Shown here one piece after another: positions 1 through 39,083 of a stretch of 39,083 bases of DNA (position 1 is its first letter; each line of letters starts with the position of its first letter). Made by a program: the position numbers and the translations under genes. The notes below the pieces were generated by a model that saw only the letters and a list, made by a program, of their open reading frames with translations, ran no database searches and was not told the DNA's origin. Source of the stretch: an uncultured Lachnospiraceae bacterium (GTDB lineage Bacteria; Bacillota; Clostridia; Lachnospirales; Lachnospiraceae); assembly GCA_905235745.1 (NCBI GenBank), contig CAJOMN010000016.1, positions 1 to 39,083 of the forward strand, read 5' to 3'.

Positions 1-11
1 CGGTATATGTT

Positions 12-44
12 GCGAGGTGTCTGCGAAGCAGACGGAGTCCTCGC
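12..44. repeat. Hairpin with GCGAAGC loop, block A
   Basis: An outer inverted repeat GCGAGG (12-17) / CCTCGC (39-44) encloses an inner perfect stem GTCTGC (19-24) / GCAGAC (28-33) closed by a GAA triloop. The apex reads GCGAAGC. It is the first of four hairpin blocks in the first 220 bases that share this apex or a variant of it but have different arms. No coding potential is evident. Function is unknown; it resembles a dispersed intergenic hairpin repeat. Confidence 0.7.
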
Positions 45-99
45 TACACCGCGAGCCTCCATTCGGCGAAGCCGAATTCAAATGGCGAGCGTCCTTGTG
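43..99. repeat. 57-bp direct repeat with GCGAAGC hairpin, copy 1
   Basis: This unit recurs at 164-220 with one base difference (C60 versus T181). It contains a perfect 7-bp hairpin ATTCGGC-GAA-GCCGAAT at 61-77. An alternative outer pairing CCATT (59-63) with AATGG (81-85) is also possible. The single difference between the copies turns a C-G pair of that outer stem into T-G, so pairing would survive in RNA. No coding assignment is credible. Confidence 0.85.
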
Positions 100-107
100 C
101 AGAGGCG

Positions 108-137
108 ACATTTCCGTAGCGACAGCGAAGGAAATGT
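108..137. repeat. Hairpin block C (ACATTTCC / GGAAATGT)
   Basis: An 8-bp perfect inverted repeat, ACATTTCC at 108-115 and GGAAATGT at 130-137, is separated by 14 bases that include GCGAA. It lies between the two 57-bp repeat copies and follows the same plan of variable arms around a GCGAA-containing apex. It is probably a diverged member of the same hairpin family. Confidence 0.55.
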
Positions 138-163
138 TGGTTGTAGATCAAGAGAAAGAGTTT

Positions 164-220
164 GCTACACCGCGAGCCTCTATTCGGCGAAGCCGAATTC
201 AAATGGCGAGCGTCCTTGTG
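164..220. repeat. 57-bp direct repeat with GCGAAGC hairpin, copy 2
   Basis: Second copy of the unit at 43-99, identical except T181 for C60. The inner hairpin is at 182-198. It ends 18 bases upstream of the tRNA-Leu gene. Any tRNA promoter would have to lie in or upstream of these repeats, and no convincing -35/-10 pair is visible there. Confidence 0.85.
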
Positions 221-238
221 ACAATCCTTACAACATTT

Positions 239-324
239 GCCGCAGTGGCGGAATTGGCAGACGCCCGGGACTTAAAATCCCGTGGGTAGTAATACCCGTG
301 CCGGTTCGACCCCGGCCTGCGGCA
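239..324 (+). tRNA. tRNA-Leu (anticodon UAA)
   Basis: A full cloverleaf of 86 nt can be drawn. The acceptor stem pairs GCCGCAG (239-245) with CTGCGGC (317-323), followed by discriminator A324. The anticodon stem CGGGA/TCCCG holds loop CTTAAAA with anticodon TAA at 273-275. The long variable arm TGGGTAGTAATACCCG is typical of class II tRNAs such as Leu. The T arm is GCCGG-TTCGACC-CCGGC. CCA is not encoded. It decodes UUA and UUG. A short T run follows, but no separate terminator stem is visible. Confidence 0.97.
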
Positions 325-400
325 TTTTTCATATATACCGGAAATGAATTTATTTGCTTCTGTATCCATATAACCGGGCATTCTTATCCGAGCGTCTTGT

Positions 401-435
401 TATGGTAAACGCATTAATCTAATTCGTTCACTATA
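401..435. repeat. Dispersed hairpin repeat TATRGTAAACG...CGTTCACTATA, copy 1
   Basis: Left arm TATGGTAAACGCATTA and right arm TAATTCGTTCACTATA form an imperfect 16-bp hairpin with loop ATC. It is related to elements at 4485-4516 and 26894-26924. All three share GTAAACGCATT on the left and CGTTCACT on the right, in the same orientation, and keep the same A opposite C mismatch in the stem. This copy lies between tRNA-Leu and the radical SAM gene. Function is unknown. Confidence 0.75.
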
Positions 436-494
436 TATTCTTTGGATCTGGCTTCGGTTCGTCGCCGGTCTCGGCAGCAGGTACTATTTTCCCA

Positions 495-1397
495 ATGACA
501 AAGCGGCATATATTTGTAAATGATTATCTTCAGGACAAATACGGCGAAAAAGTATACAAGATTTCTATAAATGCCGGAATGACGTGCCCGAACAGGGACG
601 GTACATTAGGCACGGGAGGCTGTATATTCTGTTCGGAAGGCGGATCGGGTGATTTTACGTTCGGAAAGGATGAACCGTACTCGTGTACGGCTGATGATAT
701 CGCCGGTCAGATTGAAAGGGCGAAAGCACTTATTTCCCAAAAGACAGACTGCAGGAAGTATATTGCTTATTTTCAGCCCTTTTCCAATACTTACGCGCCG
801 GTCGGATACCTTCGCGAGGTCTATTATGCGGCTGCGGCCTGTCCCGATATCGTCGGAATATCCGTTGCGACACGGTGCGACTGCATATCCGGTGAAGTGC
901 TCGAACTATTGAAAGAACTTAACGCGGTCAAACCGGTTTGGGTCGAAATGGGACTGCAAACCGTGCATTCATCGACACTTGAGCTCCTTAATTGCAAATA
1001 CACATATGAGAAGTTCAAGGATGCTGTCTTACGATTAAGCAATGCCGGAATTGATGTTATAGCTCATCTGATACTTGGTCTTCCGGGCGAAAATCATGCG
1101 ATGATGTGTGAATCCGTCGACAAGGTATGCTCACTTCCCATACAGGGCATCAAACTTCAGCTTCTTCACATTCTAAAGGGCACAGAGCTTGCACGGATGT
1201 ACAGCGATGATCCTTTCCATATAATGAGCATGGAAGAGTACTGCCTGCTTGTTGCAACGCTTATTAAAAGGATACCTCCGGATATAGTGATACACCGGGT
1301 CACGGGCGACGGGGCAAGGAGGCTCTTGATAGAACCCGCGTGGAGTACCGACAAGAAGAGAGTGCTCAATATGATCAATAAAATGCTTGAAGAGTAG
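495..1397 (+). CDS. Radical SAM protein, TIGR01212/YhcC family
   Basis: This 300-residue protein belongs to the radical SAM superfamily. The region around residues 28-46 (AGMTCPNRDGTLGTGG then CIFC) gives the three-cysteine cluster arrangement seen in the YhcC/TIGR01212 family, followed by the GGSGDF motif typical of that family. Length matches the family (about 300-320). The N-terminus, with a YLQDKYGEKVYKISI stretch just before the cluster, supports the ATG at 495, although no strong Shine-Dalgarno is visible (AGCAGG lies about 15 bases upstream). The substrate is not known for the family, so only a SAM-cleaving [4Fe-4S] enzyme is claimed. The gene stands alone: a new promoter starts shortly after its stop. 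Confidence 0.92.
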   Translation: MTKRHIFVNDYLQDKYGEKVYKISINAGMTCPNRDGTLGTGGCIFCSEGGSGDFTFGKDEPYSCTADDIAGQIERAKALISQKTDCRKYIAYFQPFSNTYAPVGYLREVYYAAAACPDIVGISVATRCDCISGEVLELLKELNAVKPVWVEMGLQTVHSSTLELLNCKYTYEKFKDAVLRLSNAGIDVIAHLILGLPGENHAMMCESVDKVCSLPIQGIKLQLLHILKGTELARMYSDDPFHIMSMEEYCLLVATLIKRIPPDIVIHRVTGDGARRLLIEPAWSTDKKRVLNMINKMLEE

Positions 1398-1413
1398 ATG
1401 AAAATGATTTTCG

Positions 1414-1442
1414 TTGTATGACAGGGACTATTGGTTTATAAT
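1414..1442 (+). promoter_or_regulatory. Sigma-A promoter for the cyclophilin gene
   Basis: TTGTAT (1414-1419), a 17-base spacer and a perfect TATAAT (1437-1442). Predicted start is near 1449, giving a leader of about 54 nt. The spacer contains GGGACTATTG (1424-1433), which recurs in the leader at 1463-1472. Confidence 0.7.
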
Positions 1443-1454
1443 TTTGGAGTGCCG

Positions 1455-1476
1455 GGGGCAAAGGGACTATTGCCCC
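1455..1476 (+). promoter_or_regulatory. 5' leader hairpin of the cyclophilin gene
   Basis: GGGGCAA (1455-1461) pairs with TTGCCCC (1470-1476) around an 8-base loop, just after the predicted transcription start and 26 bases before the ATG. It is not followed by a T run, so it is not a typical terminator. It could stabilise the mRNA 5' end or be a binding site. The loop and right arm include the second GGGACTATTG repeat. Confidence 0.5.
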
Positions 1477-1502
1477 ATATCATAATATGAAGGGAGAAAA
1501 TC

Positions 1503-2024
1503 ATGGCAAACAATCCTATCGTTACATTTACAATGGAAAACGGCGATGTTTTTCGTGCGGAACTGTATCCGGATGTCGCCCCGCAGTCAGTCCGTAACTT
1601 TGTCTCACTGGTTAAAAAGGGGTTTTATGACGGATTGATCTTTCACCGCGTGATCCCGGGATTTATGATCCAGGGCGGAGATCCGGAAGGCACAGGCATG
1701 GGCGGCCCGGGGTACTCGATAAAGGGTGAATTTGCAAGCAACGGGTTTGCAAACGATCTGAAACATACAAAGGGCGTACTTTCAATGGCGCGGAGCATGA
1801 TGCCGGATTCCGCAGGCTCGCAGTTCTTCATAATGCACGAGACGAGCCCGCATCTTGACGGTGAGTACGCGGCTTTCGGCAGGATAACGGAAGGGCAGGA
1901 GGTGGTTGATGCCATTGCCTGCGTCCGGACAGACATTTCGGACAGACCGACGACGCCTCAGGTAATGAAGAGCGTGACGGTAGAGACGTTCGGCGTGGAA
2001 TATCCCGAACCCGAGAAGCTGTAA
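1503..2024 (+). CDS. Peptidyl-prolyl cis-trans isomerase, cyclophilin type
   Basis: This 173-residue protein catalyses cis-trans isomerisation of Xaa-Pro bonds and is a single cyclophilin domain with no signal peptide, so probably cytoplasmic. Diagnostic stretches are FHRVIPGFMIQGGDP (catalytic Arg in FHR), then GSQFFIMH and LDGEYAAFGRI. It begins ANNPIVTFTMENG, typical of the small bacterial PpiB-like cyclophilins of Clostridia. AGGGAG about 8 bases upstream supports the ATG at 1503. It has its own promoter at 1414-1442 and is followed after 38 bases by the FakA-middle-domain-like gene, probably on the same transcript. Confidence 0.96.
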   Translation: MANNPIVTFTMENGDVFRAELYPDVAPQSVRNFVSLVKKGFYDGLIFHRVIPGFMIQGGDPEGTGMGGPGYSIKGEFASNGFANDLKHTKGVLSMARSMMPDSAGSQFFIMHETSPHLDGEYAAFGRITEGQEVVDAIACVRTDISDRPTTPQVMKSVTVETFGVEYPEPEKL

Positions 2025-2062
2025 CAGTTGTAAGCAAATTAGAAGGAACGAGGTAAACATAC

Positions 2063-2377
2063 ATGGATACAATTGAATTTCGATATGACACACAGCTGCT
2101 GCTTGATAAATATGCGGCTGACGGAGAAGATCCCGATGATCTTGCCGATGATCTTGTGGATGAGATAAGAGATCACATTCTGGATGCGTTCAAGGGAGAC
2201 AGCATGGTTGTAGCCGGAGACTCCGGAGAGGATGAAAACGGAGAGAAAGCCATTGTTAAGCTTCATTACCATACAAACGAACCGTGGCTTGTCCTTGAGT
2301 ACTGCAGATCCATCGGGGAGATATACGATATTGTGGTCGAGGATATGGATCGCCAGTCCCGGGGACTCAAAGGATGA
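2063..2377 (+). CDS. Stand-alone domain resembling the middle domain of FakA/YloV
   Basis: A 104-residue acidic protein. From about residue 45 the pattern GDSMVVAGD...AIVKLHYHTNEPWLVLEY then GEIYDIVVEDMDRQ closely follows the middle domain of DAK2-type fatty acid kinase A (YloV), where the usual pattern is VKVHVHT-N-PG-VLEY, then G-L--IKIENMREQ. The HxH pair is kept (H68, H70), but the cysteine usual in the GYCTE motif is Asp here (RYDTQ, D9). Neither the kinase nucleotide-binding N-domain nor the C-terminal domain is present in or next to the gene. The start at 2063 follows GAAGGAACGAGG. Function is not assignable; the family match is inferred from motif memory. It converges on the PHP gene with a 14-base gap. 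Confidence 0.75.
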   Translation: MDTIEFRYDTQLLLDKYAADGEDPDDLADDLVDEIRDHILDAFKGDSMVVAGDSGEDENGEKAIVKLHYHTNEPWLVLEYCRSIGEIYDIVVEDMDRQSRGLKG

Positions 2378-2391
2378 AGCGGAGCCGGGCG

Positions 2392-3252
2392 TTAAGGGAT
2401 GACGGCATTTAGGAATGCGGTAAGCCTGTCCGGCCAATCGCTTTTGTCCGGAAGGTTATTGTCTCCTAACTCTATCAGCTTGTTTTTTCCGTGATAGTCG
2501 CTCCCAGCTGTGACATACAGATCGTACTTATCAGCAAAATCAAGCATCTGTTTGCACAGCTTCGGAGTGAATCCGGAGTAGAAGGCCTCTACGCCCTGTA
2601 ATCCGAAACCGGTCAGCCTTTGAAGCCGGGCATCCATTTCGTCTCCGAGGATCAGCTGGTCGCCGCTGCCGTATGACGGGTGGGCGAGCACGGGGATGCC
2701 CCCGCTTTCCAGTATGCCTGTTATTGCCTCTTCCGGACGCACATAGTCGCTCTTGAAGTGCAGTTTATTGATATAATTGTTGATGGCATCCTCCTTGCTG
2801 GAGACGTACCCGTATTTGACCATAAGGTTTCCGATATGGGGCTTGCCGGGGTTTTGAAGCGCAAGGAGCGCATCAATTTCTTCCTTCGGAAAATCAAATC
2901 CGAAGTTTTCCTTCAGAAAATCAAGTCTTGCGTTTACTTTGCGCATCCTGTAGCCATGACCGAGAGCTACCACATCATTTATCGGTTGTGCATCAGGATC
3001 GTAATTGTACCCCAGTATGTGATATTTGCCGTGATCGTCCTTACATGAGAACTCAACGCCGGTGATGAATGCCGGATCATCAGGCGCAAGATTCCCGAGA
3101 ACCGTACAGCATCCCGCTACCGCATCATGGTCGGTGACGGAAAACATATCTATACCGCACGATTTTACTTTGGAGAGTATTTCTTCCGGTGTGTCCGTTC
3201 CGTCAGATACGACCGAATGCATATGCAGGTCTATTAGCTCTATATCTCTCAT
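2392..3252 (-). CDS. PHP-domain phosphoesterase
   Basis: A 286-residue metal-dependent phosphoesterase of the PHP superfamily, closest in layout to the TrpH/YciV group (nucleoside 3',5'-bisphosphate phosphatase / RNase AM). Visible metal-binding motifs in order: DLHMHSVVSDG near residue 8, TDHDAVAG near 41, GVEFSC near 66, YHILGY, then VLAHPS and AGSDYHG in the C-terminal third. The insertion between the third and fourth motifs (about residues 90-180) is usual for this group. It is the last gene of a three-gene leftward operon, 33 bases after the STAS-kinase stop, with GGAG about 11 bases before its ATG. The exact substrate is not predictable from sequence. Confidence 0.9.
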   Translation of the reverse strand: MRDIELIDLHMHSVVSDGTDTPEEILSKVKSCGIDMFSVTDHDAVAGCCTVLGNLAPDDPAFITGVEFSCKDDHGKYHILGYNYDPDAQPINDVVALGHGYRMRKVNARLDFLKENFGFDFPKEEIDALLALQNPGKPHIGNLMVKYGYVSSKEDAINNYINKLHFKSDYVRPEEAITGILESGGIPVLAHPSYGSGDQLILGDEMDARLQRLTGFGLQGVEAFYSGFTPKLCKQMLDFADKYDLYVTAGSDYHGKNKLIELGDNNLPDKSDWPDRLTAFLNAVIP

Positions 3253-3285
3253 ATAATCAATGACTCCGGAAAAGTATAGCCTGAT

Positions 3286-4446
3286 CTAAAACAGCAGTGT
3301 ATCATATGAGGCGAGAAGCTCATTAAGCTCACCCTTCCACAGATCTATCTCTGCCCTGCCTGCTTCACTTTCAAGACCGCCGCGTCTTACAGAGCGTCTG
3401 ATCAACCGCGTATAGCCTATTATGCGGGCTTTATCTTCCACTTCGCGGATCCGCTCTTCGCTGCCATCCTCCAGATACATGGCAAGTGTCTTTTTCCAGA
3501 AGGTATTTGCGGTCTGCTGGTCAAATCCCTGGAATTTAAGAATGTGTTCTTCATCATATTCGCTGAATCCAATGAACGCATTGTAGATGGAACCCAATTC
3601 AAATATCGGATGACCGACGGCAAGAGTATCCATATCGATCAGCAAAACCTCGTCGTTCTGCAGTTCAAGGTTTTTGGTGTGATAGTCGCCGTGGATCATG
3701 TGATCGTCATGAGGAACGGCATTTATCAGATCGAGAAGCTTCGTGCCCGCGGCATCCGGAAGGTAATCTTTGGTGAACCCTGCCCATTTTATGGCAGTCT
3801 CCTTCATATCGGGAAGCTTTCCTTCGGGAACAACGGTTGAGTGTATCTTTCTAAGCATATCTACGAACTCTTTGACGCACCAGTCGAGCTTATCCGGATC
3901 GCCTGCAAGTATTTTGGAAAAAGATCTGGCATTTAACAGCTCATATACGGATCCGTAACTGTTGCCGACCTTAACGACATCATAGCTGATCGCTGTCGGT
4001 ATGCCGAGAATAAGGGCAAGCTTTGCGACCTCACGCTCATGCTTGATGTCTTCGAGTGCATCGGGATTATTAAAGACTTTGACAACATTGTCTTTGTCGA
4101 TACGGTAGATCGTTCCGTTCGCGCCTCTGCCGATCTCCTCGCACCCCTCTATGGAAACCTCCCTGTATGCCCTTTCGACGGTCATCATTTCGGTAAAACC
4201 GGTCATCTCAAAGATATCATATATTTCGGGCGATGCATTTATGATCTTTAGATCCGGATGATTCTTTTTAAGACGCAGGATGATCCTGAGACCTGCGCTT
4301 GATATGTATTCCAGAGATGATGCATCAAATATTATCCCGGCACCTTCATTTTCTGCCAGCCTGTCCGTAAGCTCCTGTTCTACCGAAGCTGCATTGTCAG
4401 AGCTGATCCTTCCCTGAAGGGGTATGGTAATAGTGTTGTCAGTCAT
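3286..4446 (-). CDS. STAS domain fused to an aminoglycoside-phosphotransferase-like kinase
   Basis: This 386-residue protein has two parts. Residues 1-95 are a STAS (anti-sigma-factor antagonist) domain: D41 and the LEYISSAGLRI segment put S49/S50 where SpoIIAA-type proteins are phosphorylated. Residues about 105-386 are a protein-kinase-like fold of the APH/choline-kinase type, with GRGANGTIYRI as nucleotide loop, VVKVF lysine, catalytic HGDYHTKN (H252-N259) and metal-binding IDMDT (D271, D273). The kinase part resembles TIGR02172. The start at 4446 is fixed by TAAGGAGG six bases upstream; the open frame extends to 4515 but without an RBS. It sits between a membrane glycosyltransferase and a PHP phosphatase. 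A self-regulating kinase with a STAS switch is an inference. Confidence 0.85.
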   Translation of the reverse strand: MTDNTITIPLQGRISSDNAASVEQELTDRLAENEGAGIIFDASSLEYISSAGLRIILRLKKNHPDLKIINASPEIYDIFEMTGFTEMMTVERAYREVSIEGCEEIGRGANGTIYRIDKDNVVKVFNNPDALEDIKHEREVAKLALILGIPTAISYDVVKVGNSYGSVYELLNARSFSKILAGDPDKLDWCVKEFVDMLRKIHSTVVPEGKLPDMKETAIKWAGFTKDYLPDAAGTKLLDLINAVPHDDHMIHGDYHTKNLELQNDEVLLIDMDTLAVGHPIFELGSIYNAFIGFSEYDEEHILKFQGFDQQTANTFWKKTLAMYLEDGSEERIREVEDKARIIGYTRLIRRSVRRGGLESEAGRAEIDLWKGELNELLASYDTLLF

Positions 4447-4484
4447 TTTGTTCCTCCTTATTACTTTCCTATCGCAATTGTGTG

Positions 4485-4516
4485 TATGGTAAACGCATTT
4501 GTTTAATGCGTTCACT
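4485..4516. repeat. Dispersed hairpin repeat, copy 2
   Basis: Left arm TATGGTAAACGCATT, loop TGTTT, right arm AATGCGTTCACT. The inner 8-bp stem AACGCATT (4492-4499) / AATGCGTT (4505-4512) is perfect. It is the same family as 401-435 and 26894-26924. The right arm, read on the minus strand, supplies the TGA stop codon (4514-4512) of the upstream glycosyltransferase. The element separates that gene from the STAS-kinase gene. Confidence 0.8.
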
Positions 4517-5978
4517 CTGCAAGCAGGTATAAGTGTCCTGCCGGGTTATCGTATATACAGTCGTATTTTTCCATGACACTGTCGTATATTTCAGGAAGAT
4601 TATCCTGAAAGTTATCTCCTATTATGAGCCATTTAGGGGGTGCTTTGTCAAGCGTTTCCAAAATATCGGTAAGAGCCTGCGGATAAAGCTCTATAAAAAA
4701 AGGCAGATTAACGACATATCTGGAGCATGGCATCATATCATTGGCTTCGAACATCTGCATATCGATCATGAACGAGAATACGCTCCCCCGGTCACATTCG
4801 GGTATGAGACTGCCTATGCTTTCGGCATTTTCCTGATAAGCCTGTGCTCCCTCGAAATTCCTGTCATACAGAACCGTTCTCACGGTATCGAGACCCGACG
4901 GCACATAATAGCACAGATACACGAAGAAAAGAGCGATACTTACGGCCTGTCCGGCGTTTTCAAACAGGATCAGCGGATCGTAGATCTTAAGGAACAGTAT
5001 GAGGGCAAGCAGAAGAGAAGGATAAACGGTCGTAAAATAGTAATAAAAAGGCGTGCCCAGATGCAGCAGCAGCCATGTTGCCGCGGACATTGCCATCAGG
5101 ATGATGGAAAGCTCCTTTTGCAGGCGCTTGCGGCCAAGTACGGCAAACGCGAACGCGGCAACGCATCCCGAAAGCTTAAGCTCCCATGTGATGCTGAAGC
5201 TCTCATAATAGTTTGTCGAACGTGAAAATCCGAGCCCGAATACGCAGAACAGCATATCCGACAGGGACGAGTTGAGTCCGAAGTATATTATTACGGGGAG
5301 GGCGGCAATTGCGACGCCGAGCAGCATATATATGATGTCAAGCAGAAGCTTTCTGATCTTCCCGGCGCTTATGTCATAGTACAGTATCGCCGCCGCTATG
5401 CCGAGTATCGGAGCCGCAACGCTTATCTTTGCAAAAAGGTCTATCCCGAGACATATCCCGAGTATGGCCATCGTAGAAAAAGGCAGATCCGAGAATGACT
5501 TTCGCTTTATCACAACGTGACGAAGCACTATATACAGGCATCCGAGGGAGAGCGGCAGAGCAAATTCCTCCAGCGTGTTCCCGCCCCAGAGAGTGGTTAT
5601 GTTTCCCCACAGATACACGATCATGACGAAGATAGCCTTCTTTTTCGATATGAACATAAGGCTCAGTTCATATACGAGAACGAGAGAGGCAAAAGCAAAC
5701 GGTATCTGTATTATAAAGGCGCCGATCCTGTCATGGGCGAACAACTGCCCCACAGCCTCGACAAAGAAGAAATAGGGGCCTTTAAGGTCAAAAAAATCAC
5801 GGTACGGAACCTTCCCTTCCAGTATGCCGCGCCCCACAAGCGTGAAAAAGCTGGCATCGCAGCCATACCAGAGCGGGTAAAAAGGGCTTGTCCACAGCGA
5901 AAACAGGAGCAGATGAGTCGTACTTGCGATAAACAGTCCAATGTATTCGATTATCCTCTGCTTCACACGAAGTTCCAA
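4512..5978 (-). CDS. Polytopic membrane glycosyltransferase, GT-C type
   Basis: This 488-residue protein has about ten hydrophobic segments spread over residues 10-370 and a soluble C-terminal tail. The first extracytoplasmic loop contains YGCDASFFTLVGRGILEG then VPYRDFFDLKGPYFFF, the acidic and YRDFFD-K-GP pattern found in GT39/GT83-like lipid-linked sugar transferases. It should use a polyprenyl-phosphate sugar at the outer membrane leaflet; acceptor and sugar are unknown. Translation starts at TTG 5978: AGAGG lies 8 bases upstream and no ATG fits better. It is the first gene of the leftward operon, transcribed from the promoter at 6020-6048. Its stop codon lies inside a dispersed hairpin repeat. 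Confidence 0.85.
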   Translation of the reverse strand: MELRVKQRIIEYIGLFIASTTHLLLFSLWTSPFYPLWYGCDASFFTLVGRGILEGKVPYRDFFDLKGPYFFFVEAVGQLFAHDRIGAFIIQIPFAFASLVLVYELSLMFISKKKAIFVMIVYLWGNITTLWGGNTLEEFALPLSLGCLYIVLRHVVIKRKSFSDLPFSTMAILGICLGIDLFAKISVAAPILGIAAAILYYDISAGKIRKLLLDIIYMLLGVAIAALPVIIYFGLNSSLSDMLFCVFGLGFSRSTNYYESFSITWELKLSGCVAAFAFAVLGRKRLQKELSIILMAMSAATWLLLHLGTPFYYYFTTVYPSLLLALILFLKIYDPLILFENAGQAVSIALFFVYLCYYVPSGLDTVRTVLYDRNFEGAQAYQENAESIGSLIPECDRGSVFSFMIDMQMFEANDMMPCSRYVVNLPFFIELYPQALTDILETLDKAPPKWLIIGDNFQDNLPEIYDSVMEKYDCIYDNPAGHLYLLAE

Positions 5979-5998
5979 GCCGCAAACCTCTAATTATT

Positions 5999-6027
5999 TT
6001 GACATTTAAGTACTATATAATTATAAT
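5999..6027 (+). promoter_or_regulatory. Consensus sigma-A promoter, rightward operon
   Basis: A perfect TTGACA (5999-6004), a 17-base spacer and a perfect TATAAT (6022-6027). Predicted start is near 6034, with a leader of about 60 nt before the ATG at 6095. A 10-bp perfect palindrome GCTCGCGAGC lies in the leader at 6059-6068. The -10 overlaps the -10 of the divergent promoter. Confidence 0.88.
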
Positions 6028-6048
6028 AAGAAAGATTGATAATTGCAA
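6020..6048 (-). promoter_or_regulatory. Sigma-A promoter, leftward glycosyltransferase operon
   Basis: On the minus strand TTGCAA (6048-6043), a 17-base spacer and a perfect TATAAT (6025-6020). Predicted start is near 6013, about 35 bases before the TTG start codon. Four bases of its -10 (6022-6025) are shared with the rightward -10, so two polymerases could not form open complexes at once. Confidence 0.75.
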
Positions 6049-6094
6049 TAAAATCAAGGCTCGCGAGCGGGACTTGAAATATAGGGAGCAGGAT

Positions 6095-6571
6095 ATGTAC
6101 GGACAGGAAGTAAATCTCAGAGAGCAGATCACCGAGGAATACAAAGATGATCTGACGAAGCTTCTCAGGTATCTGCCGTTTCTTGAGAAAAAGGGCGGGA
6201 AGAATACGCAGGAATACTACGAGGGAGAAGGAGACAACAAAGTTATCCCCGTTCCCGTGTATGATTCGTCGCTTCTTGCCTTCGTCAAGGAAGTTCGAAA
6301 CACGAAGTTTTACTACAAGAATTATCCGTACGTATACTGCAAATGGAAAATGCCGGATCCGAAGTCCGAAAGGATCGCGATGGAGTCCGCGACATTAAGG
6401 GATATTGATCTGTTCCGCGCGATAATCAGCAAATATGTCATCGGGGGCCAGACAAAGGCAAGTGTATGGACAACAGCCGTTGAAGAGAGGATATTTGTAA
6501 CGGCGCTGACCAGATTGCGTTCGCTTGTGTTTGATTACAGCAAGGATCCCGCAGATAAGCGTCCACGGTAG
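6095..6571 (+). CDS. Conserved hypothetical protein (possibly DUF6508-like)
   Basis: A 158-residue soluble protein. It has no signal peptide or membrane segment. Sequence is mixed charged with a central segment rich in aromatic residues (VRNTKFYYKNYPYVYCKW, about residues 71-88) and a C-terminal alpha-helical half. The pattern LLRYLPFLE...VPVYDSSLLAFVKE...YVIGGQTKASVW reminds me of a Lachnospiraceae family annotated DUF6508; this is memory, not a search. The ATG at 6095 is chosen because AGGGAG stands six bases upstream; the frame is open back to 5999, but that stretch is the promoter. First gene of the operon, 25 bases before an aminotransferase. No function is proposed. Confidence 0.75.
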   Translation: MYGQEVNLREQITEEYKDDLTKLLRYLPFLEKKGGKNTQEYYEGEGDNKVIPVPVYDSSLLAFVKEVRNTKFYYKNYPYVYCKWKMPDPKSERIAMESATLRDIDLFRAIISKYVIGGQTKASVWTTAVEERIFVTALTRLRSLVFDYSKDPADKRPR

Positions 6572-6596
6572 GGCGGCAGTTACGGAAGGAGACTGG

Positions 6597-7796
6597 ATGA
6601 TCTCAAAGAAAATGGAGGGTCTTGTCAAGGGCAGTTCGGTGATCCGGGCAATGTTTGAAGACGGGAAGCTGTTGGCACAGAAGTACGGTGCCGAAAATGT
6701 GTTTGATTTTTCTCTCGGCAATCCGAATGTACCCGCGCCGAAGGAAGTTAACGATGCGATAATAGATGTGGTGAGCAATACCGACAGCGTTAAGCTTCAC
6801 GGTTATATGAGCAATGCCGGACATGATGAAGTAAGGGATATAATAGCGCAGTCCCTTAACGGAAAGTACGGTACCGCCTACGACAGATCGAATATAGTCA
6901 TGACGGTCGGTGCGGCAGGCGGAATGAATGTCGCGCTCAAGTCGATCATCAATCCGGGCGACGAGGTGATAGTGTTCGCCCCGTATTTCGGGGAGTATGA
7001 TAATTATGTTGCAAACTACGACGGAAAAGTGGTTGCAATAACACCTGATATTGATACATTTCAGCCGAATTTATCGGAGTTTGAAGACAAGATCACCAAT
7101 AAAACCGCATGTGTTATTATCAATTCCCCCAATAACCCAACAGGTGTTATTTATTCAGAAGAAACACTGAAAGGTCTGTCGGCCGCTCTGGAGAAGAAGC
7201 AGAGGGAGCTTGGCAGGACGATATATCTTATATCCGATGAGCCATACAGGGAGCTTGTCTATGACGGTGCGTACGTTCCGTGGGTGCCGGATTATTACCG
7301 CAATACTATAGTAGGGTATTCATACAGCAAATCGCTTTCGCTTCCGGGCGAGAGGATAGGATATCTTGTGATCCCGTCCGACGCGGATGATCATGAAGAC
7401 CTCGCAAGTGCCGCAAGCGTTGCCACAAGGATACTCGGATTCGTAAATGCGCCTTCTGTCATGCAGCTTGTTGTCGGAAAGTGCATTGATGCGTCAACAG
7501 ACATATCTTATTATGAGAGAAACAGGAATACGCTCTATGAGGGTCTGACAAAGCTCGGTTTTGAGTGCCGTAAGCCCGAAGGTGCTTTCTACCTGTTCAT
7601 GAAGACGCCGATCGAGGATGATAATGAATTTGCGGGCATGGCAAGAAAGCACAATATTCTGCTCGTACCGGGATCTGCATTCATGTGCAGGGGATTTGTC
7701 AGGATCGCATACTGTGTATCATATGAGACGGTTAAGGGCAGCCTGCCGAAGTTTCAGGAGCTTGCTGCAGCGCTCGGCTTAAGGGGAGTCTCATAA
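6597..7796 (+). CDS. Pyridoxal-phosphate aminotransferase, AspC-like class I
   Basis: A 399-residue fold-type I aminotransferase. FDFSLGNPNVPAP near residue 40 is the usual class I substrate-binding entry. INSPNNPTGV then LISDEPYRELVYD carry the Asn and Asp that bind PLP. The Schiff-base lysine is K245 in YSKSLSLPGERIGY. The conserved C-terminal Arg lies in FVRIAYCVS. It would transfer amino groups between amino acids and 2-oxoacids in the cytoplasm; the specific pair is unknown. GGAAGGAG five bases upstream fixes the ATG at 6597. It ends one base before the next aminotransferase gene, so the two are probably translationally coupled. Confidence 0.93.
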   Translation: MISKKMEGLVKGSSVIRAMFEDGKLLAQKYGAENVFDFSLGNPNVPAPKEVNDAIIDVVSNTDSVKLHGYMSNAGHDEVRDIIAQSLNGKYGTAYDRSNIVMTVGAAGGMNVALKSIINPGDEVIVFAPYFGEYDNYVANYDGKVVAITPDIDTFQPNLSEFEDKITNKTACVIINSPNNPTGVIYSEETLKGLSAALEKKQRELGRTIYLISDEPYRELVYDGAYVPWVPDYYRNTIVGYSYSKSLSLPGERIGYLVIPSDADDHEDLASAASVATRILGFVNAPSVMQLVVGKCIDASTDISYYERNRNTLYEGLTKLGFECRKPEGAFYLFMKTPIEDDNEFAGMARKHNILLVPGSAFMCRGFVRIAYCVSYETVKGSLPKFQELAAALGLRGVS

Positions 7797-7797
7797 G

Positions 7798-8874
7798 ATG
7801 TGGGAGAATAACGTCAGACATGTAACTCCGTATGTTCCGGGTGAACAGCCGGGTGATGATGCGGTAAACAGAGTTATCAAGCTTAATACGAATGAGATGC
7901 CCTATCCGCCTTCACCTAAGGTAATGGATGCACTCAGGGCGTTTGACTATACAAAGCTCAGACTGTACCCATCCACTGATGCGGCGCCTCTTCGCGAGGC
8001 GATCGCAGCGCGGGAAGGGGTTGACAGCGATGAGGTGTTTATTGGTGTTGGCTCCGATGATGTTCTTTCCATGGCATTTCTCACATTCTTTAATTCCGCA
8101 AGACCTGTCATCTTTCCGGATATAACGTATTCTTTCTATGATGTCTGGGCGGATGTATACAGGATCCCCTATGAGACAAAAGCACTGGATGATGATCTTC
8201 ATATCGTCAAGTCCGATTATCTGTGTGAGAACGGCGGCATAGTCATTGCCAATCCGAACGCCCCGACAGGCATATCGGCTGATGCTGATATCGATATCAT
8301 AGAGGAGATCGTCGCTGCCAACCGCTCGGTTGTCGTTATCGTAGACGAGGCATATGTGGATTTCGGGGGCGAAACGGTGCTTCCTCTCATCAGCAGATAC
8401 GATAATCTGCTTGTAGTCAGGACATTTTCCAAATCAAGGGCGTTTGCCGGTGTGCGTATCGGATACGCGATGGGAGACAGGAAGCTTATCCGTTATCTGA
8501 ATGATGTCAAGTATTCGATCAATTCCTATACGATGAGCCGCCTAGCGATAGAGCTGGGTGTTGCATCTCTTTCGGATGAAGAATATTTTCGAAGGACGGT
8601 ATCAATGGTCGTAAGTACGCGGGAGTGGTGCGCGGCGGAGCTTAGAAAGAGAGGGTTTGCCGTGACCGACTCGAAAACCAACTTCCTGTTCGCGTCTCCC
8701 GTATCATTTATGAGTGCCGGTTCTCTGTATGAAGCGCTAAGGGCAAGAAATATATATGTCAGATGGTGGGACAGGCCGAGGATACGCGACTGGCTTCGCA
8801 TTTCGGTCGGTACCGATGAGGAGATGCGGGCTTTTTTGGAAGCTGTGGATGATATTTCAGGGAGAGCAATATGA
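7798..8874 (+). CDS. Histidinol-phosphate aminotransferase family protein
   Basis: This 358-residue fold-type I PLP enzyme belongs to the HisC family. Diagnostic parts are IKLNTNEMPYPPSP near residue 28, LYPSTDAAPLREAIA near 58, NPNAPTG near 152, VDEAYVDFGG near 182, and the PLP-lysine motif TFSKSRAFAGVRIGY with K212. WDRPRIRDWLRISVG near the end gives the substrate-carboxylate Arg. Family role is histidinol-phosphate to imidazole-acetol-phosphate in histidine synthesis, but HisC paralogues also serve aromatic amino acids, and no other his genes are nearby. The ATG follows the previous stop by one base; its own stop overlaps the next start by four bases (ATGA). Confidence 0.92.
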   Translation: MWENNVRHVTPYVPGEQPGDDAVNRVIKLNTNEMPYPPSPKVMDALRAFDYTKLRLYPSTDAAPLREAIAAREGVDSDEVFIGVGSDDVLSMAFLTFFNSARPVIFPDITYSFYDVWADVYRIPYETKALDDDLHIVKSDYLCENGGIVIANPNAPTGISADADIDIIEEIVAANRSVVVIVDEAYVDFGGETVLPLISRYDNLLVVRTFSKSRAFAGVRIGYAMGDRKLIRYLNDVKYSINSYTMSRLAIELGVASLSDEEYFRRTVSMVVSTREWCAAELRKRGFAVTDSKTNFLFASPVSFMSAGSLYEALRARNIYVRWWDRPRIRDWLRISVGTDEEMRAFLEAVDDISGRAI

Positions 8875-9365
8875 CGACTTTTACACATTATCTTATTATA
8901 TTTTTCATTTCCATGGTTCCGCTTATCGAGCTGCGCGGAGCCATTCCATATGCGATCGGGTTTATCACGGCGGGGGTGCCTTTATCTCTTCCGCTTTGTT
9001 ATGTCATTGCGATCATCGGTAATATGGTGCCGGTGCCGCTGATATTCTTTTTTGCGAGAAAAGTGCTTGAATGGGGAGCCGATAAGCCCGTGATAGGGAG
9101 ATTTTTTACCTTCTGTCTTGAAAAAGGGCACAAGGGTGGGGAAAAGCTCCAGTCGAAAGCAGGCCGCGGACTCTTTGTGGCGCTGCTACTCTTTGTCGGT
9201 ATCCCGCTTCCGGGAACCGGTGCGTGGACCGGAACGCTCGCAGCCAGCATCCTGGATATGGATTTTAAGTCAAGCGTCATCGCGATAGTGCTGGGCGTGG
9301 TTCTTGCCGGGATAATAATGGGAATACTCAGCATGGGCGTATTCGGGGCGATCTTCGCACTGTAA
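8871..9365 (+). CDS. Small multidrug-export family membrane protein (COG2426)
   Basis: A 164-residue integral membrane protein with about four to five hydrophobic helices. PLIELRGAIPYAIGF near residue 17, NMVPVPLIFFFARKVLEW near 47 and GIPLPGTGAWTGTLAA near 113 are the signature of the COG2426 family, annotated as putative small multidrug export proteins. The glycine- and proline-rich re-entrant-like segment (PLPGTGAWTG) and the acidic Glu in the first helix recall the DedA-like fold. The name is historical; transport activity has not, to my knowledge, been shown for most members. Starts within the stop of the HisC-like gene (ATGA overlap), indicating coupling. Confidence 0.88.
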   Translation: MTTFTHYLIIFFISMVPLIELRGAIPYAIGFITAGVPLSLPLCYVIAIIGNMVPVPLIFFFARKVLEWGADKPVIGRFFTFCLEKGHKGGEKLQSKAGRGLFVALLLFVGIPLPGTGAWTGTLAASILDMDFKSSVIAIVLGVVLAGIIMGILSMGVFGAIFAL

Positions 9366-9380
9366 GGAATGAGTGAGTCT

Positions 9381-10274
9381 ATGGGTGATTATATAGTGCG
9401 CGCAAGTGCCGCGAACGGAAATATCAGGGCGTTTTGTGCCACAACAAGGGAATTGACCGAATATGCCAGGCAGTGTCATGACACATCGCCTGTCGTCACG
9501 GCGGCGCTCGGGCGGCTTCTTACTGCCGGAGCGATAATGGGGAGCATGCAAAAGGGAAAGGATGATATCCTTACGATCCAGCTTCGCGGAGACGGCCCGA
9601 TGAGAGGGATGACTGTTACCGCCGATTCGAAAGCAAATGTGAAGGGGTATCCGGTCGTAAATGACGCGATGCTTCCGGCAAACAGCAAAGGAAAGCTTGA
9701 TGTATCCGGTGCGATCGGCGCGGGAGTGCTGACCGTTATCAAAGATATGGGATTGAAGGATCCGTATTCCGGGCAGGTCGAGCTCGTCTCGGGAGAGATC
9801 GCGGAAGACCTCGCATACTATTTTGCGGTAAGCGAGCAGGTTCCCTCGGCCGTATCTCTCGGCGTCCTGATGGAGAAGAATAATACGGTCAGACAGGCCG
9901 GCGGTCTTATAATCCAGGCTCTTCCGGGAGCGGACGAGGACGGGATAACGCTGCTTGAGGACAGGCTTGGGAGCCTTCCTTCGATGACATCCATGCTTGA
10001 TGACGGCATGCTTCCGGAACAGATACTTGAGCACATTCTCGGGGATCAGGATCTTCAGATATCAGACAGGACAGATACGCGGTTCTACTGCAACTGTGAC
10101 CGTAAGAGGGTGGAAAAGGTCGTTGTAAGCCTCGGAAGGGATGAGCTTACCGATATAATCAAAGAAGGCGAGCCGCTCGAGCTTAAATGCCGGTTCTGCA
10201 ACAAGGCATATGATTTTACGCCGGAAGAGCTCCGTATGATAGGAAAACGGCTCGGAATAGGGGGAAGACCATGA
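9381..10274 (+). CDS. hslO: Hsp33 redox-regulated chaperone
   Basis: A 297-residue cytoplasmic holdase chaperone activated by oxidation plus unfolding. The N-terminal domain opens with MGDYIVRASAANGNIRAF and carries GGLIIQALPGA in the core. The C-terminal zinc domain has the paired cysteines C237-N-C239 and C270-RF-C273 (CxC ... CxxC), which bind zinc when reduced. An alternative ATG at 9369 lies in frame, but the only AAGGA (9364-9368) touches it. ATG 9381 matches the usual family N-terminus, although its spacing of 12 bases is long. It overlaps dapF by four bases. It fits an oxygen-sensitive organism that must survive oxidative shock. Confidence 0.95.
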   Translation: MGDYIVRASAANGNIRAFCATTRELTEYARQCHDTSPVVTAALGRLLTAGAIMGSMQKGKDDILTIQLRGDGPMRGMTVTADSKANVKGYPVVNDAMLPANSKGKLDVSGAIGAGVLTVIKDMGLKDPYSGQVELVSGEIAEDLAYYFAVSEQVPSAVSLGVLMEKNNTVRQAGGLIIQALPGADEDGITLLEDRLGSLPSMTSMLDDGMLPEQILEHILGDQDLQISDRTDTRFYCNCDRKRVEKVVVSLGRDELTDIIKEGEPLELKCRFCNKAYDFTPEELRMIGKRLGIGGRP

Positions 10275-11158
10275 AGTTTACGAAGATGCACGGATGTTCC
10301 AACGACTATATCTATATCAACTGTTTTGAAGAGACGGTTGCGGATATGGGAGCGTTTGCAAAGGAGTTCTCCGACCGGCATAAGGGGATCGGTTCGGACG
10401 GTGCGATATTCATATGCCCTTCGGATACGGCCGACTGCGAGATGAAGATGTACAATGCCGACGGCACATATTCGGAAATGTGCGGCAACGGCATCAGGTG
10501 TGTGGCAAAGTACGTATATGATAATGCGCTCGTCGACAGCAGGGAAATGAGAATCCTGTCCGGCGGGCAGGTCAGGAATATACGCGTTGAGACCGGAAAC
10601 GAAAGAGTAAACGATATTACGGGAAAGAGCTTTTCAAGGAGAGCGGACGGCCTTGCGGTCAATAAAGTCCGTGTTGACATGGGAGAACCGGTGCTTGAGC
10701 CGTACAGGATCCCTGTCATGTTCTCGGATGCCGCGGAATCGGTCATCGGACATGATCTGTATGTGGGAGACGCCAATTACAAGGTTACGTGCGTATCTAT
10801 GGGCAATCCGCACTGTGTCATAAAGGTTGATGATGTAGATAAGATCCCGATCGGGGAGCTTGGACCCCTGTTCGAAAATCATGTATGCTTTCCCAACCGT
10901 ATCAACACCGAGTTCGTGCAGATAACAGGCAGGACGGACATAAGGATGCGTGTATGGGAGCGCGGGACCGGAGAGACGCTTGCGTGCGGAACCGGAGCGT
11001 GCGCATCCGTTGTGGCATGCATCCTAAACGGCGAGACAGATGATCGCGTATGCGTCCATCTGCGTGGCGGAGACCTTGATATATTCTGGGATCGCGGCAA
11101 TGATAATCATGTATACATGACGGGCGGAGCCGTAACCGTCTTTGAAGGAGAGGTTTGA
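10271..11158 (+). CDS. dapF: Diaminopimelate epimerase
   Basis: A 295-residue PLP-independent epimerase interconverting LL- and meso-diaminopimelate for lysine and peptidoglycan. The N-terminus [16 protein letters not shown] is typical. The two catalytic cysteines are present: C71 in MCGNGIRC and C239 in [17 protein letters not shown] and [10 protein letters not shown] complete the family pattern. Length is slightly above the usual 275. It overlaps hslO by four bases and ends five bases before the glnN start. Placement beside an aminotransferase pair suggests amino acid or lysine synthesis as an operon theme; dapF is often unlinked to other dap genes in Firmicutes. Confidence 0.96.
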
Positions 11159-11162
11159 CGAT

Positions 11163-13268
11163 ATGACAAATGTACCCGAGATATTCGGCAGCATGGTGTT
11201 CAACGACGCCGTTATGCAGGAGAGGCTTACCAAGGAAACATACAGGTCTCTCCATAAGACTATAGAAGACGGGAAAGAACTGGACATTACCGTCGCGAAT
11301 GCCGTTGCGCTTGCAATGAAGGACTGGGCAGTGGAAAAGGGAGCGACACATTTTACCCACTGGTTCCAGCCGATGACCGGAAGAACGGCGGAAAAGCATG
11401 ATTCCTTCGTGTCCCCGCAGCCGGACGGCCGCGCGATCATGGAATTCTCGGGCAGGGAGCTTATAAAGGGCGAACCTGACGCTTCGAGCTTTCCTTCGGG
11501 AGGCCTTAGGGCGACATTTGAGGCAAGAGGTTACACGGCGTGGGATCCGACAAGCTACGCTTTTGTCAAGGACGGTATTCTGTGCATCCCGACGGCATTC
11601 TGTTCATACGGCGGCGAAGCGCTTGACAAGAAGACACCGCTGCTGCGCTCGATGGAAGATATCAATACACAGGCAATGCGTATACTGCGCCTGTTCGGGA
11701 ACACCGAGGTAAAGCACGTGATCACGACCGTAGGGGCGGAACAGGAATATTTTCTTGTCGATAAAGATCTTTATGATAAGAGAAAAGACCTGATCTTCTG
11801 CGGCAGAACGCTGTTCGGCGCTCCGGCACCCAAAGGGCAGGAGCTGGACGATCACTATTTCGGCGCGATCAAGCCGAGGATATCGGCATTTATGAAGGAG
11901 CTCAACGAGGAATTGTGGAAGCTCGGTGTATATGCCAGAACAGAGCATAACGAGGCGGCTCCTGCCCAGCATGAGCTCGCTCCCATATATACGACGACCA
12001 ATCAGGCGACCGACCAGAACCAGGTAATGATGGAGATAATGAAAAATGTTGCCAGAAAGCACGGAATGGTCTGCCTGCTTCATGAGAAGCCGTTTGACGG
12101 CGTAAACGGCAGCGGCAAGCATAATAACTGGTCGCTATCGACCGATACGGGCGTCAATCTTCTCGAACCGGGAAGTTCACCATATGAAAATGCCCAGTTT
12201 CTGCTGTTTCTCGCCGCCATGATCAAGGGGATCGATGAATATCAGGAGATGATGCGGGTATGCGTTGCGTCGGCGGGCAATGACCACAGGCTGGGAGGTG
12301 CGGAAGCACCGCCGGCAATTATATCCGTGTTCATAGGAGACGATCTTGCGGAAGTGCTTGACTGTATAGAAAACGGAAAACCGTATGCGGGCTCCGATAC
12401 GGGCAAGATGGAGATCGGAGTATCGGTTCTTCCCGCGATCCCCAAGGATTCCACCGACAGGAACCGTACATCACCGTTTGCCTTTACCGGAAACAAGTTT
12501 GAATTCAGATCGGTCGGAAGTTCCCAGTCGATTGCCGGTGCCAATACGGTCATCAATACGATAATGGCCGAGGAACTGGGGCAGTTCGCCGATGAGCTTG
12601 AAAGCGCAGGCAGTGAGAACTTTACCAAAGCGCTTAATGACCTGATCAGAAGGACGATCAGGGATCACAGGCGTATAATCTTCAACGGCGACGGATATTC
12701 CGAGGTATGGGAGGAAGAGGCAGAGCGCAGGGGACTTGCCAATCTTAAGACTACGGTTGATGCGCTTCCCGCATTCCTGCTTGATAAGAACATTAAGCTA
12801 TTTACTGGCCATAATATATACACAGAGAAGGAGATGAAGAGCCGTTACGCGATCCTTCTCGATTCCTACAACAAAACGATCAATATAGAAGCCCATACAA
12901 TGATCGATATGGCAAGGAAGGAGATACTTCCCGCCGTGAGCCGCTATGTGGGGCAGCTGTTTTCCGATCTCGATGCCAAGCTCTCCATCGGAGCAAAGCT
13001 TAAGATCCGGATACCCCATAACATGGAAGAAGAGACGGCAGTAACCCTTGCCGGCCTGTGTGATGAGGCAATGACGGATGTTGTCCTTCTTGAGACACTT
13101 ATAGCCAAGACGGATTTTACCGATGATCTTGCCCGCGGGCAGTATTACAGGGATTCTGTGATCCCTGCAATGAATGAGCTCCGCCGGACGGCTGATGCCA
13201 TGGAAAAGCTCACTGCCAGGGAAATGTGGCCTCTTCCGCAGTACGGAGATATGCTGTTTAACATTTGA
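11163..13268 (+). CDS. glnN: Glutamine synthetase type III
   Basis: This 701-residue enzyme makes glutamine from glutamate, ammonia and ATP. Its length and N-terminus ([19 protein letters not shown]) mark it as the large GSIII class found in Bacteroidetes, cyanobacteria and rumen Firmicutes, not the 440-residue GSI. Recognisable parts: [12 protein letters not shown] near residue 60, [11 protein letters not shown] near 190, [14 protein letters not shown] near 263, [11 protein letters not shown] near 320 and a glycine-rich [14 protein letters not shown] near 370. AAGGAGAGG upstream overlaps the dapF end and supports ATG 11163 rather than in-frame ATG 11142. Last gene of the rightward operon; it converges on thiT with a 15-base gap and no clear terminator. 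Confidence 0.96.
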
Positions 13269-13283
13269 CCCGCGGGGCCTATA

Positions 13284-13820
13284 CTATAACAGGGTATTTC
13301 TGACGCGCTCAATTGCGTGTGTGACAGCCGGTATCGTAACTATTATCAGAGTGATGGCTGCTTCGATATAGATGTATGCACCGTTGTAGCACATACTGTA
13401 TATCAGGGGATTCCATCCCTCGGGGACATACTCGCCAAAGAACGCAACACCCGAAATGACAGCGAATATGAATCTTCCGGTCACACCGGCAAGATATCCG
13501 AACTGCAGACCGTGTTTTGTGTTTTTGAAGAATCCTGAGAGTCCGAGTGCGGTAAAAGCGAATCCGTAGTCAATGATCACCTGGAGCGGAGTGTATATCT
13601 CGGGCTTTTGGACAAACTGAAGTATTCCGTACGCCAGAGCCGCGGTAAGAGAGTATTTCGGACCGTATAAATAGCCGATGACGCACACAAAGAACATTGA
13701 CAGAAGTGTAACCGATCCTCCGAGCGGTGCAGAGAAGATCTTGACAAAGGACAGGACAAAAGCCAGCGCAATGCATATACCGGCAACTGCCAGTCCCTTA
13801 GCGGAAAAAGATTGTTTCAT
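13284..13820 (-). CDS. thiT: Thiamine ECF transporter substrate-binding component ThiT
   Basis: A 178-residue membrane protein of about six helices, the S component that captures thiamine for an energy-coupling-factor transporter; the shared EcfA/A'/T module is not in this window. LSFVKIFSAPLGGSVTLLSM near residue 24, GYLYGPKYS near 49 and the aromatic-rich EYVPEGWNP near 130 are typical of ThiT, whose thiamine pocket is lined by Trp, Tyr and Glu residues. A TPP riboswitch directly upstream independently supports the assignment. GAGG nine bases before the ATG is the ribosome binding site. Confidence 0.95.
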   Translation of the reverse strand: MKQSFSAKGLAVAGICIALAFVLSFVKIFSAPLGGSVTLLSMFFVCVIGYLYGPKYSLTAALAYGILQFVQKPEIYTPLQVIIDYGFAFTALGLSGFFKNTKHGLQFGYLAGVTGRFIFAVISGVAFFGEYVPEGWNPLIYSMCYNGAYIYIEAAITLIIVTIPAVTHAIERVRNTLL

Positions 13821-13829
13821 AGTAAATTA

Positions 13830-13910
13830 CCTCGCTTCCTTACGTCGGTATCAACCGAAATCAAGTTCAAGGGGTTTGATCTCAGACCTTTAAGGGTCAC
13901 CCCCAGCATA
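13830..13910 (-). promoter_or_regulatory. TPP (thiamine pyrophosphate) riboswitch
   Basis: Read on the minus strand, the leader contains the ordered THI-box core: GGGGGTGACCC, hairpin GACC/GGTC, CTGAGATCAAACCCC, TTGAACTTGAT, hairpin TCGG-TTGATA-CCGA, then ACGTAAGGAAGC. It ends at the GAGG ribosome binding site, nine bases before the thiT ATG. There is no room for a separate terminator between aptamer and gene, so translational control (hiding the RBS when TPP is bound) is the likely mechanism; that part is inference. Confidence 0.95.
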
Positions 13911-13919
13911 ACGTAACGT

Positions 13920-13948
13920 AGTATATCACCCGAAACTGTTATTTACAA
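13920..13948 (-). promoter_or_regulatory. Sigma-A promoter of thiT
   Basis: On the minus strand TTGTAA (13948-13943), 17-base spacer, TATACT (13925-13920). Predicted start near 13913 places the first transcribed bases just ahead of the TPP riboswitch. The promoter lies between the riboswitch and the divergent addB start at 13966, and no clear addB promoter is visible in the shared region. Confidence 0.75.
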
Positions 13949-13965
13949 CCATTAATATTGAAGCT

Positions 13966-16900
13966 ATGTCCCTTAAATTCTGGCTCGGCGGAGCCACAAG
14001 CGATAAATCCCGCCGGTTGATGAAATACATATTGGATGATGCCGCGGATAATCCCGGAAGGCAGTACCTGTACGTTGTGCCCGAGCAGTTCGGGCTCGCA
14101 ACCCAGCGTGAGCTTGTCACGGGTTCGGATAATCGCGGCATTCTCAATATAGACGTCCTGTCTTTTTCGCGTCTTGCGCACCGGATAAGCGATGAGGTCG
14201 GCTCATATTCTCCCGATGTGGTCACGCTTGATGAAATGGGAAAGAGCCTTATCATAGGAATGCTTGCCGCAAAGAACAGGAAGGAACTGACATATCTTGG
14301 CGACAATCTCGATAAGATCGGATATACGGACAAGATCAAGTCGGTTATATCCGAATTCATGCAGTACGGCATATCCGTGGAAAGAGCCTATGAACTGTCG
14401 GATCTGGCATCTTCCGCAGGCCGGAACCTTCTTGCCGGAAAGCTTCACGATGTTGCGATCATCTACGACAGATTCAAGGAATATATTAAGGACAGGTACA
14501 CGACGGTCGAAGAGACCCTGGACAGCGTAAGCGCTCTTGTACCTCATTCGGAAACGGTCAAAAACAGCGTGATAATATTTGACGGCTTTACCGGCTTTAC
14601 TCCGGTCCAGAACAAGCTTATCGGAGTGTTGCTCGAATACTCTCTTTCCGTCCATGTGGCACTGCTCTACGATGATTGTATACAAGAAAAAGACCCAAAG
14701 GGCACAATAAGAGAACATGAGTTATTTTATCTGTCGAGGAACACGATGGACCAGCTCGGGCGCATGGCGGACGAAAGGCACGTGATCATAGGAGACCCGT
14801 ACAAAGCCCTGAAAAACGGAATAGATAACACATGCAATTCAAAACGGGAAATTGTATACACTAACGCATCTTCCGAACTCACATTAGATAACATCCGAAC
14901 CTCAATATTCCCGGGGCAGAATCCCGATGATGAAATACAGATGGTCTTTAATAATATCTTCCATCTTGTGAGGACATGCGGATACCATTATCGAGATATC
15001 GCGATCCTTACAGGCGATCCGGATACATACCGGCATCCGGTGGAAAGAGTGTTTACAAAGCATGGCATTCCCTTCTTTATAGATAAGACGGAACCTGTGC
15101 TCCTGAATCCTTTCCTGGAGTATATAAGGTCGTTTCTGGCGGTATTTGCCGACAATTACAGCATTTCCTCGGTATTCGGCTTTCTGAAGTCGTATCTTAC
15201 CGATCTTACCGGCTATGAGATCAACATGCTCGAGAATTACTGCATTGCCGCCAATATCAAGGGCAGCAGGGCATGGCATGAGAGGTTTGATATGCATACC
15301 GCGGCAGCCGGAGCCGACGAGCTTCTGATCCTGAATGATATCAGGGAGAAGCTTGTTCGGAGATTCGATGATTTTTCCGGGGAGCTTAGCGGCGGTGGTT
15401 CTATAAATGCCGGATCGGTATTTACCGTAAGGCAGTTTGTTACGGCGCTTTATTCCATGATCGTCTCGGACAGGATAGAGGAAAAGCTTCAGGAGGAAGC
15501 AAAACGGTTCGAAAGCGGGGGGAACCGGAAGGAGGCAGGCGAATACGGGAAGATATATGTGCAGATAATGAATGTCCTCGATGAACTGTGCGATCTGATC
15601 CCCGATGAAAAGATCGATATACGCGCTTTTGCGGCGCTTCTCGACGCCGGATTTGACAGCATCAGGATAGGCACTGCTCCGACGGGAATGGACTATGTTC
15701 AGGTTGCCGACCTTACAAGGAGCCGTCTGGGCGATATAAAGGCGCTCTTTATAGTCGGCGCGAACGAGGGAGTGATACCGAAGGCCGATGCAAAGTGCGG
15801 GATCATCAATGAAAGCGAGAGAGATTACCTTACATCCTCTATAGACGGGCTGAAGCTTGCGCCTACATCGAGGGAGGATATATATACGCAGCGCCTGTAT
15901 ATATATATGGCGGTAAACAAGCCGTCAGAGCGCCTATATGTATCATATTCGCGCACATCCTCCGGCGGCGGCACCCTTCTTCCTTCATACATTATCAGAA
16001 AGCTGAAGGATTCCAATCCCGGGACAACGGTCATCACAAGACCCGGTCTTCCGGAATACTATACGGACGAGCCGGAGGCGTTTGACGAGCTGACGAGCCT
16101 GTTGTACCCGGCGCTTTGCGGAACGCTTCCCGCTGACGGGTATGACAGGGTAAAAGGGCTCCTTAAGTATTTTATCGCTGCTGACGGATACAGGGAGCGC
16201 CTGCTTCGTATGATAAGGAATGAAATATTAAAGGAAGATGCCGGTAACGACTCGATAGGAGCGGCTCTTGCCCACGCACTGTACGGAAAGCGCCTTGAGG
16301 CGAGCATCACAAGGCTCGAAAACTACGCAAACTGCGCATACCGTTACTTCCTTGAATACGGACTGAAGCTTTCCGAAAGACAGGTCTATTCTTTGGAGCC
16401 GCGCGAGATCGGCAATATTTTCCATGATTCCATGAAGGTATACTCGCAGCTGATGGAGGAAGGGCATCATAACTGGGCCGGGATCCCGGAGGAGGAGCGA
16501 AACGCTCTTATGGACAGCGCCGTTGATACTGTAATAGACAGATACCGCCGGGATAAACTGTCATCTTCTGCCAGATACGCGTACATGGAGAACCGCATCA
16601 GAAAGATAATGCGAAGGAGCGCCTCTGTCATAAGCTGGCAGCTTAAAAAGGGTGATTTTACGCCCAAATACTTCGAGGTTGATTTTGACGAGCTTTCCGA
16701 TAACGATACGCTTTCGGTCAGACTGACCGATGATGAGGTGATGCGGCTGCGCGGCAGGATCGACAGGGTAGATACATGCGAAACCGATGAGGGCATATAT
16801 GTCAGGATAATCGACTACAAGTCCTCGGTGCATGAGATGGATCTTGCGGCGGTATATGAAGGCAGGCAGTTACAGCTCCTTGTATATCTGAATGCCGCAA

Positions 16901-17451
16901 TGCAGATGGAATGGCTTGAAGTGAAGCGGTCGGGCAGGGATGAGCGCATTATCCCCGCCGGAGTACTGTACTATCATATGGATGATCCCCTCGTTGATGC
17001 CGGGGAAGGTCTTACGGACGACGACATCAATAAAATGATAGTCAGGGATCTGCGCCTCAAGGGTCTTGTTAACAGTGACAGGGCGGCGCTTGACCTGATG
17101 GATCGGGATCTGGCGGATGATCCGACGGTACTGTCCGTGTCGCTTACGTCAAAGGGAGAGCTTCGCAGCACGAAGCAGGCAGTTTCCGGGGACGATCTGG
17201 AGGTGCTGTCGCAGTATGTGACGAGGTGCATCCGCAAAATGGGCAGCGAGATCATGCAGGGGAACGTTGCGGTGCCGCATCCGGACGGGAAAACAAGGTT
17301 TACCGTCCCCGACTGCAGATTCTGCCCCTATACAACTGTCTGCGGCAACAGACAACCAGGCGGCGAAGACCGGCATGAAGAAACGCCGGCGGATGCTTCA
17401 AACGCCGGATGGATCGCGCTTATGAGGGAATACGATGAGTCTGACCGATAA
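13966..17451 (+). CDS. addB: ATP-dependent helicase/nuclease subunit B (AddB)
   Basis: This 1161-residue protein is one half of the AddAB helicase-nuclease, which processes double-strand breaks for recombination. The iron-sulfur cluster cysteines are all visible: C790 (NCAYRY), then C1117-x2-C1120-x5-C1126 near the C-terminus. The nuclease motif GRIDRVD then IIDYKSS has D950 and K952. The N-terminal Walker A is degenerate: GGATSDKS has Asp where the second-last Gly is normally found before Lys. Length fits the family. No strong RBS precedes ATG 13966. addA starts inside its 3' end (17-base overlap), so the two are co-translated. Confidence 0.95.
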   Translation: MSLKFWLGGATSDKSRRLMKYILDDAADNPGRQYLYVVPEQFGLATQRELVTGSDNRGILNIDVLSFSRLAHRISDEVGSYSPDVVTLDEMGKSLIIGMLAAKNRKELTYLGDNLDKIGYTDKIKSVISEFMQYGISVERAYELSDLASSAGRNLLAGKLHDVAIIYDRFKEYIKDRYTTVEETLDSVSALVPHSETVKNSVIIFDGFTGFTPVQNKLIGVLLEYSLSVHVALLYDDCIQEKDPKGTIREHELFYLSRNTMDQLGRMADERHVIIGDPYKALKNGIDNTCNSKREIVYTNASSELTLDNIRTSIFPGQNPDDEIQMVFNNIFHLVRTCGYHYRDIAILTGDPDTYRHPVERVFTKHGIPFFIDKTEPVLLNPFLEYIRSFLAVFADNYSISSVFGFLKSYLTDLTGYEINMLENYCIAANIKGSRAWHERFDMHTAAAGADELLILNDIREKLVRRFDDFSGELSGGGSINAGSVFTVRQFVTALYSMIVSDRIEEKLQEEAKRFESGGNRKEAGEYGKIYVQIMNVLDELCDLIPDEKIDIRAFAALLDAGFDSIRIGTAPTGMDYVQVADLTRSRLGDIKALFIVGANEGVIPKADAKCGIINESERDYLTSSIDGLKLAPTSREDIYTQRLYIYMAVNKPSERLYVSYSRTSSGGGTLLPSYIIRKLKDSNPGTTVITRPGLPEYYTDEPEAFDELTSLLYPALCGTLPADGYDRVKGLLKYFIAADGYRERLLRMIRNEILKEDAGNDSIGAALAHALYGKRLEASITRLENYANCAYRYFLEYGLKLSERQVYSLEPREIGNIFHDSMKVYSQLMEEGHHNWAGIPEEERNALMDSAVDTVIDRYRRDKLSSSARYAYMENRIRKIMRRSASVISWQLKKGDFTPKYFEVDFDELSDNDTLSVRLTDDEVMRLRGRIDRVDTCETDEGIYVRIIDYKSSVHEMDLAAVYEGRQLQLLVYLNAAMQMEWLEVKRSGRDERIIPAGVLYYHMDDPLVDAGEGLTDDDINKMIVRDLRLKGLVNSDRAALDLMDRDLADDPTVLSVSLTSKGELRSTKQAVSGDDLEVLSQYVTRCIRKMGSEIMQGNVAVPHPDGKTRFTVPDCRFCPYTTVCGNRQPGGEDRHEETPADASNAGWIALMREYDESDR

Positions 17452-20400
17452 CCAGAAGAAGGCAATCGACATAAGAGATGCAAATGTGCTCGTATCGGCC
17501 GCTGCGGGGTCGGGCAAGACGATGGTCCTGACCGAGAGGATCGTAAGCCGTATAATAAGCCGCGAGGATCCTGTTGATGTAGACCGCCTGCTCGTCATGA
17601 CATACACGAATGCGGCAGCGTCCGAAATGCAGGCAAGGATAAGGGATGCGATCAATAAACGTCTCGATATGCTCACTGCTTCACCGGATGCCGATCCGGA
17701 TCTTGTCTCAAACCTTGAAAAACAAAGCATCCTGGTGCATGCTGCTCAGATAACGACTATACATGGCTTCTGCAAGAGAGTGATCACCGACCATTTCGAG
17801 GAGGTCGGTCTTGACCCGAATTTCAGGGTTGCGGATGAGAATGAATGCAAGCTGATCCGTCAGGATGCGCTTGAAGAATGTATGGAGGCGGCATACGAGA
17901 AGGCTGATCCCGGTTTCCTTGCCGCCGCGGAGTGCTTTTCAAATGCGAAGAACGATTCGGGTCTCGCGGGGCTTATCATCCCCGTATATGAATTCATAAT
18001 GGCCAATCCGGAGCCGGAAAGCTTCATAAGAGAGTGCGCCGCAAGCTATGCCGCAGCCTCCTTCGGGGAGTTTGAAAGCTCTTCTTATGTGGCAGCGCTC
18101 GAGAGCGCCCTGCTTCTTAGATACGAAGCTGCAAAGGATTATGCGCTCTGCGCGGCACAGCTGATCGATAAATACGAGGAACTTGCGCCGTACAGAGCAA
18201 ACGTTGATGCGTACATAGATGCTTTTGACCGGACTGATAAGGCGCTTTCCGGAACAAGTAAGGGTATTTACGATATACTGAGGACATCACTTGGAGGGAT
18301 CAGGCCTCCGGCATTTGGAAAGATAAAGGGCAATGATCTGCCGGATGACGTACTTGAAGCCAAGGACGAGGTAAAGCGGCTGAGGGACGCCGCCAAGGAT
18401 CAGGTGACAAAGCTTGTTGCGATGATGACTTTTGACCTTAAGACATCGTATGAACATATGCGCCTGATAGCACCGGCGATAAACGCCCTTGCCGACACGG
18501 TGCTTGAATTCAAGCGTATATATGACGACCGGAAACGGGCGAAGAACATAATAGATTTTGGCGATATGGAGCATATGGCTGTTGCCATACTGCGCAATCC
18601 CGCGATCGCGCAGCTTTACCGCGAGCAGTTTGCCGAAATATATGTTGACGAGTACCAGGACAGCAATATGACGCAGGAGACGCTCATATCGCTGATCTGC
18701 CGCCACGATCCCGGAAACGTGTTCCAGGTAGGGGATGTCAAGCAGAGCATATACAGGTTCAGGCAGGCGCGCCCCGATATCTTCCTGTCCAAATACAATT
18801 CATACAAAGATTCCGGCGAAAACATAAGGATACTCTTAAACGACAATTTCCGTTCGCGCCGTGAGGTCGTCGATTCAGTGAACGAGATCTTTGCGAAGAT
18901 CATGAAGGCCGGTCTTGGCGGGATAGAGTACGACGATGATGCCCGGCTCATATACGGTGCCGACTGCTATGAAAACGACACCCCGTGCGAAAACGATACA
19001 TACAGGACGGAGCTTATATTAGGAAAGCCCGAAGAACTTACGGCTGAAGAATTTGAGGCGGATGTTATCGCCGGCAGGATAAACGCGATGATCCGCGAGG
19101 GATTTTGTATATACGATAAGGGGGAGAAAATCACACGCAGGGTATCATACGGTGACTTTGTGATCCTTGTCCGTTCGATCAAAAAATACGAAAGCGTGTT
19201 CCGGAAAGTATTCCGGGCAGCCGGTATACCGCTCGCGGTCAACGGAAGGGAAGGATATTTCGGAACGGTGGAAGTTAAGACAGCGCTTGCCTTTTTATCG
19301 GCAGTCGATAATCCGCTGTGCGATATTCCGCTTGCATCGGTCGCGACAAGCCCTGTCGGGGGATTTTCCGATAAGGAGCTTGCCCGCATATCCGCCGCAT
19401 CCGACGCAAAATGCCTGTATGACAGGATGCGGGAGGCTGCTGACGGAGGCTGCAAAGACTATATTGACAGTGAACTATCCGGTAAATGCGCGGGATTTTT
19501 GGAAATGCTCCGAGAATACAGAGTTATGTCAACCTACACACCGGTTTACGGGATACTTTCACATTTTTATGACAATGAATACGCCGATATCGTAAAGTGT
19601 ATGGATAACAGCGGCCAGAGGATGGCCAATCTTGCCATGCTCCTGACTAAAGCGGAAGAGTTCGGGCGGACGAGCTTTAAGGGTCTGTACCAGTTCGTAA
19701 GATATATGGATCAGATACGCCGGTATTCGATCGACGACGGGGAGGCGCAGACTGCCGGAGAAGCCGATGACGTTGTAAGGCTCATGACGATGCACGGCAG
19801 CAAGGGACTTGAGTTCCCGGTATGCTTTGTAGCGGGCGTGGAAAAGCGGAGGAATACGCGGGATGAGGGCGGAAAGCTCATCTGGAACGTCAATTACGGA
19901 TTCGGTGCCGATTTTACCGATCTTGAACGCAGGGTAACGGGAGAGACACTTCTAAAAACGCTTATCAGGGAGGATAACCGCCGCGAGAGCATTGCTGAGG
20001 AGATGCGCGTGCTCTATGTTGCCCTGACCCGTGCAAGGGAAAAGCTTATTGTGGTAGGAACCGGCGGGGAAGATGTATTTGAAGGCACAAAAGACATAGA
20101 CGGCGCGTCATCATACCTTGACATGATAAAGGCCGCAAAGAGCGCCGGCGGCTTCAGGCATATCGATATAATATATAAGACCGAGGAGGATCTTGTGGAT
20201 GAGCGGTTATGCGGCATGATCGAAGAGGAGAGGTCGACGGATGAGCTTCTTGCGATCGTAAGGGAGTATGAAAACGGGACAGGAGAGGAAATAGACAGGC
20301 TGCCCGGGGTTCCGTCATACATGTCAAAGGTTTCGGAGCCGTATCCTTATCCGCTTAATCCCAATCTTCGCGTGAAGCTTTCCGTCTCCGACCTGAAGCA

Positions 20401-21067
20401 CCAGGCCATCGAGGACAAGATAGCGGAAGGGCTGTCGCTTGCTCCCGAGGGCGAGAGGCTGTTCGGCGAGACAATGCCCGACAGGTACATTCCGAGGTTT
20501 GCAAGGCATGAGGGCGAGAGCGCGACCGGAGGGACATTATACGGGACAGCATTCCACAGGATCATGGAGCTGTGGGATTATACGCAGGCAGCTGATACCG
20601 TTACAAAGGAAGATGTTGCCGCATTTACCGAAAGGATGTATGTGCTTCACCGTATTGACAGGCAGCAGGCGGATGCGGTGAGAGCGGATGATGTGGCATA
20701 TTTCCTGAACTGTCCGCTCGGGCAGAGGATGAGGAGCGCCGCTTTAAGGGATGAGCTTCGCCGGGAGCAGCCGTTTGTCGTAGGTATAGATGCTGACGGC
20801 GGCACCGTGCTCGTACAGGGGATAATCGATGCCTATTTTGCCGGGAACGACGGGATCACGATCGTAGACTACAAAACGGATCATGTGGATGATGCACAAA
20901 TGCTTGTCGACCGTTACAGTACGCAGCTTGAATATTACGGGCTGGCATTGTCGCAGATAACGAAAAATCAGGTAAAATCACTCGTGATATATTCTACACG
21001 TCTGAGAAGGGAGATAGTAGTACCACAGAACGGAAAGGAACTTTGCCTTGAGGTTTTGAAGGCATAG
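17435..21067 (+). CDS. addA: ATP-dependent helicase/nuclease subunit A (AddA)
   Basis: A 1210-residue UvrD-like superfamily 1 helicase fused to a RecB-type nuclease. Walker A is SAAAGSGKT with K28, motif Ia is MTYTNAAASEM, motif II is VDEYQDSN (D405, E406), motif III QVGDVKQSIYRFRQA, motif V LMTMHGSKGLEFPV and motif VI RVLYVALTRAREKL. The nuclease domain near the end has GIIDAYF then TIVDYKTDH (D1145, K1147). It provides the 3'-5' motor and one of two nucleases of the complex. It overlaps addB by 17 bases. The ECF S-component gene starts 16 bases after its stop. Confidence 0.97.
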   Translation: MSLTDNQKKAIDIRDANVLVSAAAGSGKTMVLTERIVSRIISREDPVDVDRLLVMTYTNAAASEMQARIRDAINKRLDMLTASPDADPDLVSNLEKQSILVHAAQITTIHGFCKRVITDHFEEVGLDPNFRVADENECKLIRQDALEECMEAAYEKADPGFLAAAECFSNAKNDSGLAGLIIPVYEFIMANPEPESFIRECAASYAAASFGEFESSSYVAALESALLLRYEAAKDYALCAAQLIDKYEELAPYRANVDAYIDAFDRTDKALSGTSKGIYDILRTSLGGIRPPAFGKIKGNDLPDDVLEAKDEVKRLRDAAKDQVTKLVAMMTFDLKTSYEHMRLIAPAINALADTVLEFKRIYDDRKRAKNIIDFGDMEHMAVAILRNPAIAQLYREQFAEIYVDEYQDSNMTQETLISLICRHDPGNVFQVGDVKQSIYRFRQARPDIFLSKYNSYKDSGENIRILLNDNFRSRREVVDSVNEIFAKIMKAGLGGIEYDDDARLIYGADCYENDTPCENDTYRTELILGKPEELTAEEFEADVIAGRINAMIREGFCIYDKGEKITRRVSYGDFVILVRSIKKYESVFRKVFRAAGIPLAVNGREGYFGTVEVKTALAFLSAVDNPLCDIPLASVATSPVGGFSDKELARISAASDAKCLYDRMREAADGGCKDYIDSELSGKCAGFLEMLREYRVMSTYTPVYGILSHFYDNEYADIVKCMDNSGQRMANLAMLLTKAEEFGRTSFKGLYQFVRYMDQIRRYSIDDGEAQTAGEADDVVRLMTMHGSKGLEFPVCFVAGVEKRRNTRDEGGKLIWNVNYGFGADFTDLERRVTGETLLKTLIREDNRRESIAEEMRVLYVALTRAREKLIVVGTGGEDVFEGTKDIDGASSYLDMIKAAKSAGGFRHIDIIYKTEEDLVDERLCGMIEEERSTDELLAIVREYENGTGEEIDRLPGVPSYMSKVSEPYPYPLNPNLRVKLSVSDLKHQAIEDKIAEGLSLAPEGERLFGETMPDRYIPRFARHEGESATGGTLYGTAFHRIMELWDYTQAADTVTKEDVAAFTERMYVLHRIDRQQADAVRADDVAYFLNCPLGQRMRSAALRDELRREQPFVVGIDADGGTVLVQGIIDAYFAGNDGITIVDYKTDHVDDAQMLVDRYSTQLEYYGLALSQITKNQVKSLVIYSTRLRREIVVPQNGKELCLEVLKA

Positions 21068-21083
21068 TGTTATCTTATTGAAT

Positions 21084-21653
21084 ATGGATACAATGAAATT
21101 CGGTACAAAGGAAATAGTAGCATCGGTAGCGGGAGCGTTCCTGTTTGCCGCCGCGAGAGTGTTTGAATCGTATATATACGAAAAGGGGACGATCCCGATG
21201 CTGACGGGTGAATGTATATGTCTTGGTATACTCGTCATAGCGGTAACAGCAGTGTTCTTCGGTCCCGTTTGCGGACTGGTCTGCGGGATCGGGGGCGATC
21301 TTATCATCAGGACTCTTCCGGGTAATCATGTAAGCCTGCTTGAGCTATCCACGCTCGCTCTTTACGGTCTAACCCTCGGGTGGTATTACGGAAAGAAGCA
21401 TTACAACCCAGACCGGTTCGGATTTCGGGAATTTATTGATTTTAACGTTATCCAGATAGCACTCGCGATATTATGCGGTATGTTCATAATGCCTCTTGGA
21501 ACGTACCTTGCAGGGGCAGATGTTGATGAGTCGGTGAGGATGGGATTGGCAAGCACTGTCGTGACTGTTGTCATGGTCGGGGTCATCGTACCTCTGATAA
21601 TGCTCATTGTCAGGGGCGTCAGGTCGTCAAAGCGGAAAATCCCCGATACTTGA
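21084..21653 (+). CDS. ECF transporter S component, substrate unknown
   Basis: A 189-residue hydrophobic protein with about five to six membrane helices. FAAARVFESYIYEKGTIPMLTGECICLGILV in the first third and VFFGPVCGLVCGIGGDL near residue 55 follow the ECF S-component pattern (alternating glycine-rich helix and a small loop). The C-terminus is basic and cytoplasmic (RSSKRKIPDT). The vitamin or metabolite it binds cannot be told. ATG 21084 is preferred over TTG 21078. No Shine-Dalgarno is near, but a weak TTGAGG-17-TATCTT ends seven bases before this ATG, so it may be read from its own short transcript or by run-through from addA. Confidence 0.8.
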   Translation: MDTMKFGTKEIVASVAGAFLFAAARVFESYIYEKGTIPMLTGECICLGILVIAVTAVFFGPVCGLVCGIGGDLIIRTLPGNHVSLLELSTLALYGLTLGWYYGKKHYNPDRFGFREFIDFNVIQIALAILCGMFIMPLGTYLAGADVDESVRMGLASTVVTVVMVGVIVPLIMLIVRGVRSSKRKIPDT

Positions 21654-21701
21654 GTCAAACGGCCGCCTATGGTAGAATTTGCGTGAGATGGAGGTTTGAT
21701 C

Positions 21702-22646
21702 TTGAACAGGATTGCTGTTTTGATACCGTGTTACAACGAGAGCAGGACGATAGCGAAGGTAGTCAGGGATTACAAGGAAGCACTGCCTGAGGCGACTGTT
21801 TACGTATATGACAATAATTCCACGGATAATACCGCCGAGATAGCCCGGGAAGCCGGGGCGGTGGTACGCTACGAATACAAGCAGGGCAAGGGCAATGTTA
21901 TGCGCCGGATGTTCATGGAGATCGACGCGGAGTGTTATCTTATGGTCGACGGGGACGACACTTATCCTGCCGACAGCGCACGGGAGATGACGGACGCAGT
22001 GCTTAAGCGGAATGCCGACATGGTAATAGGAGACCGGCTGTCCTCCACGTATTTTACCGAGAATAAGAGGCGGTTTCACAATTTCGGGAACGCTATCGTC
22101 AAAAAAACGATCAATCTTCTGTTTCACAGTGACATTACCGACATCATGACGGGATACAGGGCTTTCAGCTACAGATTCGTCAAGACCTTTCCGGTGCTGT
22201 CCGAGGGTTTTGAGATCGAGACCGAGATGACTATACACGCCATAGACAAGAATATGGAAGTGGAAAATGTCGTCGTAAAGTACAGGGATCGTCCCGAGGG
22301 AAGCGAATCGAAGCTCAACACCGTCGGGGACGGGATCAAGGTCATGTTCACGATCATCAATTTCTACAGGATATACAAGCCGCTGCAGTTTTTTGCCGGA
22401 TTGTCGCTGCTGATGCTCATTATCGCCTTTGCGTTCTTTGTTCCCGTATTTTCCGAATATGTGCGCACGCATTACGTATCGAAGGTTCCGACGCTTGTTG
22501 TATGCGGATTTGTGGCATTGGCGTCCATCCAGTCTTTTTTCTCCGGGATGATACTTAATTCCCTCAAGCAGAAGGAAAGGCAGGATTTTGAGATAAAGCT
22601 TCATCAGGTCAGCCGTCCGGCAGATGCTGATGAATATGATTTTTAG
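21702..22646 (+). CDS. Family 2 glycosyltransferase with C-terminal membrane helices
   Basis: A 314-residue GT2 enzyme. The N-terminal GT-A domain has IAVLIPCYNES at the start, VYDNNSTDNT near residue 36 and the metal-binding MVDGDDTYPADS near 84. DIMTGYRAFSYRF and SEGFEIETEMT near 146-172 are typical of dolichyl-phosphate-mannose-synthase-like and GtrB-like enzymes. Two helices near residues 228-247 and 260-287 anchor it in the membrane. It probably loads a sugar onto polyprenyl phosphate. GGAGG at 21690-21694 with a 7-base spacer points to TTG 21702 as the start. The next gene begins 23 bases after the stop. Confidence 0.92.
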   Translation: MNRIAVLIPCYNESRTIAKVVRDYKEALPEATVYVYDNNSTDNTAEIAREAGAVVRYEYKQGKGNVMRRMFMEIDAECYLMVDGDDTYPADSAREMTDAVLKRNADMVIGDRLSSTYFTENKRRFHNFGNAIVKKTINLLFHSDITDIMTGYRAFSYRFVKTFPVLSEGFEIETEMTIHAIDKNMEVENVVVKYRDRPEGSESKLNTVGDGIKVMFTIINFYRIYKPLQFFAGLSLLMLIIAFAFFVPVFSEYVRTHYVSKVPTLVVCGFVALASIQSFFSGMILNSLKQKERQDFEIKLHQVSRPADADEYDF

Positions 22647-22669
22647 CTCCTATCCGGGAGTATTGGCTT

Positions 22670-23722
22670 ATGGCTGATCAGAGGAATAAGAGGACTGCCC
22701 CCACCGTTCAGGATGTGATAAGCGGAACGCAGGGCAGGTCGCATGCAAAATTTAAAAGCGGATATACGGGTCCGAAGAAGGCGCCGGCGGCTGCAACTGT
22801 TACAAGCAGCATGCCGCAGCGTCAGGAGATTGTGCCTAAAAGCGGGGGGATAGCGGATTATGCGTGGGCGGCATACAGTGTTATCCTTGCCTTAGGTATT
22901 ATGAGCGCAATAATAGCGTACAGCCTGACAGGAGGAGGACGGGGGATACACTATCCCAATAACGTGTTTACGATATCCGGCGTCGTACAGGATATCTTCT
23001 ATGATTATCATAACGGGGGTCTTGGCTCGGGCATAGGCAGAAACGCCGGCACACAGGCGGAAAATGCGTCAAGTGCCGACAATCCAACGGATATCGCCGC
23101 AGGGACACCCGCGGAAGGTACGGATACTGCCGGTACCGATACAAGCGCTCTTCTGGGAGAGAGCACCGCGGCAGCAACCCCCAATTCCACGACCGGTGCC
23201 ACGATGGCGCTTGATGAAGGATCGACATACGGAAATTACGCAATGGCTGCTTCCCACGAGCAGCTGCTGGAACAACTGGATACCGCGCTTTCCGCAAATG
23301 ATCCCGGATTTGTCGGAACCAAGCTTGCATATGAGGATGCGCAGTCCGGCGCTCTTATCGGGTATCCGCAGTCTGTTGTGGAACATTTTACGCAATATAT
23401 GGCTGACCATTCCGATAAACGTGCGGCATTTCTTGCCGAGATCGGGGATGAAGCGGAGTATTCCGCGAAAAACGGATCAGCATATATCGTTAAGCTTCCG
23501 CTTCTGCAGTTTACGATTAATATGGGATATGACGGAACGACGATATCGATCTCCGGATTTGCCGACCAGCAGATGGATGCCGGTCAGAGCGCCATTGTCA
23601 GCCCGCTCCTTCCGTGTATGTATACCATACATGCCGAAACCGCAAAGGGTTCGCAGACTTCGGATGTCGAATGTAATATGAACGAAGGTAATCTCAAGAT
23701 AAACATTGGCGTGACCAATTAA
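22670..23722 (+). CDS. Unrecognised single-pass membrane-anchored protein
   Basis: 350 residues in four parts: a basic cytoplasmic N-terminus (1-60, rich in K, R, A, T), one membrane helix at about 65-85 (YAWAAYSVILALGIMSAIIAY), a long low-complexity linker of A, T, G, S, D (about 120-185), and an extracellular domain (about 195-350). The last domain has a helical LLEQLDTALSANDPGF entry and a beta-rich end with SPLLPCMYTIHAE, which loosely recalls the repeat domains of TcaA/YvbJ-type wall-sensing proteins; this is weak. GGGAG nine bases upstream supports ATG 22670. It follows the GT2 gene and precedes dgt by nine bases. An outer-surface structural or sensing role is plausible, not shown. Confidence 0.8.
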   Translation: MADQRNKRTAPTVQDVISGTQGRSHAKFKSGYTGPKKAPAAATVTSSMPQRQEIVPKSGGIADYAWAAYSVILALGIMSAIIAYSLTGGGRGIHYPNNVFTISGVVQDIFYDYHNGGLGSGIGRNAGTQAENASSADNPTDIAAGTPAEGTDTAGTDTSALLGESTAAATPNSTTGATMALDEGSTYGNYAMAASHEQLLEQLDTALSANDPGFVGTKLAYEDAQSGALIGYPQSVVEHFTQYMADHSDKRAAFLAEIGDEAEYSAKNGSAYIVKLPLLQFTINMGYDGTTISISGFADQQMDAGQSAIVSPLLPCMYTIHAETAKGSQTSDVECNMNEGNLKINIGVTN

Positions 23723-23731
23723 TATACGGAT

Positions 23732-25186
23732 ATGGAATGGACTACTCTGATGTGTTCCGACAGGATACGGAGCGTTACACGCACCGCATCCGCCGGGGAC
23801 TTTCGTACAGAATTTGAAAAAGACTATCAGCGCATAATATCAAGCGCTTCGTTTCGGCGCCTTCAGGACAAAACGCAGGTATTTCCCCTTGACAAAAGTG
23901 ATTTTATTAGAACAAGGCTGACTCATTCGCTCGAGGTGGCCAATTTTGCACGCTCTATTGGCAGAATGATAGGCACGAGGATCATAAGCGAAGGAATCGA
24001 CGAAGAGTTTACGGAAAGTACCCGTGATGATATATGTTCGGTGCTTGAGTGCGCGGGACTTCTTCACGATATCGGCAATCCCCCCTTCGGGCACTTCGGG
24101 GAAGATGCGATACGCGACTGGTTCAGAAAGAATCTGCCGCTTATGGAGTATCGCGGCGGCAGACTGATCGATGCATTAAGCGCGCAGCAGATACAGGATT
24201 TTTACAATTTTGAGGGAAATACACAGGCGCTGCGTGTCGTGACAAAGCTGCATTTTATGGTCGATGAGCACGGGATGAACCTGACCAAGGCACTTCTTGC
24301 GACTATAATGAAATATCCGGTCTCGTCGGTCGAGATCAGTTATGATAAACATGACCCCGAAAGAGACATCGCACACAAGAAAATGGGATATTTCGCCGCA
24401 GACCGGGAGGTATATGAGGATGTGCAGTCAGCATGCGGGACAAACGGAAGAAGACACCCTCTTGCTTTTGCGCTTGAGGCAGCGGACGATATAGCATACA
24501 GAACCGCCGATATAGAAGATGCGGTCAAGAAAGGACTTCTTGACGTTAATGTCCTGATCCGGAACATAAAGAGCAGGATCGATGCGGCGAGGGAGAAAGC
24601 GATCGGAAAGCAGCAGGTCTCAACGGCAGAAAAGCTTCTCGGTAAGCTTGAGAACTATTATAAGAGGGCAATAGACAACGATTATGAGAACCCGCAATTG
24701 TATGCCGTGCAAAACTGGGTAATAAGAGTACAGGGCGTTCTTCTCACGTGTGCAGTTGATAGTTTTATGGACAATTATGACAGTATAATGGCCGGAACCT
24801 ACAGGAAGGAGCTTCTGGCCGATACGCCGGGAAGCCTCATACTTGATGTGCTCGGCGATGTCGCATATACTTACGCTTTCATGTCGGAGCCGATATTGAA
24901 ACTGGAGGTCGCTGCCGATTCGATATTTGATTTTCTGCTGACAAGACTTGTAAATGCGTTAACATATTATGATACGGATCAGTGGAAAATGCACGCATGC
25001 GCAGTTGATACGAAAATGATCGGTTTGATATCGCCCTCATTCATGCAGGTATACAAGATCCATTCGAAGGATGCGCCGGATAACGAGAGGCTGTATCTGC
25101 GTCTGCTCCTCGCAACGGATTATGTATCCGGCATGACTGACAGTTACGCGAGAAGACTATACAGGGAACTGAAAGGGATCGATTAG
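23732..25186 (+). CDS. dgt: Deoxyguanosine/dNTP triphosphohydrolase, HD superfamily
   Basis: A 484-residue HD-domain enzyme that cleaves dNTPs to deoxynucleoside and triphosphate. The family signature is clear: FRRLQDKTQVFPL near residue 41, RTRLTHSLEV with H65, LLHDIGNPPFGHFGE with H112-D113, and a later Asp in AADDIAYRTADIEDA completing the metal site. Length matches the long Dgt type. Role is control of dNTP pools or defence against foreign DNA synthesis. No obvious RBS before ATG 23732; it is probably coupled to the upstream gene nine bases away. The stop is followed by a REP-like repeat. Confidence 0.94.
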   Translation: MEWTTLMCSDRIRSVTRTASAGDFRTEFEKDYQRIISSASFRRLQDKTQVFPLDKSDFIRTRLTHSLEVANFARSIGRMIGTRIISEGIDEEFTESTRDDICSVLECAGLLHDIGNPPFGHFGEDAIRDWFRKNLPLMEYRGGRLIDALSAQQIQDFYNFEGNTQALRVVTKLHFMVDEHGMNLTKALLATIMKYPVSSVEISYDKHDPERDIAHKKMGYFAADREVYEDVQSACGTNGRRHPLAFALEAADDIAYRTADIEDAVKKGLLDVNVLIRNIKSRIDAAREKAIGKQQVSTAEKLLGKLENYYKRAIDNDYENPQLYAVQNWVIRVQGVLLTCAVDSFMDNYDSIMAGTYRKELLADTPGSLILDVLGDVAYTYAFMSEPILKLEVAADSIFDFLLTRLVNALTYYDTDQWKMHACAVDTKMIGLISPSFMQVYKIHSKDAPDNERLYLRLLLATDYVSGMTDSYARRLYRELKGID

Positions 25187-25230
25187 TGTCAAAAGGTGTC
25201 AAAAGGGACGGTTCTTTTTGTCACTTTTAG
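25187..25230. repeat. REP-like palindromic sequence
   Basis: A tandem GTGTCAAAAG GTGTCAAAAG (25187-25206) runs into GGGACGGTTC and TTTTTGTCAC. The segment 25196-25224 is an imperfect palindrome with GTGTCAAAA at one end and TTTTGTCAC at the other. I recall similar AAGGGACGGTTCTTTTTG sequences scattered in many Clostridia and other bacteria as REP-like elements; that comparison is from memory. It sits between dgt and the acyltransferase gene and creates a false GTG start. Confidence 0.6.
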
Positions 25231-25237
25231 CAACATT

Positions 25238-25981
25238 ATGAGTAAAATGGAAACAACAGGACAATTCATATTACGAAAGCTAAGTGATGCAGGTTCTTTC
25301 CTATACAGGAAGCTGGTGTTCCCGTTTGTTAAGATGGGAATAGAGAGAAAGCGCGACAGTATTATCGGAAAGGGTGCGTATCTCTATAAAGGTACAGTTC
25401 TTGAAGGCAGGGACTATATCGGTGATAAGGCAGAACTTTCAAATGTAAAGATGGGTTACAGCTCTTACATAGGCCGGGATTCTATTTTATCAAATGCACG
25501 TGTGGGAAGATACACTTGTATAGCAGGTCTTGAGACTGCCATCGGACGGCATCCGGTAAAGGGAGAATGCATGTCTGTCCATCCGGCATTTTATTCTGCC
25601 GCCGCCCAATACGGATATTCATATGCGAAGGAGACGTATTATGAGGAAGTAAAATATACCGATAAGGAAAACGGTATATGCATATCAATAGGAAACGATG
25701 TGTGGATTGGAAAGGGTGTAATGATAGCTGACGGGGTCACTGTAGGAGACGGAGCAGTGATAGGAGCCGGAAGCCTTGTGTTGTCGGATGTTGAGCCTTA
25801 TGCGATATACGCCGGCACTCCTGCCCGGAAGACCGGTGATAGATTTGACAAGGATACAGTCCGCAGGCTCCTTGAGCTTCGGTGGTGGGATAAAGGAGAG
25901 GCATGGATAGCTGCACATGCGGATGACTACCGCCGCCCGGATACATTCTTTAACTCATTGGGAGATACAAATGACACATGA
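25238..25981 (+). CDS. Hexapeptide-repeat acyltransferase (XAT/CatB-like)
   Basis: A 247-residue left-handed beta-helix acyltransferase. Hexapeptide repeats run from about residue 42 ([16 protein letters not shown]) to about 200 ([33 protein letters not shown]), interrupted by a loop with the likely active-site region [16 protein letters not shown]. The ending [13 protein letters not shown] then LLELRWWD is characteristic of CatB-like xenobiotic or sugar O/N-acetyltransferases. Likely donor is acetyl-CoA and acceptor a surface sugar, suggested by the sugar-isomerase-like gene that overlaps it. ATG 25238 is chosen over upstream GTG 25196, which lies in a repeat; 25247 is also possible. No clear RBS. 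Confidence 0.88.
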
Positions 25982-26393
25982 ACTGTACAGAAAACTTCAA
26001 TTTGCGGATCTTGGCGACGACAGAGGGAAACTTGTGGTCGCTGAAGGAGAGCTGGACATTCCTTTCAGGATTGAAAGAGTGTTCTACATATACGGTTCGG
26101 ATGATACGGTAGTGCGCGGTCAGCATGCAAACAGGGAATCCGAGTTTGTGCTTATCAATGTCTCAGGCTCATCCAAGGTCATGATAACCGACGGGACGAA
26201 CAAAGAGATAGTCGAACTTAACCGTCCTATGGAGGGAGTGTATATCCCGAAGATGATCTGGAAGGAAATGTATGATTTTTCCCCGGATTCCGTACTGCTC
26301 GTGCTTGCAAGCACCCACTACGACGGCAGTGAGTATATCCGCGACTATGACAGATATCTCAAAGAAATAAGCAAATATAATGCACGAACCTGA
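25971..26393 (+). CDS. FdtA/QdtA/WxcM-type cupin, sugar ketoisomerase family
   Basis: A 140-residue single-domain cupin. The pattern [27 protein letters not shown] then VVRGQHAN near residue 45, SSKVMITDG and [16 protein letters not shown] near 90-105 matches the WxcM-like family whose studied members (FdtA, QdtA) isomerise dTDP-4-keto-6-deoxyglucose to a 3-keto sugar. The usual HAHR catalytic motif reads QHANRE here, with one His kept. GGGAG six bases upstream fixes ATG 25971, giving an 11-base overlap with the acyltransferase. The pairing with an acyltransferase is typical for 3-acylamino-sugar synthesis, but no aminotransferase or dTDP-sugar genes are beside it. Confidence 0.85.
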
Positions 26394-26456
26394 TTTGTGC
26401 ACTCTGCGACTCTTTTAAGGTCTTTTTAAATTTCACATAAAAAACACATTTGGCAC

Positions 26457-26485
26457 TTGACATACTCAACGTGCAGTGATATTTT
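26457..26485 (+). promoter_or_regulatory. Sigma-A promoter of groESL
   Basis: Perfect TTGACA (26457-26462), 17-base spacer, TATTTT (26480-26485). Predicted start near 26492, so the CIRCE operator begins about six bases into the transcript. Confidence 0.85.
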
Positions 26486-26497
26486 ATGTTTTGTGGT

Positions 26498-26524
26498 TTA
26501 GCACTCGACACTGATGAGTGCTAA
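26498..26524 (+). promoter_or_regulatory. CIRCE operator (HrcA binding site)
   Basis: TTAGCACTC-N9-GAGTGCTAA, a perfect match to the controlling inverted repeat of chaperone expression, centred just after the predicted transcription start of groES. The known ligand is the HrcA repressor, whose folding depends on GroE, giving heat-shock feedback. hrcA itself is not in this window. Confidence 0.98.
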
Positions 26525-26575
26525 CAAATCCGTAAAGAGAGGTTCATAATTCAAATAAAAAGGAGGCAATATATT

Positions 26576-26860
26576 ATGAAGTTATCACCACTTGGCGACA
26601 GAGTCGTACTCAAACAGCTTGAAGCCGAAGAAACAACAAAGTCCGGCATCGTACTGCCGGGAAGCAGTCAGGAAAAGCCCCAGGAGGCTGAGGTTATCGC
26701 AGTCGGACCCGGCGGAGTGATCGACGGCAAGGAAGTAAAAATGCAGGTCGAGGTCGGACAGAAGGTAATCTATTCCAAATATGCCGGAACGGAAGTTAAG
26801 CTTGAGGAAGAAGAATACATTATTGTTAAGCAGAGTGATATTCTGGCTGTTGTATGTTGA
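26576..26860 (+). CDS. groES: Co-chaperonin GroES
   Basis: A 94-residue 10-kDa chaperonin that caps the GroEL ring. It opens with the standard KLSPLGDRVVLKQLEAEETTKSGI, has the mobile loop around residues 16-33 (TTKSGIVLPGSSQEKPQ) and ends YIIVKQSDILAVV. AGGAGG lies nine bases upstream of the ATG. It is the first gene of the CIRCE-controlled pair. The 90-base gap to groEL carries a dispersed hairpin repeat. Confidence 0.98.
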   Translation: MKLSPLGDRVVLKQLEAEETTKSGIVLPGSSQEKPQEAEVIAVGPGGVIDGKEVKMQVEVGQKVIYSKYAGTEVKLEEEEYIIVKQSDILAVVC

Positions 26861-26893
26861 TCGCCGCAGGGCGTCTTCAATGGCCGAACGTCT

Positions 26894-26924
26894 TATAGTA
26901 AACGCATTGGATCCGTTCACTATA
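26894..26924. repeat. Dispersed hairpin repeat, copy 3, between groES and groEL
   Basis: TATAGTAAACG (26894-26904) and CGTTCACTATA (26914-26924) form an 11-bp stem with one A opposite C mismatch; the loop contains GGATCC. It shares GTAAACGCATT and CGTTCACT with the copies at 401-435 and 4485-4516. Lying inside a polycistronic message it would fold in the mRNA 14 bases before the groEL ribosome binding site. Confidence 0.8.
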
Positions 26925-26938
26925 GAATAATTGTTTAG

Positions 26939-28573
<1,635 letters not shown>

Positions 28574-28602
28574 ATGTAAACGTCAGTTGCAAGACGGATA
28601 GT

Positions 28603-28633
28603 AAAAGGGATCCCTGACAGGGGTCCCTTTTTT
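28603..28633 (+). terminator. Rho-independent terminator of groESL
   Basis: Stem GGGATCCC (28607-28614), loop TGACA, GGGGTCCC (28620-28627): eight pairs including one G-U. It is flanked by AAAA before and six T after. Clear intrinsic terminator 30 bases after the groEL stop. Confidence 0.92.
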
Positions 28634-28649
28634 ATATCCAAATCACATC

Positions 28650-28678
28650 TTGCAATATTATTTGAGATATCGCATAAT
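28650..28678 (+). promoter_or_regulatory. Sigma-A promoter of the CotH/VTC operon, start at the ATG
   Basis: TTGCAA (28650-28655), exact 17-base spacer, CATAAT (28673-28678). The ATG at 28686 begins eight bases after the end of the -10, where transcription would start. No Shine-Dalgarno exists between. This points to a leaderless mRNA. Confidence 0.68.
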
Positions 28679-28685
28679 AGTACCC

Positions 28686-29846
28686 ATGAACACAGACATT
28701 ATGACATTCTACGGAGGTAAAAGGGTCTTAATTACCGGCCACACGGGTTTCAAGGGTTCATGGATGACAACCGTGCTGCTGATGGCGGGTGCGAAGATCA
28801 CGGGATATGCCCTTACGCCCCCGACTGATCCGAGTATGTATGAACTGCTCGGATATAACGGTGAGAACGGCACCGCGATCCGTCCCATAACGGAATGTGA
28901 CGGCGAACTTACCAACATATATGCCGATGTCAGGGATCTTGACAGCCTGAAAGAAGCGTTTGACAGGGCGAAGCCGGAAATAGTGATACATATGGCGGCA
29001 CAGCCGATAGTCCGGACTTCATACAAAGATCCGGTATGCACGTATGAGACGAATGTTATGGGTACCGTCAATGTATTGGAGTGCTGCCGGCTTACGGAAT
29101 CCGTAAAGAGTGTCATAAATGTGACCACCGATAAAGTATACCTGAACAGGGAACGGGATGACGGCTACCGTGAGGATGAAGAGCTGTGCGGATATGATCC
29201 TTACGCCAATTCAAAATCATGCTCGGAACTCGTAACATACAGCTACAGGAATTCTTTTTTTGCCGAAAAGGGCGTTCCGGTGACGACAATGCGTGCCGGG
29301 AATGTGATAGGCGGCGGTGATTTTGCTATAGACCGGATAATACCGGACTGTGTCAGAGCAGCGATCGTGGGGGAAGATATCATAGTCAGGAACCCGTATT
29401 CCGTAAGACCGTACCAGCACGTCCTTGAACCCGTGATATGCTATCTGGGCGTAGCGGCAGAGCAATATGACGACCCGTCCGTTGCCGGCTGCTATAATGT
29501 AGGACCCGATGACAGGGATGCCGTTTCTACGGCAGAGATTGCCACGCTGTTCTGTGACGATTGGAACATTAGTACCGGTAAAACCGCTCCGGGAGCCGAA
29601 AGTAATAAAAACACAAGTGAGAAGATCAAGTGGATCAACAAATCTGATGCAGGTCCCCATGAAGACAAATATCTGAAGCTTGATTGTACGAAGATCAGTG
29701 AAAAGCTCGGATGGCGTCCGGTCTGGGATATCGACCGGGCTGTGGGAGAACTTGTTAAATGGTATAAAGCATATAACGCAGGCGATGATCTTACATCTGT
29801 TACAAAACAGCAGATAGAGGAATATATTATATGTTTGAAGAGTTAG
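28686..29846 (+). CDS. rfbG: CDP-glucose 4,6-dehydratase-like nucleotide-sugar enzyme
   Basis: A 386-residue extended short-chain dehydrogenase/reductase. The NAD-binding loop is TGHTGFKGSW (G18, G21, G24), the hallmark of CDP-glucose 4,6-dehydratase; HMAAQPIVRTSYKDP near residue 101, NVTTDKVY near 144 and Y173-ANS-K177 give the catalytic set, and AGNVIGGGDFAIDRIIPD and SVRPYQHVLEP are further family marks. It would convert CDP-glucose to CDP-4-keto-6-deoxyglucose. The partner glucose-1-phosphate cytidylyltransferase is not in the window, so the nucleotide is inferred. It heads an operon with VTC, GT and CotH genes and overlaps the next gene by 16 bases. No RBS; see the promoter. Confidence 0.87.
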   Translation: MNTDIMTFYGGKRVLITGHTGFKGSWMTTVLLMAGAKITGYALTPPTDPSMYELLGYNGENGTAIRPITECDGELTNIYADVRDLDSLKEAFDRAKPEIVIHMAAQPIVRTSYKDPVCTYETNVMGTVNVLECCRLTESVKSVINVTTDKVYLNRERDDGYREDEELCGYDPYANSKSCSELVTYSYRNSFFAEKGVPVTTMRAGNVIGGGDFAIDRIIPDCVRAAIVGEDIIVRNPYSVRPYQHVLEPVICYLGVAAEQYDDPSVAGCYNVGPDDRDAVSTAEIATLFCDDWNISTGKTAPGAESNKNTSEKIKWINKSDAGPHEDKYLKLDCTKISEKLGWRPVWDIDRAVGELVKWYKAYNAGDDLTSVTKQQIEEYIICLKS

Positions 29847-30541
29847 AGGGATTCCGGCATGAATTCAAGTACATAGAGCCGGAGATCAACCTGATCGCGG
29901 TGGAGAGCCGCCTGAAGGCCATCATGAAAAGGGATTCCCATGTAGGTTCGACCGGATTCTACAGCATAAGAAGCCTTTATTTTGATGATTTTAATGACGT
30001 GCTCCTGTATCATAATATTGACGGTATTGATGAGCGTATCAAATGGCGGATCAGGATCTATAACAGTAACGCCAATTTTATCAGCCTTGAGCGCAAGATC
30101 CGCAAATCTGATCTGATCCGTAAGCAGGCATGCAGTATTGATGTTCAGACTTATAACAAGATTATTAAGAGGGAAGCGCGGATATCGGATTCCAATCCTG
30201 CGCTGCTTAATCTGTTTATAGGGGAGATATTGACAACCGGGCTTGGTCCCGCGACCATTGTTGAGTATGACAGGACGCCGTTTGTATGCAATGAGGGAAA
30301 TGTCAGGGTGACAATTGACCGAAATATCCGTTCCTCGGTAGAACTGGACAGATTTCTTTCCGGCGAAACGCTCAATGCAAGGCCGGTGCTTATGTCCGGA
30401 CAGAACCTGATCGAAGTAAAATATGACTCATATCTGCCGGATCATATCGCCCATGCCATTGAGCACGGCAGAATGCGGCGTGAGACATTTTCCAAATACA
30501 ATCTTGCACGCAGATATCCACACGGACGAAGACGTATATGA
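29831..30541 (+). CDS. VTC-domain polyphosphate polymerase family protein
   Basis: A 236-residue cytoplasmic protein made almost wholly of a VTC domain (CYTH/triphosphate tunnel superfamily), the fold that in yeast Vtc4 makes polyphosphate from ATP. The tunnel-lining basic and acidic pairs are in order: RHEFKYI near residue 9, SIRSLYFDD near 44, KWRIRIY near 68, SLERKIRKSD near 82, VEYDRTPF near 142, VRVTIDRNI near 156 and LIEVKYD near 193. AGAGGAA about 8 bases upstream within the previous gene supports ATG 29831. Four-base overlap with the next GT2 gene. Bacterial VTC proteins beside CotH and DUF4956 genes are a recurring set as I recall; the product here is not proven. Confidence 0.9.
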   Translation: MFEELEGFRHEFKYIEPEINLIAVESRLKAIMKRDSHVGSTGFYSIRSLYFDDFNDVLLYHNIDGIDERIKWRIRIYNSNANFISLERKIRKSDLIRKQACSIDVQTYNKIIKREARISDSNPALLNLFIGEILTTGLGPATIVEYDRTPFVCNEGNVRVTIDRNIRSSVELDRFLSGETLNARPVLMSGQNLIEVKYDSYLPDHIAHAIEHGRMRRETFSKYNLARRYPHGRRRI

Positions 30542-31518
30542 AGACTATCAGTGTAATGATCCCGTGTTATAACGAAGTTGAGAACGCGGAACTTATGGCC
30601 AATTCTATAGTGAACATATTCAATGAAGCGCTGCCCCGGTACGATTATGAGATAGTGTTCATTGATAACTGCAGTAAGGACGGGACAAGAGAAGTCATCC
30701 GTAACCTGTGCGCCCACAATCCCAGGATCAAGGCGATATTTAACGTAACGAATTTCGGACAGTTCAATTCTCCGTTCTACGGGATATGCCAGACTACGGG
30801 AGACTGCACCATATCGATAGCGGCTGATTTTCAGGAGCCGGTCAATATGATCCCAGTATTTGTCCATGAATGGGAGAAGGGACACAAGATCGTCAGCGGT
30901 ATCAAGACTTCGAGTAAGGAGTCAGGGATCCTCTATTTCCTGCGCAGCTGTTATTACAAGGTGATCAGGAAAATGTCGCCGGTAAAGCTTATAGAGCATT
31001 TCACGGGATTCGGACTGTACGACAGATCGTTCGTGAAATTACTTCGTGAACTTGACGATCCGATACCTTTCCTTCGCGGGATAGTCGCCGAGTATGCCGA
31101 GGGCTTCAATATGGTCGAGGTTGCATATGAACAGGAAGAGCGCAGAGCCGGCAAGACGCACAATAATTTCTACAGCCTATATGACGGGGCAATGCTCAGT
31201 TTCACGAGCTATACAAAGGTAGGCTTGAGGCTTGCCACGTTTACGGGCTTTATAGCCGGATTCATCAGTTTCATCGTTGCCATCGTATATCTGATACTGA
31301 AGCTGACGCACTGGGGATCTTTTACCGCAGGGTATGCTCCGATGGTGATCGGTGTGTTCCTGCTGGGGTCGCTCCAGCTGTTCTTCATAGGATTTTTGGG
31401 CGAATATGTCCTTAATATCAATACGAGAGTCATTCACCGCCCTGTCGTCGTCGAGGAAGAGCGGATCAACTTCGATACGGGGCAGCAGTCTTCACAGGTG
31501 ATTAATGACAGAGTTTGA
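30538..31518 (+). CDS. Family 2 glycosyltransferase, GtrB/DPM1-like
   Basis: A 326-residue GT2 enzyme. ISVMIPCYNEVENAELM at the start, VFIDNCSKDGTREVI near residue 39 and the metal site AADFQEPVNM near 99 form the GT-A core. HFTGFGLYDRSFVKLL and the basic EERRAGKTHNNFYSL near 200 are typical of undecaprenyl-phosphate sugar transferases. Two C-terminal helices lie near 231-257 and 266-290. It likely charges polyprenyl phosphate with a sugar for use by the next gene product, a polytopic transferase. It overlaps both neighbours by 4 and 14 bases. Confidence 0.93.
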   Translation: MKTISVMIPCYNEVENAELMANSIVNIFNEALPRYDYEIVFIDNCSKDGTREVIRNLCAHNPRIKAIFNVTNFGQFNSPFYGICQTTGDCTISIAADFQEPVNMIPVFVHEWEKGHKIVSGIKTSSKESGILYFLRSCYYKVIRKMSPVKLIEHFTGFGLYDRSFVKLLRELDDPIPFLRGIVAEYAEGFNMVEVAYEQEERRAGKTHNNFYSLYDGAMLSFTSYTKVGLRLATFTGFIAGFISFIVAIVYLILKLTHWGSFTAGYAPMVIGVFLLGSLQLFFIGFLGEYVLNINTRVIHRPVVVEEERINFDTGQQSSQVINDRV

Positions 31519-33103
31519 TCATCAGAAACTACCATATAAAATCATGACGATAGCCGTTGCCGCGGCTGCCGTTTTCTTTGTATGCAGAACGCTCTATGCC
31601 GGATTCATAGCCCTGCCTTACCCACAGGAGCTGCTCGAAGCATCGAACGTGGCGCTTACTAATATGTTCCTTGACGGAAAGACTCCGTATTCGGCAGCAT
31701 CGCTCCGGTATGATGTTCCGGGGATCAATTATGATTACCCGTTCTTTTCGAGCCTGGTGGCAGCCGCCATTGCCGGAGTAACCGGGTGCAGCGCGGTCAC
31801 GGCACATTTTGTCATTTCCGTTATCAGTATCCTCGGTTCCGGCGCCATCGGATACTTTACTGTCAGAAGATACAGCCGGACGACCATTGCCCCGATCCTT
31901 GCCGCCCTTTTATTCATGATATGCCACTGGCGGTACGGATACATATCCGCAGCACCGGATGACCTGGGACTGCTGATATTGATGCTGACATTATACGGCG
32001 CGGCATCGCCAAAGCTGAAACATAAGCCGCTATGGTGCGCGATAGGCATCACATTGTGCTTTTATACGAAACAGTATCTTGTATTTGTCGCCATACCGGT
32101 ATTTATCTATATGCTGCTGTATTCGCGCAGGGAAGCATTTAAGCTATTTATCATTACGCTTGGCATCAATATAGCGGCAGCGGTCATAATCACCGTCGAA
32201 TGGCCGCTTTACTGGATGAGGGCGTTCGCTTTTACCTATATCGGCGCGGGAATGGGCGGAGGATTCAGGTTCTCAACATTCCTCGAGCAGCTCAATTACC
32301 TGCTGTACTCGTTTGCGGCGTTGTTTGCGATAGTAGTAGTGGCGATCATAATAGCAGTCAGAAAGCACAGAGATAAGGCAAAGAGACTAAATATCCGGGA
32401 AAACGATGCATTTGCGCTTTCCGCGGTATCTTCGATCGTCATGATCGCACCGCTCATGGTCATAGGCAGGAATGACGGTGCCCTGATGTCGTATTATCTC
32501 CAGCTTTGGATGCACAGCGTCGTCGTCGTTGCGCTTGTGTGCATGGAACGCATGAAGCCGGAGGATGAGCCGCAGAACATGAGAAAAGGCTGCATATTTG
32601 CTGCCGCGTATGCCTTTGTCATTGCGATCACCGTATATTTCGGTTTCGGCCGGCTCCCGCTCCATGTTCTTACAAGGGAAGAGCGTGCGAATTGGGAGAA
32701 GGCATATGAAATTACTGCAAAGTACAGTGAATCCGGCGATGTTTTCTATTCAAGAAGCCTCGCATACGACGGTTTTGCGAGAGGAAACGGCGAGTGGATG
32801 TGCGGACATGAAGGCGAGGTCGATGATGAAGCGGTATCCAACATCGAGAATGCCGGTGTTCCGATAGAATTCTTCCCTTATACCGAGCCGCTTGTAGAGC
32901 AGAACAATGCCTACAGGAAGGGGCTTGTGGAAAAGGCGGCAGATCACGGATACTCGCTTATTACGTTTGAAACAGGGGATTCATTCACGGAATTTAACGA
33001 AGAGGTATGCAAACGCTGCGGATACACATGTATAGACAAGATAGAGCTTCAGCTCGGGCTCATGTCGTACGAGGTGCAGTTCTATGTGGTTAGGCAGAAT
33101 TGA
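31505..33103 (+). CDS. Polytopic membrane protein, GT-C glycosyltransferase-like
   Basis: A 532-residue protein with about ten to eleven hydrophobic helices (first at residues 13-33, last near 365-385) and a soluble C-terminal domain of about 140 residues. The first outer loop has acidic LLEASNVALTNMFLDGKTPYS and YDVPGINYDYPFFS, resembling GT39/GT87-type lipid-sugar-dependent transferases, though the fit is by layout more than by motif. AGGTGA just before ATG 31505 is the RBS, inside the preceding gene. Directly downstream of the GT2, the two would form a load-and-transfer pair for a surface glycan. The next gene follows after 21 bases. Confidence 0.8.
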   Translation: MTEFDHQKLPYKIMTIAVAAAAVFFVCRTLYAGFIALPYPQELLEASNVALTNMFLDGKTPYSAASLRYDVPGINYDYPFFSSLVAAAIAGVTGCSAVTAHFVISVISILGSGAIGYFTVRRYSRTTIAPILAALLFMICHWRYGYISAAPDDLGLLILMLTLYGAASPKLKHKPLWCAIGITLCFYTKQYLVFVAIPVFIYMLLYSRREAFKLFIITLGINIAAAVIITVEWPLYWMRAFAFTYIGAGMGGGFRFSTFLEQLNYLLYSFAALFAIVVVAIIIAVRKHRDKAKRLNIRENDAFALSAVSSIVMIAPLMVIGRNDGALMSYYLQLWMHSVVVVALVCMERMKPEDEPQNMRKGCIFAAAYAFVIAITVYFGFGRLPLHVLTREERANWEKAYEITAKYSESGDVFYSRSLAYDGFARGNGEWMCGHEGEVDDEAVSNIENAGVPIEFFPYTEPLVEQNNAYRKGLVEKAADHGYSLITFETGDSFTEFNEEVCKRCGYTCIDKIELQLGLMSYEVQFYVVRQN

Positions 33104-33124
33104 CAGTAAGAGAGGAGACATATT

Positions 33125-33799
33125 ATGAACACATTTTCAGACATTTTCAAAAAATCATTCCTTGAAGGATATGCCAGCGTTGAGCTGTCTGCCAAGCAGA
33201 TAGTTGTGGTCATATTCTTTGCGGTACTGCTGGGACTGTATATATACGCGGTCTACAGATTCCTTACCAAGAAGACATTTTATTCCAAGAGCTTCAATAT
33301 TTCCCTTGTACTTATGTCGGTCATTACCGCCGCGATCATCCTGACAGTCCAGTCGAGCGTTGTGATCTCACTCGGTATGGTCGGTGCCCTTTCCATCGTC
33401 AGGTTCAGGACCGCGGTCAAGGATCCGATGGATCTTTCGTTCCTGTTCTGGTCGATATCCGTCGGAATAATATGCGGTGCGGGACTCGTTGAGATAGCAA
33501 TAATACTATCTGTTATCGTAACAGTTGTTATCTACGCACTTGACCGTATACCGGTCATCAAGACACCTATGATTCTCGTTGTAAACGCCGGAGTTGACTC
33601 GGATGCGGGGATACTCGAGAAGATCAGGGAGAATACGGGGTATTACGAAGAAAAATCACGTGTCATTACAAACGGAGTCCTTGAGCTCGTATATGAGCTT
33701 CGTACAAAAGATTCCTCAGCGTTGTCCAAGGCTGTCTCATCGGTACCGGGAGTAAATTCGGTGTCGGTGATGTCTCATGACGGGGAAGTAAGCTTTTAA
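33125..33799 (+). CDS. DUF4956 membrane protein
   Basis: A 224-residue protein with four predicted helices in its first 140 residues and a cytoplasmic C-terminal domain (about 145-224). The most conserved-looking segment is SLGMVGALSIVRFRTAVKDPMDLSFLFW near residue 80-107, which is the DUF4956 signature. Function is unknown. GAGAGGAG eight bases upstream supports the ATG. DUF4956 genes commonly neighbour VTC-domain and CotH genes, as here, which suggests a membrane partner for the polyphosphate-type enzyme; that is inference. Confidence 0.9.
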   Translation: MNTFSDIFKKSFLEGYASVELSAKQIVVVIFFAVLLGLYIYAVYRFLTKKTFYSKSFNISLVLMSVITAAIILTVQSSVVISLGMVGALSIVRFRTAVKDPMDLSFLFWSISVGIICGAGLVEIAIILSVIVTVVIYALDRIPVIKTPMILVVNAGVDSDAGILEKIRENTGYYEEKSRVITNGVLELVYELRTKDSSALSKAVSSVPGVNSVSVMSHDGEVSF

Positions 33800-33813
33800 C
33801 GTGACCGACCGCT

Positions 33814-35724
33814 ATGAATGCACGGAGAAGACCGCTCAAATATACGATACCGGTTCTGTTTACGGCCTGCCTTACCATTCTGGTATATTTCGCGCCTCGT
33901 GTTAAAACGCCGCATGAACTTGTAATATATGATGTTCACGCGGACAGTCCGCGTATAATAAAGGCTGATGGGACGATAGAATTTGCGGATTATGTCCGTA
34001 TAAGGAATATGACAGATCATCCTTATGATCTTACGGGACTGTTCCTGTCGGATTCGGCAAAGGATTATGCCAAGCTTCCGCTCGACGGGGTAGTGGTGGA
34101 TTCCGGCGGATCGGTAATGATAAAGCTCGATCCGAGCTGGAACTTTGCGTTGAAGCGTGACAGGAGTGAAAATGTATACTTATCGGACATGAGAGGAAAC
34201 ATACTCTTCAAGTATACCGGGAGCATGCGCCCGGACAGACCGGTACTTTCCGCAGCGAGCGGATTCTATGATGATGATTTTCTGTTGAAAATGTCGGTCA
34301 AAGGCGACAGCCCCATCTACTATACTCTTGACGGAAGCGAACCCGATCAGGGTTCATATGTCTATGATGAGCCGATCCGTGTATATGACCGGTCGGAAGA
34401 ACCCAACACCGTTGTAAACGTTCCCAATACGATCAAAAGATATCTTGAAGATGAATATTATGATGAAGAGACAGGAGAAACAGTTGAGGTCGAAAGACCC
34501 ATAGAAGAACCTGTAGACAAGGCGTTCATAGTGCGAGCCGCATCCATAGACGAATATGGCAATAAAAGTGACACTGTGACACGTGAATACTTCTTCTGCA
34601 AGGATAAATACAGGAATATCATATCCGTGGTGGCAGACAGGGATGATCTGTTCGGACCATACGGGATAGTATCAACCGGCGCAGCGTATGATGAGTGGTA
34701 TCAAAACGGGCAGGAGGGCAGTGAGCCTGATGTTAACTACAATGAGAAGGGAAGAGCCTGGGAAGTTGCCGCCGATATGGAATATTTCAGGGGATCTGAG
34801 AGCGTACTTACCCAAAAATGCGGGCTAAGGCTCCAGGGGAGGACCACAAGAGACCGCAGGATCAAGAATTTCCAGCTTCGCGCCAGGAACTGTTACAGCG
34901 GGACGGATGTGTTCGGGTATGATTTTTTTGACGACGAACGGTTCAGATCCGACGGGATAGTGCTTGATGACAATTTTTATGAATCGGTATTCTACGACCT
35001 TGTGGAAGATGAGGATATAATCAAACCGAAGACAACGGACAGGATTGCGCTCTTCATTAACGGCGAATTCTGGAATAATGTATATATCAGGCAGAGGATC
35101 GATGAGAAATATTTCGAAGACCATTACGGGATAGCCCCGGATAATCTTGTGATACTGTCGGAATCGTTTCCGGAAACGGACTACGCCAATGAGGATGAGT
35201 ATAATGAGATAAGGGGCTGGTATTCGGCAATAGATGATTATGCAGATGAGCATGATCTTGCGGATGAAGAGAATTATGAAGCGCTTGGGACGATGATGGA
35301 TGTGGACAGCTTCATGGATTATCTTGCGATCAATACATGGGCTGGCAATACCGACTGGGCGGAATATAATAATGATATGTACTGGAGAGTCAAAATACCG
35401 TACGACGATTCATACGGTGACGGAAGGTTCAGGTGGATGCTTCATGACGGGGATTATGCTTTTAGGGATCTGATAAAGATCGAGGATGAATGGTTCCTGC
35501 GGCAGGGTCCGTTATATCCTAATCTGCTTCAAAATGAAGACTTCAGAAACAGGTTTGCCGCAAGGCTTGAAGAGCTTGGAGACACTGCATTTTCGGAAGA
35601 AAATATCAGGAGTCGCCTTGAATCCGGCAAGTGGGACGAGCCGGAACTGGGTCTGATTGAGCAGTTCCTGCTGGAAAGAAATACTACTATACAGGAAGTC
35701 ATTAACAGGATACGAAATGACTGA
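33814..35724 (+). CDS. Membrane-anchored CotH-kinase family surface protein
   Basis: A 636-residue protein: signal-anchor helix near residues 8-27, a lamin-tail-like domain (about 35-130), a chitobiase/beta-hexosaminidase C-terminal-like region (about 142-265, PIYYTLDGSEPD near 168) split by an acidic insert, then a CotH domain from about 330. CotH features include LRLQGRTTRDRRIKNFQL, LFINGEFWNNVYIRQRIDEKYF, NTWAGNTDW with D514, NNDMYWRV and MLHDGDYAF with D545 and D547. Spore-coat CotH phosphorylates serines using such Asp residues; CotH proteins of non-spore surface systems also occur. Starts 14 bases after the DUF4956 stop without an RBS. The substrate is unknown; no CotB-like Ser/Lys repeat protein is in the window. 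Confidence 0.9.
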   Translation: MNARRRPLKYTIPVLFTACLTILVYFAPRVKTPHELVIYDVHADSPRIIKADGTIEFADYVRIRNMTDHPYDLTGLFLSDSAKDYAKLPLDGVVVDSGGSVMIKLDPSWNFALKRDRSENVYLSDMRGNILFKYTGSMRPDRPVLSAASGFYDDDFLLKMSVKGDSPIYYTLDGSEPDQGSYVYDEPIRVYDRSEEPNTVVNVPNTIKRYLEDEYYDEETGETVEVERPIEEPVDKAFIVRAASIDEYGNKSDTVTREYFFCKDKYRNIISVVADRDDLFGPYGIVSTGAAYDEWYQNGQEGSEPDVNYNEKGRAWEVAADMEYFRGSESVLTQKCGLRLQGRTTRDRRIKNFQLRARNCYSGTDVFGYDFFDDERFRSDGIVLDDNFYESVFYDLVEDEDIIKPKTTDRIALFINGEFWNNVYIRQRIDEKYFEDHYGIAPDNLVILSESFPETDYANEDEYNEIRGWYSAIDDYADEHDLADEENYEALGTMMDVDSFMDYLAINTWAGNTDWAEYNNDMYWRVKIPYDDSYGDGRFRWMLHDGDYAFRDLIKIEDEWFLRQGPLYPNLLQNEDFRNRFAARLEELGDTAFSEENIRSRLESGKWDEPELGLIEQFLLERNTTIQEVINRIRND

Positions 35725-35770
35725 TAAAAGCGGACATATACATGCAGGATAGACAGATTTGTGAAATGAT

Positions 35771-36736
35771 ATGATCAACAACCAATGGTATGCGATAACT
35801 TCATCAGCCTCGGTAAAGCCGGGAAAGCTCACCGGCCTTAGAAGATTTGGCAAAAACCTTGTATTGTACAGGAACACGGCAGGTAAACTTGGCTGTGTAA
35901 CCGATCTGTGCGCCCACAGGGGAGCTTCACTTGCAAAAGGGTGCGTCAGCGACGGCAATATCAAATGCCCTTTTCACGGAATAGAATACGATACAAACGG
36001 CAAATGCGTCTACATTCCTTCCGAAGGAAGATCATCGGATGCGGATTTCTCAAGATTCAACCTCAAAAGCTACGAAACCCGTGAGATCGGAGGTATCGTG
36101 TTTGCCTGGTACGGTGACGGAATCCCCGATCATGAGCCGGATTATTTTGACATTATAACAGACAGTTCATATGTATATGATGAGATAACCGATAAGTGGT
36201 CTGTGCATTATTCAAGAGTCATAGAGAACCAGCTGGATGTTTCGCATCTGGCATTTGTGCACAAGACAACGATAGGACGCGGTAATAAGTGTCTGGTAAA
36301 CGGCCCGAAGGTTGTATGGCTTGATGACAATACGTTGCAGACAAGCGCCAATAACGAGACCGATACCGGACAGCCACCCAAACCTGCAAGTGAATGTGTT
36401 ATAAAATCAACAAATCTCAATTTCAAATTTCCGAATATGTGGCTCAACCACATATCGGATAAGATCATGGTACTTGCGTACTTTATCCCTGTTGATGATG
36501 AGAACTCGATCATTGCCCTAAGGTTCTATAACAAGATTACCGGAAACCGCGTCATCAACAAGATCATTGCATGGTTCGGAAGCCGTGCCAACAAGATCAT
36601 AGAGCGCCAGGACAAGAGGATTGTGATAACCCAGCTTCCCAAGGCATCGTCACTTCGTATGGGTGAAAACCTTGTAGCCGCCGACATGCCGATAATAGAG
36701 TACAGGCAAAAGAGGGAAGAATTGCACGATGTATGA
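35771..36736 (+). CDS. Rieske [2Fe-2S] oxygenase-like protein
   Basis: A 321-residue protein with an N-terminal Rieske domain and a C-terminal mononuclear-iron domain. The cluster ligands are C47-A-H49 and C66-PF-H69 with 16 residues between, a canonical CxH...CxxH. The non-haem iron motif D156-VS-H159-LAFV-H164 (DxxHxxxxH) in ENQLDVSHLAFVH is intact. The layout resembles the VanA/PaO-type alpha subunits. Such enzymes normally use O2 and need a reductase, none of which is nearby. It starts 46 bases after the CotH stop with no terminator between, and without a visible RBS. No function can be given; see findings. Confidence 0.9.
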   Translation: MINNQWYAITSSASVKPGKLTGLRRFGKNLVLYRNTAGKLGCVTDLCAHRGASLAKGCVSDGNIKCPFHGIEYDTNGKCVYIPSEGRSSDADFSRFNLKSYETREIGGIVFAWYGDGIPDHEPDYFDIITDSSYVYDEITDKWSVHYSRVIENQLDVSHLAFVHKTTIGRGNKCLVNGPKVVWLDDNTLQTSANNETDTGQPPKPASECVIKSTNLNFKFPNMWLNHISDKIMVLAYFIPVDDENSIIALRFYNKITGNRVINKIIAWFGSRANKIIERQDKRIVITQLPKASSLRMGENLVAADMPIIEYRQKREELHDV

Positions 36737-36762
36737 TACCATGAAAACGATATAAGGGGTTT

Positions 36763-36791
36763 TTGACTATGGTATGTGTGAATGATAGAAT
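36763..36791 (+). promoter_or_regulatory. Sigma-A promoter of the AAA-ATPase gene, start at the ATG
   Basis: TTGACT (36763-36768), exact 17-base spacer, TAGAAT (36786-36791), and ATG at 36798, seven bases after the -10. Transcription would start at or next to the A of the ATG. An inverted repeat ATACCAT (36736-36742) / ATGGTAT (36769-36775) overlaps the promoter spacer and could be an operator. Confidence 0.7.
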
Positions 36792-36797
36792 ACAACC

Positions 36798-38399
36798 ATG
36801 AAGCCGATAAGTACATCAATATCAAATTTCAGTAATCTAATCAGTGCAGGTTACCTGTATGTGGACAAGACCGAATCAATCTACAACATGGTAAGCGAGC
36901 CTTTTGGACAGTATTTCTTTTCAAGACCGAGAAGATTCGGTAAAAGCCTTACGGTAAGCACCCTTGAAGCAATTTTCGAGGGAAAGAAGGAACTGTTTGA
37001 AGGCTTGTTTATTTATGATACGGATTATTCATGGGAACAGTTTCCGATAATACATTTTGATTTCGGCCGAAGCGACAGTTCGACGGCTTCAAACCTTGAG
37101 GAGTGGCTTAAACTGGAACTGACCGATATGGCAGAAAATCATGATGTCAAAATATCAGGAAGCACTCCGGCTCTAATGCTGGGTGAACTAATTAAGGCAT
37201 TATACAATAAGTATTCCAAGGGTGTTGTTATATTGGTGGATGAGTATGACAGACCTGTTACCAACAATCTTGAGGATGGCAAGGGCATCAAACAGATCAG
37301 CAGGGTCATGGAATCCTTCTACCAGATAATAAAGGGATATGAAGCTATGGAGCGCTTTGTATTCCTTACCGGAATTACCAAACTCAGTCAAGTATCGGTA
37401 TTCAGCAAACTGAATAATCTGGTGGATATCAGCAGGAGTGATAAATATTCGGAATTAGTGGGATATACAAGTGCAGAACTTGAGAAGTACTTCGGGGAGT
37501 ACATGGAACCTGCCGCTTCTAAGAATGAATGTTCAAAGGCCGAGATATTTGATAAACTCGCATACTGGTACGATGGGTTTAAGTTTTCTTTTGAGGGAGC
37601 AAAGGTTTATAATCCGGTTTCTATAGGCAGGTTTTTTACAGAAAACTATGAATTTAGGAACTATTGGTATGCAACCGCTACTCCTGTTATTTTGGTCAAT
37701 CTTGCCAAGAAGCAGAAGATTACACTTCAAAGTATAAATGATATTTATGTAACGGATATTTCTCTCAATTCGTTCGATATTACGGCACTTGCTGACAATG
37801 ATGCGGATTCTTTGACAGTTACACAACTGCTACTGCAGACGGGATATCTGACTCTGGGTGAAAAAGATCCAAACAACAATATGCAGGCATACAGACTGGT
37901 TTATCCGAACAGAGAAGTTCAGATGTCTTTTGAGATGAATCTTGCATCGGTATACATGGGGAGGTCGATCGCAGAGATCAATACAATTGCCTCCAACCTG
38001 CAAAAGGCAGCATATAATGGTAATGCAGATGAGATGATTGCTATACTAAAGGGTGTATTTGCGAGCATCCCGTATGGAATCCAGTTAAAATATGAGAAGT
38101 ATTATCAGTCATTATTATATCTTGTGTTCAAGATGTGTGGGATGGATGTAAGGGCTGAGGAACAGACATCCATAGGCAGAATAGACGCTACGCTGGACAT
38201 TGGAAATATCATCTACATAATAGAGTGCAAACTGGACAAAACAGCTCAAGAGGCAATGAACCAGATAGAGGACAAGGACTATTTCGGAAAGTATGCCGTA
38301 TCTTTTGAAGAGAACAAGAGAGTAATCGGATTAGGTATTAGCTTTTCTACTGATAAAAATGTAAGAAATATAGATGATTACATTATAAGAGAGTTTTGA
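36798..38399 (+). CDS. AAA-ATPase fused to PD-(D/E)XK nuclease-like domain
   Basis: This 533-residue protein has the paired AAA-ATPase-like (PF09820 type) and PDDEXK_9 (PF08011 type) domains. YVDKTESIYNMV near residue 21, Walker A RPRRFGKS with K49, Walker B VVILVDEYDRPV near 142, and the C-terminal nuclease motif GRIDATLDIGN with D463 followed by IIECKLD with E476 and K478. The family is abundant and often multicopy in gut Bacteroidetes and Firmicutes; its role is unknown, with mobile-element or defence roles suggested by genomic scatter. No Shine-Dalgarno; apparently leaderless. A decayed transposase lies immediately downstream. Confidence 0.92.
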   Translation: MKPISTSISNFSNLISAGYLYVDKTESIYNMVSEPFGQYFFSRPRRFGKSLTVSTLEAIFEGKKELFEGLFIYDTDYSWEQFPIIHFDFGRSDSSTASNLEEWLKLELTDMAENHDVKISGSTPALMLGELIKALYNKYSKGVVILVDEYDRPVTNNLEDGKGIKQISRVMESFYQIIKGYEAMERFVFLTGITKLSQVSVFSKLNNLVDISRSDKYSELVGYTSAELEKYFGEYMEPAASKNECSKAEIFDKLAYWYDGFKFSFEGAKVYNPVSIGRFFTENYEFRNYWYATATPVILVNLAKKQKITLQSINDIYVTDISLNSFDITALADNDADSLTVTQLLLQTGYLTLGEKDPNNNMQAYRLVYPNREVQMSFEMNLASVYMGRSIAEINTIASNLQKAAYNGNADEMIAILKGVFASIPYGIQLKYEKYYQSLLYLVFKMCGMDVRAEEQTSIGRIDATLDIGNIIYIIECKLDKTAQEAMNQIEDKDYFGKYAVSFEENKRVIGLGISFSTDKNVRNIDDYIIREF

Positions 38400-38404
38400 A
38401 CCTG

Positions 38405-38800
38405 CGGCGCGTGAATATCTCTGCTGTGGTGATGAAAAGGCACTTGATACAAATTAAGAAATATCTCAAGGACGATAAAATCCGCATTGCGCTTGATAGT
38501 TTAAAGGTAAACACCTCCGAAGAGACAAGATAATATCTTGCATCAGTCTCAGGAAGATTTGATTTTGTATTCACACCTAAGCATGGTTCCCGGCTCAACA
38601 TGGCTGAAGGGTTCTTCAGCAAGACGACCAAGCAGATGCTACGTGGAATACGTGTTAGTTCCAAGGAAGAACTTGCCGACCGAATCTATCTATACTTTGA
38701 TGAAGTAAATGCAGAGCCGGTAGTATTCCATTGTAAGTTCAAGCTTGATGATATAGATATATCGGACAAAATTATCACCAATACGCTACCACTATTCTAG
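38405..38800 (+). pseudogene. IS630-type transposase C-terminal remnant
   Basis: Reading the frame of 38600 upstream gives a conceptual C-terminal third of an IS630/Tc1-type transposase: IALDSLKVNTSEETR, an in-frame TAA at 38531, then YLASVSGRFDFVFTPKHGS, RLNMAEGFFSKTTKQM, RVSSKEELADRIYLYFDEVN and a FHCKFKLDDIDIS ending. The stop interrupts what is normally ETRKYL, and the usual GSWLN has Arg for Trp. The N-terminal two thirds, including the first catalytic Asp, are missing. A downstream ATG (38600) is probably not a functional start. It is a dead fragment next to the AAA-ATPase gene. Confidence 0.8.
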
Positions 38801-38804
38801 TTAA

Positions 38805-39005
38805 TTGGAGGACGCTATACTAGGTGTTATCACGGGCAAGCAGCTTCCTGACAAGAATCAACTGGTAGATCTGATTGATGAGTTTGATAAGGCATTTGAG
38901 AGTACCAAATGTTCAAAAAATAATATTGTCGGTATTTTGAAGAGTTACCTGCTTGATTTCGAGTATATTGAGATCGGTAAAGCCTTGATGGGAAGATGTA
39001 AATAA
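38805..39005 (+). pseudogene. Unassigned gene fragment, C-terminal part
   Basis: An open stretch of up to 66 codons starting from TTG 38805, with a stop just upstream at 38802. No ATG and no useful RBS lie ahead of it. The sequence is helical, with FDKAFESTKCSKNNIVGILKSYL and a KALMGRCK ending, and looks like the tail of a larger protein that I do not recognise. The absence of a start and its position flush against the transposase remnant suggest a truncated gene. The last 78 bases of the window are AT-rich with nothing identifiable. Confidence 0.4.
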
Positions 39006-39083
39006 AGGTATAGTTGTATATTTATTTGTATTATAATGATAGTGAAGCAAAATGAGTGATAATTGTAGATTATCAGTTATTTT

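Follow-up and report, generated by a model that had tools for sequence, protein, structure and literature searches.

The window analysed here, a 39,083-nucleotide stretch of DNA from an uncultured Lachnospiraceae bacterium, carries behind groEL six open reading frames on one strand (28686-35724), in the order RfbG, VTC, GT2, GT-C, DUF4956 and CotH. They are preceded by a terminator-like hairpin and a promoter-like element:

28607..28633, + strand: terminator-like hairpin after groEL, read directly from the sequence
28650..28678, + strand: promoter-like TTGCAA-17-CATAAT, layout repeated at 6 of 7 RfbG-first loci
28686..29846, + strand: RfbG, CDP-glucose 4,6-dehydratase (TIGR02622, 405.3 bits, cut-off 278)
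29831..30541, + strand: VTC-domain (triphosphate tunnel) protein of polyphosphate-polymerase type (PF09359, 121 bits, cut-off 23)
30538..31518, + strand: GT2, polyprenyl-phosphate sugar transferase type (PF00535, 75.8 bits)
31505..33103, + strand: GT-C membrane glycosyltransferase, PMT_2 (PF13231, 32.5 bits, cut-off 26.1)
33125..33799, + strand: DUF4956 membrane protein with a C-terminal ACT/ferredoxin-like domain, MgtC-like (PF16316, 48.5 bits, cut-off 30.6)
33814..35724, + strand: CotH kinase with an N-terminal hydrophobic anchor (PF08757, 71.4 bits, cut-off 23.8)

By their coordinates, the frames overlap by 16, 4 and 14 bases at the first three junctions (RfbG/VTC, VTC/GT2, GT2/GT-C) and are separated by 21 bases between GT-C and DUF4956 and by 14 between DUF4956 and CotH, as anticipated by the original prediction of six genes overlapping or lying within about 20 bases. 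This confirms the six-gene operon, presumably read as a single transcript. The start assigned earlier, 28650, is merely the first TTG of the RfbG frame and falls on the -35 hexamer; ATG 28686 is the likely start. Downstream, a Rieske gene begins at 35771, 46 bases after CotH; it and an AAA-ATPase gene were single members in our clustering of neighbour genes and were excluded from the operon.

What drives the operon? A single promoter following the groESL terminator had been proposed. The hairpin reads GGGATCCC-TGACA-GGGGTCCC-TTTTTT, with an 8-pair stem (one G-T), a 5-base loop and a T6 tail; it is not among the calls of a generic promoter and terminator scan, whose 21 promoter-like sites, against 24.2 in shuffles, represent no excess and are uninformative for promoters. 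The promoter is supported by conservation of its layout (-35, 17 bases, [CT]ATAAT, 6-7 bases, ATG) at six of the seven RfbG-first loci, the -10 box in the window ending 7 bases before the ATG. Only the seventh locus (L093) deviates from this layout, with TTTACA-18-TATAAT and 34 bases to the ATG. On the two strands of the window together, the pattern TTG-N20-CATAAT-N6..11-ATG has a single occurrence, and RfbG genes internal to operons (L124, L125, L126) have no promoter of this layout upstream. The RfbG-led mRNA is predicted to be leaderless.

The encoded proteins

RfbG passes the TIGR02622 equivalog cut-off over its full length (model positions 1-352 of 352), which specifies the predicted nucleotide-sugar dehydratase as a CDP-glucose 4,6-dehydratase. 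Two further copies above the cut-off lie on contig C1 of the same genome, one of them adjoining frames that, judged by eye, are RfbF- and RfbH-like; given these two copies, we dropped the idea that the window's RfbG is the sole CDP-glucose dehydratase, completing the RfbF/RfbH set on C1.

The anticipated GT2 and polytopic GT-C-like protein were likewise recovered, with a PF00535 match in the one and PF13231 over its cut-off in the other and, by hydropathy, two hydrophobic segments in the former and seven in the latter. The best NCBIfam match of the GT2 is PgfS (NF047588), at 151.6 bits against an equivalog cut-off of 500, followed by an ArnC-type model (93.6 bits, cut-off 529), and we liken it to PgfS in its putative mode of work, not as a member of that family. 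For the GT-C, the search by sequence returned no solved relative below E 0.8. GT-C enzymes use an acidic residue in their first outer loop for catalysis; near the N-terminus, E42 and E45 are invariant across 15 aligned proteins including the window's. The arrangement resembles the S. mutans pgf operon, which, in the available text of its description, comprises the GT2 PgfS, the PMT-like membrane proteins PgfM1 and PgfM2 and the epimerase PgfE (PMC5856776): both operons combine a single GT2 and a single nucleotide-sugar enzyme with one or more PMT-like membrane proteins. Unlike in pgf, the nucleotide-sugar enzyme here is a CDP-glucose 4,6-dehydratase, the GT2 scores far below the PgfS cut-off, no adhesin gene is seen alongside the operon, and the trio of VTC, DUF4956 and CotH is added.

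The VTC protein found no solved relative as a single sequence; the best PDB match of its profile is Vtc4 (3g3q, E 3e-8). Residues R73, R75, K71, E87, K89, K98, R148, R159 and E195 occur in 150 of 150 aligned VTCs, so the tunnel enzyme does have all its basic motifs, as had been claimed, and the feared loss of catalytic residues is not seen. Like yeast Vtc4, it carries in its tunnel domain the equivalents of R264 and R266 (R73 and R75; Vtc4 numbering via the alignment and an inferred 3-residue chain offset), described as essential (PMC8749416). Unlike the yeast VTC complex, it has just 236 residues, in which no SPX or membrane part was detected, nor any TM segment by hydropathy, and its membrane neighbour is the MgtC-like DUF4956 protein. 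The protein is predicted to make polyphosphate; as PPK1 is present in the genome, VTC as the sole polyphosphate synthase was dropped.

The DUF4956 call stands, the PF16316 cut-off being passed. Its structural model has a mean pLDDT of 64.7, with a TM part of low confidence, and among PDB entries the C-terminal domain of MgtC (2lqj) ranks first, at E 1.9e-3 (none at or below 0.001); other ferredoxin-like domains score close behind, and the MgtC C-terminal domain 7qa5 follows at rank 7.

An extracellular CotH kinase with lamin-tail and chitobiase-like modules had been foreseen. The kinase family, the anchor and the chitobiase-like module (PF13290, 34 bits, cut-off 22) stood, and PF13287 also matched; the lamin-tail match lies under the Pfam cut-off (22.4 vs 34.3 bits), which another CotH paralogue of this genome exceeds at 48.6 bits. 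The top two PDB matches of the CotH model (mean pLDDT 64.2) are B. cereus CotH 5jd9 and 5jda (E 2.4e-5 and 3.9e-5; target-normalised TM 0.44-0.46), and sequence searches with the kinase part reached no solved CotH to align it with. D514 is present in 103 of 103 long CotH proteins and D545 in 102 of 103. Judging by spacing in relatives, they may correspond to D228 and D251, the catalytic Asp residues of B. subtilis CotH (PMC7821199), with D514 the presumed catalytic Asp. All 103 long CotH proteins have a hydrophobic stretch within the first 70 residues, and the kinase probably faces outward. Family and fold match, and possibly the conserved Asp residues, are shared with the Bacillus spore coat kinase; unlike it, the window protein has an N-terminal anchor and a chitobiase-like module and sits among envelope-type rather than spore coat genes.

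The VTC-DUF4956-CotH trio and Pel

The expectation that VTC, DUF4956 and CotH recur together was borne out: DUF4956 lies within 5 kb of 148 of the 153 VTC genes examined, and 95 of them have CotH in addition. Cthe_2159 accompanies 39 of the VTC genes, two of these also with CotH. Over 90 loci, tree distances are rank-correlated for VTC-DUF4956 (0.872, null maximum 0.209) as well as for VTC-CotH (0.349, null maximum 0.142) and DUF4956-CotH (0.389, null maximum 0.100).

The suggestion that this is an undescribed system does not hold for the trio, already described in the literature as an accessory set of Gram-positive Pel clusters (PMC7112168; PMC12345266); what is new is the six-gene form. In streptococci, clostridia and bifidobacteria, the cotH, polyphosphate polymerase and DUF4956 genes are contiguous with pel (PMC7112168), and the available text of a 2025 paper reports trio synteny at Pel loci only (PMC12345266). 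In C. perfringens, VTC and CotH genes lie together around a membrane protein annotated as tubulin/FtsZ (PMC2879425; PMC11677781), which is probably a DUF4956 protein. As far as the text of the literature found extends, the trio appears either as a Pel-cluster accessory or within a locus associated with virulence. Our operon shares with the Pel accessory set (cotH, polyphosphate polymerase, DUF4956, DUF4832; S. intermedius SIR_1592-1594) the three families, contiguous there, CotH being secreted and the membrane protein having four TM segments and an ACT domain. Unlike there, GT2 and GT-C sit between VTC and DUF4956, the partners are RfbG, GT2 and GT-C, and the genome gave no PelG match.

Could the trio be a relocated Pel accessory set, with the operon serving Pel biosynthesis? 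Published contiguity aside, PelF or PelG stands beside the trio at six loci of the genus and one of the phylum sample, and the order CotH-VTC-DUF4956 occurs in the genus with and without Pel. Against this, none of the operon proteins is PelF or PelG, a search of the 99.46%-complete genome gave no PelG match, and PelF or PelG lies within 5 kb of just 7 of the 95 trio VTC genes (in 25 of these, the available sequence stops short of 5 kb on a flank). We regard this origin as highly improbable and, on the PelG search, reject it for this genome. Because 88 of the 95 trio VTC genes (25 with cut flanks) are without PelF/PelG in that range, the role of the trio is probably broader than Pel.

In S. intermedius, deletion of SIR_1592, which we take as the DUF4956-like gene, or of SIR_1594 (CotH) altered Pel amount and aggregation, loss of SIR_1592 raising Pel and lowering aggregation; for SIR_1593, with its polyphosphate polymerase domain, the available text reports no aggregation change (PMC12345266). 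These phenotypes would fit an alternative in which VTC and DUF4956 serve in regulation or phosphate sensing instead of donating polyphosphate: DUF4956, with its ACT-like domain, would work like MgtC and tune whatever surface polymer is encoded nearby. The MgtC C-terminal domains at ranks 1 and 7 and a response regulator plus histidine kinase within 5 kb of 50 of the 153 VTC genes point the same way. The MgtC fold match, however, is weak and common to other ferredoxin-like domains, and VTC and CotH hardly vary at their active-site positions, which suggests working enzymes. We consider the regulatory role possible, if rather doubtful.

Linkage to the sugar genes and a candidate surface pathway

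How firmly are the sugar genes tied to the trio? RfbG, GT2 and GT-C are found with it again in congeners, in several gene orders. We defined a linkage set of 10 loci with a GT-C at least 50% identical (the window plus 9 of 15 other GT-C loci), among which RfbG is present in 9, a window-type GT2 in 9 and a contiguous trio in 7, the last in six gene orders; the string VTC-DUF4956-CotH-GT-C is unbroken in 5 of these 7, with RfbG and GT2 alone moving. The eight VTCs linked to RfbG/GT-C form one clade (support 0.996) without other members; L042 and L087, whose GT-C has diverged, are placed elsewhere than in the main VTC clade. Beyond close relatives, the six-family neighbourhood sought by the original prediction was not found: of the trio VTC genes, 9 of the 53 from the genus have a GT-C within 5 kb, but none of the 8 from the order set and none of the 34 from the phylum sample, and GT-C occurs in one of the 245 genomes of the order sample other than the window's own. 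The addition of RfbG, GT2 and GT-C is lineage-specific, belonging to one genus-level group, and since it is confined there, the linkage may be an inherited neighbourhood. The modules are also separable, as 44 of the 53 genus trio VTC genes lack a GT-C within 5 kb and the trio is absent at 4 of the 6 more distant GT-C loci.

Two independent pathways might merely share one site, a Pgf-like unit after groESL with a VTC-DUF4956-CotH cassette moved beside or into it, held together by a permissive place and common descent. At L118 and L121, RfbG-GT-C-GT2 lies beside groEL with the trio absent in that run; trio genes of another type stand in the same wider region, after large helicase-like genes (L032, L052, L084); in each of two congeners there are five VTC matches, not all of them complete; and the linked loci make up a single clade of one genus. 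Yet across 7 loci the families remain together in six gene orders, also where no groEL adjoins (L119, L120, L125, L126), and in the window the VTC frame is set between those of RfbG and GT2 and overlaps both. Mere co-residence appears to us the less probable account. One surface pathway, as originally proposed, is the most economical reading because the trio, if little studied, is widespread and because genes for sugar synthesis and lipid-linked-type transfer are found next to it time and again in one lineage; the linkage does not extend beyond that lineage.

We propose, with about even confidence, that the operon joins a Pgf-like lipid-linked sugar unit to a surface phosphorylation or polyphosphate module. 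In the first, working like the streptococcal Pgf unit, RfbG would yield CDP-4-keto-6-deoxyglucose in the cytosol, enzymes encoded elsewhere would finish the sugar, the GT2 would put the 6-deoxy sugar onto polyprenyl phosphate, and the GT-C would move it outside onto a surface glycan or protein; we infer the identity of sugar, lipid carrier and acceptor. In the second, cytosolic VTC would make polyphosphate at the membrane together with DUF4956, in a putative complex in which DUF4956 regulates VTC or hands its product on, and outward-facing CotH would phosphorylate surface material decorated by the first, with substrate and phosphate donor likewise conjectural. In favour of the joined pathway, CotH elsewhere in the genome adjoins YfhO and a PgfS-like GT2, and CotH is also found at two genes' distance from RfbH, RfbF being nearby; the S. 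intermedius phenotypes of the SIR_1592 and SIR_1594 deletions (PMC12345266) count for it as well.

A bolder version of this pathway has VTC and DUF4956 making and exporting polyphosphate as the donor for anchored CotH outside, where ATP is scarce, CotH then phosphorylating the glycans or glycoproteins decorated by RfbG, GT2 and GT-C. Such a donor is possible, and the missing report of an aggregation change upon SIR_1593 deletion argues against it (PMC12345266, in its available text); we consider this version unlikely. If true, it would constitute a polyphosphate-powered extracellular phosphorylation system. Since the trio sets a kinase with conserved active-site residues on the outer side of the membrane and a polyphosphate-type polymerase on its inner side, the phosphate supply of extracellular kinases becomes directly testable, and the six-gene form offers a candidate acceptor pathway. 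The operon hints at a cell surface bearing both sugar and phosphate. Among the matches listed for literature on kinases and polyphosphate donors, CotH is not named in the titles and the beginnings of abstracts.

Operon layout and predicted promoter

In the window, six genes follow one another on a single strand in the order RfbG (CDP-glucose 4,6-dehydratase), VTC (polyphosphate-polymerase type, PF09359), GT2, GT-C (a PMT_2 membrane glycosyltransferase), DUF4956 and CotH (kinase, PF08757). The run is as tight as originally predicted: RfbG and VTC overlap by 16 bases, VTC and GT2 by 4, and GT2 and GT-C by 14, with gaps of 21 bases from GT-C to DUF4956 and 14 bases from there to CotH. The proposed start at 28650, however, is a TTG within a promoter-like box, and the ATG at 28686 is the likely start. 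RfbG passes its equivalog cut-off (405 bits vs 278) and the other five pass theirs in Pfam, GT-C narrowly (32.5 vs 26.1). As to the modules predicted for CotH, the kinase domain thus stands, whereas the lamin-tail match falls below the Pfam cut-off.

Features of the window (the names groESL, AddAB-like (large helicase-like), dGTPase-like and ECF-type were given by eye, without family search)
13284-13820 (-): membrane protein gene, product judged an ECF-type transporter component
13820-13914 (-): TPP riboswitch, upstream of that gene
25196-26393: hexapeptide acetyltransferase and FdtA (WxcM-like sugar ketoisomerase, PF05523), just before groESL
28607-28633: hairpin with T6 tail after groEL, read directly from the sequence
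28686-35724 (+): six-gene run
36798-38399: predicted AAA-ATPase with PD-(D/E)XK nuclease domain, a single member in the neighbour-gene clustering

Six of the seven loci that begin with RfbG (window, L118, L120, L121, L122, L123) share the layout -35, 17 bases, [CT]ATAAT, 6-7 bases, ATG, a pattern first spotted in the alignment and only then searched for. The seventh, L093, differs, with TTTACA-18-TATAAT placed 34 bases before the ATG. Because groEL is reversed at L121 and L120 has no neighbouring groEL, conservation of the end of groESL alone does not explain this layout. With so few bases between -10 and ATG, the transcript is predicted to be leaderless.

Distribution of VTC, DUF4956 and CotH

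How widespread is the trio of VTC, DUF4956 and CotH? VTC genes were located with the PF09359 profile in three samples: genus (the window's genome plus 36 congeners; 80 of 86 matches retrieved, those left out being in G030 (1), G031 (3), G032 (1) and G035 (1), three of them partial), order (24 other genomes; all 16 matches retrieved) and phylum (299 genomes with a completeness of 90% or more, own genome included, 48 with a match; all 57 non-own matches retrieved). This gave 153 VTC genes, two being fragments of one gene. Neighbours were labelled with profiles made from three sources, namely the window proteins, the Cthe_2159 protein of L009 (a locus on another contig of the window's genome) and clusters of neighbouring genes, representatives being verified against Pfam.

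Neighbours within 5 kb of VTC genes (last three rows: of trio VTC genes, n = 53, 8 and 34)
Neighbour: genus; order; phylum
DUF4956: 79/80; 16/16; 53/57
CotH also: 53; 8; 34
Cthe_2159: 20; 5; 14
GT-C: 9; 0; 0
RfbG-type: 7; 0; 1
GT2-type: 11; 0; 3

DUF4956 thus accompanies 148/153 VTC genes and CotH joins both at 95/153, bearing out the predicted recurrence of the three families; Cthe_2159 lies near 39/153, two of these with CotH too. The three genes occur together widely, in most cases away from Pel, the polysaccharide clusters in which they are published accessories: PelF or PelG occurs within 5 kb in 7/95 trio VTC genes (genus 6, phylum 1), although some Pel neighbours could escape, since the available sequence ends within 5 kb on one side for 25 of the 95. 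This count appears at odds with the Streptococcus intermedius study (PMC12345266), which in its accessible part reports the synteny only at Pel loci and describes SIR_1592, here equated by us with DUF4956, as MgtC plus ACT. The order CotH-VTC-DUF4956, which we take to be that of S. intermedius, also occurs without Pel nearby (e.g. L029, L044, L046, L055, L103), and the window's genome gave no PelG match.

Across 90 loci, VTC and DUF4956 have evolved together: their tree distances correlate at 0.872 by rank (highest of 300 permutations, 0.209). CotH follows them more loosely, at 0.349 with VTC and 0.389 with DUF4956 (permutation maxima 0.142 and 0.100).

Other neighbours were seen as well. For 50/153 VTC genes (loci L024-L115, L133-L188), the 5-kb neighbourhood includes a response regulator and a histidine kinase. 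At L032 (9805-12375), the trio has gained a further envelope-type enzyme: a protein that combines YidC-like (60KD_IMP) and sulfatase domains stands between VTC and DUF4956; its cluster, with domains tested on the L032 copy, recurs at L052 and L084. An MBOAT O-acyltransferase cluster gene (Pfam tested on the L066 member) shortly follows the trio at L041, L049, L067 and L099.

Linkage of the sugar genes

The GT-C profile found 15 loci, all in Lachnospiraceae metagenome bins, several from rumen; ten were taken as contigs already in the congener set and not as new evidence. In the order sample, GT-C occurs in the window's genome and 1/245 others. Among ten close loci (window included, GT-C at least 50% identical), RfbG is present in nine (485-500 bits, window-built profile; absent at L119), window-type GT2 in nine (the contig of L122 ends) and a contiguous trio in seven (not L118, L121, L122). 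Six distant loci (28-36%) carry the trio in two cases (L128, L131) and lack it in four (L127, L129, L130, L132). The seven linked loci show six gene orders, including RfbG-GT2-VTC-DUF4956-CotH-x-GT-C at L123 and VTC-DUF4956-CotH-GT-C-RfbG-x-GT2 at L125 and L126, and five keep an unbroken VTC-DUF4956-CotH-GT-C string.

Eight RfbG- or GT-C-linked VTCs (window, L033, L045, L054, L060, L071, L077, L093) form one clade (support 0.996) with no other member among 146 VTCs. The VTCs of L042 and L087, which have a diverged GT-C, fall outside it, the smallest clade of all ten having 23 members. Given this single clade, the narrow GT-C spread and the varied gene orders, the six-gene set arose within one lineage and stayed together despite some rearrangement. 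The sugar addition to the trio is lineage-specific yet recurrent: the joining of GT2/GT-C and rfbG recurs in one genus group and is absent from the order set (0/8). In the open-licence PMC literature, three papers mention DUF4956 and two combine two of VTC domain, DUF4956 and CotH; among the matches listed (titles and abstract starts), none describes the trio together with RfbG, GT2 and GT-C. As a separate observation, in L042 and L087, a second, diverged type of GT-C-linked trio, a member of the same cluster as the window's dGTPase-like gene stands between GT-C and CotH.

Enzymes and a possible phosphate donor

With a VTC profile, the best solved relative is the catalytic subunit of yeast, Vtc4 (E 3e-8; Vtc2 at 0.002), while a single VTC sequence as query found none. 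R73 and R75 align with Vtc4 R264 and R266, reported as essential in the accessible part of PMC8749416. Both, with K71, E87, K89, K98, Y146, R148, R159, D163, E195 and K197, are identical in 150/150 VTCs longer than 190 residues; R9, E11, K13 and K222 are conserved in 148-149, R69 is R or K, and R27 and R47 vary. The VTC motifs noted from the sequence are intact. Hydropathy gave no TM segment in 152/153 VTCs.

CotH was compared in 104 proteins within 6.5 kb of VTC, of which 103 reach 400 residues or more. A hydrophobic stretch at the N-terminus and D514 are found in every one of these 103; D545 is kept in 102, while at position 547 51 proteins have D and 50 have N. The top two PDB matches of the CotH model are B. 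cereus CotH kinase. In the DUF4956 model, five long helices are accompanied by a C-terminal domain that matches the C-terminal domain of MgtC first, shell-protein and ACT domains scoring similarly; mean pLDDT is only 64-65 for both models. Judged by their residues, the VTC and CotH enzymes look active.

For RfbG-GT2-GT-C, the nearest model is the Streptococcus mutans Pgf operon, which, in the accessible part of PMC5856776, combines one nucleotide-sugar enzyme, one GT2 and PMT-like proteins in surface protein decoration. The three genes would carry out a Pgf-like sugar transfer to the surface, to which the trio would add a phosphate arm. Possibly, VTC would make polyphosphate, DUF4956 would export it and CotH would use it as phosphate source. 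Consistent with this, 95 VTC genes, whose products conserve their active-site residues, are linked to a CotH that likewise keeps such residues and carries an anchor at its N-terminus; against it, 37 VTC genes have Cthe_2159 but no CotH nearby, PPK1 is present in the window's genome, and no aggregation change is reported for the S. intermedius SIR_1593 deletion in the accessible part of PMC12345266.

Elsewhere in this genome, contig C21 (L009 8153-12561) carries a second VTC-DUF4956 pair, after which come Cthe_2159, a carbohydrate-binding protein, and then a channel of MscS type. Contig C1 has one CotH followed by YfhO and a GT2 resembling PgfS, the Pgf GT2 (206.7 bits, cut-off 500); a second CotH on C1 lies two genes from RfbH, with an SDR and RfbF next. 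Thus all three CotH genes found lie near sugar-transfer or CDP-sugar genes, although that part of C1 is rich in such genes. The acetyltransferase/FdtA pair before groESL, also kept there in L071, L077 and L090, may provide one more deoxysugar step close to the operon.
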